Source: Psilocybe azurescens
Taxonomy: Eukaryota > Basidiomycota > Agaricomycetes > Agaricales > Agrocybaceae
Direction: 5' to 3'
NCBI GenBank assembly: GCA_023853785.1
Contig: JAJIRX010000500.1
Location: 310,001 to 374,000, forward strand
DNA: 64,000 bases
Part shown: in pieces, positions 1 to 64,000 of the stretch
Position numbering within the stretch: the first letter of the stretch is position 1
Layout: every line of letters begins with the position of its first letter
The notes under the pieces: model-generated
The model's input: only the letters and a program-made list of their open reading frames with translations
What the model was told of the DNA's origin: nothing
The model's database searches: none
Made by a program: the position numbers and the translations under genes

Positions 1-3000
1 TCGTATACCTCCTCACCGGTAAGTGCTGGCATAATTTAAAAACTCGAACAATGCTGCAAATCTTTTGGTAGCCTTTGTTATCTACTTGATTCGACGAGAA
101 ATGCTACATTTCGTACACATGCGTCAACAGTTTCTCATCAGTAAATCCCATTCCCGACTTGCCCAGGCGCGTACTGTTCTGGTCACTGGGGTTCCCGACG
201 AATTGGCCAGCGAACATGATCTTCGCACATTTGCGAGCTTTGTACCGGGAGGGGTTGATCGGATCTGGCTGTATCGCGACACTGGTCCATTAAACGAGCT
301 TTTCGAGCGTCGAGTAGACGCATGCTCTAAACTGGAAGAAGCTGAAGCAACGATACTCAAGACAGCGACCCTCGCATGGCATGCCAAAACCAAGCAATAC
401 AAGAAATCACAAGCACGAAAGTTGAAAGACGAAGAATATTCTAAAGAAGACAATGGACTTCCAATCCCTGTGGCAAACCAGCAGCTCTTAGATGAATTGG
501 TTTCCCCTGATAACCAGCCTAAGCACAGAACAGGATTCCTTGGAATCTTCGGCCGTAAAGTAGATACTATTCAATGGTGCAAGGTTTAGTTACTCAGTTT
601 TCGCATTTGTACGAGGGTTCTGATTGTTCTTATAAGTACAGGAAGAAATCTCTAGGCTGAACAAAGACATCAAAAGCGGTAGGGAACACATCGTTGAAGG
701 GAAATTTCTCGGTAGTGCATTCATTAGATGTAACCTGCAGATGGGTGCCAACGTTCTCGCTCAGTGCTTAAGCTATCATGAGGTCAGTCACCATCATCCA
801 ACCATTTTCATTTGTATCGAAACTCACTGTGCCGTGATAGCCTTTAATGATGGAGAACAAAACGATGGAAACACATCCCAAAGATATTGTATGGAGAAAT
901 TTGGATGACGGGGCTCTTGAAATGAAATCCAGATATCTTATTTCGTGGCTTGCCACAGGTGGTCTTATCTTCGTCTGGGCCTTCCCTGTCACATTTATAG
1001 GAACTCTGAGTAACGTTTCAGATTTATGTGACAAAATTAGGTGAGTAGAAATCAATATATACTTATCAGAAGCTAACCTATATTGTGTAGTTGGGTGCGG
1101 TGGATTTGCAATGGTAACTGCCAATTACATCCTGTTCGGATATCTCACCGAATAGACTATTGATCCTATTTAGCTCCCACTATTGCAAGAGGTCTAATCG
1201 AAGGTGTATTACCCCTCTTCTTCTCGCGATTCTTTTTTCTCTACTTCCTTTCATATTGAGAGGTGACTTACTCTATCATCTTTTATCTATGGTATGCCTC
1301 TGACTTCGCTTTTCTTCTCAGGTCTGGCTTGGTACGAATGCATCCCGAGATATTCCCTCATATCAGTCAGCGTCTATCGCCGCTTTTATCTTTTCCTGTT
1401 GATGTGTGTTCAAAAGAGAATCACGTCTTTTATATCAACATTCAATTTCTTTTCCTTCTAGACACGGCTTCTTGATTGTCACACTGAGCTCTGGAATCAC
1501 AAATGGCAAGTTTTCCATCACCTATTTCTTACAGATTACTAAGTACGACCTACGATAGCCGTTGAAGATGTATATATCACACTTACTGCAAACATGTTAC
1601 CTCCCATTATTAAATTTCTATCCAGATCATTAAGAATCCGACTGAAACTGTTCAACAACTGTCCAGCAAGCTGCCTGGAGCTTCAGTGTTCTTCTTGACC
1701 TATATGGGTTAGAACGTTTCTAGCTGCGCCGAATCGGATGACGCTAATATCTGGTCTTTTCATAGTGACGCAAGGGCTTGCAGGCGCTGGGAGCGCACTT
1801 GTTCAGTTAGCATCTTTGGTATTACACTATCTGCGGAAGTGGTTCCTAGGACGTACACCACGTCAAGCTTATGAAGTTTGTCGTTTAAATTGTTCTATTC
1901 CAGTCAAGATAACTCAGATTTTACGAATGTACAGGTAACCTTCAAAATGCCCTCAGTATGTTCAGTTTTTGGACCTATCTTTCTCTGGATAAATAAAAAC
2001 GATACAATAGGCGGATTTCGGCATATTGCTACCGCGGCTGTCTCTTCTTGCAACAATCACATTTTCTTACAGCGTTTTATCACCTTTAATCAACTTACTG
2101 GCATTCATAAGTGACTAAAATCCTAAAATCTTTATTTCTCTTGGCCCACACTGACTGAACCATCAAAGCCTATGGGATGTTCTACTTGGTTTGGAAATTC
2201 CGTAAGTTTCTATTTATTCTTGATTTATTCATAAAGCTAAGTAAAATACTTACCGCAAATTTAGTCCTAACCCAGGTCTTTGATCAGCCGGACGAGAAAG
2301 AAACGGGAGGTCTATACTTCCCAATGGCCGTGAATAATCTGTGTATGCTGCTTCTCTGTATTCGTCATTCCGTTCCTGACAAACCCAAACCGTAGTCGTT
2401 GGATTGTATATTGAACAGATCTGTTTAGCTTGCTTGCTCTTCCTCAAGGTGTCTTCGGCTGGAGTACCTGCTTTGGTTCAAGCCATCTTTATGCTCGTGC
2501 TCCTGATCATAACGGCCTGTGCTCATATGTTCATTGCTAATAGTTTTCGTCGTAAGTCGTACGGTTTTCTAACTTAGTCCTGACATATTCAATCACAAAA
2601 ATCAGCTCTGGGCCAATTCCTACCAATGTCTCTTGCTACAAAGAAAATGGCCAAAAGATACGCAAAGAGGGCAGAGAAGGAAGGCATTCGGCTTGACAAT
2701 GACAGCGACAATGAAATAGATCTGTTTAGCAAGCACCGTGAGTAGCGCATCTACAAATGTGAGCTCTGATCCTGACTTTTCTTTCTGTGATGAAGGCATA
2801 CGCAGTGTGCGTCGGCGCATCCATGCGACTACAAAGAAACTTGATAACAAATTGGATCAACTGAAGGCTAAAGCTAATGGAGAGCACTCTGGCCGCAGTA
2901 GGTCGCAGAGAGCAAGTTTAGAGAGTCACCAAAGCACAGAACTTGTGGGGTTAGCTCTCCAAGACGCAATGCCAGCTGCTGAGGCTGCTAAAGTCTCCGC

Positions 3001-3370
3001 TTCCAGCACCGATGATCCGCAGAAACTATCTCGGAAGAGTTCGGCAAGTTCTAGAAAGAAAGAAAGAAAGTCATCGTCACCAAGAATACCGACATTCGAT
3101 GCCCCAGCGCCTGCCGTCAAGGACTCAGACACCTCCGACGATGAAGAAGACGAAAACGACCATGCCTTTGATCATCCATCCACATATGTTGATCAAGTCT
3201 CGATCTGGATACCGAAGGATATCCTCGGTTTGAGCAATCTCTTGGTGAAGGACCTCAAGGACGTAGGCATCGATGCCAGTGATGTTGGGGCAAGTATGGA
3301 CGCCAAAGGTGTTGTAGAAGTGACCAGGAATCCGCCCGACGAAGAATGGGATGGCGGGCATGATTTGTAG
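1..3370 (+). CDS. CSC1/OSCA-type calcium-permeable stress-gated channel (DUF221), 5' partial
   Basis: Multi-pass membrane protein of the CSC1/RSN1/PHM7 family (cation channels gated by osmotic or mechanical stress); the N-terminal part lies before the window. Visible in order: end of a transmembrane helix (VYLLT, then AFVIYLI after the first intron), the cytosolic domain from about 100 to 780 with the family block beginning ARTVLVTGVP, then the PKDIVWRNL segment and a run of membrane helices (ISVSVYRRFYLFLLM; GASVFFLTYM). The C-terminal tail (about 2730-3370) is Ser/Lys-rich and acidic. Many introns of about 50 bp. The helix after RGLIEGVLP (about 1205-1262) reads correctly only if the C run at 1212-1215 is one base longer. 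Family assignment is firm from the domain pattern; ion selectivity is not known from sequence. Confidence 0.85.
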
Positions 3371-3644
3371 TTGAAATTTGGGTACAAAAGGAAATAAGGG
3401 AACACGATAATTACATGTTTTTATATTTCGTTCGCGCCAAATAGTTAAAGCTGGTCCATCCAGCTCATCGATATCCATTTTGCAGCTTGCTAGGACTTCT
3501 CTGTCCCTGGTTGCAACTCTTCAATGGGAATTCGGACAAGACGTTGTCCTGTTGAAGGGGCGGCATGTATTTCACCTCCGCCATTGGCCTCATGGCTCCC
3601 TTGTGCTTCAACTGAAGACAAAGATAAGAAAAACGGAGCACTGG

Positions 3645-3976
3645 TTAATCCACCGACGTACGGAATTGGCTCAAGATTTGGAACATTTTGGGCCATTGAG
3701 CCAAGACTTGACCGTGAACTATAGGATATGGTGGTTTATAGATTGAACGGATGCCCCATTTGAGCACTGACCTTCTCCTGCCTTGGCCATAGTTTCACAA
3801 TCGTCTCCTAAGGCTTCTAGACGTTCCAGATATAGTGAGCTTGCTCGTTCTAGAGCAGAAACTCCCTCATATTCCTTTTTCTTCTCAAGAAGTTTGGCGA
3901 TGGCAGCTGCAGATGCATTTGCATGAGAAGCGGACGAGACTTGTGATGCGCGATTAGGGACGACAGAATGGCGCAT
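3645..3976 (-). CDS. DAD2: DASH complex subunit DAD2
   Basis: Small kinetochore protein of the DASH/Dam1 ring that couples chromosomes to spindle microtubules. Two exons, 3772-3976 and 3645-3718, joined across a 53-bp GT-AG intron, give 92 aa. The signature is a coiled coil beginning KLLEKKKEYEGVSALERAS and the family end motif HGQVLAQWPKMFQIL. The chosen ATG gives MRHSVVPNR, the usual short N terminus; an in-frame ATG at 4039 would add 21 residues and cannot be excluded. It lies back to back with MED12, with about 215 bp between the two starts. The fungal-specific DASH complex is consistent with a fungal genome. Confidence 0.85.
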
Positions 3977-4192
3977 TGTAAGGACAGTGTTCATTATAAC
4001 GCGACCCTGTTCCGGATTGGTGCAACGCGCTCTTTGCATCTGTTAGGACTCAAGGTCCTGGATCTTGACCGGGCCGGACTAAAGTTCACATTGCAGTTAA
4101 GCTAACACTCAGGCTAACGATAAGACTCCATTATATACTAGTGGGCTGCTGTAGACTTCACCGCATGGTCTCGACGGCCTCCAGAGCCTGAA

Positions 4193-7100
4193 ATGCGAGA
4201 GAAGAAGGAAGACAAACAGTCAGCTGCATTACCTGTCTACGAATCTCAGCCCCCACAATGGCTTCCAAAGATTCACGACACTGCGGACCTCGGTGAGAAT
4301 TATTCATACGATACTTACTAGGTCGGACTGTCCCTAATCTCTGCTGCCAGGATATGTTGGCTTTCATCCTCCACGACCGGGACAAGACGAAGATGGACTA
4401 TCTGAAACCAATGTCAAAAATGGTTTTATACTTGCACAAGCTGTTCCTGTGAGCTCGAGGATCGATATTTCTTCTGCACTGGAAACTGAATATGAGGCGG
4501 ATTCAGGTTGAATCATTTAGCGCTCAATCAATGATCAATGAGACTCTTCGCTCTACGGAGACGCTGTCAAAGTTGGAACAACTTATGAATGAGGTCTTCA
4601 TTCGTCGAGCAGACCGCATCCCTCCTGTTCCGTGCGTTAAAAATAACTCTGAATCACGACTCTTCCCGCTTACCACTATCCACAGACCATCGACCTTTCG
4701 TATTCCGACAAGGGTAACACTAAACGATGCAAAACGCCAAGCTTGGTTTGCTGATCTGGCGAATCCTGATGTTCCACTTCACAAATTGGGCAAAAGTGTT
4801 CCTCACGGCGCCAAAGGTCATGACTTGCTTGACCTTTTGCATTCAAATAACGTGGAAATCTCACGCGCAGTATGGTTTTTACGTGTGTTTGGGGCTAATG
4901 AAACGGTATTTATGAACCCGCCGATTTAATTGTTACCCTGACAAAAACCTCTATTACAGGCAGGCCTCAGAAACAAACCTTCATATGTGCCCACACAGTA
5001 TAGTATCGACTGGGCGAACATGGTGACTGGTTACATGAAAAAACAACTCATCGAAATTGCCCTTCCGAGTGCTCCCCGACCTGGATTAAATATCAAGCAA
5101 ACATTCAAAGGCGTCCTGGCTGATGCAGATACCCGTGAACGCTGGATGTCACGATTTATCTACTGGTTTGTCGCAATACTCTCTGATTTCAATTATAATA
5201 CAAGTTCATTCAACTTTTTAGTCTTAAATTACTTCGTACATTCTACTCCGAAGATCTGGTAGACCATCGGACATTTCTCACATGGCTTGTACAACAAATG
5301 ATTACATGCAATCTGGCCCAGGCCGGCTTCTTGACTCGTCTTGCAGATGAATATCTGTGTGATATCCTTTGTAGCCGTGCCTTGTCGAAGCCACTTGTTG
5401 AGGCTTGCCTTGCCAAGCTATCAGAGGTATGTAACTTCTAAACTCGGTTTGTGGCCGATGACTTGATCATTTTTAGATTCGTACGACATCTGCCCGTGAT
5501 TTTCTTAGAGATACCGAGGAATTGTTAAAAGTTCTTCTTCAGGTATGCGACGCATACATATGCTAGAGTGCTCAGTGGTTAACAATGCACCCCTTAGCGC
5601 GCTTGCTTGACTTTGCCAGATGCATTCGTTAGTCCCAAGATGTGGATCATGTATTCCACACTATTGGAAGATGTTATGTCTGAAGATGTAATAACTCTAC
5701 ATAATACCTCCTTCATCGACCCGACTGCCAGAGACATCAACTACATCATTAATAGCCATTTATCAGATATCAGAAAGAGAAACCAGGCCTTGTTATTTCT
5801 TGGTCCAATTGCGCAAGTATCAGCTCGTCTGGCCGCGTCCGTCTCCGATATCAAAGTAAGTCTCTCCTCTTTTATAACTAGTCAATGTTAAATCTATTAT
5901 AGTTGCTCAATGCTATATCTGCCGACACGGATATGAAAGCAATCTCTTACTTTAAAAGAGACCCCAATGACCCCAGTTTTAAAGACAAACTTGACCTGCT
6001 TCTCACTTGGAGTGTCACCCCCTTACAATATGGGGACCACCGACCTTATGCGGCCGTTACCTTGATACGCATTTGGCGCCAAAAGCCCGCGATCGAGCAA
6101 GCCGGCGTGACGCTTGTACTCCAAACGAATTTCTACAGGACCAACTTTTTGATTGGTTGGATTTGTCAGAGGTTGCAGGTGATAACAACAATATCCGACA
6201 TGTTGCTCTTTTATACGGCAAACTGGTCAAGCACGACATTTTTTCTTACGCCAGCTACATACAGCGACTTATCGCTCGAGGCGAAATAGGGCTGTCGAAT
6301 TCTCAGGTCCGCAGCTTTCCCGTTTCACGAGGATTCCTAACCGATCGACTTTTAGGGAACTTTTTCTCGCCATAGACAATTTCTTAGTTGGATCCCCTTA
6401 TTCAATTCTACTCCCTCGCTGATACATCAACGAAAGGTTATTCTGCACGGAGCAAGAGCTCGGGAAACGCCAGAAGACTTTACAGAGCGAGAAATTCGGA
6501 AGGAAATTCGAAGCGTGATTCCTGATATTTTTGAAGGTGCGATTGTCTACGTTCAACATTATATGCCTATCCTATAATGCCTTGACAAGGTGTTGGTGCC
6601 TCTTTGACCACATGGTCCTCTACAACTACTCTGCTGGAACAATGTAAGACATTGATGACTGCCACCCGTTTCGAACAAGTTAGGACTTTCAGGCAATGGT
6701 TAATCCCCGTTTTTAAAAAATATGTTACCAGGTATGTCTAATCGATTATCGCTTTCGAATTCTACTTACATTATGTTCTCAGGGCCGTGGTCGATCACGC
6801 AGTGATATACAAGTCCTACCTTGTCACCACGGAACTGATGACATCTACCGAGTGCTTCCATTCGGCACTCGATGTAAGTTCATCGCATCCCATTTTTCTT
6901 GCCTTTTTCGTATTCGTACTGACCATAATAAATCTCGTAGCTATCACTTTGTGTCCTCGAATATTCAAACGACGCGGATTCAATGAATTGTCTTCTGAAT
7001 ACCTTTGATCGATACGAGACAATATGGACCTGCATGGATGTGATGCCAACCATTGTCAAAGCCCTTGATACTGCACATCACGTTTGGAAACTGCGTGGTG

Positions 7101-9962
7101 TGCAGTCACGCCCTTACTCGTACTTCTGATGAAATTTGACAATGGACGACATCTGGAAGAATCCTCTCGCGAGAGGATCGCATCGGACATTGCTGCCTTC
7201 ACCTTGGTATGTGTGTTCTTCAAAATACAATCCGATTCATCTGATCATGTATACAGGCACTACAACCTATCGGCGAACAAACTGATCTTGTTCCTGGTGT
7301 TCTACCCGAAATTTTGCTTTTGGCGGGTGATCCTGACCCAAATGCGCCCTCTATTCTCGCAAACGGGTTGTGGATTAAATACCGTACATCTATGGGCTGG
7401 GCTTGGAAGGTCTGGGATAACACGGTTGCAAGTTTGCGACAAATTCCTAGTATGATGACCGACCTTGAAGATCGTCGTGGATGCGCATTGCGATATGGAA
7501 CATTTCTCTGGCGAGTGGACCAGCATTTACCCAATGGTCTCGATCATGATGTATTAGAATGGCTCATGGGGCCTGGAAATGCCGAAGTCATGGCACTTAG
7601 CATCGATGCGTGGGACGTGTTGAAAACCGTTTTATTATTTTTAATCGTACACGGCGCACTGAAAACGACAACTATTTTACAAGGATTGATCTATCCTGCG
7701 TGGCGACTGGGCGCTGTCGGGTCAATGGGCCAGTCATTGGTATCAGAAACATATCTTTCGGCCGCCAATAGCCTTTGCTTTAACCTACTCTTGCAAGAAG
7801 ATGCTACCAGCGGAACAGTACCTCCCACTGATTTGTTCGAGTTGCAAAGTATTCGGACAAGGCGCCAAACGGTCTATGACGAACCGCATTTCCCCCTCCT
7901 TGTCGCTGGCATCCCGATATTGATTTCTTTGGAAAATAACCCAGAAATACCCGAGGCTTTGAGGCTAGAGTCCACTGCTCTTCGCTGTCGCCTTTGCCAA
8001 GAGTCGGGTTTCCGACGTGGGGCGTATCGCAATTTGGAAATAATTCGAGATGCCTTTGAAAATTCACCGTTTTTGTTGGACGAAGACCCAAGTTCAGAGC
8101 ATTTGAGGAAAAGCGCCATCTCTGGTCTGAGAATGATATTATGCGATTCAATTGATGGTGTGTATTGCTGTTGTATACTTTGCGAGATATGAGCTCACGA
8201 TTGTACGCTAGAAACGAATATCTACGACTGGCCTGAACTGACCAGTTTGTTAACCCCGTGGAAAATTGCGGCAACCACAATTCAGATGCAATTGCAAGTT
8301 AAACAATTGGGTAGGGCTCTTAGTCACGAGTCTACTTCAGAGTGCGCGATTGTCAACTTGAACAAAATTGCGTCCATGTTGTTTCACCACACGAAAACCG
8401 CGGAAGAAGCTTACTACGTTGGGGAAATGGCACGAGGTGCTGATAGCACAGTCGCCGCAAAGTTCATTAATAACGGTTTCCAATGCATCGTGGAATTGTT
8501 CGCCAATTTTCAATCAGACCAAACTGGGCCAGGACAAGACAGTTTACGACGTGCTGGGGATTTGCTACGCATCCTTATACATGTTTCTCAGCCGTTCCGA
8601 GATGGCCCGACATTGCCGTCAGTAGATGCTCCAATTCATGAAGCGTTTGTTATGGCTCTCGACGACCAATTCAAAATTCTGGAGAAAGAGCTTTTGAATG
8701 ACCATATTCAGCCTCAGTCAAGAGAGAATCTTCTTCTTCTCATACGACTTCTACAGTTTATTCTCAGCTACAAGAATACATGGACCTCAAAGGTGAAAGA
8801 AAGTTATATCGGACTTTCTAACTTACTTTTTCGTCTTGCTTTGGTGAGCTCAATAGCTTAATAGTTTCTGGATAAAAGTGCGCTACTGACAGTTTGGCAG
8901 CATTACGCAGTCGAAGATGATTTCGATGACGACATATATCCTATACTTATTGATACCCTTTTGGTGCTTTTTGATGGTACGCGCTCTGAGTATTCATATA
9001 ATGTCTATCCATTCTCATCAATGCATTGGACAGAACTCCAGTGTGATTCCAAATCAATCGCGTTTGATCCATTCAGACATTACCCAAACCTATCTGCCGA
9101 TAATCTACCTACTGACATGCCCCCTGAACACCGGATCCAACTTACAACTCTACTCGCCCATAATCAGCCCCATTCACTGGTGATGCATTTGGTCAATACA
9201 CACCATGATGCGCAAGGCGACGTTGTATACGGAACACCTGTTGTGAACAAACCCTGGGAGTGGATAGAAAACCTTGGCGAACCTACTATCACAGACCCAA
9301 AGGAAGAAGACAAGGAAAGAGAGGAAAAACGGCGCTTGAAGGTCAAATATTTGATTAAAAATTCTGGCTCCATCTCGCTGGAGCATTTTGGTGCAAGATT
9401 TACGGGTGAAGGTCTGAAGCACGTCATACTCAATGACGAGCAAGCTCAGCAGGAAGATTGTGCGAAGTCATTTGAGGATGGGATGACGCAAAACATCTTT
9501 ATTCGGGATTGGCGGGAAACCCGTCTGGAATCGGAGCTCCCGCGGGAAGCGGCCACTCGCCTAAGGACTGAACTTGACTCTGAAGCCATGTTGTCCGTTG
9601 ATCCTCATAATCTTCAAGCCTTGCGGGCATCCCCAACGCCTTCCATAGTATCCCGATCTTCTACTCAAGCAACATCGTCGTCGTTGCACCAACAGCAGAG
9701 CCCCTCACAAACATCGCGCAGTAGAAACTCAAATTCGACGACGGTTCACGAAGTGATTGACGTCGACAATCTATCAGCGACTGGATCGTCATCACTCAAG
9801 GGACACGAATCTATGAAGCGCAAGGCATCTACAGCAGCTATCAGCGACGATGAGATTGAGATCATAGAGGGCCCTGTGATATCTCGCTCGACGGGAAGCA
9901 CGAAGAAGCAAAAGGCAGGAAAGGCCCCAGTAGCTGGGAAAACTAGACCGAGGAAGAAGTGA
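4193..9962 (+). CDS. MED12: Mediator complex subunit 12 (Srb8)
   Basis: Large subunit of the Mediator CDK8 kinase module, which represses or tunes RNA polymerase II transcription in the nucleus. N terminus has PPQWLPKIH then, after the intron 4293-4350, DLGYVGFHPPRPGQ. The Med12 domain follows around 4507-5260 (LANPDVPLHKLGKSVPHG; DLLDLLHSNNVEISRAVWFL; RNKPSYVPTQYSIDWANMV). The Srb8/LCEWAV-like helical region continues to about 9400. The tail is Ser/Gln-rich and basic and ends GKTRPRKK, with acidic-hydrophobic patches EVIDVD and EIEIIEG. More than ten small introns. Near 6085 the conserved stretch around TLIRIW and DRASRRDACTPNEF is read through only if one base is added. The ATG at 4193 is the first in frame; an upstream exon is possible. 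Confidence 0.85.
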
Positions 9963-10207
9963 AAGCCCATCATCTATAAAATGTAGCATGTAGTGTAACA
10001 TCCATATTAATCATCACGGTGATCTCTACTCCATACTACGATGTTCGTAACATCACTAATAAAAAAGAAAACTAAGATACAGTAGGCACCTATCTGTTCA
10101 TTAATATAGTCTGGAAAAGCTTTTGCGATTTAACTCACGCATATAACGATACAGAATGTAGATCACTGATGTGTCGAGAAAGCCCTAGGAATACAATTGA
10201 TACGAGT

Positions 10208-11304
10208 TCATGTCCTTTTGGGTGGGAAGAAACCATCCCATAGGTCCTCACTAGCAGCAGGAGCCTTTCCTTTCCGACTAGTCGACCCCTTCTTCTGGGG
10301 ACTCGTCTCTCCAGTTGCAGCACATATCGTCCTCACAAGGGATTTCAAAGTGAATACCTCTGTGGGACGCGATCGCACTGGTTCTCTGCATGTCGGACAT
10401 GTATAAGTGGGTTGTGGTGGTAAAAATTGTAAAAACATGTTCATGAAATGCTGATGTTGAGCCAGGTGTGGATTCTGAACGAGATTTTGCATGAGATGTG
10501 TCAGGGAAGCAGCATTGTGCAATTGTTGTGGATTATTCTGTGGATTAGCGGCCATGAACTCTGCTTTTGTTTTGGTGAACCAATTTTGTAGACATGATTG
10601 ACAGAAAGCATGGCCACAATCTGGTAGGCTTAAGGAGTCAAGAATTGGTTGAATGCTCAGAATCGGACAGGAAATAATGCTAGGACGTACATATAGGGAG
10701 TCCACATTCGCAGACTACAAATTTCGCAATCTAACTGATCCATAAGCTGGTCGGCATCCTGAAGCAAAGGTAAACATGTGTATTTGGTTGATAATAAATA
10801 AGAAATGTTTACGTACCAGAGTTATCTTTCCGTTGTCCGGTTTATATAAAGCCTGTAGCTGACGATTCTCTTCTTTAACCTCCCGTAATTCTCTCGAAGC
10901 CCGCTCAAAGTCTCGCTTATGTTTCATACTCTCCTGAAAATCCCTCTCAGAGAATGAACCGAGCTTTACATATTGGAAACACCCACCTCTCTCAGCCTGT
11001 TGTTCTGCCTTCTGAAATCGGCAATGACAGATGTTTTCGTCGGGACTTCGGTAGATGAATCGTCGTCCGAGATTTCAATGACTTCATCCATAGGTACAGG
11101 AACAGTTGGTTTCTTTGTGCGTGCGGTTATTTGAGGTTTATTCTGCTTTCGTTTCGTAGGTGGAACTCTAGGGCTCTCTCCTTCGGATGACGAAGGGAAA
11201 TCACTCTCCGAGTCGCAAGTGGCCTTGCCACGGTCTTTTGGAGGACTCGGAATGGGAGCAGGACGAGCACGGGGGGGAATACTCGAGATCCTGGTGGCGG
11301 GCAT
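10208..11304 (-). CDS. RING-finger protein with SUMO-interaction-like motif
   Basis: Probable nuclear E3 ubiquitin ligase. In order: basic/Pro-rich N terminus, MDEVIEISDDD (a hydrophobic core followed by acidic residues, as in SUMO-interaction motifs), a coiled-coil stretch (KRDFERASRELREVKEENRQ), then a C3HC4 RING starting CEIC, with LPDCGHAFCQSC and closing CPTC. About 65 residues, His/Gln/Asn-rich, separate the third and last Cys pairs, longer than in a standard RING. The last junction joins WTPY to ILPDCGH across an intron between about 10625 and 10690. It lies tail to tail with MED12. RING chemistry is known; SUMO binding is inference. Homologues with this RING spacing occur in mushrooms, to my recollection. 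Confidence 0.75.
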
Positions 11305-11929
11305 GTTGAGAGTTGAAAGGAAAGGGGATTAAGAGTGTTGTTTACACGAAAATGGGTGGCCCACAACCTGGTGAGCATACACAGTGGCAGTTCGTCTAAT
11401 TTACCTTATTGGGACCAAACTTTTCGCTATTTTTAAATAACTTACTGTATGCGACCCTGAACTTGGCCGTGCAATGAGCTTCAAACCAACACCGTCATTC
11501 TTTTTTTATATCTATAGTGAATACTACCTCAATATATTTAAACCCACGAGTACCATTATTTCCCTTATCTTGGAGGGCCGTTGTGGACACATCAACTTTC
11601 AACGGGTTGCAATTAAATGCAACATATTATGGTATGATAATCAGCCATGTTTAGGGTAACCTGTGCAACAGAGAAGTGTAGTCTAGGACCAAATTCAGGG
11701 TGGCCAGAATTGAAGTAAAGCATTGCTTTGCGACCTCTGACAAAAATTATTCACTGAGCAATTCATACCTACTGTAAAAATTTAGAAGTCGGGGAGGTAT
11801 ATCTCAAGATATATTTAAGATGATTGATGCAAAAAATTGTCACTGAGGACTCTTAAAGCTGCAATCTGACTTGCAACATGAAATGGCCAGGTTCAGGGGT
11901 CGTATACAGTAATTGGTCTATTATGTAAT
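11305..11929. other. intergenic, no gene recognised
   Basis: AT-rich stretch between the start of the RING gene and the end of the BTB gene. Open frames are short and unsupported. It must hold the promoter of the RING gene (minus strand, from 11305 upward) and the 3' region of the BTB gene. Confidence 0.5.
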
Positions 11930-12933
11930 CTAATTAATAGTCTTCGGCAGCCTCTCAATGCACTCTCGAATCACCCGCATCGTCTCCGACCTATCGTATA
12001 ATAACCGTTTGCATCCTTCGTTCGAACACGCCGCTCGCCAGCAAGTAGCAGCCTCAGGCCAGGTGCAGAGTCCGATGTCGAGAATGGTGTCTCCAAGAGG
12101 CCTTTGGTCCATCTCTGTGATAATCCGATGCTTCAACTCTCTCCATGTCGTGTAGTTTATGGGCGTCTCGCATTGAATACACCTAGAAGGATCCCCTGAC
12201 ACAAACGGAGGACTATCTAGACACTCTTTCAATCTGTTACTCGTGGCAGTCAACTGGATTGTACTGGTGGAATGTTTCGTATATTTACTCACCCTTCCCG
12301 TCGATCCCTATGAAGCGTGATTAGGTCGAGAAGGGCATCCGTAGAGAGTGTGCGCAAGGCATTTTGATGTTTCTTGTCGTGGATATTCAACGGAAGTGTT
12401 CTATTTGACAAGATGCTCCCTTCTCTCTTCCAGTTGTACCGCGTGGCTGAGGAATATAAGCGAATAGGATCGCTGTCCAATGCAGGTGTTAAGAGAGACA
12501 TTCGCAGGATGGACATCGGGCCAGGCATGTCATATTTCTCCGCTGCGAACAACAGGGACTCCAAAAGATCATGCGACTCTATGTCGTGGAAAGGGAGTCC
12601 ACAGACCATACTGAATATGCGCTCGAGAATCTCTGCGTCTTCATCCAGGTACATTATATCTGCAAATGTGACCTTCGACCTAAACCCAATTAAAAGGAGA
12701 ACCTGCGACTGTCGGATTTTTAGGATTTACATTACTTACTGTGGTAAGCTGTACATTGTTCGAAAGAATCCTGACACAGTCTTAAGGGTATGTGAGTGAA
12801 TACGAAAGTACACTTTGGCATCTTTTGCGGCCAATACGACGTTAGCGTCAGGGGAAGAGAAGTCGGGATGGTAATTAAGGGATAAGAGTGAGCTTGACCG
12901 AGGATAGTTCTCATCATCAGATTCCAGCTGCAT
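11930..12933 (-). CDS. BTB/POZ domain protein (mushroom type)
   Basis: The N-terminal BTB fold is visible: SPDANVVLAAKDAKVYFRIHSHTLKTVSGFF, shown here only in outline, i.e. the strand-turn VVLAAKDAKVYFRIH followed by the SHTLKTVSGFF helix. Next come EDAEILERIFSMVCGLP and ESLLFAAEKYDMPG, the usual second half of fungal BTB proteins. A C-terminal Cys-containing region (CIQCETPINYTTW; CTWPEAATCWRAACSNEGC) may bind metal or form disulphides. Start set at the ATG 12931-12933 (MQLESDDEN); introns near 12290 and 12660-12730. BTB proteins are scaffolds, often cullin-3 adaptors; this family is expanded in Agaricomycetes and its role here is unknown. Confidence 0.65.
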
Positions 12934-13096
12934 GCTGCGAAGCACTGATGTGAGCACCTATGTCCTCTGTGCACGCACAGTAAGCAATGGTACAAGTAAC
13001 TCAGGACCCGCAGGAACTCCGTTCCAACTCCCATATAGGGGGTCATCACCGCCGGTCCGGTATCTCTTCCCTTCGGTCTCAATAATAATTACAGCT

Positions 13097-13657
13097 ATGC
13101 TTCGACATCCATTATCTCTCCTGGCCAGAACAATGTCGACCACAGCATCTACCCCTGTTCGTCATCGTTTCTTCGTGTATGCACCGGATAAGACAGAACC
13201 AGGTACTCTTGAACGTAGACTGTCCGTGAGGGAAAAACACCTCGTCGGTGCAAAAGTCAACCATGAAAGCGGGTTGATTCGTAAGTATAAGGGAGCAAAT
13301 ATTCTCCGAAGTTTCTCTCAAAGCTCTTTACAGGCATTGGAGGCATGATCACAACCCCAGATGCTATCACCAACCCAGATGCGCCTAAGAAGATGGTCGG
13401 ATCCACATTTCTTTTTGAGGCAGAGTCGATCGACCAGTGGGTATTGTCAGTGTTATCCCTTCTCGCTCTCCCTCACCTCTTTCTTTTTACAGGGTGAAGA
13501 ACTACATTGAAAACGATATCTATTACACATCGGGGGTGGTAAGTGACCTTTTGTTCTCTCTTTTTTGCAATACATAAAAAACTTAAATTCTTTGTAACAG
13601 TGGGATGCCGAAAAGATCGTTATTTTGCCATTCTTCAGTGCTTTCCCTCTTCCTTAG
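13097..13657 (+). CDS. YCII-related domain protein, copy 1
   Basis: Small protein of the YCII-like fold (dimeric alpha/beta barrel-like family with ill-defined enzymatic roles). Three exons encode an N terminus with Arg/Ser (MLRHPLSLLARTMSTTAS, possibly mitochondrial targeting), the conserved FFVYAPDKTEPGTLERRLSV, then GGMITTPDAITNPDAP, STFLFEAESIDQW and the end WDAEKIVILPFFSAF. The stop is TAG at 13655-13657. A paralogue with the same order of motifs follows 194 bp downstream on the same strand, so this is a tandem duplication. Family call is good; substrate unknown. Confidence 0.7.
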
Positions 13658-13851
13658 TGGCTCTCTCCAGGGAGAAATGCATCATATTGCGAGCGAGCTT
13701 TGAAACATATAAGTCAGCAGATTAACTCGAACTTTACATAGCTCAAATCAACCATCACCTTTTCCGCGCTTCTTTGCCTCCTGCTGCTGGCAAAAGCTAT
13801 TCATCCCAATCATCTGTTGACATATAACTTCGTATCTCTAGAAGCGCTATC

Positions 13852-14301
13852 ATGTCGAAACCTTTCTTTGTTTATGCTCCTTACTGTCAGGACGAAGATT
13901 TGCTCTCCAGACGTAGCGCAGTTAGGCCTGCTCATATGGAACACATGGCTCGCCTGATCGACTCCGGTATGCTCAGTGAGTGTGTACAACATGGACCCAA
14001 CCTGTTAGCCATTTCTCATAGAAATGGTGATGTTACCAGGGGTTGGCGGAGTACTGACAGACCCCGAGACGGATGGCAACCTCTCATTGCACGCACTTGC
14101 ATCTTCCATGATTGTCTTGTACGATTCTCTTAGCGAGGTAAAGAAGATGCTGGAGTCTGATGTCTATTGGACTAGCAACGTGGTGAGAAGTATTGCCACC
14201 TGCCGATCAAGCAGACTTGTCTGATTTGAACCATTTTTCTCAAGTGGGACAAGGAAAAGCTGGTCGTCCTGCCCTTTACCCCTGTTGTCCCTCTGCCCTA
14301 A
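13852..14301 (+). CDS. YCII-related domain protein, copy 2
   Basis: Tandem paralogue of the preceding gene. It starts MSKPFFVYAPYCQDEDLLSR, continues HMEHMARLIDSG, and after an intron (about 13967-14021) reads MVMLPGVGGVLTDPETDG, then LYDSLSEVKKMLESDVYW and the end WDKEKLVVLPFTPVVP, matching copy 1 domain for domain. It lacks the Arg/Ser N-terminal extension of copy 1, so it may be cytosolic while copy 1 is mitochondrial; that difference is inference. TAA stop at 14299-14301. Confidence 0.7.
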
Positions 14302-14555
14302 ACACTGGATGGATGAAAGATCGAGAAGAATTTACAGCCTATTGATAGGTCTATACAAATCACTGATTAATCCGCAGCCATCCGGCCAATTTAGACAATT
14401 TAGACTGAGAAAAGCATTCCCGAGTAAGGTAGCTAAGATGATGATTTCTCTTGTGATAATGTACCGGAACCGGGCCGCCCTCCAACATGGGCAAACTCAC
14501 TTCGTCCGAAGGTCACTTGCTCAGCTCAGCACGAAACCACCATATTCGGTCAAGA

Positions 14556-15751
14556 ATGGCACAATATCTCCATCGTTCTTCTGTCAATAAGACATTGCGT
14601 CTTTGTGCATCCTTATCTTGGAGTCCTCGTTTCCTTATTCCCCAATATTTACATCCCAACACAATCCGGCTGATGTCTTCTCAACGCTCCTATGAATACA
14701 TCCTCGTCTCACGCCCTGAGCCTTCAGTAGTGCTTGTGACACTGAACAGGCCCAAATCTTTGAATGCCCTGAGTAGTCCCTTGTTCACAGAATTGAACCA
14801 TGCTCTAGGGGAGGCAGACAAGGATGACTCTGTCGGTGCCATGGTTCTAACCGGTTCAGAAAGAGCCTTTGCCGGTGAGCTTCGCAAGACCCGCTGAATA
14901 CGCGCGTACTCAATGTCGGACGCGTCAACATAGCTGGCGCTGATATTAAAGAGATGAAGGACAAACAATGTATGCTTCTATTCGACTGGCTACTCTATAT
15001 TGTTTTGAATGTAAATTGGATTTATTCATGTAGATGCTGACGTTTACAAGAATAAATTCTTGGAGGATTGGGGTCTGATCAATCAACTTCGCAAGCCTCT
15101 CATCGCAGCCGTCAGCGGATATGCTGTAAGATCTGCAATACAGTATTCCCATAATGAAGTTATTCTTAACCAAGATTCTTCAGCTCGGTGGAGGATGCGA
15201 GCTTGCGCTCATGTGCGATATCATCCTCGCCTCTCCGACTGCCAAATTTGGGCAACCAGAAATAAATCTTGGTGTGATTCCAGGTGGCGGAGGCTCGCAG
15301 CGCCTCATCCATGCCATTGGCAAGTCTCGGACAATGGAATTGGTCTTGACCGGCCGCACCTTCACGGCACAAGAGGCATCTCAGTGGGGCATGGTGAGCA
15401 GAGTGGTCGGAGAGGGCGAAGGCGAAGTTGTTAAAGAAGCAGTGAATATGGCCAAAGAGATTGCAAGTAAGAGCCAAATAGCGGTTCAGGCAGGCAAGGA
15501 AGTCGTCAATGCTGGTAGATCAAAAATGTTTTTCATACCAGCCGTTACTCACCATGTTTCTTTTCAAGCCTACGAAATGACTCTCGCAGAAGGTTTACGC
15601 TTCGAGAGAAGAATTTTCCATGGTCTCTTGCGACTAATGATCAGAAAGAGGGTGAGTCAGCATCTTGTTAATTTCGAATATGCTTGCTGATGCGCCAAAA
15701 GGAATGGCTGCGTTCGCGGAAAAGAGGAAGGCAAATTTCACTCATTCATAG
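14556..15751 (+). CDS. enoyl-CoA hydratase, mitochondrial, with apparent 1-base frameshift near the C terminus
   Basis: Crotonase-fold hydratase of beta-oxidation. The start MAQYLHRSSVNKTLRLCASL fits a mitochondrial presequence. Exons join across introns at 14874-14932 and further on to give the oxyanion-hole segment AFAAGADIKEM, GGGCELALMCDI (first catalytic Glu) and GQPEINLGVIPGGGGSQRL (second catalytic Glu). After ERRIFHGL the frame breaks at the TT of 15628-15629: one more T gives the conserved ending with DQKEGMAAFAEKRKANFTHS and the stop at 15749-15751. As printed, translation leaves the family sequence and stops at 15688-15690. Assembly error is likelier than a pseudogene because all catalytic parts are intact. 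Confidence 0.8.
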
Positions 15752-15853
15752 AGAGAATTTATCTACCCAGAAAATATCGATGAAAAGAGTACCAAGTTAT
15801 TGTGGAATAAATTATATCCTGGTTGTCTTTCATTTAATATCAAAGAGATACTG

Positions 15854-16179
15854 TCAATGATCACAGAACTCACATTTCCATGATCTCCATCTGAAAACGC
15901 TCGCGACGACAAGTGCTGAAATAGTTTAGTAACACCCAAAAATACAGCAAGCCTTTTCATCTTACCTAGACCTAGGCCAGCCACTATTTTCTTTTGTCCT
16001 GGTGAACCTGGGGCTGCTGCACGAGATTGCCAAATTGCGTACGAGCCAGTTCCAGCGAGTGCAGCAGTGCCTGTGATTCGACAAGACAAGCATTCTCTAG
16101 GGTTTTCAGGGTTACTGACTTTATGCAGAGCTTCGGTGTGCTCTTGCAGCTCTGTTTTGACAGGGGCTACGTCGACCAT
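15854..16179 (-). CDS. DUF4536 (DMAC1-like) small membrane protein
   Basis: A 91-aa protein from two exons (15966-16179 and 15854-15915, 50-bp intron). Core motif ECLSCRITGTAALAGTGSYA followed by a second hydrophobic stretch (KKIVAGLGLALVVASVF) and a short basic tail ending in two Cys. The CxxC before a two-helix hairpin is typical of DUF4536 proteins; the animal relative DMAC1/TMEM261 assists assembly of the distal membrane arm of complex I, so a mitochondrial inner-membrane role is plausible. Start chosen at ATG 16177-16179 (MVDVAPVKTELQ). It is convergent with the enoyl-CoA hydratase gene. Confidence 0.65.
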
Positions 16180-16527
16180 TTCATCAGAATTGGACTTCGA
16201 AGCTTGTTGTACAAGTTGTAAGGGCGTTGCAATCCGGCAGGAACCAAGACGCAATGGCCAAGGTCAAGTCGGGCAGTCCACGTGTTCCTTGTCAATATAC
16301 CATGACCCAAATCGGACAGGCTAAGTTCAACTTGTGCCACTCCATTTACAAGGTGGCCCAATTGCAACATATGCACAAAAAACAATGGAAGGAACAATAA
16401 AGCATATCTCAATTTCGCAAATGATATCGACTACTAAAGGCTCCTCCACTTGCTTCCTTCGCTCATTGCTCTTTCTTCGCCCTCACCGCTCGATTGCCCA
16501 CTTAGCGCCCTTGGATACAACTTTACC
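16180..16527. promoter_or_regulatory. divergent intergenic region
   Basis: 348 bp separating the DUF4536 gene (leftward) from the BTB gene (rightward), so it should hold both promoters. The last 70 bp before the BTB start are pyrimidine-rich (runs of ctt/ctc), as is common just upstream of fungal start codons. No TATA box was obvious. Confidence 0.4.
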
Positions 16528-17955
16528 ATGGCTGACGTACCCACCACACCGCAGACTGAACCAGGGATTCAATACGTTGGACCAGAAAACCGCGTTACCT
16601 GGGTTGAACCCCCATACCAACTTCGCAAATACGAACCGTTGCGAGAGAGATATTCCCTGATAAGGAATGGAATAGACCCGGACGAACATGCGAGGCAGCA
16701 AGCTGAGAAACGGAAGAGACAGGCCGCTGAAGAAGGAGACGACGAAGACTCCAACGGAGGTAATGCTCCTCCCGCCAAAAGAGTGCACAAAACTCGCTCG
16801 ATTCAAAGACAAAAACGAATGGAACGCGCAAAACGTCCTCCTGTCAAGAAAGCTCATAATTACACACCAGATTACCGATTCTATCTCAAAGGCGGAGATG
16901 TATACTTCGTTATTGAGGACACGATATTCTGTGTTCACAAAAGAAGCTTACTAGTTCAGGTGGTTATCTGAAGGACATACTGGATGGCGGCCTTGTTCTT
17001 GCGCCAGAGGAGGTGATCAGGGGCCGCCCAGTATTCCACCTCGATATTCTCGGTATCACTCTGCGCCAATTTCGTTTCTTTTGGCACACTTATACCGCAC
17101 AATGTAAGTCTGATCTATTGGTATGAGGATGTCTATGGTGCTTACTTGCAACCCAGAATGATCCGCCAAATACTTCCCAGCGGCAAACCGTTACTGTATT
17201 TCGAGGCTGCCCTCGAAGTCTTGGCGGCCAGCGTCAGACTCGATCATCATGAGGCTCGAGAAGCAGCTATCGAAGGCCTCGAAACTTTATTCCCAACAAA
17301 AGGTGTCCCAGTAATATTCAAACCCGCTATTTCAGGTTTACGAAACAAGGAAGAGGAACAAAATTTTTATCGCATTTTCCCTCTGCAGGCTTTACCCGTG
17401 ATTCAAGAGTACTGGGTACCGGCCATGTTGCCTATGGCATATTATCATGCTGCCCAACTTTCACGCGAGGATCTTCTGAATGGCGTCAAGGTCGGCGACA
17501 AGCTCATTAAAATGGATAGAAGTTTCGCAGAGGTCGCCCTCAAGGGACACGAAACCCTCAAGGTTGATCGCGACACCCTTCTCTTCAAGTGGCTACACGA
17601 TCTCGTTGAAGGAGAGTTGAAGCTTGGCCCACGCAAAGTCATTCCTACATGCGTTGATCAGAACATGAGAGGCAATTTGGCGTGCTTCCCGTTTCTGCAG
17701 CGTTTGCTGAACCAAAGTAACGAAAACTTATATATCCATGGAACGAATTCTTTGGAAGGTTTTACCGACAAGGCGAAGGAAATTATAGCAGAACATTTGT
17801 GTTACCACTGCTTGGAGCATGTACTGATGCAAGCTGATAGATGTTTGGCGGCGAGTTGGTGGAATCTTCCGAAATGTTTTGGGCTGCAACCGTGGGAGGT
17901 GCTGCAGAAGTGGCAGAAGTCGTTAGCTGAGGGGTTTACCGGAAATTACAACTAG
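16528..17955 (+). CDS. BTB/POZ domain protein with apparent frameshifts
   Basis: Starts MADVPTTPQTEPGIQYVG; a charged, basic region with a likely nuclear signal (EKRKRQAAEEGDDED; RSIQRQKRMERAKRPPVKK) precedes the BTB domain: YRFYLKGGDVYFVIEDTIFC, VHKRSLLVQ, then GYLKDILDGG. VHKRSLLVQ and GYLKDILDGG lie in different frames with no room for an intron; one extra base at 16959-16960 (GG) restores normal BTB spacing. A second phase clash sits at the intron near 17105-17157. The helical C-terminal half (from YFEAALEVLAASVRLDHHE) runs unbroken to 17955. I treat it as a real gene with sequence errors; a decaying copy is the alternative. Confidence 0.6.
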
Positions 17956-18462
17956 TGGTTTTATGTATAATGTAATTCATCCCTTTCTGTACTGTATTTT
18001 TATCCGGCTCTGATGATGTTGAATGGTCACGCGTGAGCGCTTGAGCATGGGAAGAATTAAGGCGGATAAACTAATTATACTATGATTCACTCTTGAGTAC
18101 CCTTTCAAGGTATGGCAGGACACATTGACTTGATTGCCCGGCTCCCGCCCTTCCCACTTGAGTTTAAATTACTCACTGCCAGACCAGGCCGACCTTTTCT
18201 TGCAACACCTCATGCTATCTGCCACAGTCACATGAAGCGGGTCATCGTTTTACACAGTGGCTATGGAGTTATCGTTCTCATCATATGCGTTTGCATCGCA
18301 TCGTGGATCCAACTCATGCCAGGATGTTCAATGAATTGTCGTTCTTTTCCCTGGACCCTCAGTGCCTATTCCTTCAGTCGTTAAAAGCTCGCGGTCTCTC
18401 AGTCTCTGATACTGTTCCTTCGTCTGATCTTTCCGTGCTGCACACCCTTGATTTCTCTTAAG
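17956..18462. other. intergenic, no gene recognised
   Basis: About 500 bp between the BTB gene and the P450. Nothing conserved was recognised; it should carry the P450 promoter. Confidence 0.4.
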
Positions 18463-20925
18463 ATGTTTTCGCTGTCGGAGACGATTCAAGCGTACTTTGG
18501 ACGTTTTTCGCACATCATGTCGAAAGCTGATATTACAGTATGACGACTGCCCTCTTGCTCTTAAGTGGTTCTGCCTCTGATATTGCAGGGTAGACCCTCG
18601 CCTTGTTCTCATCTGTGGCCCTCGCCTTGCTCGTTGTCTATCGACGAGCCAAACGCATCACCGTGTCACACATTCCAGGGCCTGCGCCGGAATCCTTTCT
18701 TCTGGGTACATATCCATAGCATCCCGCCGAGTCTTTGGGTCAATGACATATGTTCACAGGTAATCTCCCGGAAATCTTTCTAAGTCAAGCGGGTGTCCCA
18801 GACTTTAAATACCAACAAGTTTATGGCGATGTAGTTCGCGTTAAAGGTCCTTTCGGGGTATGTATCGCGTCCTTTTCTGTTCCAAATATAGACACATAAC
18901 TAACATTCCCATAGGAAGACCGCTTGCTCATTTCTGACCCTAAAGCCCTCCAGTATATCTTTCACACCTCAGGCACGTTAACAGCGCATTTTGTGTTGAT
19001 GTCTATCAGTGTTTAAATCTGGCACACCTAGGTTATGGTTTTCTCAAATGGCCTGAACGAACCGAAATCTCTCGAATTTTGATGGGTCGTGGTCTTCTGT
19101 GGGCAGACGGTATGGTTCTCAGCGACCTCCGAGTTCTACATCACGTAACCGTTTGTTCCAGCTGATGTACATAAACGACAGAGGAAAGTAATGCTTCCTG
19201 GTTTTGGCAGTGAGTATCAGTAGGCATCTTACGAGTGCAATGTGTTGATGCCCTCCTCAGCGCCAGAGTGCAAAGCATTTGTTCCAATCTTTCGGCGTGT
19301 AGGATCTGAGGTAATAGTCCCCGCCCTACTTTCACTTCCCAGTTCCAACCTCATGTAACCCGTCAATAGCTGACTGCACAATGGTCCGACATTCTCGCGA
19401 GTTCCTCTGACCAATGTGCCGTATTTAATGTTGCTTCGTGGCTTTCTCGTGCGACTATGGATTCTATCGGAGAAGGTGATGATGTTCTCTTATGTTATTA
19501 CTTTGCACGATATCTTACTTTCTGTCTAATAGCTGCTTTTGATTATCAATTTGGTGCACTGCAAAATGCCGATGATGAATTTATGAAGGCTTACTTCGGC
19601 TTAATGTATATCATCTTTCTGTTCCTGATTCATCATCTAACGTCGTTCGTTAGGTCGGACACCCTTGGATCACCTCCAAAATCTGCTATTTTTATGCAAA
19701 CTATCCTCCCAATTTGGGTCCTTCAGTTGAGGTCCAGGTACTCCCGATCGAGAAACCTAGTTCATGCCCGACATACTGCAGAATTAGCAAATGCAGTCAC
19801 ACGAAAACTGGTCGATTCCAAAGCCGAAGCCCTGCTCCAAGGAAAAGGCAACAAGGATATCCTGTCGTTACTAGGTAATTCATTTATAGGGTCTTTGTAT
19901 GCTAACGATTTAATTATAAAATTGGTTTTCTATTTCAGTCAAAGCCAACGCATCTGAGAAAGCTGACATCCGCTTGACTGACGAGGAAATGCTTGCTCAA
20001 ATGCGGTTCGTGATATCCTATGCCTTATTGTCATTGTTCACTCTCAGTGTAGGACCATCTTGCTAGCAGGACATGAAACGAGCGCTACAACATTATGTTG
20101 GGTTCTTTTGGAGCTGGCTAGAAACCCAGACGTGCAGAAGAAACTCCGCGATGAGATCAGGGCGACTGAGAGCGCTATCCATGCTCGCGGAGACGCCGAT
20201 TTTACCGCTGTTGATCTGGAAAATATGACATACCTTTCCGCCGTCATCAAGGTATCGCTCAATATCTACGACTGTCTGCGTTTTGTGCTTTATCGCTGAC
20301 GAACTGAGCATTCCAGGAATCTATGAGATTTCATCCTGCATTGTATCAAAACTACAGACAAGCGGCCGATGATAATGTATTACCACTTTCAAAACCTATC
20401 AAGACGTTAGATGGAAATTATGTGGATGAGTTACCGATTCCCAAGGGCATCAAAATTATTTTATCCATCGCAGCGTATAACAGGTTTGTTTCTTAAGCCC
20501 TTGTTGTATTTTGATAGTTCAACAACGTACAACAGGAACACAGAAATCTTTGGTGATGACGCCAACGTCTACAATCCAGATAGATGGTTCAGGCAGCCGG
20601 GCGAAAAGAAAGGCCCTTCTTTAGGCGTGTATGGGAACCTGTACGTTCATTTGCCGGTTGACTATGTACCAGCAGCAGGGCTAAATGTTCATCCTGCAGA
20701 CTTACATTCGCCGGGGGTGTCAGAGTGTGCATTGGATGGAGGTTCGCACTATACGAAGTTCTCGCACTCACCGTCGAAATTATAAACAATTTCGAACTGT
20801 TGCCCACTCCTGACCTTGCACGGCTTAGGAGAGAAGCATGCCTGGTGATGTTGCCAACCCTCGAAGGCGAACAATTGAAAGGAGAGAACCTCCCTTTGCG
20901 CGTGAAGATAGCGCCCAGGGATTAA
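18463..20925 (+). CDS. cytochrome P450 monooxygenase
   Basis: Microsomal haem-thiolate monooxygenase. N terminus has one membrane anchor (TLALFSSVALALLVVYRRAK) and the Pro-rich hinge HIPGPAPESFLLG. The substrate-recognition part includes DVHKRQRKVMLPGFG. The I-helix oxygen-binding motif is AGHETSATT (about 20071), the K-helix ExxR is ESMR (about 20320), the PERF-like motif is YNPDRWF, and the haem loop is FAGGVRVCIGWRF with Cys as haem ligand (about 20715-20755). At least eight introns; the first joins MSKADIT to TLALF, removing an in-frame stop. No biosynthetic genes lie next to it, so substrate and CYP family are not assigned. Confidence 0.85.
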
Positions 20926-21098
20926 CGTCACTGAAAAGAATAAAGGAACTGAAGAGAAAGAAATGAAAAATAGTTTACGATAGAAAACCTTAGGTAGTAA
21001 ACTTCTCCACCTTTGCTTACATACCTACTACCAACATGTACAAGAGAATTTGACCTGATATGTATAGGATCAGCTGCAATAAACTAAAATAGATTATC

Positions 21099-21723
21099 TC
21101 AATCCGTTTCCTCCCAAGTTTGAACTCCCACTTCAGCAAGTTCCCTCCACATTTTGATGATATCGTCAGATGTCAAATTGACAATAACGAAAGTTGCAAC
21201 CCTCATTAACCCCTCGTACTCTCTTGCATCTAGCTCTCCTGGTTTCTCAACGCATTTCTCGCCGTCTAATTTGGGAATCCTTTGTCCATATGGCGGTACC
21301 AGGTCCAAGCGTGCTGAAAGTTCCTTTTTTCGTGCTCATCAAGGGACTCAACGAGTGCAAGCCAGTAGCACCTGATACAAGATAGAAGCACCGAGCGAAA
21401 CTTGTAGGGTGGCGATGGTGTAAATGCATACGCCGCCTTTACTTTTAGTTCTTGAAGATGAGGTAATATTCACATCAGCATATCTTCGTCCCATAATGAA
21501 TGATCTCCTAATACTTACTGCTCAGCTCTTCTGTGGCCCTTTCCAAGCTCTCATTCGTATTGGGGACTTCGTCGTCTACGTCTACCTTGGCTAAAAGCCA
21601 GGATATTAAGCAAGTACGGATGGCCACAAGTTGTTTTCTGTGTTCCGCAGTCAATTTGCCTTGAGGAAATGGCAAGAGACTGGGCTCTGTAGTGGGGGCA
21701 TTTTGTTCCTGGACTTCGGACAT
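21099..21723 (-). CDS. small protein of unknown function
   Basis: I do not recognise the family. Three exons with two introns (one of 57 nt) give about 165 aa: MSEVQEQNAPTTEPSLLPFP, a helical stretch KLTAEHRKQLVAIRTCLISW, then IYTIATLQVSLGARKKELSA, LVPPYGQRIPKLDGEKC and a C-terminal helical part RVATFVIVNLTSDDIIKMW. No signal peptide. Two amphipathic helical segments suggest a small adaptor or complex subunit. Coding status rests on consistent splice phases and amino-acid-like composition, not on homology. Confidence 0.5.
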
Positions 21724-22131
21724 AGGTACAATTTGCCTGCAAGTCGTGCGTTGAGGGATACCTGTGGTGGGAATAGAAAGAAATGGTACTCGAGAAGACT
21801 GCTGGGAGCTTCCTTAGAGTTTAAATAGAAGGGACTCATGTGATTTCCACGTTCGCGATGTAAAGAAACCATGGATGTACATATAGAAAAGGGAAAGAGA
21901 GATAAAAGAAGTGAAGAAGTAATATACAATGATACAACACTGAAACACCTCAAATAAGAAAATAATGAAACGATAACAATGCCAACAAGATAACGAGGTA
22001 AGAAACCCAGAAAGTATACAATGTGGATACACCAAGAATGCAGCGTAAGTCAATGAGGGAAACGAGAAAGAAACGGAAGGCTTTGGAGAATGAGATGCCG
22101 TAGGCTATGATGAGGCTTGTCCGGGTATCGC
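21724..22131. other. intergenic, no gene recognised
   Basis: A-rich stretch of about 400 bp between the start of the small unknown gene and the stop of the ankyrin gene, both on the minus strand. It should contain the promoter of the former and the 3' UTR of the latter. No further features seen. Confidence 0.4.
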
Positions 22132-25100
22132 TCAAGGTTTGCCTTTAAGTGTTTGCATAATGGATTTGATGCCAAAACGTTTGGTGGTCGGGGGAGTGCC
22201 AGAGGTTGCAGGAGGTGCGGTACGGCTTGCAGCCGCTGCCTGCTCGGTCACAGGAATGCCCATCTTCGTCAATTTTTTGGCACTTCTCACCTGTTCGCGC
22301 TTTCCACGTGAACTTGGAATGGTAGGAGTGACGCGATGCAAAGTGGGGACAGAATCAGTTTCTGTATCTGCCTCGTCAATGGAGCTAGCACGACTCAAGG
22401 GTTCAACAAGAACGCTCGCAGATGCCGCCAAAGAGGGTTCGCCCGTACCACTTCGCAAAGGGGGCACATTGACGTTTCCCAACGACCGAGACTGATTGAC
22501 ATTGTCATCTTTGGTTAGTGGAGTTATGGAATAGCTAGGGATGGATGTTGATGTGGAATGTGAGGATTGATGAGAAAACGATCGCCCCGAGAAAAAAGCG
22601 TCCTGCTTGTTTGAAGAAACTGAATGCAAAGTATCAGTATTCGCCTTGATAAACAGAGAGAAATCAACTTACGGCCTTCGGCAGTTGATGGTCTGCGTGG
22701 GTCCTTCGGCCGCCTCTTAGGACGCGGTGAACTTGCTTTGGCTTCGAGGCTCAGTTGCCTTTCCACGCCTTCTCGACCTTTCGGATTCGAGATAGGCGGC
22801 TGTAAGTTCTGCTCAACGTCGGGAAGATCGTTGTTCGGCGGCGGCGCAGAATCGTGTACACTATCTTGCCGAACGGTCTCGCCTTCTTTTGCTCTCGAAG
22901 CTTCCTTTCTAGCGCAAGACTTTCTCCGTATGCGGCCAGCCTTGCACTCAACGGTGTTCGACCAATATTTCCTGTGAGAGGAGAACCATCTTGGGCATTG
23001 GCAAAATCTAAAACCTCCTGTCGTGCACGCTCCACCAAGGCTTCCGCCTGTGCATGAGACGATATGGAAGTTATGTCGATATCCAGCGGGCTGTGTGCGC
23101 GCCTTTCGTTCAAGCCAGGAATATTGATAGGAACTGCAGGCGATCCATGGGGTTTCTGTTTGTCTCCGGGATGCATCGTATATCCTTCGTAGGAATCAGA
23201 AGGCAAAACTGAACTGTCGAACACTCCAGGACTAGCAACACCTACGCTGGGTCCACTGCCACCAGTGCTGCTGGAGTTCATCAGCACATTGCCACGGCTG
23301 TCAGAAGTGCTATTGCTGCTCAAAGAGTCCCCTCTATTGCGGCCATCAGATAGCGCAGGCACATTGAGGTGGTCAGAGCTCAGAGAGAAATCATCTGTAG
23401 TATCCTCAGTCAACAAAGACGGAGGTCGATTGATGCTAAATGGGAAGTCGGCATTGAGAACAGATACGGATGGGTCAGTTGGGTTGTCGTTGGTCAGGAT
23501 TGGAGACAAGGAAGATTCAGAGGAAGAAGTAAAAGAGCGACCCCGTTGGCGCTGTAACAAAACAGAAGGAAGACTTGGACTGCCCACAAGAGGACCATCA
23601 GTGATCGGTTGCCCATAATTCTCATCTTGATCCTCATCACCATCACCATCTTCATGGTGCCTGTTGTCTTTCTTACTGACGACATTGTGGCGGTCTTCAT
23701 CGTCTTTCGAATAACGGTCGATGGTATCATTATTGGTTTGAATGTGCAGCTTCGTCAGCGACCCAGTGCTGTTAAAGGATCGCAATGGTATCGAAGATGA
23801 CCGCGGACTGTCCTTGGCCTTTCGTTCCGTACCGGGATTGCTGGACGACGAATCAAATCGCAGCGTCCTGGAATTGATCGGAGACCCCCTGGCCCACTTG
23901 ATGGTGTGCGATTATGTGCCCTAAGAATCCCAGGTCTTGGGCTTGGACTGGGTTTACCATCACTTTCAGGATGAGAAGTCGATGTGGATATCCCATACTC
24001 TTGGGTACCAGTGGCGTCAACTGGCATGCTCCCAGAGGAAGCGGATCGGTTACGGTTGTGAGTAGGAAGACGAAGGGACATCTTTGCCAACGGGCTTGAG
24101 GGCTTCACTTTGTCGCCGTCCTCAGCTGACGGCGCATTAGATTGCCCTCGGTTGTGCATCTGTTGGTGAGCAAGGGCCATATGAAGTTCGACTGCTAGTG
24201 GTACGTTGGTGCGAGGAGGTGTCTGCAGATTTCCAGAGGGTTTCCGAGGGAGAGAATGTATGCCTGAAGAATTCTGTGGGACAAGACGGCTGCCTTTCGT
24301 TGACGCATCGCTGCCGCGATGAACTCTTGACACCAGACGAGAAACAGAGCCAGGAGTGGGAGATGGGGTTGTCCCAGATTGTTCAGACGTATCAAGATTG
24401 GATGTTTGTCCGGATAAGTTGGTTGTAGTGGTAGGTGGAGGAGAGTTAACTGACGATCCCGGGGCTTTTCCCAGGGCTGAGCCAAAGTGGTCCCAGCAAG
24501 AGCTCGAGTCCGATACGCTCGCTGGCATGGTCGGCGGCGTCTCTGTTCCGTCGCCGGATTGGGCTTTCTTGAAAAGGTTGAGCAGGGAGTATTTGCTACC
24601 CAATTTACGCCCCGAACCACCTCTGCCATAAACAGGATATATCGTTTCTTGATCCTGACTCCGATCAGCGCCACTCCCTGCAGAACTTGGTCGACGTTGT
24701 GTGGCATTCTCAGAAGTCGAGTTCGTTGATGGCCTACGGGTTCGAGAGAATTCTTGAGTAGGTGGTTGCAGGACATGTGGTAAGGATGGCCGGCGCGATC
24801 CTGGTTCAATTGGTGAATTGCTGGATGGATAAAAGTGTATTCCCCGAAGGGCTTACGTGGGGATGCGGGAGGTGTGGATGGATGCATTGATTGCGATGTT
24901 TTGGATGCCGAATCCGGGGCTTTGAGCATGTTCAAGGCCGTATCAATGGACTGTTTCACGTGCAAACGTCTGCGTGGGGTGGTGGAACTAGACTCTGGGT
25001 AGCTTGGATTCGAATTTCCTCCATAACCTTCCCTTTCCCTAAGGTCCCGATCTTTGTTCGCTGTCCAATCTCGTAAAACCTTCGCACATTCGACCCATCC

Positions 25101-25667
25101 GTTCTGCTTTGCGAGACTTTCGGGTGTGACCCCATGCTTGTCCGGTCGATCTGGATGTGCGCCATGCAGCAGAAGGAGAGATATGACATCGGCGTTGCCA
25201 TTAGCGGCGGCAAAGTGGAGAGGAGTGGATCCCGAAGTGCCGACGATGGGGGCAGATGCGTCGCGGTTCTTGTCGTTAGAATACTTTCGAGGCAATCTTC
25301 GGATGTAAGATTCAAATTAGCAGGGCCCTAATACATATACGAGGGAACATACCGAGGAGCATTAACATCAGCCCCATGATCAATCAAAGATTTGACAACT
25401 TGCACGTTTCCTCCGGCACAAGCAGCATGCAGAGGCAGTACACCATCAAGGACTGAGTTGATGGGCTGGCCATTGTTCAAGGCATATTCAACAAGGCCAA
25501 CATCTCCGGTGGCAGCAGCTGAATGTAATCCAAGACTAGGGACTAGATAGAGGGGTGGAAACTTATGAGAATGACGGAATGAACGAACGCATAATATACT
25601 GACATTCAGTAGTAACGTTGTACTTGGCCTCTGCCTTTTGGAAGTTACTCCTCATAGGCACTGGCAT
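22132..25667 (-). CDS. ankyrin-repeat protein with long disordered tail
   Basis: Starts MPVPMRSNFQKAEAKYNV. Three ankyrin repeats follow: LGLHSAAATGDVGLVEYAL; DGVLPLHAACAGGNVQVVKS; GSTPLHFAAANGNADVISLL, then HGVTPESLAKQNGWVECAKV. The remainder, about 900 aa, is Ser/Pro/Thr-rich and low in order, with an acidic/His patch, a helical segment SARLAAYGESLALERKLREQ and a conserved-looking C terminus FGIKSIMQTLKGKP. Three frame breaks occur, each repaired by one more base in a run: A run 24831-24834, C run 23885-23889 and T run 22887-22890 (plus-strand bases). After these, the protein reads continuously. Likely a cytosolic or polarity scaffold; partner unknown. Confidence 0.65.
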
Positions 25668-26669
25668 GACTGGCTGTCCCAGCCAAAGGCTGAGAGTAGG
25701 TTCGCTGTATGATTGTAGGATAAAGGTCCAAGATTGCAGGGAAATGTCTTATTGTCTGTTGGAGCTGGGACTCTGGAAATGGAGAGACTCGGAATTGAAT
25801 TGTGGTGGGTGGTATTCAGACTACTGCAGGACAAACCATGGACAAGGAGGGACTGAGAAGGAATGAGTGCGAAAACGGGGGCGGGGGATGGTGGTAATTG
25901 TCAGAGGAATGGGTGGATCACAACCGATCAGAACAGGACCAACTTCCAAATCAGGGCTGCACATCCACCATTTATCTCATCTCCGCACAACTCGCTCCCT
26001 GAGCGCTCTCCAACCAAAGATTATCACGCTTTTGCTACGACAACCACAATCCAACTCCGCCAGAATCAGATTCAGATTCAATCATGCCCGCGGCATCCAA
26101 ATTCAAGTACTTGATACAGCATACTTGCTCCCAGGCTACAGCCACTGTATGATATGCCACTCATTCCATCAAAGTCGGAAACGATGAGAAGCAAGCTGTT
26201 TTCGTGGCCATGTGTTCGAGAAGATTCATTGTAAACTACTGCATAGAATGCATGTATCAAAAATCTATCTAAGGGACGTGTACATACTGCCAGTCGTCTC
26301 CCACACTGGCCAAAGAGAGCGGCATTAAACGGAGAACATCAAGACCCAATCAGCTCTTGTTGTCCACATTTGAGTCGCCCTGGGGTCCCAGCCCCGTATC
26401 TTTTGACAGCGACGTGCTGTGGAATATAGATTGCTCGCGATTCTGAACCTGTATGATCGCTGCGAGCAACAGGGTGATAGACGGCCTATTGGATGGCAAA
26501 GAAATCGTATGCCACAGAAGTACTTTTGGGTCTCGCATCGGCCGAATTCTTATGCGGGCAGGGGGGGTGGATGCTGGGTGGCCTAAAGAGACAGACTGTA
26601 GGTGACGAATCATCCCTACGACCAGTTCAAAAGGTCAAGGCGCTCTAAAAGAGCCAAGGAGTCCGTGTA
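25668..26669. other. intergenic, no gene recognised
   Basis: About 1 kb between the ankyrin gene start and the 3' end of the transcription factor, both on the minus strand. Short open frames here lack family motifs and splice support. Presumably the ankyrin promoter. Confidence 0.4.
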
Positions 26670-29270
26670 TCATAGGTGTTGTATCGTGCTCCTTTCATTT
26701 CCCACATGAGATACGTCCATGTGGTCGTGCGCGCCAACAGCTCCTCTGTCATATCCAACGAAATCATCGAGCTGGGAGAACTTTGGGAGATGGATGTTAT
26801 TGGGTTGCATAGGGCCCAAAGAGAACTGAGGGGATGGTGCAAAGATGCCGGTCATGGAAAACGTATGTTCGGCTCCCTTGTCCTTGTCCATGTCCATGGA
26901 TTCGGGGTCGACTTTGATTCTGGGTAACCGTAGGGTGTCGCCTTTCCCCAACCAGTCCTGATCTCGGATAGTTGTCAGAACCTCGATGGCTCTGGTGGCG
27001 CTCTCCCTTGTCTTCCCTTTCTCTCTTCGGGCAACTTTATCGAATACGAACATCGCCAAGTCGATGGCGGAATTAGTCTCAGCCTCCATCTCGTGCCATC
27101 GAAGCCGTGCCATCGTAGTAATAAGCGCCACTGTAGCTTCAAATAGAGAGAAGCAACCCTCGAACAGCCAGCAGTTCACGGGATAAACGTATGCAAAATT
27201 TTCGTCGTTTGGACGAAGTGAAGCGTTATATGTCGCACTTTGGAAGCGAATAATTTGCAAGGTAATGGTGACACATGTTTCCATGCTACGGCGTATATCG
27301 GTGGGACTGTGAGCAGCGGTGCCTAGACCTGTAGTTATAGCGAGGTGAAACTTTAGTCGTCCAATCATGTGCCATGTGTGGATAAAGTAACGTTGATGAG
27401 CTAGGAGTTTCAACTCTGAAGGGCTATAACCTTGAAGCAGTCGCGAATCAGAGCCTAGTTGATACTCAGTCGGGAGGCGTTCTTCCCACTCCTCGAAGCT
27501 GCGGTCCATCTGGAAGAAGGCAGAGCAAGATGGGGATACATCATTAAAACACTATGATCGAGTGTTAATATAGTTGAGAGAAGTAAGGGCAGAAGGAAGT
27601 ACCTTTTCTATGGCATTGCTCAACAAATCCATGAGGGAAACGATGATATTCAACCCGATGTTGGTTAGATTGCGTGTCCCATCCGGGTTAGGGGGAAGGG
27701 GACGAGTCAACCTCAAATGTTTCGGGTCTTAAAATTTGGGGCCGACCCAGAATATACGAGTACGTTCTGGAAATAATATGAGCTACTGAAAGATCGATAT
27801 TCTGGAGTTGGACTTACTTGTCTGAAATAAACAATCCCCACCATGCGCGCCTCCTCAATAACTTCTCATCCTTCGACATCATCTGCCATAGTCTCCATTC
27901 TGGATCGCGGTGCATTCCGACGGCTTCAGCGTTGCGGATACCCTGACCTGCTAACTTCCAGGCCTCACTAATACGTCCCCGTTCGGCGAGATAATTGCAC
28001 AGCATTGGAATCGCTAGGCATCCCAAGACGGTCCCGTCGGCGGCAGATACCATGATAGATTTATTGGGTACGTTCAAGAATTCGTCCTCCACCAGGCGAC
28101 GAGCGAGCATAGCGCACATGAAGTAATCGTCGTTGCTTCGCGTGGCAGAATATGGCTTGACTTCATCATAGGCAGATTGGGGTGCAGATGCCAATACTGC
28201 AAATAAAAGTACTAGCCAATTAGTGTTGATTTGGGATCGCCTGTGTTGCAAGCTCGACCACATTTGGGATCGGGCTTCCCGAAACCACTCCTCGGGAATG
28301 GTATATCGCCAGTTGACTTCAGCGAAGAAAGCGGAGGTTAAGGTTTCAACAACCATCATTGAAGGCAAAAGCGAGACGAGTTCCTCGACACTTCCCGCAA
28401 ATGATATGTCTGAGAATCTTTGGACAGGTTCTCGATACTCTGACATGGGATCTGTCGATTTAGTATAAAGAAAGCGCGGGACTTTTCTTGTGGTCATCTT
28501 TAGGCAGACATGAGAGACATGAGTTTCAAGCACTCGGTATTTAAAGAACTGGCGCAGGCTTACCGAATGAAGAGCGCATATCAGGCTTCCCCGCCCAATG
28601 AATTCTCCATGATGAGCTAAAGATAGATGGGCGAGGTAAGATATCGACTCGTAAGTTGCATCGTCCAGGGGATACGCAATGGGCAGAAGATCTGGTGACC
28701 CTCGAGTCGACCGGAAGCTTTGTTCGGGAAGTATTTCCACGGAAGGATGTCGATGGGAGAGTTCTGAAAGATGATCATGACCAGGAGACAAGCCACTGTT
28801 CGTGCTTACGTCAGTTGCGTTGGAGGACGGAGATGTGGATTGGGTGCAGCTGCCTGATGAAAGAGTATGGAAGGGTGAAGGAGGCTGCTCCCGCGCCTTG
28901 CTGAGTTCATGTTCCAATGCTGCGATCCGGTGTTTGAGGTCGGCTATGAGTTCCTCTTGGTCGTGGTTCGTGGCGAGACTAGCTTCTCGCAATGCACTTA
29001 TTGGAGGTCGAGCAGGTGCAGGGCGGGCGACTGGTACAGACTCCCAACGACACAGATGGGCTACACCTCGAGTGATACACAATGAGCAAGGGTGCTTGCG
29101 GTCGCATTTCTGCAAAGAAGATCATTAACATATAATAGTTTTGTAAGTAACATACGGATAAACTTGCCTGTCTCCGCTTAGTACACTCAACACAACTGAG
29201 TCGAAGCCGCCTGCGAGTCTTCTTCTCCTTGCCAATATTCCCTCCAGCAGAATCTGAAGAGAGAATCCAT
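26670..29270 (-). CDS. Zn2Cys6 fungal-specific transcription factor
   Basis: Nuclear regulator with a Gal4-type zinc cluster: CVECTKRRQKCDRKHPCSLC then CITRGVAHLC, spacing CX2CX6CX5CX2CX8C. A GC-AG intron (29110-29167) splits it between RRQ and KCD. A coiled coil follows (EELIADLKHRIAALEHEL), then a Ser/Thr-rich linker and the fungal transcription-factor middle homology region (ISYLAHLSLAHHGEFIGRGS; RRRAWWGLFISDK; NAIEKCFNDVSPSCSAFFQM). The frame between YILGRPQILRPETF and NPDGTRNLTNIGLN needs one base fewer, probably in the G run 27691-27695. The start ATG 29268-29270 is out of phase by one base with the zinc cluster, so the N terminus is uncertain. Targets unknown. Confidence 0.8.
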
Positions 29271-31222
29271 AATCCTGAAAGTGAAATGCGGGAAACAGAG
29301 CTCTGGATGGGTGTTGACAATACGATACAACACTCGGTTGGTGCGGCACAGTGACACTGCTGGTGTGGGTATAAAAGCTAGTTAATAATAGTCCTGCTTT
29401 AGCACCTGTCACTGGGGCAAGAGTGCGCGGTAAGTATTTTTGGAACTACAAATGGGAATGATCATCAGCTTTTAGCAGTCTTGTTGATATTGAAATGGAG
29501 TTCCAACCATGTCAGGCGATGCCTTATCAATCTCCTCAAATAACCGTCGCAAATCCTGTCCACTATACTTAATGCTACTAATAGATTAGCTCGGGTGTCG
29601 CTCGGGCATGGAAGGTGGATTTGGTAAGTTAGTATGCATTGACAGTGTGACGTTACTCAATGTGACATCAACACCGACGCAGCGCCCAGTGCACGACTTG
29701 AGTCCACCTTGAACTCAAGCCTGAACGTTGCTTGAGCGCTGAGTATTTCAACTTTCGTCACCCACACCGAATATTCTAGCTGACTCACAAGGCTGCCGAC
29801 CAAAAGACGCCTCAGTTTGGCATGAAAGACATTTACGATTCTCCGGTTTCTGGGAGTCATGTTGCGACAACATTCGTTCGTGATTATCAGTGCACGCGAT
29901 ATTGAAAAATCCGAGGATACAGTTATAAGGAATTCGTTAGCCTGGAGAAGTTCGATCCAAGATCGCAACCCCGCTGATTATATTGAACGGCGATAGAACT
30001 TCGGCGTGGTTGAAACATCGTTTCAGGGGCTAGTCAAGGGCTCGTCGGTATAGCGCAACTTTCTTTCTCATAGGGAGCAAAGGCAAAGGCGCTTTCCAAG
30101 CAGCCTGCGGAGATGAGACATGGACGAAGTCGACAAATGCTGCGGTACGCGACAATTTCTGGCAGTCCCTCCCCACTGAATAATGTCAGAAAACGGAAAT
30201 GTCCATCTGCTTCTGATAGTTTGCATTGCTTTCCTCGCAGGCGCTATCCATGATACATATTTACTTCATTCAAACATTGTAGCTTCGGGAAAAGAAGACT
30301 TAAAAGTAAGAAACCACAAAAGGACCCTGGCACTCCACGGGCATTTCTTTAAAAAGAAAGATCTTCCAACATTGCTCCGGGAGGCACGCAACAGTCTTGT
30401 CTTTTGAAATACTCTTGACAATTATAGCCCACGTCATGATTCAATCGTCCTACATCTTCCACGAATCCACTGTGATAGTTGATGTATCTTTGCGCGTGTC
30501 CGGACTCAAGATAACTTACAACAGTTGCGGTTCACGATCCCCATACTCACCCTTTTTCGGGCGCAACCAATTGCATTATTCAAGCTTTGATGGATACAAT
30601 GGGGGCTCTGGATACCAAAGTCGCCAAACAAGGACTTAAAAAGCCTTGAAGCTCATAACCGCTACTTAGAGATCTGTATGCCGTCACCTACCTAGCTTAC
30701 TCGCGCCGCCACCCTATTAGCCGTTTCGAGTTGATTTCGAGAATCAATTTGGGGTCCCGGGCACGTACCAAATTGAAGTCCAATAGCCTTCCTTGATTGC
30801 TTGTGTTCAAACTCACACCTTCACAACAACCTCCCGCCGTATGTGTACAGTGGCTCGATCCTGTTACTAGAACACCAATACGTTGGATGTAGGTCGTACG
30901 CACAACATCCTAACTATAGCTGAAGGAGGCGCAGACATATTTAATTCTACGTCTTCCTTGCTCTGCCAACTCTGCAATTGTCCATACCTTGCACGCACGG
31001 ACTCATGGGTCCATCCGCTACAAAAAAAAAAATATCCCAAATACTTTCTCTAGAATGTCGACGACCTATACCAAATCCCATTCCAAAAACAATTCGAGCA
31101 TCTCTCGCGAACTAATGTATTTATTACTAAGCAGGTATACGCCATGTCAATCTAATTCAAATGGGGCTCTTGTGTTATACATCGATCAATAGTGAACTTG
31201 TAGTTTACATGCTAAATAATGT
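29271..31222. other. 1.95-kb gene-poor region
   Basis: The largest gap in the window. Several short open frames on both strands (for example 29657-29968 minus and 30183-30407 plus) show no family motif, no convincing intron joins and no codon preference. No terminal repeats or transposase motifs were seen. The part next to 29271 should hold the regulator's promoter. Confidence 0.45.
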
Positions 31223-32419
31223 CTATACATTGAGAATTCTCTTGCCGCTTTGCCAGACTGCATAGCTAACCGCTGTCATCGGAATTATCTTTAAATATCC
31301 TATACTCAACCCAACATAAAACCCTCGCCATCCCGAAGATTGCCATATAGCATTTACAGTCTCACCCCATCTCAACCATCTATCCGGTCTCGAGATACCA
31401 CCAACTTGCATCCTTCTGCGCGTCACCTCGAAAGGATAAGATGCTGTCTGAGCGATCGCGCCTGAGAGTGCTCCAATTGCAAGATCAGCAATTGGAGTCG
31501 CTTTCGTACGTCCCGTCGTCGATGGCGAAAGGAAGCGGGAGCGAAGGAATCCCCAAGTTAGGAATGATACACCAGCATATGGAACCATTCCTATCATCGT
31601 CACTGTGAAACCCCGGTAGAATTTGAGAACGGGATAGAGGTCCAGGAGATTCTTCGACGCAGGAAGTTGAGATGACGCCATGGGCGTTGTACCTTCATGG
31701 TAAAGATGGCGAGCAGCTGTGAGAAAGGATGGCCGGTAGGGTGTGGAATTCTCATTAAGACGCGTGTGGAAGGCCATACGAACTCTTATGACTTCCAAAG
31801 GGTATGTGCAGAATACAGATAATGTTCCTAACGGTCATGAGATCAGAAGGACGCGGGGAAGAGTAACGGTTGGGACAAACCGGAAATAGCGCCCGCGAGA
31901 AACCGTCGAGTGTTGGTTTCCTGTTCTCTGGTTGGCATAAGTATCTAACAGTAGTTCAGTTTCATATTCACCTGAGGTTTGCTGGTCACTCACGTAATGA
32001 ACTTGGTCGTATGCCATGAATTTTATGGCTGCATACGGGAAGACACGAAGGAGGGTAGCGGAATGCCCCTGGAAAAGTCCTCTGATTCCTCCCTGTCCAT
32101 ATATACTGTTAACAGCACGAAATGCACCGCTCCATGTTCCTGCAATACCGATGGAATAAGATGGGATGTTATTATACATGACAGAAGACCGACCAGCATA
32201 TTTCTTGTATTCAGGGTTAGAGGCTTGGAAAAGGATCTTTACTCTGTCAAGAGGTGCAACAACTGTCTTTGCCTGCAGTAAGGTTGTCAGAACGGAACAT
32301 CGGTAGCGTATAGAATAACCACGTACGACACACCCAGCGACTCCACCTGCAAGACCAGACCGTATGATGTAGTGGAGAGATTGCGTGTCTGTATGCGCGT
32401 TTGCGGCATTTGGACTCAT
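31223..32419 (-). CDS. LEU5: mitochondrial carrier, LEU5/SLC25A42 type (coenzyme A transport)
   Basis: Six-helix inner-membrane carrier with three repeats, each with the family signature Px[DE]xx[KR]: [26 protein letters not shown] and [15 protein letters not shown]. Sequences such as [20 protein letters not shown] and [20 protein letters not shown] match the LEU5/SLC25A16/A42 branch, which moves coenzyme A or related nucleotides into mitochondria. The exon break GVAGC to AKTVVAP removes an intron near 32275-32330. Start at ATG 32417-32419 (MSPNAANAH); an upstream exon is possible. The start lies 240 bp from the divergent HOP2 gene. Confidence 0.8.
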
Positions 32420-32659
32420 TCGCAGAGCCTGAGGGTCATAAATATGCACTGCACAGAGTCAATTGATGAGATAAGGGAGAAGGAAAGGACGTTACGGGCG
32501 CGTGGTATCCCCCAGTTTCCAATGTAAATGTTAGAAAGCCAATGGTAAGCGTACAATTTGCTCAAGCTCCGAGGGGCCCATCGGCTTGCCGGCAAATCCC
32601 TACCGACATTGCGGAACCGGGGCCCAAGCGATCCGTTGCTCTTTCAATAACTGACCGCC

Positions 32660-33719
32660 ATGTCCTCCTCCAAAGGAAAACCAGAAGGAAAGATAGTAAT
32701 TCTCAAAGGCCAAGAAGGTGATAACACTTCGTTTCCATCACTAAAAATATTTCTCAAAAAAAAAGACAGCTGAGAATGCAGTCCTTGACTATGTCAAAAG
32801 AGTAATTTTAAAGTCAAGAGTCACCCAAGCCGCCCTTTTTTTCATCGAGACGCGTAGATGAATCGCCCATATGGCGCTGTCGATGTCGCTGCTAACTTAA
32901 AAGGTGCTGTTCCGAAGACCGCTGTCCAAAAGGTTCTCGTGGCACTGGCTGAGAAGGGCGAATTAATCCAGAAAGTCTATGGTATGAGACTACGTTTGAC
33001 GTCATTTATCTGAATATTAACATACCTTTGCCCCTAGGGAAAACGACATTCTTCGTCTATAATCAGGCCAAAACTGACTGTCTTTCTAACGAAAGCATTA
33101 ATCAACTGAAGAAAGAACTTTCTGAAATTGACGACCAGAATCAAGCTTCATCAAGCGAGCTCAAATCGTACTCGACAGGTATAGTCTTCTCTGCAATATG
33201 ATTTCAACTGGAAATGGGCGCATATACACGTGTGCAGAACTAGCAAGGATTAAAGCAACACCCACCGACTGCGAACTTGACTCTCAGATAGAGGCTACCA
33301 AGTCGAGGGTATGATTTACAGTTGTGTTTGATTTATCATTTCGTGGTTAAGGGTGCAGCGCAAGATTTCGCAAGTCACTGGTACTTTGCAGCCTCTTCGC
33401 TCAGGAGCACCGCCTATCACTGCGGAAGAACTCGAGTGCATATATGCCGACTGGACTAAATGGAGAGCGGAATGGATCCGACGGAGAAAAGTGTTCATAA
33501 CGTGGGCGATAGCATGCGGATGCTGACTCTTATCTCACCGAACTCATTTCATCAATCTTTAGCTTTTGGCAATTGGCCACAGACACTCTGCCCCCTCAGG
33601 ACGCCAAAATTCTAGAAGAGGATCTCGGGATCGAGAAGGACACGCCGGAACACGTTTCCCTTGAACAAGGCTCATTGTGCCAGCCTCAAAGAAATTTGTT
33701 GAAGCGGAAACGTCTCTGA
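32660..33719 (+). CDS. HOP2: homologous-pairing protein 2 (HOP2/TBPIP)
   Basis: Meiotic recombination accessory factor that, with MND1, stimulates Dmc1/Rad51 strand exchange. N-terminal winged helix: ENAVLDYVKR, RPYGAVDVAANLKGAVPK, VQKVLVALAEKGEL, then KVYGKTTFFVYNQ. A central coiled coil starts LSNESINQLKKELSEIDDQN. The C-terminal part includes ITAEELECIYADWTKWRAEW and ends KRKRL; the family capping helix region is visible. Six or so small introns, one of which separates DYVKR from MNRPYG. Stop TGA 33717-33719. Presence implies a sexual cycle. Overall length is normal for the family. Confidence 0.88.
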
Positions 33720-34239
33720 TTAAATAGAAATCATGGATGCGATATCCCGCGCGATTTTTGTATCTTCCCATGGTGTTTTCCAGGTCGACGACCTTTGCTT
33801 CGCGTACATTACTTAACTGGGACTGAACTTGTTGCTGTTCTCCACAATTTCAACGTTGATGTCATCTGATACTTTATTCTTTTTACTGCCTCCTTGAGCC
33901 TCCTTGGCCTTCAGATCAGCGCTGTATTTGATGTACATGACGTCAAGGTTTAACATGGTTTTCTACTGGCGCCTGCTGGGCATCTTGGGGCATCACTTCG
34001 TTTTGCTTTATCTGGTATATTGTGCGGGGTACATTATGTCGCCTCTAAATATCTGCAGTACATATGCCATATACGCAGCGTACGCTACTCGGATTTGTTC
34101 AACCTGTAACAGGTTGACAGCGTGGAATACAAACCAATCTCCCGACGATTCTTTCCGAAAAGCCTGAATGACGCTGATTCTTGGATTCCTTTAAAGAGGC
34201 ACACTTAATTTTGAGGAAGCAAAAGACATCAACGCACAG
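33720..34239. other. intergenic, no gene recognised
   Basis: 520 bp between HOP2 and the SRPBCC gene. T-rich with short open frames only; should carry the promoter of the downstream gene. Confidence 0.4.
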
Positions 34240-34929
34240 ATGACAGCTTCCATGCAACTAGGAACGATATGCGCCTCTATCTTGCTGGGAATCGGACATC
34301 GAGCTGCAGCACAAGCTCCTCCACCATCGAATCTACCCCCAGCGACGCCAGGGGTCTTTACTTCACAAGCAAGTATTATCATTGACGCGCCGATCGCAGC
34401 AGCATGGAGTGTACTGCTTGACTTTCCGAGCTATCCAGAATGGAATCCCTTTGTCAGGTGAGTCCAGATTCGTAGAGAAGCTCGAGTGGGAGATAACCGG
34501 TAACCTTTTGGGTGAAGATCGCAGATAGTGACGGACACATTGTTCACCCAATTAGCAGACCAGACCGCCCACGAGAACTTACGCCTCATCATTCAGGCGC
34601 AAATCCCTCCTCTTCCATCGCCGGTTGACGCGAATACACCACCGAATCTTCTCCATTCACAGACATCGTTTGAAAACATTACGACAATAGACCACGCTGA
34701 GTACCGGACATCATGGAGGCAAATAATGATCCCGGCGCCGTTACTAGGTGCGGAACGCTGGCAAGCATTGAGCACGGTGAAGGGAGAGAAGACATACTAC
34801 GAAGCACGGGAAGTGTTCTCTGGCCCAGTAGGATATGTTGTGGATGCATTGTTTGCGGCAGAATTACAAGAAGGATTCGAAGCACAGGCGGCCGCTTTCA
34901 AAACCCGAGTGGAATCATTAATATTGTAA
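34240..34929 (+). CDS. SRPBCC/START-fold protein, probably secreted
   Basis: Two exons joined at FPSYPEWNPFVR to SQIVTDTLF. Residues 5-25 look like a signal peptide (MQLGTICASILLGIGHRAAAQ). Next is the start of an SRPBCC (Bet v1/polyketide-cyclase-like) ligand-binding fold: SIIIDAPIAAAWSVLLDFPS then YPEWNPF, the usual beta1-helix signature; the C-terminal helix is DALFAAELQEGFEAQAAAFK. Such folds bind hydrophobic ligands. The in-frame ATG at 34252 gives a cleaner signal peptide than the one at 34240. It is 2 kb from the peptide-precursor locus; a link is not shown. Confidence 0.65.
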
Positions 34930-35134
34930 ATTTGTGTTACATACTCTAATAAGTAAATGACGTCGTGCTTGGCTAAGGAAACAAAACATAACAAGTGACA
35001 ATAAAGGTCTTGGATTGCCGAAGTACTGTCAGTGCATCTCGGACAAGACTCTCCGCCAAACTACTCTCTACACAGCTTCCACGTCTACCTATATATTCTA
35101 CTCTAGATTCTCTTTTATCACGAACTAACTCTTC

Positions 35135-36225
35135 ATGTCCAACCAAACTCCCGTATGTCTTTTTTCTTTTTCTACCCTTCTCAAACTCACCCTCGTTCCG
35201 TCAGATTCGAAGGAAACTGGTCATTGTTGGCGATGGCATGTATTTGTGCTACATGGACTAGCTTTAGCCTAAGTCTTCACATGCACAGGTGCTTGTGGAA
35301 AGACTTCTCTCTTGTGCACTTTTGCCCTAGGAGAGTTTCCCAAGGAATATGTGCGTCCTCGATCACCCTTGCCTGTATTCCATCCCCTAACCTCCACCAC
35401 CTGTTTCTAGCAACCGAGTATGTCTAGCCCTCTAGATAAATCAGATATCGATGGTTCTGATTCGGTTACGTTGCCTCGTTGCAGCTGTTTTCGATAATTA
35501 TGTAGCCGAAATCAGGCTCGATGAGAAGCCTATCCAATTGGCTTTATGGGATACTGCGTATGTCACACCTCCGATTTGGTATTTCTACTTATCTCATCGC
35601 CCACTTACTCGGATCGAACAGTGGACAAGAGGAGTACGAGGTTCGTCTCGTTATTGTTCAAGAAATCTGTAATTTGACCTTACGCCCTTCACTCCGTAGC
35701 GTCTTCGACCCATGTCATACTCAAAGTCTCATGTTATTCTTATTGCGTTCGCCATCGATACCCCTGATTCTTTAGATAACGTCACGACAAAGGTACCGTC
35801 AATTTCCATGATGTGCCTCCTTTGAAGTAAATTAACTCGAAAATTAGTGGATTGAAGAGGTCCGCAACATCTGTGGCTCACAAATTCCAGTCATCCTTGT
35901 CGGTTGCAAGGCTGATCTTCGACCGTCAAACGATCAGCCAAATGCACCTGATAATCCCCGCCAATGGGTGACTCGTGAGCAAGGCGAGCGTGTGGCCAAT
36001 ATTATTGGTGCTCGGGCCTACAAGGAGTGCTCAGCCCTGAAAATTGAAGGCGTAGACGACGTTTTTGAAACGGCAACGAGAGCTAGCATGCTTATGAGAG
36101 ATGGTGTGCCTAGCCATCCTCAAAACTTGGATTCTAGCAAACATCATCGTCGACGGAGCAGTGGAAAGGGCACCTTACCACAAGACGAAGACAACAAGAC
36201 CTGGGGTTGCTGCGCAATTTGCTAA
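35135..36225 (+). CDS. Rho-family small GTPase (Rho2-like)
   Basis: Membrane-bound GTPase of cell polarity and wall signalling. MSNQTPIRRKLVIVGDG joins ACGKTSLLCTFALGEFP (P-loop GDGACGKTS) across a GC-AG intron (35236-35288). Then PKEYQPTVFDNYVAEI (switch I, effector Thr), made by a 7-nt microexon at 35411-35417; LWDTAGQEEYERLRPMSY (switch II with catalytic Gln); PVILVGCKADLR (TKxD position reads CKAD) and YKECSALKIEGVDDVF. The C terminus, DNKTWGCCAIC, is a CaaX box (CAIC) preceded by a second Cys that may be palmitoylated. Motifs fit Rho; which Rho is not certain. No residue needed for GTP hydrolysis is missing. Confidence 0.85.
35411..35417 (+). other. 7-nt microexon (CAACCGA) of the Rho gene
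   Basis: Bounded by an upstream 60-nt intron (35351-35410, GT..AG) and a downstream 67-nt intron (35418-35484, GT..AG). It supplies Gln-Pro and the first base of Thr in EYQPTVFDN; leaving it out breaks the frame and destroys switch I. Confidence 0.7.
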
Positions 36226-36926
36226 GAATGAACGGACATTCGGCATTTTCGTTAGCCCTTTCATTATCCGTCATCGTATTTCATATTCCTGTATCTACTA
36301 ATTCTCTGAGTATCCAATCGGACTCCTGTGGATGGACGCCGGTACCCACACATATGTATGTCCTCTCGACTGCCATCGTTTAGTTACTGTTTTATCTTGC
36401 TTCATTCGTATTACCCTTTGATATCTAGAGTTGGGACTTTGTCTCCCATCTTTCTTGTTGTAATTGCTCTCTTGCTATCGCAATTTATTTTCCTACAAGA
36501 TTCTGGACCAGGTTGATACATAAAGCATATTGTGGTCAGACGAATTTTGCTAATTTATGGCAGGAAAAGACGATGTCATTGATTCTCTGCCTTCTGATTA
36601 GTCCTACAACGTGCCCGAATAAGTCCTTATTAACCGTTACATAAGGCTCAAAGGGTACAAATGAAACCATGCGCGTTTACATTTGACTTCAAACACTCGT
36701 ACATGATTCATTCAATCGCTTTTACGTCCCTTTGCTCGTCCTCTATCGAGTCCAATTCCCACAACCGACCAAAAAATACGGCACTGTATAAAACTTTAAG
36801 AAATCCAACATACATTTTACAAAAAGTTCACAAGTTGGTAGTGGAAGAAGCGACTCGAACCTTGCCCTTGGCGACTACTACTACTACAACCCACACCTAC
36901 CACAGACAATAGCTTCGCAAATATGG
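36226..36926. other. intergenic, no gene recognised
   Basis: 700 bp between the convergent Rho gene and peptide precursor gene; both 3' UTRs lie here. A-rich and T-rich stretches only. A tRNA-like B-box match near 36850 was examined and rejected. Confidence 0.4.
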
Positions 36927-37813
36927 TCATGCCTTCTCATATCCGCTCCAAGCTTGCGGGGCCACTGCATTGTCGGCCTTGACCACAATTATCATTCAGC
37001 AGCTTTCCTTGCTTTCATAGCCAGTGGGACATACATCAGAGCTTTCTTCAGCGCGCTTCTCTGTGTAGCCACTCCAGGCCTGAGGTACAACAGCGTCGTC
37101 AGCCTGACACCTTTGTTAATTAATCGTGCTGTTCATGGACAATAGTGTTGCTTACACCGGAGGTATCCTCAGCGCGTTTCTCGTTATACCCACTCCAGGC
37201 TTGAGGCGCTACAGCATCGTCCGCCTGAGGTCGTTGAACGGCTTTTCAATCAAGACAATCGGAGCAACCTACATCAGAGGCTTCTTCAGCACGTTTCTCG
37301 GTATAACCGCTCCAGGCTTGGGGGGCGACGGCGTCATCGGCCTGAAAATGTTCTGAGCATTTCCTCTGTTTAGCGATAAGATTAACGCACATCAGACGCT
37401 TCTTCCACGCGTTTCTCGTTATGTTCATTCCAGGCTCGGGGCGCAACAGCATCGTCGACCTGAAATCGAATTCAAAAACTTATCAACATTCAACAATTAC
37501 ACTTACATCGGAGATTTCTTCTACGTGTCTCTCATTGTACCCGCTCCAAGCTTGAGGTGCTACAGCATTGTCTGCCTGAATGCTGTTGAATACTTGTTGG
37601 GTTTATGACAACATCAAAACTGACATCGGATGTCTCTTCTGCGCGTTTCTTGTTATACCCGCTCCAGGCTTGCGGGGCCACCGCGTCGTCGGCCTATAAT
37701 CGGTCTAAGCATCTTTTCGACTGAAAATAGTCGCTCGATCTTACATCGGAGGCTTCTTCCTCCCGTTTTTCGTTGTACCCGCTCCATGTTTGTGGCGCGA
37801 CAGCATTGTCAGC
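36927..37813 (-). repeat. tandem array of repeat-coding exons
   Basis: Eight repeat exons start every 116-126 bp. Coding parts are strongly alike while the 47-57 nt introns between them have diverged, which shows selection on the encoded peptide and old exon duplications. All full units are exactly 69 nt. Confidence 0.85.
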
Positions 37814-38063
37814 CTACATCTAACGATTGGTGACATATGAATCGAGATAAATCTTAACTTACGGTGGCCTCTTCGCGTTTCCAGACCTGATTGTTGCGTG
37901 CTTCGAATGCGTTGTGGACCTGGTCGTTGAACATTTAGTATCAATGCATCATAATCTGTGCCGTTATCACCTTAGACAATCTGAAGTCTGAGGGTGGTGT
38001 CGGTACAGCGTTGACCATGGTAACAAGCAGGACGGCAGTTAGGAGAGCGTTGAAGCCCTTCAT
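36927..38063 (-). CDS. secreted multi-core peptide precursor with kexin (KR) sites; candidate RiPP precursor
   Basis: Ten exons, all introns phase 0, give 227 aa: 37971-38063, 37863-37919, then seven 69-nt exons (37745-37813, 37625-37693, 37507-37575, 37391-37459, 37273-37341, 37156-37224, 37035-37103) and 36927-36977. Exon 1 is a signal peptide (MKGFNALLTAVLLVTMVNA). Exon 2 ends in a first cleavage site, WKREEAT. Each 69-nt exon encodes one 23-residue unit of the form A-D-[ND]-A-V-A-P-Q-A-W-S-G-Y-N-E-K-R followed by an acidic spacer (AEEASD). Kex2 would cut after KR in the secretory pathway, releasing about 21-residue units; the acidic, Ala-containing spacers resemble those trimmed by Ste13-type peptidases. 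Exon 5 has RH in place of KR; the last unit ends YEKA. No frame correction is needed. A DUF3328 gene lies divergently next to it. A repellent- or pheromone-like linear peptide is the alternative to a cyclic RiPP. Confidence 0.85.
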
Positions 38064-38118
38064 CTTGGTATTGGGAAATACAAATATTCCGATGATTATC
38101 GCTCCAAGTTTTATGTCG

Positions 38119-38126
38119 CCTTTATA
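38119..38126 (-). promoter_or_regulatory. TATA-like box of the peptide precursor gene
   Basis: On the minus strand the sequence reads TATAAAGG, about 56 bp upstream of the start codon at 38063. Position and sequence fit a core promoter. Confidence 0.45.
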
Positions 38127-38997
38127 CATTCTTCTTTCGGCACAAATTCTGGGTCCTAATTTTTGGTGTGTACTCTTTAGACTCTGGCTCAACCCACCTG
38201 ACTACCTCGTCTTCCCAAAATCACCCATGCCGGTTTTGGAGGTCGCCGACTTTACTCGTAAACCCCGCATTGTAGGCTTCCCTTAGTGATATCCATCACC
38301 CTCGTTGAAAGATTCATGAGCACAATCACGTCGCAGAAGCTCGTCTAAGTGCAGCAGACTGCCATGAATGGGCGTACCACGTCCAAAATCGTTCTAGTTC
38401 TGCCACCCGGCGTTTGGAAGCTTAGTTTATCTTTCAGTGTGTGTGGGACAAAACTGGTCAGTAGATATCGGCCTAACTTTGCTTCCAGGCTGGTGGAACC
38501 TAAGATATACTTTCAAGGTACTTTCAATCTTAACATCAGCTAGTTCCCATATACTCAAATACGTGTAAGGACAAAAACGGGAAGAATAATTTATTTTGGG
38601 TATAACATATCCTCAACTCGACATGCAGGTGTTCTGACTTGTCATAATGCCTGTAAAACCCAACCCATCTCGAATATCAGCACTTCTTGTTTTCCCGCCT
38701 TTTCTCTGGTCTACGGTCTTCTTTTACTTGGGAGATCGATGGTTCAGCACTGCTAACTACCCATTCATTTACTTTCGATCCTCTCCTTTGAACTCGTTAT
38801 CCCCACGCACGATCTCCACCTCGTTGAGTAACCCAACCCTCCGCCTTGGGCGGTAAATGCATGCCACGAGATAACGACTTCGTCAGGATCAGATTCTCAA
38901 TAGGTAATGGTTCAACCTTATTCGAAAGTTGGGGCATGCGCTGCCAATGGATCCCCATTTTCATTTTGTCACGCTCGCTCCATTTTCACCTCGATGG

Positions 38998-39006
38998 TAT
39001 ATAATA
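38998..39006 (+). promoter_or_regulatory. TATA box of the UstYa-like gene
   Basis: TATATAATA, 35-43 bp before the ATG at 39041. A clear core-promoter element for this gene-dense genome. Confidence 0.5.
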
Positions 39007-39040
39007 AGAACGACGACCTACCTCGGGTGGGTTTTAAAGC

Positions 39041-39983
39041 ATGAAATCTGAATCGCCTTATCATCCCATACTCCAAGATTCTCTGGAGGACCTTTCTTTG
39101 CTCAAATATAGTGACTCGGACAATGACTGCTCGACACCGCAAACTTGCTCAAACTCCAGCTGCCTTCGTAAATTCCGTTGGTTGATAGCAGCACTCTGCT
39201 TTCAAACTATTGTCATATTGTCATTATCTGGCATGGCAGTCGGGTTTTATTCTCACCGAAATCGTGTCGATATATCCTCGACGTATCTGTATTGTAAGTG
39301 AACTGCGACGCATTCAATACAAGCATGGTTCACTGAATCTGAAGTCCAGCCCCGGTTCAACATTTGATCACCTACGAGAATAAGGTGTTCCGCGAAGGGT
39401 TCGGTTCCGACGTCAGCCTCTATCAGCAGCTTCCTTCCCCGGAGGTTGACAGTGCTTGGGAGAGGCTGTATGATTGTATGTTGCCGTCTTTATATTACAC
39501 ATAATTCTATACTAAAATTTCTCCTTTCACTAGTTGGGGTATCGAGAATAACCAAAGAAGAAGCCTCCAAGCTCGTAAATCAAACATATCGATTACCAGG
39601 AGATGAAGATCATTATGTGGTGCATCTCGATGTCTTTCATCAATTGCATTGTCTGGTTGGTCGTTGCTTTATTTGCAGTCTGACCCCAGTATTCTGACCA
39701 TTGTGTCTGACAGAACATGTTACGAAAGGCCCTTCACCCAGATTACTACAAGGAAGGGATGCATATGAATAAACAACATTTGGACCACTGTGTTGAAAAT
39801 ATCCGCCAGTCTTTGATCTGCTCTGCCGACGTAACCCCACTTGTTTGGCAATGGGTGGACAGAGTCCAGGAGGTGCGAATAACAGGCAACATTATGCACA
39901 AATGCCGGGATTATGACAAAATTATGGAATGGGGGTTGGAACATCGCCTTAATCACGAACTCAACTTCACTGGGTTCCATTAG
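39041..39983 (+). CDS. DUF3328 / UstYa-family oxidase-like protein
   Basis: Four exons (39041-39293, 39350-39475, 39534-39655, 39714-39983) give 256 aa with no frame problem. A cytosolic N terminus (MKSESPYHPILQDSLEDLSL) precedes one membrane helix (WLIAALCFQTIVILSLSGMA). The lumenal domain has the family's two metal-binding-type motifs: HLDVFHQLHCL and HLDHCVENIRQSLICSADVT (both HxxHC), plus PLVWQW. In Aspergillus and relatives UstYa/UstYb proteins are needed for oxidative cyclisation of ribosomal peptides (ustiloxin, asperipin, phomopsin). It faces away from the KR-repeat precursor across 977 bp, which supports a joint biosynthetic job. Family call is strong; reaction is inferred. The lumenal topology would place it in the same secretory compartment as the precursor. 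Confidence 0.88.
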
Positions 39984-40321
39984 AAAGAAAGTGTAGCAGG
40001 AGTTGAAGGCATTGTAAGGCATTGAACGTAGGCCGGCGGGGCTTTGAAATAAATGTGTTACATTGGCCCCTGGCCTTTGTTTTCTACATTTGTAAAACAC
40101 GGCGATCAGAGACGAAATAGTGAATCATACCTTCGTGGCCCGGTAATGGCACCTCTCAGCTTATTACATTGTATCGCACAAAGGGATAGTGGCAGGGCCA
40201 ATACGACAATGAAATAGCTGTACATTAAACATAAACAGATACAAAGAGGAAAAGAATAAAACATACATTGTCCTCAAATCCTTTAATTCTCACCACACCG
40301 ACAACTTTGAACATCTACATA
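39984..40321. other. intergenic, no gene recognised
   Basis: 338 bp between the UstYa-like gene and the next unknown gene on the same strand. No motifs noted beyond A-rich tracts near 40240. Confidence 0.4.
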
Positions 40322-41075
40322 ATGTTTCCTCTTGCTCTTTTCCCCACTGTTCCAGACAATCTGCAAGATATGAAGTACGCAGCATCGCAGACCTGTCGAG
40401 CTTGGTTGTCGCTAACAGATCATTCCAGAGCTCGCGACGCCCTGGTGTATCAGAATACTTTTATGAAGGTAACTCTGGGGTGTTCTGCTCGTCACTGGTG
40501 TAGGTGTTGATCAACGTTCGCTGCACAGAATGCCCTCATTCGTGCTTTGAATATCACATACGAGATGGCCCGTAACATCGAGGCCGTACACCCTGAATTT
40601 TGCTCGTTTATGGCCTACATGGAGACTGTATGCAACATACTCAGTCTACATCTTGAAGGTGAGAATGTCACGGGTCGATCGCAAGGACCCATGCTGACAG
40701 TAGTATACTTGCGCAGGAGACGACGTATTCTTCCAAGCACTCTCCCAGCACTGCAATGAAGTTGCCGCAGTGAACAACGAAATTGCCATTGCATTTCGAA
40801 AAGACCTTAACTCCTTGTTAGGCTTGATTGGGGAGTGGATCGAGGTATGTACACAACCTATTCGACGTGAAGTTCATTAGTAACTATTCATCAATTAGAG
40901 TCCTGATTCGTACCAACACGCTCGCCTCCAGGATTGTTTGAAGAAGATAGAGTCAAGCATTACCGAAGTATTGCATACACAAGTGAGCCCGAACCATCAG
41001 ACGACTTTATCCCATTGTATGACAATTGTAAGAAGATGTCCAGATTCCGAGGTGACGCGTTGCCAAATTCGATAG
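40322..41075 (+). CDS. helical protein of unknown function beside the peptide locus
   Basis: Not recognised. Four exons with consistent splice phases give about 190 aa: MFPLALFPTVPDNLQDMKYA, SRARDALVYQNTFMK, then NALIRALNITYEMARNIEAV, FMAYMETVCNILSLHLEG, DDVFFQALSQHCNEVAAVNN, LNSLLGLIGEWIESPDS and LQDCLKKIESSITEVLHTQ. It is almost wholly helical with a few Cys and no clear signal peptide or membrane span. The 3' end is uncertain: the frame used stops at TAG 41073-41075; other frames stay open a little further. Located 340 bp after the UstYa-like gene, same strand; might belong to the same cluster. Confidence 0.5.
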
Positions 41076-41646
41076 ATGACGAGACATTGAGCGTGCTTGT
41101 TAGAGGTGTGTCGAGCCTCCTAAGTATTGAGCCCTCAATTGATCAATGCTTTCCAGAGAACATGATTTGGTTCGGATCAAGGGTTGATATCGCAATTTTA
41201 CTGCCGTAAGCGAAAGTGTATGTTCACTGCGGTCAACATGGAACCCCTGAAATTCGGAACAGATTTTGCACATCGCACCATGACCCACTGACTTCGAAGT
41301 ACTGGCCACCTGTCACCTCAGACGCGATTGAAGCAATTCCTGAGCTGGCCAGGGTCCATCCCCAGTACGTCGGCTATCTAGGCATCAACAAAAGCTAATT
41401 TCTGTCCGTTGTAGCCTCTGGAAGTTTGCTCCATTTGATCCTGTCACTAGAAATGCAACGGCTGTGGCACTCTGAGGGTGTGCCTTCAGGGATGGTGCTG
41501 AAGCAGGATATGACACCAAATCGTTTTCTCAAACAACTTTCATGACAAATCTTGAGTTGAGATAATTTCTATAATGTGTTTGGGCAATAATATCGATACA
41601 GAGATTGTAATATACATCAGACCTTGCAGCTGTTTCCCGTGTGCCA
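41076..41646. other. possible gene remnant, unresolved
   Basis: Contains short coding-like pieces, for example YWPPVTSDAIEAIPELARVH near 41310 and LWKFAPFDPVTRNATAVAL near 41420, that can be joined across a putative intron but not into a full gene. It could be the 3' part of the upstream gene or a relic of another. Too weak to call. Confidence 0.25.
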
Positions 41647-42377
41647 TTACTCCTTCAGCTCCCAGCTGACACCACACCCACAGCCGCTCCCCTTAGCTTG
41701 CGGGTTGTGCGCCACCCGGAAGCTGCTTCCAATCAACTCAGTGGCGAAATCAATCGTCGAGCCATTTAACAGTGATAAGGAAACGGCGTCGACAAGGATA
41801 TTGGAGGGTTTTATACTTGGGTGACTAAATTGGCTGAATAAGGGTCAGTATATGAAGGATAAGAACAGTGAACCTTGGGAGACAACGTACTAATCATCCG
41901 GAGAACGACTCTTCGCTAGATCCATTTTATATTGATATCCGTGACATCCACCGGATTCGACTGCTATTCGGAGAGCCGCTTCTTGATTTTGCTCTCGTTC
42001 AGCGATCTTCATGAGTTGCTTTATAGTTTCATTAAGAAAAACACTTTGTAGGACAAGTGAAAGTCACCTACTTCTGCAGCTCGGTCCGTAATTTCGAGCT
42101 TCACCTGCTCTGGTGGCAACAGGTCAACATCTAGTTCCTCTTTTTCAATGTATTCAGGTGATGGCGAATACAAAACAATAGTCGGCTGTGTCGGTAAGAA
42201 AGTTGCAAGAGCGGCGAATCTAGGAATCGTGGTGGATATATTTCGTTGGAAGTGAAGTGCCCGGGATTGCACAGCTATAGAATGTCTTGTGGAAGCATAG
42301 ACCCATGTAGTAGAAAGGCGATATGCATGGCCGAAAGCTTTGCACATCCTGAGGGACTGCAACATACTATTTGCCAT
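41647..42377 (-). CDS. ISA2: mitochondrial iron-sulfur assembly protein ISA2
   Basis: A-type (HesB/IscA) scaffold for mitochondrial 4Fe-4S cluster maturation. The N terminus is long, basic and Ser/Arg-rich (MANSMLQSLRMCKAFGHAYR), fitting import. The core has LEITDRAAE, LRIAVESGGCHGYQYKMDL with the first conserved Cys, and the end GSGCGCGVSWELKE with the CGC pair. The middle also shows ILVDAVSLSLLNGSTIDF. At least three introns, one just after ITDRAAE. Stop TAA 41647-41649. Motif order and length match ISA2 better than ISA1. Confidence 0.85.
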
Positions 42378-42976
42378 GCTGGATATAAATGAGGGGAATA
42401 GACCGGAGACTAGTGACTGAGTGAAATGTCATAGGTCGAGACTCAGGCCTTTATGGTCACGTGAAACATACTTCGTCACATACTCTAGAGGGATAGTATT
42501 ACTATTAGTTAAGCGCTGGACGGGTCGTCACACTAAATATCTACTGGCGCGTAATAGCCTTGAGAATAAGTAGACGCCAACAGCCAGTCTGAACGACCTT
42601 GATCATTGCGGCTTATATTTTCTCTCGCAGAGCGTTATTGCATTTACGTTGCATAAACATCGCGGCCGCCGCCGGCAGCGCAAGTTCAAGAACTTTTGAC
42701 AACAATCAAGCAAAACTACGGCATTACGTTGAATATTTGACGTACACTGTGTACCGAATTTACCAAAGCAACAATCGCCTTTTTCTGCAGGTGTCTTCAG
42801 ATGGGTCCTTACATACTCGCACTTTTGCATCATTTATATGCTCTACGGCGTTGTTATTAACTCGCATTAACGAAGTAGCTCCAGGGAGGTGCGTAATATC
42901 GCTATGCACAGGATTAGAGGTATGCTCTGTATAAACTCAATATTCTCATGATACATTAGACGCATTATTAGGTGCA
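42378..42976. other. intergenic, no gene recognised
   Basis: 600 bp between the ISA2 start and the DUF6533 gene's stop. One 111-codon open frame (42599-42934, plus) has no motif and atypical composition; not called. Confidence 0.4.
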
Positions 42977-44317
42977 TTATGAGAAACTAGGATCAGCGGT
43001 ACAAACTGTGCTGAGAACAACATTTTCGCTACCCCAATTATCGGGCAGCCTTGAGGAAGAGTCATAAGTAAGCGTCTTGATGTTGATGATGATCCTGCAA
43101 CTCTTCATGGGGGTTTGAATGAGTGTGGCAGCCATACAGCAGGAAGCGTGGCTTACCGAGAGTGAAAGAAGAGTGACATATAGCCTATCATAAGGCCTTA
43201 GTTGTGGCTTAAGGTTGCGCAAGTAGAGATAGACTCACGGAAAAACGAAGTAGCAAAGCTGTGCTGTATGGCTCTCTGATTGACGGTGTATGACATCCCA
43301 AAGCATGGCAGTGAGCAGACCTAAAAAGAAATATGGGTAGGGTGACCAAGTCGTTGAGAAACAACCTACCCATAAATAGGACAAATACAGCAAGTCCGTC
43401 ACGAGCAATGAGTGATAACAGGGGTATCTCCATCCATCCACTCTGTAGATAAAGTTTCAAGGATTTGAAGGATGTCAAGGTGCAGATAGCGAACTGGGAT
43501 GCCATTTGAGCTACGCTAGATAGAAAAAAGACGCAATAAATAAGCAAATGATTTTTAGAAGATGAGCTTGACTTGCGTTAAGTATAAAACCTGTGGCGGC
43601 GCATACATCGGAAGACAGCCACCATCACTGCTGAAGGAAAGAGCGCCAATCGACCAGCCCCCACAAGCAAAGACAGAGATTGCCTCAATGGAGGCCCCAG
43701 CTATCAAAATCCTGCTCATGTAGCGGCTACCCTTGTAAAGGGCGCGCACTGTAAGCTCAGGGGAGTAGAAATAAGTAAGTTACTATAATTGCCTGAATGA
43801 ACTCACGTCGATAAATCAAATTGTAGTTCATTGCGAACAATAAAACTGTGCTCGCTATCAACTGGAAGCCGTACCATATTCGACAGTGATATTCGGAGTC
43901 GAAACGGATGAACTGCACAAAAGAAACAACAAAAACGTTTATTCTGTGTTGATGATTCAGGGCTTATAACAAGAGCTCTCCAAGAGGTCAAAGGATGTAC
44001 TTACGCTAGTGCGACGAGTCCCACATATCGGGAAGTACAGTAAGCCCATCGGATCCGTTTGTCAGTGCTTCGCCTAGTGGTAGATCTTACAATCGAGTAC
44101 GAAGGACATGGAAAAACGCTCTATACCTCCAGACTACACGTGCTTCAAAATTCAAAGTTGTAAGCCAGTCCCAAAGGACAAGGAAGAAAGCCGAATCTGA
44201 AAAATATATCTTAATTAACGTGCAAGAACCTGGACATTAAGCAGTAAACGTACAAGAGCATGCTCGAACAACGTGTACCAGCTTCGTGCTAGCTGCTTCT
44301 CGTACGCTCATATCCAT
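42977..44317 (-). CDS. DUF6533-type multi-pass membrane protein
   Basis: Mushroom-specific family of about seven-helix membrane proteins of unknown role. The N-terminal DUF6533 motif is visible across exons: FFLVLWDWLTTLNFEARVVW. Then SRYVGLVALA, WYGFQLIASTVLLFAMNYNL, YMSRILIAGASIEAISVFAC, QFAICTLTSFKSLKLYLQS, IARDGLAVFVLFMGLLTAML and LYVTLLSLS. The tail has RIIINIKTLTYDSSSRLP. Eight or so introns. Phase at the junction before FIRFDSEYHCRIW (about 44004) clashes by one base unless a GC donor or a lost base is assumed. Start set at ATG 44315-44317 (MDMSVREAASTKL). Role unknown. Confidence 0.6.
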
Positions 44318-44513
44318 GGGCAGGTCGATGTAGAATGAAGGAGAAGAACTAAAGCCCGCTGACCGCAGGGCATCGTAGTTAATATGAGCAGGGTCAGTAG
44401 GTTGTGGGACAGGGGTATCCAACCAGAATGTTTATGCATTACATAATCAGGTCCGTATGACTCCTATGGAGTTTTGAAGCTTGAATATAATTTGACTCTT
44501 GACCACCATCATC

Positions 44514-45912
44514 ATGTCTTCCAAGGTATCATTCACCATTCGCAGGCCTACCCCAGTTTCGAGAGCAACATCATCGGGGCCTGACTCTGATGCAGGGTCA
44601 TCTTTCAAAGTCCCAAAACTCCCACATCACATCTCCAACGGCGAGCCCACTCCCCTCGGCAGTCCGTTAGCTCGCAGCCAAGATTCGCCACCGCCACGGA
44701 ACTTAGGTACTGAAGACCATACTTACGAATCCAGCGGCGAATCCAGCTCCAATGAGGATGAATTAGTAACAGGGTTTGATAAATTTGGAGTTCAGCGGTG
44801 TGTTCGCTTTTCTTCTGGAAGAATGCAGTTGTTTCAACTCACAACAGCCCTATTTAAATCCAGCTTGAACGGTGAAAAGAAGGTTAATAAACCTCTTGTA
44901 ATTCCTGCCCTCAGAAACAAAGATTGGCGCGAACTTGCTCGCAAAAGGCGAGGTGCTACTCAATACGTACCACCATCCGCCGTCGCCCAGACAGGCAAAG
45001 ATGGAAGCGTCGGTGGTCTCGGGACAAAGATACAATTAACTCGGGTCCTATGCTCTCAGGCCTACAAGTGAAGCAGAGGACAACTGTCATTGAAGATGAA
45101 GTTACTATCGACGAAACTGAAGAGATGAAAATGGAAGTCGTAGAAGAAGAGACAGAAGATCAGAAAGCATTGCGTGCAATCCTTGCTGAGTCTTCCGGAG
45201 AATCTCATTACGATGGATCCATGATCGATATCATTCCGACGCCAATATCCGAAGCAGATGCTTTAAAGCAAGACGTCGAAGAACTGCCGGATGCTGCCAC
45301 TTTGGAGGATTATGCTCGCGTACCCGTCTCCCAATTCGGTGCCGCTCTTCTCCGAGGAATGGGCTGGAAGGAAGGAACAGCAGCAACTCGAAAACCTGGC
45401 AAAGGCTTGGTGGAGCCTTACCTTCCTGCATCTCGGCCAGCTCTTCTCGGCATCGGGGCAAAGGAGCAAGAAATCTACGACGATGGTAGCAAGAAAAACA
45501 GCAAGACCAAGCGCCCAGAGCGTCGATATGTTCCCGTTATAAAACAAGAGCGCACCGACACTGCTTCGCCAAATGGAGGAACTCGACAAAGAAACGCAAG
45601 GTCGCTCTCGCCTCGACGTTCAGCTACATCTTCGAGGCGAAACTCTCCTGATCGGTATACTAGCCGCGCCGACACGGATGATAGACGTCGATATGATGAT
45701 GACCGCAAAGGGACACGGACAGCCGGCGCGGTGATAATGACGATAGACGACAGGATGGCAGCAGGCAAAGGGAGGGGGACCGAAAGCGCGATCAAGACAG
45801 AGATAGACGACGGGATGACGATAGATATAGGCAAAAGGATGATGATCGGGATAGGCTCGAAAGAAAACGAGAGCAATCTTATGATTCCAGTAGACGTAGG
45901 AAAGATTACTGA
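44514..45912 (+). CDS. SPP2: G-patch splicing factor, SPP2/GPKOW type
   Basis: Pre-mRNA splicing factor that binds and activates the DEAH helicase Prp2. Starts MSSKVSFTIRRPTPVSRATS. One intron joins FDKFGVQR to LNGEKKVNKPL; then ALRNKDWRELARKRRG, and the G-patch VPVSQFGAALLRGMGWKEG with the usual Spp2 extension KGLVEPYLPASRPALLGIGA. The C-terminal tail is RD/RS-like, with repeated Arg-Asp dipeptides. Two frame breaks, each needing one A: the AAA at 45026-45028 (joining GGLGTK to DTINSGPMLSGLQ) and the AAA at 45707-45709, after which the Arg-Asp tail is open to TGA at 45910-45912. As printed, the last frame would run to 45967 with non-family sequence. Confidence 0.75.
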
Positions 45913-46182
45913 TCGACCCTTTGTGAAGTTTACCTACATCCATCCCATCGCTATTACGGGTTCCTGAACGCATATATACGAATAAACGTATCGAATGAAC
46001 ATGAGTCAAAGCCCGTTGTTAAGTTCTGGTCATGGAGAGACGAAATGTGATAACAAGTGGGCGCTCGTTAACGACTCTGTAGAATTTACAATATGTATAC
46101 AAATGAATCATAGTCCACGTATACCAGCCTACATCTAAACTACTTCAATGGGTATATAAGATATCATCATATATACAAGTTA

Positions 46183-48503
46183 CTATGCATCTTTTATAGA
46201 ATTCCTCTTCTTCGATCTTGCGCTCGTCACACCCGCTGCCATTTCAGCAGTCCAGACAGAAGAGTTCGATGAACTGATCTGTCCTCCCAAATCTGCCAAG
46301 TGTTCCGCGCCTTTGGTAGCACTTGGCGTCCATTCTGACTTCATAGCTTGATGTTGTGCGCAGGGGGGAGTAGTCAGTGTATCGGCACTTATGGCGGAAG
46401 AGACAGCATCGTCGTCTTTATATCCATCGTCGTAATCGGCATATTTTGGAATAATCGGTGAACCCGATGAACGGGTAGCAGAAGGATGGGTATTAACATA
46501 ACCGCCTGGCATACCATTATAAGCTGGTAGCTGGAATCCACTTTCTTGCGTTTCAAAGATACCGGCTAAAGGGGCACGTTGCAAGTGGGGACTTTCGCTT
46601 CTTCGAGATCCCCCACCCAATAGGGAATCGGTTTTTATAGATGCTGTGTTGGACTGAAGAACAAAGTTGATATACTGAAACCGTTTAAATTCTGCCAGTG
46701 CTTACGGGAGGTTGGATATCGATATTGGGTATCGTGCTAGAGCCTGAAATATGCGAGTCACGTCGAGATTGTGGCGGAGGTTCCGCCCATGAAGATGCAA
46801 AGCTCGACCTCGAACGAAGTCTATACTGGCTTTGATTGTCTCCAGAATTATCAGGTGGTGCCTGAGAGTGCTGGACGGAGTTCCCACCCTGAAGTTACAG
46901 GTCAGAATATGGGCGCTTAACGAAGTGGTCTATTAACTTACGAAAGAAGACTGATGGCGCACACTGCGGTCTCCGTGATCTCCGACCTCAGACCGTGGGT
47001 GTGGACTGCCGCTGTAAGCACTATTTACTTCAGGAATAACGCTCATCGGCGTACGAAGAACGGTATTGAATGCGTTGTTGACAATATCGAGTTGTGATAA
47101 TGTCGAAGAACCAGAGGAGGAATTTCGACTGTGACTATTGTGTTTGCGTGTAGTTGGGACATTTGCGCGAGCGAGTATCGGCAAAGGTTCCTGGCTGGGG
47201 TCAGACACCACCGGCAGGTCTGACAACGGTCGCTCGGGGGTTCTGTGGAACTCGAACGGAGGGGGATTCTGATCCTATTGTCGGCATCCATAGAAGGAAT
47301 GAGATTGTCCGGGGGATGGCGGCATTGCTCATCCGAGGAGTGTGAGATACATTGCGTATGCTTATTGGTACGGATTGATTGATTTCAGAGGGATGTGCTG
47401 AAGGAGTGTTTCGTATGCTCATTGGCCGAATGCTTTCGGCGGGATGTACGCTTGGAGTGCCACCATGTCGTATGCTTACCGGTCGAATGTTCTCAGGCGG
47501 ATGCACAGGGAGGAGAACATCTCGTATGCTTGGCGGTCGAATGCTCTCGGAGGGATGTATGCTCGGAGGGGCTGTCAGAGGACCCGCTGAACCAGAGAAG
47601 GGGCGATTGGGAGGGTTAATCGGGAGGGGAGGGTGAACCGGCAAAGGAGATGCATGATGCCTTGTCGGCACTCTTGAATGCTCACTGGGTGCAATGGATC
47701 TCGACCTTACTGAGTATGCACGATCACGGTGGTCATGTTGGGGTGAGGGTGTTCGACTTCCTTGAGATGAATAGGCGTCATGAACCCCTTCTCGATATGC
47801 ATGCTCTCCTGTTTCTTCTCCACCATGGTATTGAAAAGTCCCAAATGCGAGATCTCTTCCTCTGGCTAAGCCCTCTTGCAGACCTAGTTGAAAGGCCTCA
47901 TCGCGAGCCCTTTGAATCAATACAGTCTCTTGCAATTGACGCGTTTTGTTTCTCTGTTTTGCAGCATCTTTCTCGGCATTATGTCTCTGTCTATCAACAT
48001 CGCTGATGATGTCTTGAGCTCTGTATATCTCCTGCTGTGCGTTCTCTAGCTGTACGCGGTAGAGCCTGCAAGAATATGAGTATTTTTGCGTGTTTGAAAA
48101 AGCGAAGAACTTGCTTGAGTTCTTCGTTTGCTCTACCAGCATCTCGCAAAGCCTCAAGCCTGGCATCGTTTACAGCTTTCAAGTGGCCAGTTATTTCGCG
48201 CAGTTTTCGTTCGGTGTCCTCAATTCGCCGCTCCGCGATTTCTGCGCGTCGTTTCTCGGCTTGCCACCGGCCATGGATTTGTTGGAAGCGAAATTCTATC
48301 TCGCTATGCACTGAACGCCTTGATTCCGAACGACTGGATCGATCACGGCCGAGGCTACTGCGATATGCTGAGGTTTGGTCGGGTCCATCAGAGATGGAAT
48401 GCAATGACTGTGCTGAAGCCCGCCTATTAGTTTGCTCTAAGTTGGGTACAGCAGGGAAGTCACGGTCTAACGAGGACGAATCGTCAGTCCGGGACTGAGC
48501 CAT
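46183..48503 (-). CDS. coiled-coil protein with HPxESIRPxSIR repeats
   Basis: Unrecognised, mushroom-type. Starts MAQSRTDDSSSLDRDFPAVP. A long coiled coil spans about residues 65-190 (RWQAEKRRAEIAERRIEDTE; LKAVNDARLEALRDAG; YRVQLENAQQEIYRAQDI). Then a Pro/Ser-rich disordered half with four repeats near 47355-47560 of the form HPSESIRPPSIR, HPPENIRPVSIR, HPAESIRPMSIR and a weaker fourth. C terminus ends SARSKKRNSIKDA. Two frame breaks, each cured by one more base in a plus-strand GGGGG run (47311-47315 and 47271-47275), give a continuous protein of roughly 650 aa. Divergent from the RapZ-like gene with only 114 bp between starts. A cytoskeletal or polarity scaffold is possible; nothing proves it. 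Confidence 0.55.
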
Positions 48504-48617
48504 GGATAAATTCCAAATGCAGGTCCAACTTACTTTGAACATTCGTACAGCCACCACATCCATTTTATTCCCATAGCAACATAATTGAAGCATGTCATAA
48601 GTAACTCGAATCTCTTC
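48504..48617. promoter_or_regulatory. 114-bp bidirectional promoter
   Basis: The start codons of the coiled-coil gene (minus) and the RapZ-like gene (plus) are only 114 bp apart, so transcription of both must begin here or within 5' coding parts. Confidence 0.5.
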
Positions 48618-49145
48618 ATGTCTAACGACCATGACTATCCTTACAGTTCTCATGGCCAGTTATTTAAAAACACAAACCATGCGGCCAGTTTAGAAAACGA
48701 TCTACCAACCATTAAAATCACTTCGTTCGGTCATCGTCGTGGTCCACTGCTTCCAACCCCTGACTTATCATTCGACTGTCGTGCATTGCCAAACCCTCCA
48801 AAAAACGTTCGGACTGGCCACACAGGTCTCTCCAAAGCTCTCAGAGATGCTTTGTTCTCAAAAGAGGAGGTCCAAAGGCGGTTTCAAGATATTTGTACGT
48901 TTATCAACGCGCACATACAGCAAGCCCAAGCCAACGGCGAACAGAGTATAAGTGTCGGCGTTTTTTGCGAGCTAGGAAAGCATCGCAGTGTTTCCATGGT
49001 AGAGCAGCTGGGACAGACTCGTTTCAATGGCTGGAATGTCGTTGTTGAACATCGTGACGTTCATCTTAGACGCTCAAATCAGAAGAACAAACTCAGAAGA
49101 GATCGTCACAGCGAAGAGGACAATTCAGATTCAGATAAACTGTAG
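48618..49145 (+). CDS. RapZ C-terminal-domain-like protein
   Basis: Single-exon protein of 175 aa. The core follows the C-terminal domain of bacterial RapZ (the RNA-binding adaptor for RNase E): ITSFGHRRGPLLPTPDLSFD, CRALPNPP, then the ISVGVFCELGKHRSVSMVEQ block with the conserved GxHRSV. The C-terminal tail is basic then acidic (RRSNQKNKLRRDRHSEEDNS). It lacks the N-terminal P-loop kinase-like half of RapZ. Stand-alone RapZ-C proteins occur in fungi; function unknown. The start MSNDHDYPYSS is the first ATG in frame. Confidence 0.75.
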   Translation: MSNDHDYPYSSHGQLFKNTNHAASLENDLPTIKITSFGHRRGPLLPTPDLSFDCRALPNPPKNVRTGHTGLSKALRDALFSKEEVQRRFQDICTFINAHIQQAQANGEQSISVGVFCELGKHRSVSMVEQLGQTRFNGWNVVVEHRDVHLRRSNQKNKLRRDRHSEEDNSDSDKL

Positions 49146-49291
49146 ACAAAGGACTAATTTCTGGGGCAGGCTCTTACAATTTATATTACTCTTTTCAAGT
49201 ACGGCTCCACATTCGAAACCGATTCGTTCTGCTACACCTATTCCCGTCTTAGATTGTGGTTGAAATGCATTATGTACATGTTTTTGTCCTT

Positions 49292-51503
49292 CTAAATTAA
49301 CCAATAGTAAAGCCTCCAAAGTAGCCCCATATTCCCATTTATGCGCTTGGCGACCTCGTCTTCTACTTCACCCTCGCCACCAACCCCAGAATATTCGTCT
49401 CTATATAAGTCCACATGATTGATGTCGACAAGATCAAATAGCTGCGTTCTTCTTTTGACACCTAGGTTATCCGATAGCAACTGGGAAGATCCAGACGCTG
49501 AATACGTTCTGGATTGAGGAACTTCTACCGCCGGTGCTGTTGGCCTCTTCAATAGCAACCATGCAGTAAACATTATTGCAATAACGGGTATTTCAATATA
49601 GAACGATATGAAGTCCGATGCTGAAAAGACCGGGATGACGGATGACCATCCTTGTACTGGAAGAATATCAATAATCGTCGACAATGAACAAAGGATACCT
49701 ACTCAAAATCAAGAATGAAACTGCCACCACCTTATAATAATATCAGAGAGTATGTTCAAATTTTCAGGGGATTTACGCACCACAAACGGTGGACCCCAGG
49801 GCCAAGTCCATGAGGCCTTGTATTTCAACTCATCCAGAGATCGGCCTTGCCTTGTCCAAGCTTTTCGAAACTGCCAGCTAGACAACCCAATGGACAGCCA
49901 TGCGATCTAAAATTTCATAGAAAAGTATGAGGCGCCGCACATTTGACAAAAGTAATCAAACCTGATTAGAAACCCCGACAATGTTCTGTAGCCAGCCCCA
50001 CAGTTCGCCGCTCCCAATAAAGCTACTTAGAAAGCAGAGAGCACTGATGCTACTCGTCATCAAAAGAGCTGGTATTGGTGTACCCGCGGTTGTAGTCCAC
50101 GAAAATATTTTTGGTGCTTGTGGAGGAGAAGTCACCGCAAGTCCTGTTGTTGATGAAAACTGGAACCGCCTATTCATTGTGGATTTGCTTACCATACAGA
50201 ACCCTGGTTCCGGCGAACAGTGCATGATTACCAGCCGATAAAACAGATGTGAGAATGACGGTATTCATGAAGGATGCAGCAACAGCTATTGGATTGGCGT
50301 TACCAAAACTGCCAAACTTGATGAAATAATGTAAGGCGTACATGATCCAGCTGACACAAAGACAATTGTGAATGGTGAAGTCGTTGTGCTACGGTTAGAC
50401 AGGTTCGGATAGTCCCAAGGTACTGTGTGGAAGTCAACAATTGATGCACAGTTACCAAAAGACATATAATGTACCATTCAAACCAATTAAGAAAACTGTC
50501 AGAATGTAGAATATCATGATTCTAGAGATGTGATCAGAATTCATGTTTTTCAAGGCCAGTTAGAAGACTGTCTACCTCCAGAAAACGAGATTGACAACTC
50601 TGGGCATATTCTTAGAAGGATTCTTAGTCTCTCCCGCGGTGATTCCTAGACTCTCCGTGCCACCAACTACGCAAGCCAGGTAAGTATTGGGATATAGAGC
50701 ACATAAATAGATCATACAAGCAAAACTAGCCGTCACGAAGACCCTAGCAAACCCGCCGAATCCACCGACGAAAGGTGCTCCTGGAATTTTCCAATTGCTG
50801 AACCCAATGAATGTATGTTCTGGATTAGCTCCAATATTGACGAGTGTGCCCACTATGATGAAAAGTACTACAGTAGCGACCTTAAGTGATGATAGCCAGT
50901 ATTCTATGATCCTATTTAGATAGCTGACATGGCTTAAGATGACGGATTCATCGTACCTAATTCTCCGTACCCTCCCACATGCAATGCGTTTACGCCGACT
51001 AGAAAGACCCAGAAAACTACACTGACTATCCAAGCATTTTCAATGGTCCAGAATTGTAAAACAAGCTGTGCGGCGGTGAGATCCGACGCAACTGAAACAG
51101 CGTCGTTGAACCAATAGTTCCACGACAATGCAAAACCATAAGCTGGCGAAAAAAAGCGTGTGGTATAGGTGTTGAAAGAACCTGCCACCGGGTATTGAGT
51201 CGCCATCTCCCCCAGAAGTAGGAGTGTCACATAAACAATGAATCCAACGATACTATAGCAAATCAGCATGCTCGCAGGACCACCTTGTGCAAGAGAGCGG
51301 CCTGTTCCTAGAAAAAGACCAGTACCAATGGTCCCTGCGATAGCAATCATTTGCACCTGCCGTGCAGACAAGCCACGCTTGAGGCCACTGTGTCTTTCGA
51401 TGTTATGCTGTTCATCGTTTGCACTGGGACCTTGTTCTGCGGTTCCGTAGTTCAGTGAGTGAGAGTGAGGTTCCAATAGTCTTGCATGAGGAGGTGTACT
51501 CAT
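49292..51503 (-). CDS. amino-acid permease (AAT/APC family)
   Basis: Plasma-membrane amino-acid/H+ symporter. MSTPPHARLLEPHSHSLN and a hydrophilic N tail lead to the first helix, QMIAIAGTIGTGLFLGTGRS, the hallmark of fungal AAT permeases; then ICYSIVGFIVYVTLLLLGEM, ATQYPVAGSFNTYTTRFFSP, ALSWNYWFNDAVSVASDL and further helices (ATVVLFIIVGTLVNIGA; FVTASFACMIYLCAL; GGTESLGITAGETKNPSKNM). About 12 helices are expected and most are visible. The C-terminal tail lies at 49292-49680. Some ten introns. Substrate range cannot be told from sequence. Confidence 0.85.
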
Positions 51504-51883
51504 AACGAGGGATGTAGCAGTGAACACCGGGCAGCTCGTTGATAGTTTGAACTCTTTTGACCGTGTGCCCGTAATGGCGCCAGTCGAGTCGAAATGACGC
51601 ACAAGTCAGCGTCGGCCCGGAACTCGAAATTATAAGCAAACATTGTGTTCACACCGATGAAAAGAATTGTGAATTTGGTAAATAAATTATACGGTATTGA
51701 AGGAGGGTTCCGGTAGGGAGTATATTAACAAAAACCAAGATTGTCTGCAATCCTGTTAAGTTGTAGGGATTTTGGTATCGAAGAAGATTTAAATAACTAG
51801 ATATCTGAAAAGAACGAAAGATCCCATTAAGAGGTATCCACAAATAACCTGTCCAAAAGAATGTCCATATATTTTACAGGAGT
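51504..51883. other. intergenic, no gene recognised
   Basis: 380 bp, AT-rich, between the permease start and the stop of the next gene; permease promoter region. Nothing else seen. Confidence 0.4.
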
Positions 51884-53599
51884 TGTTTCCATCCAGCATC
51901 GCGAGCTTTCTTAACTAAGCGCTTAACTTCCTGAGATCGAGCTCTCGTCGTAACAAGCAGGGTATCCGGCATATCCACAATGACTAGATCATCGACACCC
52001 AAGCAGGTGATGAGACGCCCAGAACCGGGAACTACGATTCCACCGGCAACTTGTTCAGTAAGAACTGGAAGAAATGATTAACTCCAAATTAATTGATAAT
52101 CAATGTAGACGACATACCAAGATGGTGATCTCCAAGGATACGGGGTTGATTGGCCTCGGCGGGCAGTAGATCCGCGAGGGAAGAGAAGTCACCGACATCG
52201 TCCCAACCTAAAAACAGAAAAGAAATTAAAATGGCTTTCATGATAGGCAATAGAACGAATGTTACCGAATGTCGCGGGAACAACGGCAACTCGTCCCTGT
52301 GCAGCAGCGGGCTCCGCCACGGCATTATCAATGGGTATTTTCTCCAATCCAGACCAGACTTCATTGAGGACAGTGTCGCGAAGGGCTTCATCATCCCAGG
52401 CGGCAGCAATTTTACGCAGGCCTTCAGCCAACTCGGGCTTGTATTCCTCCAGAAGGTCAAGCAACACGGTTGCCTTTGTGACAAACATACCTGCGTTCCA
52501 ACGATAGGCACCAGTGCCAATGTATTGAGCCGCAGTTCTAGCGTCAGGCTTCTCCTTAAAGCTAGAGACGAGTCTAGCGTTTGGGGCCTCCTTTATCCCA
52601 AGTTTATCGCCGAGGCGGATGTAGCCAAATCCGGTAGATGGATGCGATGGAGCGATACCAATTGTGACGAGGTAATCCTTACGTGCGACTTCGACAGCTT
52701 CGGCGACTGCAGAAAGGAAGGCATCGTCACCGGAAATCATATGATCAGCTGCAAACGATCCAATGACAGCGTCGGGATCCCGCAGAGCGAGAATCGCAGC
52801 GGCCAACCCAATAGCTGCCATAGAGTCCTTCGGTCCAGGCTCACAAAATATGTTGTCAGGGATAAGGTCGGGAAGTTGGTCGCATATGCTTTTTTACATG
52901 AGCTGGGCCGGCCACGATAGTGGTTCTGGCGGCAGAGGTAAGAGGGAGAAGACGATCCCATGTCGCTTGAATGAGTGACCGTCCTTTCAACGTGACGTCT
53001 AAGAGAAATTTGGGATGTCCTTCACGCGACAGGGGCCATAGGCGGGTTCCAGCACCACCTGCAGGGATAACGACGTAGAATCCCGGAATGTCACGATTTA
53101 CAAAGGGGAATGCGGTCAAAGTATTATCACCCAAAGGTGACGGTCGATAGTAGACCTGCTCAGGGGATGGGGAGGTGGTAGTGATGGCGGGTATACTGTG
53201 AATCAAAAAGGGGGATAGTTTGGGCCTAAGTTGAGGGCTTGGGGGTGCCGGGGTCATGAAACCAGGCGTTCCATTACGAGAATTATACATGTTATACTGG
53301 TTGCCATATGGTGAGAGATGCAAACAGATTTCAACGTGTCATGACATACCTGGAGGCCTTCACGAACTTGCCTTTCAAGCGATGCATTTGCCATCCTGAG
53401 TTCTGCGCACTCGTGTCTGAGTTCGCTGATATCATGATGCTGTGGAATTCAGAAAGAAATGAGGAACTGTGGTAGGTATTGTAACGACGCGACTGACGGA
53501 TTTATGAACGGCGTCCATGATCTTCTTGAACATTGCCTCAATGTTGTTAGCATCGGCAGAGGGCTCGCCAGAGCTAAAAAGACTGGCAGCGAAAGACAT
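51884..53599 (-). CDS. mannose-1-phosphate guanylyltransferase-like, with N-terminal coiled-coil extension
   Basis: Nucleotidyltransferase that would make GDP-mannose from GTP and mannose-1-phosphate. N terminus MSFAASLFSSGEPSADANNI then HHDISELRHECAELRMANAS is helical/coiled coil and not part of the enzyme fold. The catalytic domain has VVIPAGGAGTRLWPLSREGH (GxGxRxxP signature), SFAADHMISGDD, VSSFKEKPDARTAAQYIGTG and AYRWNAGMFVTKATVL, then FGWDDVGDFSSLADLLP. It looks more like the bacterial ManC-type than the usual fungal PSA1/MPG1. One base too many in the T run 52890-52895 (plus strand) breaks the frame between AGPAHV and DQLPDLIPDN. Stop at 51884-51886. Confidence 0.75.
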
Positions 53600-54168
53600 G
53601 ACTGTGAAAAAGAATGTAGTGATTCAGAGAGTGTGTGGAAGAAGCGAGGTGGAGGTTTTATATAAATCCGAAGCTGGCTGCTCCCCTACTTTCGGCTATC
53701 CCCGAACCGACCTCACACCCGTTCCTGGAGGAGCCTGGAGGCCAGTGCTCGAGACCCCAACCTTTCAAAGGTCAATACAAGCCGAAGGGGTGGATTTTTG
53801 CAATCCCCGCCGGAATAATTGCTCCCCGCCGTTCTTTCAAGGACTTTTGTCTCCGAATTGCTCTAATCTCTCACTAACTCGGCGTTGAATCACCGGTATA
53901 CAGGACAATATAAGTTTTTCCATGTGCAAATCGCTCACGAGGCTGCAGGTGTTGTGCTGTGTCGTGAACAACGAACGTGCACACAAGTCATCCGAATATC
54001 TACACTTCCTGACTTTATAGATTTTCGTTGGTATTAATGCATGCATGTCCACCCTGAAAGACGGTAATCCATACATCCTGTTCATTAAAGGCATCTTCGA
54101 CGAGTAAATGAAATTATCATCAAGCGTTGCATAATAAGACAAGATAATACATTGCATGCGGTTAGATA
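53600..54168. other. intergenic, no gene recognised
   Basis: 570 bp between the mannose-1-phosphate guanylyltransferase start and the 3' end of the PAXX-like gene. Pyrimidine/purine-skewed just above 53600, otherwise featureless. Confidence 0.4.
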
Positions 54169-55263
54169 TCACTCATCATCGCTTTCGAACTCAATGGGTT
54201 TGTATTTCCGAGCTTTCTTGTTGGGGTTCGCCAAAGAAGCGCCTTTGTGAGTTCGGACAGCAGCAGGGGGTTCTGTTATCTAGCGTCAAAAACTTCACTC
54301 GCCGGGAACGAACGAATAACAAACTTTGTGCCGAGGATCCACGTTGTTGCTTCATGTTTTTTAACTGGGAATTTGTTTCTTTTCCACATCCACTGAGAAT
54401 TTCGAGCTGGAGCGTTCCATGCATTCTTCGCTGGGCTTGGCCTCCGGACCTTTAAGAGAATATGTAAATGATTGGCTAACACTCGAGCAACAAGCAAGTA
54501 ACTTACTCATTTCTTTACGTTTTGAGATCGAAGGGGCTGCCACGTGTGACATTTGCAAGGTAGCCGAAGACGCAACTGGTACTGGCGAATAATCCGTCGA
54601 AGCAGAAGGATAAAGTCGACATTTTCTTGACTGAGCTTGCAATGCAATCTATACAATAAATATTATAACACAAATTGGTTCTGCATTTCTACTTCGTAGC
54701 ATTTGGTGTGACATACGTCTATAAATACGCTTGTCGCGTGTGCAGCAGCATCTTCTGGGGACATCTCAACGAGAGATACGTGCATTGGTTTCTTTGACGT
54801 AGGACCAAGTGTAAACTGCAAACCGAAATGGTGAAGAAATTCAAAGGAAGGCTCAGAAGAGGTCACTGGGTCTACCTTGATGTCCGCACCTTTGTCGGCA
54901 CTCCAGTCACTTATACACATTTCACCTTGGATGAAGACCTCCGCTAACTTTTCGGCGAAGGTTTCAAGAAGTTTGTCCGACGATTTAGAGCCCTATAAGC
55001 ACACAAGACCTATGAGCATGATTCCTCCACTGACACAACCGTCCAACGGAGCGTTGGAGAATAGCAATACAGACAAAAATGCGATGTACATCTGCTTCCG
55101 TCCAAAATCCGTGCCACCATCGTCCTTGTGGCCCAGAAAGTCCGATATAAATGTTCCATCTACCGTCAGTCACTGTTGACAATACAACAAACTTATAAAT
55201 GCTTTGGTATATCACTTGTGTGAGTTCATCCAGACAGCTGAAGTTGGCTAGAACTTCGGACAT
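54169..55263 (-). CDS. PAXX/XLF-superfamily-like protein (possible NHEJ factor)
   Basis: Starts MSEVLANFSCLDELTQVIYQ. A head-domain-like pattern follows: DGRWNIYIGLSGPQGRWWH, GFWTEADVHRIF, then SSDKLLETFAEKLAEVFIQG and LGPTSKKPMHVSLVEMSPED, spaced like the N-terminal head of PAXX (strand pair, helix, strand pair). A linker rich in Ser/Pro leads to the C-terminal end NPNKKARKYKPIEFESDDE, a basic then acidic tail of the kind that binds Ku in NHEJ factors. Stop TGA 54169-54171. At least four introns; the exons between about 54250 and 54440 are not fully resolved. Assignment is by pattern, not a search. Confidence 0.5.
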
Positions 55264-55857
55264 TGGCGCAGGACGGTGATCGCTTGATGCCACGGGTGCC
55301 ACAGGGTCCTTTGTCGAAGTAGAGTAAATCAGAGTCTGGGTGAATTCCAGTCCTTCAAGACGAAAGTCTTCAAATCGTTTAGAGAAATTGCAGATCTTTG
55401 ATTCAGTCTAATGTCCGCCTTGAGTATAAGAAAGTTATAGAAAGTTGAGTTCACGTCGATCAAGACCGTCGAAGTTCAAAGCAAGGTGGCCGTTGGCTAT
55501 GGCCGCTGACTACACGTGACCAGTGGAAAAGACTCCAACACCATTCTGATTTGGTTCTGAGTCCTGACTTCCGATTGAAGTTTGCGAAAAGCGGCCATCG
55601 GTCAGTCGAATGACATTTATATTACCTAGCTTCTGATTGAGAATGAGGACGAACAAGGGGAAGACCGAATGGGCCAGCTTTTGACAGAGAATGTATGAGA
55701 TACACATACAACTACATACATAGAAGATTATATTCCTATGACTTGTACGATGATTACAGTAGAATTTACTGTTAGAGGTGGCATAGAGAGCAGAACGAAG
55801 ACAAGATACATCAAGACAGATAAAGAACAAGAGATAAGGGTGTATCATATCGCTGGG
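55264..55857. other. intergenic, no gene recognised
   Basis: About 590 bp between the PAXX-like start and the G-alpha stop, both minus strand. Only short unsupported open frames. Confidence 0.4.
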
Positions 55858-58261
55858 CTAAAGCAAACTGCCCTCCTGGAGCATGTCCCGAATGACCATA
55901 TCTTTGACTGAGAACGAGAGAGCCGATCAGGATTGAATTAAGAGAGACAAAAAAACATACCATTCATGAGAATCTTCTCGGTGGATTTTGAATCCTGTAA
56001 AATATGAGCAGCCTCAACACGATTTTCAATCAGTCGGAGTAAAGTGCACGGACTGTCATGGATGTCAAATGAACGTAGAAGAGTCGGGGTTTTATACTGT
56101 GTTGACTTAGCACCGTGCCTGTCCATCGTGCGTTAATTATGTCGATATACGAAAGTACTGACATTCTCTTCGAGCTCACCAAATTTCTTGCGCATATCTG
56201 GAAGAGGGTATTATGTTCAGAAAATATTAGCAAGATAACTCTCGGAAGACATACATTTCGACGCTGATTCATAGTCATTCCGTCTAGTCCCAAATGATGT
56301 GACGAAGTTACCAAATTGAATTCCAGATTCAAGTTTAGCTAGATCATCAATGCAGTCAGAAGAGGCTCCGAGATAAATATAAATAAGTGAACGATCAAAC
56401 CTTTCAAGAGGTCGGTTTTATTTAGGAATAGCACCAACTCCGTGTTCTTTAGAACAGGATTTTTTACGAGATGCTTCCACAGTATGAGAGAATCCTCCTA
56501 GTAGACCATGAATACAAGTGATTGGGCAAATACCGAGCTTCACGGACCAATTTGTTTACAGTAGGATCTTCTAATAGAACCTTGAAGAGAGGTTATCAAC
56601 ATGACAGTCTCCTATGAAACCGTAACTCACCTCATCGAAGCCAGATATAGGTGCAAGAAAAATGATGGCGTCCATATCATCGAAAAATGGCACCCATGCA
56701 GCTGTCATAATATGGCTTTAGAACCAGAGCGTAAAAAAGCGACAAGCTATAGTTCGGCTGACCTCGCTAAAACCGTAAAGAACATTTATATCAATAACTG
56801 TGAGACTTGTCAACAAGATGATAGCACATACGTTAGAACGTGCACCGCCGACATCATATATTCTCCAGTCATGGTGCAACATATTCCCTGAGAGGCGTGT
56901 TTTTAAATTTTATTCACATGCTGACGATGCTTAGATTGAACTGACCAGTTTTTAATTTGAATCGGTGTTCAGAAACACCTAGTGTCTTCAGCCTTGCTCT
57001 TAAAATATCGTCTAGTATCATGAGATCAAGACATTGAAAAATATCAAATAGAACTCTGATTCGTAACGTACCGTCAGTAGGTACATATCTCAGCGCTGTA
57101 ACACGGCTGATAGAATCTAGGAAGCTGATTACGCGTGACTTTAGTACATATGGCGGGAAGAAAATAGTAAGCAACACATACAATCCAGCCATGCTCTCAA
57201 GACGAATCTTATTAGCCACCAGTAATTCTTTTACTGTCGGATCATTCCATAGTTGAATCATATCATCTGCACAAGCGTGCAAGATGACCCCAGGATCGTT
57301 CGGGTCTTCGAAGTCGATATCGGCCGCACTATCTATGCTAGCGCGGGCAGTTGCCATTAGGCGGCCAAAGGCTCCTTTCCAGTGTGCAGTTGAGTTGATA
57401 GCGACCTCTCTAAACTTGCCCGCGCGTGTGCTGTATGGAAGATTCGTCGCCGGCGAGAGGTGAGTGGCTTCGAATTCGGCGGATCCGGCAGGCGTCATTT
57501 TACGCAGAAGGGCTTCTTCAACCTGCTGCAGTGGAAGGAGCCGCATCCTCAACTTTAGGAGTTCAGGATTCAGTCGAACCTGCAGGGATCCAGAATCGAT
57601 GGATTCGGTTCGAGGCCTTGGAATGGCCAGCATAGCTGACGAGGGAGAGGCGTTGGTAGCAGCATGGGCATCGGTGATAGTATCGAGAATAAGCCTTACA
57701 GAGCGGACGACATTAAGTTGGACGACAGCTCGCCATGATGCACGCTCGTGACGAAAAGCCTAAAGTATAGTTGTGCTTTTTAACCAACAAATAGGGTTCT
57801 GCATGTATCGGAAACCTAGCACACCTTGGGGGAATTAAGTAGTTGGAAATCTGCCGCGTTCGTGTCAATCGACCAAGCAGTGATGCATACAATAAATCAA
57901 CTTACTTTTCAGTGTTGTGGATTTGCCTGGGAAACGCGTTCAGTACACCAAACATGACATCTATGATTATCTTACCCGATTCACTTTGGCCTTCATGTTG
58001 ATGAGAGTCAGACAATGATGTCCATCATAGTGTATGGTGGATCTCACCCAGCAAGAGTATTCGGACGCTTTTAGGACCCCTTTTCTTCTCCATTTTCTGG
58101 CGATGGATTTCCTCATCAATAGCTTCAGAACGTTTCCGGGCCTCGGCTTCAGCAGCGAGTCTTTCCTGGCGCCCTGCCGGGGTCTCGTTCTCTGGTGGCG
58201 CCAAAGCCAATGTAATGGGATCCTCATCATCATCAGAGGCTCTGCGGAAGAACTTGGACAT
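55858..58261 (-). CDS. atypical heterotrimeric G-protein alpha subunit
   Basis: Starts MSKFFRRASDDDEDPITL, so there is no Gly at position 2 for myristoylation. The helix RQERLAAEAEARKRSEAID precedes RILLLGQSESGKSTTLKNFQ, a proper G1 loop, encoded partly by tiny exons. The helical domain has an unusually long insertion (about 57180-57640). G2 is DILRARLKTLGVSE; G3 is WRIYDVGGARSNRAAWVPFF, with Ala where typical G-alpha has the GTP-hydrolysing Gln; G4 is FLNKTDLL; G5 reads HLTSMTDS. C terminus VIRDMLQEGSLL. Over ten introns. Atypical G-alphas of this kind are numerous in Agaricomycetes. The missing Gln predicts slow GTP hydrolysis (inference). Confidence 0.8.
56763..56766 (-). other. 4-nt microexon (CGAG) in the G-alpha gene
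   Basis: Sits between introns of about 65 and 61 nt with GT and AG ends. It supplies Arg plus the first base of Ala in DVGGARSNRAAW, giving the same spacing as the canonical RSxRxxW of G-alpha switch II. Without it the frame fails. Confidence 0.6.
57976..57990 (-). other. 15-nt microexon in the G-alpha P-loop
   Basis: Encodes the Gln-Ser-Glu-Ser part of GQSESGKST, with split Gly codons on both sides. The next exons are also tiny: 57906-57926 (21 nt) and 57825-57850 (26 nt). Splice ends are GT/AG and phases agree. Confidence 0.7.
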
Positions 58262-59640
58262 AGCTAGAGGGCTGGTAACTAGTAACAAGAGATCGGTGAG
58301 GTGGAGGAACCGAACGGGGATCGCACAGCCAGCGTTTATGTGCGGACTATAGTTGGATAGCTCCAAAGACACAGGATTTACAGCAGAAAGAAGAAGGTGA
58401 GAAGTAAGGGTCCGTCAGGATGTCATAAGTAAATTTTGGTGGCACCGTATTATTAGGTTTACGAAACTAGACTTTCCCAGGTGAAAGAACAGACCGGAAT
58501 GGATGTCTTTTGTGTGGCAGGGACAAGTATCTTTCGCAGTTAAATGGGCACCTAACTTCTTCAGTCAAATTTGACATGTTTTCCTGTGATGCGTTGCCAG
58601 TTGGACAGTACACACGGTCATAAAGTGACTATTAATGACGAGCGCAGATTTGGCATGCAACAGTCACAGACCGCTCCGATACTAGGCCGTTTGTTCGATA
58701 GAAGCAACGGCGGCGGTACCTGAGTGGGATATACATGGATGATGGGAAGATGTTGCCCGTGAGAATTTACCGTGATTTCCTTAAATTCCTTTTCATCCAC
58801 TCACTGGGCACCCAAAGCCAGAGTCATACCTAGTCATTATCATCTGCGTCCTAGGACCCTGAAGAACATAACTATCCCATCCTCTGGAAAGCGTACCATT
58901 ATAGTGACTCCGCTCCATTGGCTCCAATGACCCAGTGCTCATAAATTTGGGATGCCCAAGATGACGCTTGGAACACGGGCTTCTGGACAAGACATGTGGT
59001 CGGGATTCAATGCAATCCTTGAATATCCTTGCTGCCAGTGGTAACGATTCTGATGTGTACTGCAATACGTTCTATTTTCCTCTAGGTTGCAGTTATCTAC
59101 ACCCACACAAAGAGCAAGCATGCCCAATTCCCTATTCAATCCCACTTTTCCTACAAGGTCGACTCATGAGCGGTAGGGACGTGGCTGATTGCATTATCTG
59201 CGCACTGAGTCCTGATATCCCTCGGTAATCTGGTCCTTATCAGTATTCAAATCGATCATTTTTCTGTTAGTGCTTCTTCGCTTGTCATTTTGTAGCGTAA
59301 TAGCAACGACTAAAAACCTTTTCTGGAACACTTACTCGATTTATCCCACCTCTTCGGATTTTTGCTTGATGTTTATGCGAAATTTCTCAAGCTTCGTCGG
59401 ATCCAATTGCGTTCCTCTTGAAGTGTTGGCCTTGCATCAATACATCATCTTCAAGTTCTTTTCACAGGCTGATTTCCTCGAATCGCCTTACTTAACTGAT
59501 GCAGACACTGTCCTGGATTACTTCTGAAGCCGTGTTGCTTCACAGGCAAATGCTACGGATGTTTAAATGGGCGATTACTTAAGATCATACAGTGGTAATG
59601 ATAATGCAATATTGTCCGTGAACGAGTAGGTCTGCCAAGA
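58262..59640. other. 1.4-kb region, no gene recognised
   Basis: Between the G-alpha start and the mitochondrial protein gene. Open frames at 58793-59065 (minus) and 59270-59527 (plus) have no motif and no good intron partners. The proximal part should be the G-alpha promoter. Confidence 0.4.
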
Positions 59641-60529
59641 TCAGGTGTGTTTTTCAGCTCTGCCCTTCACGTCACCAGCAGCGTTGGCAACCTTCTGGGC
59701 CGCTTCTCTCTTCAGGCGATCGCTTTCATTCTCAACTTTATTCGCACCGGCTTCGACTTCGGATTTCCCCAACCCAACCAACTAGACCAACCAGCTTTGG
59801 CCTGTTCAGCCTTTTTCTCAGCCTCCTGTCGAGCCTCGGCAGCTTTTTGCTCAGTAGTTGAGCGAGCTTCGTTGTAGAGATGCTCCGTCGAGTCGCGTGC
59901 CTTCGTCAATCCGTCTTTGGTGGTTGTGCGGGCTTCGTTGTAAATATTTTCTGTCGATTCACGCGCTCGTATCAAGCCGTCCTTGGTTGCCCCTTTCGCC
60001 GAGTTAAGTTTTGCCTCGAGGTCTTCAGCTATGCTGCGACCGTGTGTATCTGTGACGGAAGAGGTCCGCAACGAGTCGATGTTCTCTTTACCCTCGGCCT
60101 ACAAAAGTGTCAGCCACAGCGAGATAGAGCGAATGACAACATGAATTACCTTGAGTTTATCAAACTTGGCCTCGCCTTGGCGGTATGTATCATCTGCGCG
60201 GGCTTTGGCCGCGTCGACTATATCTCTGCCCCCTTTTTGAGGATCTCTTCGTCGTGCCTCGCTTTGGCTTTTAGATCGTTGACCTCATCTGGGTTCTTGA
60301 AGAACATATATGCGCCTCCAGCCGCTGCTAAACCAAGAGCTGTGTACATCAATGTGTTGTCCGATTTGGGGGTATGGGATTTGGAGCAGGCTGTCCTGCA
60401 GGAGGTGGTGGCGGGGTGGCATATGCACGAGTAGACTGAGGGAAATGAGTGGAATGTAGATTGAAAATAAAAAGATGAGCTCACTGCTAAGGAGAGGCGG
60501 GAGACACGGATGGCTTGTGAACGATACAT
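59641..60529 (-). CDS. mitochondrial LEA-like/amphipathic-repeat protein
   Basis: Begins MYRSQAIRVSRLSLA joined to STRAYATPPPPPAGQPAPNP, an Arg/Ser presequence followed by a Pro-rich linker. One membrane span follows (TLMYTALGLAAAGGAYMFF), then a charged helical region with two near-identical units TKDGLxxARxSTExxYNEAR and a second Lys/Glu/Ala-rich segment EQKAAEARQEAEKKAEQAKA, ending AEKHT. Such amphipathic repeats resemble LEA or apolipoprotein-like helices that lie on membranes. Two frame breaks need one more base each in runs (GGGGG at 60368-60372; CCCC at 59767-59770). Likely inner-membrane anchored; function unknown. Confidence 0.65.
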
Positions 60530-60739
60530 GATTCGATAGTAAAGTAGTATAGAATAGGATGTCCTGTCTTATATGGTGCTTGAAGCTTGCCCTATGACGC
60601 ATGGTAGAATGACATGACGTAGCTTACCATTTACATTAACCCACGTGACATCACCATTGCGATGATCTGATTCTATGATATCTAAGATCGTATAATATCC
60701 ACATAGTACGCATCATCGTTCCATTTTATTTGTTTAACA
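60530..60739. promoter_or_regulatory. 210-bp divergent promoter region
   Basis: Lies between the divergent starts of the mitochondrial LEA-like gene and the nicotinamide riboside kinase gene; both promoters must be here. Confidence 0.4.
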
Positions 60740-61937
60740 ATGACCAGAGTCATATTAATTGGTGTAGGGTATGCTTTCGTTGCAATCCTTCAAGCCTTTA
60801 TATATAACTTGTAACTCTGCAGCGGTGCAACTTGCTCCGGCAAAACCACTCTTGCGAAACATCTCAATCGCATCCTACCAGATAGCGTTATTATACACCA
60901 AGACGTATGGCTAAGCTCTCTATCACTTTCTCTTTCAATTTTCACATTCCCATGTTGTAGGACTTTGCCCCTGTGCGTAATGTGCCTCTCTGAGGTCCAT
61001 GCACGCGTCTCATATAGGTGCTCCTCTTTCAGCCTCAAGAGCTTGTTCCTTTCCATCCCGTGCACAATGTCCAGGATTGGGATGCACCTGCTGGTGCCAT
61101 AACTTGGCCTCGTCTCATCACATTTCTTCAGCAAGTCAAAAAGACGGGCCAGATACCTCCTGATCATAGAAGCCATGACCACCTCAACGAACAGAAAGAC
61201 ATCAAGATCGATGATCAAGTCCGAGATAAGTGGGTCAATGAATTTGAGAAGATCAAGGAGAAAGAGAAGGCAGAGGGAGAGCGTATTATATGGGGTTTGG
61301 TAGACGGGTTCCTGCTTTACTGGAACAAGGTAGGTTCTTTCCATATGTAAACTGCATTGGCCCGTGTTTTTTTTTTTCACTGACGGACGATATTCGATCG
61401 CAGGAAGTTATAGATCAGCTAGATGTTCGCATAATGTTACGCGTCCCTCATGACGTGCTCAAGAAACGTCGTCATGAAAGACACGGTTATCACACAGCAG
61501 GTAAGAAATTTCCGTGTCATTTATTAAATTTGTACCATTCTCTTTTCGCGAACGCAACTAAATATTTTCACTCTCCTTTCTTCCGTTTCGTCCCTTTCCA
61601 ATGCGTCGTCGGCAATCATCCCAATCGGACGCATGTACCATGTTCACTTGGCGATTATTACCCCGCGCTGTCATTCTGGATGCCGTCTCATGGAGTGCAA
61701 TCCGACCCAGAGGGATCCCTTTGGCGCGATCCACCAGGTTATTGGGAGGATATAGTATATCCAGCATATGTCGAAGCCAATAAGGATGTTTTCGAGAACG
61801 GAGATGTGGAGCAAGGTAAGCCTACCAACAGGGTAGAAGGCTTGATATTGTTGGAAAGTTTAAATATTTCCATGACCGAGGCGGTCGATCGATGCTGTGA
61901 AGTGATTAGAGGTGCGGCGGTCAAAGAGACAGCCTGA
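60740..61937 (+). CDS. NRK1: nicotinamide riboside kinase
   Basis: Phosphorylates nicotinamide riboside to NMN in NAD salvage. The first intron joins MTRVILIGVG to GATCSGKTTLAKHLNRILPD, a P-loop (GGATCSGKTT). Next are LVPFHPVHNVQDWDAPAGAI with the substrate Asp region, KAEGERIIWGLVDGFLLYW, DQLDVRIMLRVPHDVLKKRR (the lid, Arg-rich) and GSLWRDPPGYWEDIVYPAYV, the typical DPPxYxDxxVxPxY block. The C-terminal part reads LLESLNISMTEAVDRCCEVI. Several small introns. Stop at 61935-61937. Size and motif order fit the family. Confidence 0.85.
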
Positions 61938-62724
61938 TACAAGGTATTGTGTAATAGCGCTAGGATGATAGAAAGAGGCATCGGCCCACTCTGGTCGGTA
62001 GACTCTAGAGTGCAGGCAAAGTGGGGAAGGTCTGGAGTCTGGACAGTGGAAGGCGTCGAGCAGGTGAATATGAATATGAATTATGTGCAACGCGGGTAAT
62101 AAGCCGGTCACTATGATGAAATACTAGCACCAATACGGAGATCCCTATTGGATGACATTAAATCCTGGGGTAAGAGATGATTTTGGGTGTAATGCGTTTA
62201 GTTGTGTGGCGCATCTCATCCTCATACGTACACCAGTCCATTTGAGAAGGAAATTTCAGGTAGTTCATCTCCTAAGAAGCATTTTTACAAAATTCTGGAT
62301 CCTACGGAACAACGATATGTGGGATTACCAAGTCGAGTCGGTATCGGGTTCTGTTAACACCGCAGGTTGGAGTTATAAAGTCCCACTCTTCCCTCCGTCC
62401 AATGTTTCGGATTTCCGAAAGGTTAGACTTTCAAGTGGTATGACGGGGACATACGCTTCAGAAATGTAGGTCTTGATTCCTGAAAATAGGGCAAAAATAG
62501 AGAGGAACGGGTATGGTGCAAGCCGGGGTTGCTGCATTGGTCCGGCCGGAGGACGGGGACAGACCGAATATGTCGAATTTTGTTAAATTTCACATGTATA
62601 TGGTCTCCGGAACTGATTACCCCGTGATGCGAATGGCTATAAGAATCAGTTCTCCCGCTCGTACCAGTCCTTTACTCCCAACCACCATCTCCCCAACCAC
62701 TACTCCTTTCGCTACTTAGTTCAA
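61938..62724. promoter_or_regulatory. promoter region of the fumarate reductase gene
   Basis: 790 bp, of which the last 75 bp (62645-62720) are a C/T-rich tract, a feature of strongly expressed fungal genes. Two short open frames are not supported. Confidence 0.4.
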
Positions 62725-64000
62725 ATGGCCCAAGTCATCGTCGTCGGAGGTGGTCTCGCAGGTCTCTCCGCTGCTCACACTCTCCTTGAGCGTGGTGCCA
62801 ATGTCTTGCTTCTCGACAAGCAAGGGTAATATTCCCTGCCCCCTTTCAACAAACTTTTGCTGATATCTCTTCCTAGCTTCATGGGTGGAAATTCTACCAA
62901 GGCCACATCCGGTATCAACGGTGCTGGAACCAACTCCCAGAAGGATTTGAACATCCCTGATTCGGCCAAGATCTTCTTCGAGGATACTAAGAAATCCGTA
63001 TGTTTGCGTCATGTACTTCATCCACGCTTGCTCAGACATTTATCTGTCTAGGCTCGCGAACTTGCTCGTGACGATCTCATCCATGTCCTTACTGGGCGCT
63101 CGGGTGACGCCGTCGATTGGCTGCAAAGCAAATTCGGCCTCGATCTTTCCAAAGTCTCCCGTCTTGGAGGCCACAGCCAACCCCGCACACATCGTGGAGA
63201 TGCCCAATTTCCTGGAATGGTCCGTTATTTTTGTTCATCGGCTTTCCGCTCTATTTCCATCCGTGTTCTCATCTTTAATTATCTCAGGTTATTACCTATG
63301 CTCAAATGGAGCGCCTTGAGGATCTCGCTGTCAGCGATCCCGAGCGCGTCAGAATCGTCAAGAAGGCTCGTGTCTCCAAGCTTGTCAAGGACGAGTCGGG
63401 CGCCGTTCTTGGTGTTGAATACCAACATGCTGGTAAAACCGAGACCGCTTATGGCCCCGTTATTCTTGCCACTGGAGGATACGCTGCCGATTTCTCGGCC
63501 GACTCACTTCTCAAGAAGCATCGTCCTGAATACTACAACCTCCCCACGACCAATGGAGACCATTGCACTGGTGATGGCCAAAAGCTCGCCATGGCTATTG
63601 GAGCAAGCGCTATCGACCTCGAGAAAGTTCAAGTCCATCCCACTGGACTGGTTGACCCCAAAGACCCTGAGGCTCAGGTTAAATTCTTGGCCGCTGAGGC
63701 TCTTCGTGGTGTAGGAGGTTTGCTCCTCGATAACACTGGTAAACGCTTCGTCGATGAACTTCAACATCGTGATTACGTTACCGGTAAGATCTGGGAGAAT
63801 GGCAAGGTCTGTCTTCGCGTCGTACTTGAGAAAGCGTATCAATCTCATCACTATTTTAGTACCCTATTCGTCTCGTTCTCAACGGCCCTGCCTCTAAGGA
63901 AATCGAATGGCATTGCAAGCATTACGTTGGACGTGGTTTGATGAAGCGCTTCGACTCTGGTGAAGCTCTGGCCAAGGAATTCGACCTGTCACCTGACGTT
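62725..64000 (+). CDS. fumarate reductase (NADH/FADH2 type, OSM1/FRD1-like), 3' partial
   Basis: Soluble flavoprotein reducing fumarate to succinate. MAQVIVVGGGLAGLSAAHTL has the FAD dinucleotide-binding GGGLAG; then FMGGNSTKATSGINGAGTN, ARELARDDLIHVLTGRSGDA, VSRLGGHSQPRTHRG, VILATGGYAADFSADSLL, VQVHPTGLVDPKDPEAQ and GGLLLDNTGKRFVDELQHRD, all typical of FRD1/OSM1. Further exons continue past the window end at 64000. The third positions of codons are strongly C-rich compared with neighbours, and the pyrimidine tract upstream also suggests high expression. Localisation (cytosol or mitochondria) is not decided. Confidence 0.85.

Follow-up and report, generated by a model that had tools for sequence, protein, structure and literature searches.

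A 64,000-nucleotide stretch of Psilocybe azurescens DNA, here called the window, carries a peptide precursor gene in which seven copies of the core each occupy a separate exon; a divergently oriented gene for a UstYa-family protein lies beside it. The locus probably encodes an agaric pathway for secreted peptides that is dikaritin-like (UstYa-type) and in which the UstYa protein oxidizes the core. The pairing itself is of a known kind, since KEP-DUF3328 pairs are on record in Basidiomycota (PMC7329392). The new element is the one-core-per-exon build, which is repeated at a second, unrelated precursor where the number of exons varies.

Structure of the repeat precursor gene

The initial annotation had proposed an intact KR-repeat precursor gene and an intact UstYa-family gene at this site, and both are borne out. 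With splice sites deduced from the DNA letters alone, the gene spans positions 36927-38063 on the reverse strand and has 10 exons, 684 nt when spliced, that encode 227 amino acids without a stop codon or frame break. The predicted protein consists of a hydrophobic leader, a short stretch containing WKR, and then eight copies of ADDAVAPQAWSGYNEKRAEEASD. Near-identical cores are set between dibasic sites, as is characteristic of dikaritin precursors, and the combination of repeats with Kex2 sites is that of KEPs, with secretion judged from the sequence alone.

Exon 1 (37971..38063; MKGFNALLTAVLLVTMVNAVPTPPSDFRLSK) encodes the hydrophobic N-terminus, MKGFNALLTAVLLVTMVNA, which by eye resembles a signal peptide. 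Exon 2 (37863..37919; VHNAFEARNNQVWKREEAT) supplies the leader segment with the first KR. The next seven exons, ADNAVAPQTWSGYNEKREEEASD (37745..37813), ADDAVAPQAWSGYNKKRAEETSD (37625..37693), ADNAVAPQAWSGYNERHVEEISD (37507..37575), VDDAVAPRAWNEHNEKRVEEASD (37391..37459), ADDAVAPQAWSGYTEKRAEEASD (37273..37341), ADDAVAPQAWSGYNEKRAEDTSG (37156..37224) and ADDAVVPQAWSGYTEKRAEESSD (37035..37103), are each 69 nt long and in phase 0, are preceded by AG and followed by GT, and hold one copy of the repeat. Any one of them could therefore be gained or lost without breaking the reading frame. This placement of seven cores on separate 69-nt exons had not been mentioned in the initial annotation. The gene ends with ADNAVAPQAWSGYEKA and the stop codon (36927..36977). 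Its introns measure 47-57 nt, and the last of them has the acceptor AAG instead of [CT]AG.

The precursor has seven KR sites, one in the leader and one after each of six of the eight copies. Copy 3 has lost its KR because ERH replaces EKR, and in copy 4 WNEH replaces WSGY. The residues that follow the KR sites are EEAT, EEEA, AEET, VEEA, AEEA, AEDT and AEES. A STE13-type XA/XP run follows none of the seven sites, and identity as an alpha-pheromone precursor was rejected because this signature is missing. Weak Pfam matches of the precursor to Sulfotransfer_2, HSP9_HSP12, SpoIID and DUF7725 were also rejected, since they fall below the curated cut-offs.

The UstYa-family gene and its neighborhood

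The start codons of the precursor and UstYa genes are separated by a divergent intergenic region of 977 bp (38064..39040), which confirms the head-to-head arrangement described earlier. The assignment to the DUF3328/UstYa family also holds: its match to PF11807 (E=1.3e-54) covers positions 6-220 of the 220 in the profile. Both predicted HxxHC motifs are present (HQLHC, residue 162; HLDHC, residue 189). The gene occupies four exons on the forward strand (39041-39983), and the spliced product is a full-length protein of 256 amino acids. Exon 1 (39041..39293) encodes an N-terminal hydrophobic stretch and is followed by exon 2 (39350..39475); exon 3 (39534..39655) carries HQLHC, and exon 4 (39714..39983) carries HLDHC and runs to the stop codon.

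The closest of the 36 UstYa relatives that were found come from Flammula alnicola (63% identity) and Panaeolus cyanescens (58%), both members of the Agaricales. An alignment of the window protein with 12 relatives has 28 invariant columns among the 13 proteins; these include HxLHCLNxxR and, in the second motif, the second H and the C. For P0001, the relative from Flammula, structure prediction gave a model with a mean pLDDT of 70.8, a pTM of 0.55 and a long helix at residues 73-104, which we read as a putative membrane anchor. Foldseek comparison of the P0001 model to the PDB returned 119 matches, none with E<=0.001, so fold comparison contributes no evidence. The UstYa sequence itself has a single match among PDB chains (E 0.69). 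Among viral contigs searched for a UstYa relative, three stretches fitted a pattern, and none of the three was confirmed.

Downstream of the UstYa gene lies another gene on the forward strand (40322..41206, end approximate), represented by a partial model without a Pfam family. It could be a member of the pathway. In Agrocybe chaxingu, a single gene model (P0009) runs from a UstYa sequence into a homolog of this gene, with 42% identity over 163 positions between the start of the window model and the C-terminal part of P0009. Tyrosinase, P450, methyltransferase and peptidase families were all missing by Pfam from the 39 window ORFs scanned between 22.1 and 57.8 kb. One ORF of the window (48585-49142) matches the RapZ C-terminal domain PF22740 with E=6.9e-27, which is surprising in a fungus.

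Divergence and constancy of the repeat copies

The seven repeat exons have a mean pairwise identity of 0.75, as compared to 0.33 for the introns just upstream and 0.31 for those just downstream. Of the 366 pairwise differences among the repeat exons, 40, 83 and 243 fall at codon positions 1, 2 and 3, respectively. Similarly, 21 of 23 third positions are variable, versus 16 of 46 others. From this third-position bias and the gap between exon and intron identity, we read the repeat exons as likely old duplicates held by selection at the protein level. Counts by codon position are preferred over dN/dS, because NG86 values (0.14 and 3.8) were usable for 12 of 21 pairs and the remaining nine were undefined.

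Core constancy was scored over 11 copies, comprising the eight from the window and one each from P0037, P0038 and P0039 (see below), of which P0038 is close to window copy 5. The Trp is found in 11 of 11, as are D2, A4, V5 and P7. The Tyr is retained in 10 of 11; because Q, S and G reach the same level, Tyr is not singled out by constancy alone.

Relatives of the precursor and of the gene pair

When the full-length precursor was compared to 5.8 billion proteins, none of the best 8000 candidates by common words reached E<=1. A short repeat query yielded three proteins with E<=10 among 26 candidates, all from source 'lgn', which we take to be Logan assemblies. These are P0037 (E 2.6e-11, 3903-bp contig), P0038 (E 4.7e-5, 2851-bp contig) and P0039 (E 0.17, weak by score, 1043-bp contig). 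Each has one repeat amid unrelated letters, directly preceded by Q, which fits a CAG acceptor. P0038 agrees in almost every letter with the window ORF around repeat 5 and thus comes from a very near relative. In P0039, a sequence close to that of exon 2 (EARTNQVWKREEAT) is followed by 17 residues and then by the repeat; we read these 17 residues as a probable intron translated in frame.

The UstYa fragment P0033 and the repeat exon P0037 are both from contigs of 3903 bp. The equal size is indirect evidence that they lie on one contig. This use of equal sizes is supported by P0015 and P0019, which are parts of one UstYa gene and both come from contigs of 1539 bp. Conservation of the pair in other genomes, which the initial annotation had named as a point to check, holds in part. 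The UstYa gene and its downstream neighbor are kept together in Agrocybe chaxingu and related repeat exons occur on three other contigs, but the precursor side was visible in no named species, and no relative of it from an annotated genome was found among the protein-database entries searched.

UstYa loci and repeat arrays across the genome

The 70.4-Mb assembly contains at least 28 exon-level matches to PF11807 on at least 13 contigs. KR/RR-anchored repeats were sought in 15 stretches around UstYa genes outside the window. Arrays were found beside UstYa genes on C148, C664 and C665, which share a second precursor type, and on C623 and C625, which share a third. No array with at least three copies lies near the UstYa genes of C438, C40, C538, C500, C723, C250 or C641. 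With near-identical contigs counted once, three of 10 UstYa loci besides the window bear an array, or four of 11 when the window is included.

Sixteen control stretches were scanned in the same way (six 9-kb tiles of the window and 10 others of 7-8 kb each); the UstYa stretches, at 6.5-9.9 kb, are longer than most of them. Under the first array rule one control was positive (Fisher p=0.14), and one tile overlapped the locus by 274 bp. The second rule requires at least three copies at steps of at most 400 nt, with windows on both sides of the dibasic site. It leaves the same loci positive and none of 16 non-overlapping controls (3/10 versus 0/16, p=0.046), and it was chosen after the false positive L045 had been seen, so that the enrichment of arrays at UstYa loci is weak. 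Clusters of repeats in different frames or on the opposite strand overlap the true arrays in position and were set aside. Under the first rule, control L045 (C500:550001-558000) has five clusters of three or four copies in several frames, mostly spaced more than 1 kb apart with a few at 0.3-0.5 kb, and its repeats are probably duplicated DNA.

The second precursor type is built of the unit DLTKRVAHVYGVDADE, with Tyr-containing cores of the form VAHVYGVDADE. It has 14 copies in L023 (C148; 6566-8226) and 13 in L025 (C665; about 7040-8510). Most copies reside singly in 48-nt phase-0 exons, with 12 such exons at C148 and 10 at C665, and the first repeat exon holds two copies at C148 and three at C665. 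Third positions account for 8.65 of the 10.4 differences per pair among the C148 copies. The two loci may be alleles or may stem from a recent duplication; to the left of the array, identity between them is 98.4% across 6.8 kb, and within and after it 95%. Their alignment blocks overlap at L025 7914-7965, covering the exon at 7905-7952. An overlap of this sort over one exon is expected if recombination between repeat exons took out two of them. The second type is the strongest support for the exon-per-core reading.

The third type, found in L028 (C623; 6317 to about 7273) and on the reverse strand of L029 (C625; about 6156-7652), has repeats EQGTSFRRGSDA (EQGTSFRR) with no Trp and no Tyr, and the array ends precisely at EQGTSF-stop. 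Its layout is mixed, with a large exon that holds many in-frame copies and small exons that hold one or two. A recurrent CAG-AGA-GTAAG/GTACG occurs in its introns at L028 7182 and on the reverse strand of L029 at 7133, 7313 and 7559. Judged by its letters, this is a possible 3-nt micro-exon that would keep the frame whether used or skipped.

Within its own genome the first precursor type matches the window locus only, and the second matches C148, C664 and C665 only. The third matches C623 and C625 at E<=1e-7 and three other contigs at E 0.14-0.97, which we take to be chance matches. These three aside, all three precursor types occur beside UstYa genes only.

Proposed pathway and alternative explanations

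The precursor would enter the secretory path, where Kex2 would cleave after KR and Kex1 would remove the basic ends. Such Kex2 processing is predicted with high confidence from the arrangement of the sites. The expected release is five peptides of 19-21 residues, a C-terminal 22-mer and a 44-mer fusion due to the lost KR of copy 3. Calculated masses of linear peptides are M 2194.893 for AEEASDADDAVAPQAWSGYNE and M 2209.929 for VEEASDADDAVAPQAWSGYTE. The UstYa protein, held by its N-terminal helix, would oxidize the core by a cross-link or another two-electron oxidation, with the Trp and/or Tyr of WSGY as the likeliest sites. That the UstYa protein of the window acts on the core of the window is judged fairly probable. 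The array presumably evolves through gain and loss of entire in-frame exons, as at the sister locus.

The dikaritin-like reading is supported by the exon structure, the coding constraint and the full-length UstYa protein with both motifs, together with the constancy of Trp and Tyr, the 3903-bp equality, the arrays beside other UstYa genes and the difference in exon number between C148 and C665. It is weakened by the other cluster enzymes not being found in the 39 window ORFs, by a third precursor type without Trp or Tyr and by the weak array enrichment. It is further weakened by two literature observations that would suit an ordinary Kex2-processed repeat protein yielding linear signaling or defense peptides, with an adjoining UstYa protein that is unrelated or serves another substrate. 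Peptides of agaric KEPs have been detected in linear or minimally modified form, several with a terminal Trp (PMC9769878), and only 6.1% of basidiomycete KEPs (103 of 1680) have a DUF3328 gene nearby (PMC7329392). We nonetheless consider this explanation unlikely, because three precursor types adjoin UstYa genes and match nowhere else at E<0.1, the head-to-head gap is less than 1 kb, a relative shows equal 3903-bp contigs, and the STE13-type XA/XP run after KR is missing.

A possible but doubtful sub-case, whose odds overlap those of the dikaritin-like reading, is that the UstYa protein modifies the core by hydroxylation, desaturation or halogenation and forms no Trp/Tyr cross-link. Ether-bond formation in ustiloxins and hydroxylation or chlorination in cyclochlorotine pathways are both reported for DUF3328 proteins (PMC12048977), and the third precursor type, with neither Trp nor Tyr, favors chemistry of this kind. 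However, Trp is invariant in the first type and Tyr nearly so (at the level of Q, S and G), and Tyr occurs in 65.6% of the repeats of KEPs near DUF3328 genes versus 38.2% of other repeats (PMC7329392). It is very improbable that the repeat gene is decaying and has little or no functional product. The lost KR of copy 3, the lost WSGY of copy 4 and the unusual last acceptor might be taken as signs of decay, but 10 exons free of stops and frame breaks, a strong third-position bias and the retention of repeat exons on other contigs are opposed to it.

Comparison to known systems

Dikaritins such as ustiloxins, phomopsins and asperipin-2a likewise derive from a multi-core dibasic precursor, secreted as is predicted here, adjoining a UstYa/DUF3328 protein with two HxxHC motifs; the enzyme is class-defining and its two motifs serve as a marker (PMC12048977). 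Asperipin-2a also resembles the present locus in having a single UstYa gene (PMC7329392). The locus described here differs in having agaric relatives, the core AVAPQAWSGY and one core per exon, and no tyrosinase or peptidase was found among the ORFs scanned. Not every known dikaritin pathway has a tyrosinase, a methyltransferase and a peptidase, and in a lichen survey a repeated precursor was seen in neither of its two clans (PMC12048977).

Basidiomycete KEPs with DUF3328 genes share the same pairing within the same phylum. Overall, DUF3328 genes lie near 1758 of 7878 KEPs, and the low basidiomycete share has been tentatively attributed to cyclization hardly occurring or to a differing enzyme motif (PMC7329392). 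The same article lists type P-3 KEPs, in which W is accompanied by P, from Fonsecaea, Cladophialophora, Galerina, Psilocybe and Coprinellus. Sixteen UstYa-like genes are reported in Pleurotus (PMC8893723). The agaric KEPs with linear peptides also have Kex2-type repeat precursors with Trp in some cores (PMC9769878), whereas the precursor described here has a UstYa neighbor and no XA/XP run after KR.

In the open-licence literature, searched by title and abstract, no report of an exon-per-core structure was found, and the excerpts of PMC7329392, PMC9769878, PMC8893723, PMC12048977, PMC6339444 and PMC9233826 do not describe one. The same literature yielded no chemically characterized UstYa-type RiPP from a mushroom. 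We tentatively suggest that agarics use a class of UstYa-linked precursors with mostly one symmetric phase-0 mini-exon per core, in which the number and set of cores shift by exon gain or loss and possibly by skipping. Such pathways might be under-counted in surveys of annotated proteins, if gene callers overlook small exons, and modified mushroom RiPPs might then be much commoner than 6% of KEPs. The exon-per-core build offers a testable reason for precursors being missed beside UstYa genes, with the lichen survey and the low basidiomycete share as cases in point, and a means of altering core number with the reading frame kept. In this genome, the cores are defined at residue level for all three precursor types linked to UstYa.

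Secreted proteins are also made from short symmetric exons in the micro-exon genes of schistosomes. Unlike the precursor described here, those genes do not encode one repeated core and have no Kex2/UstYa pathway.
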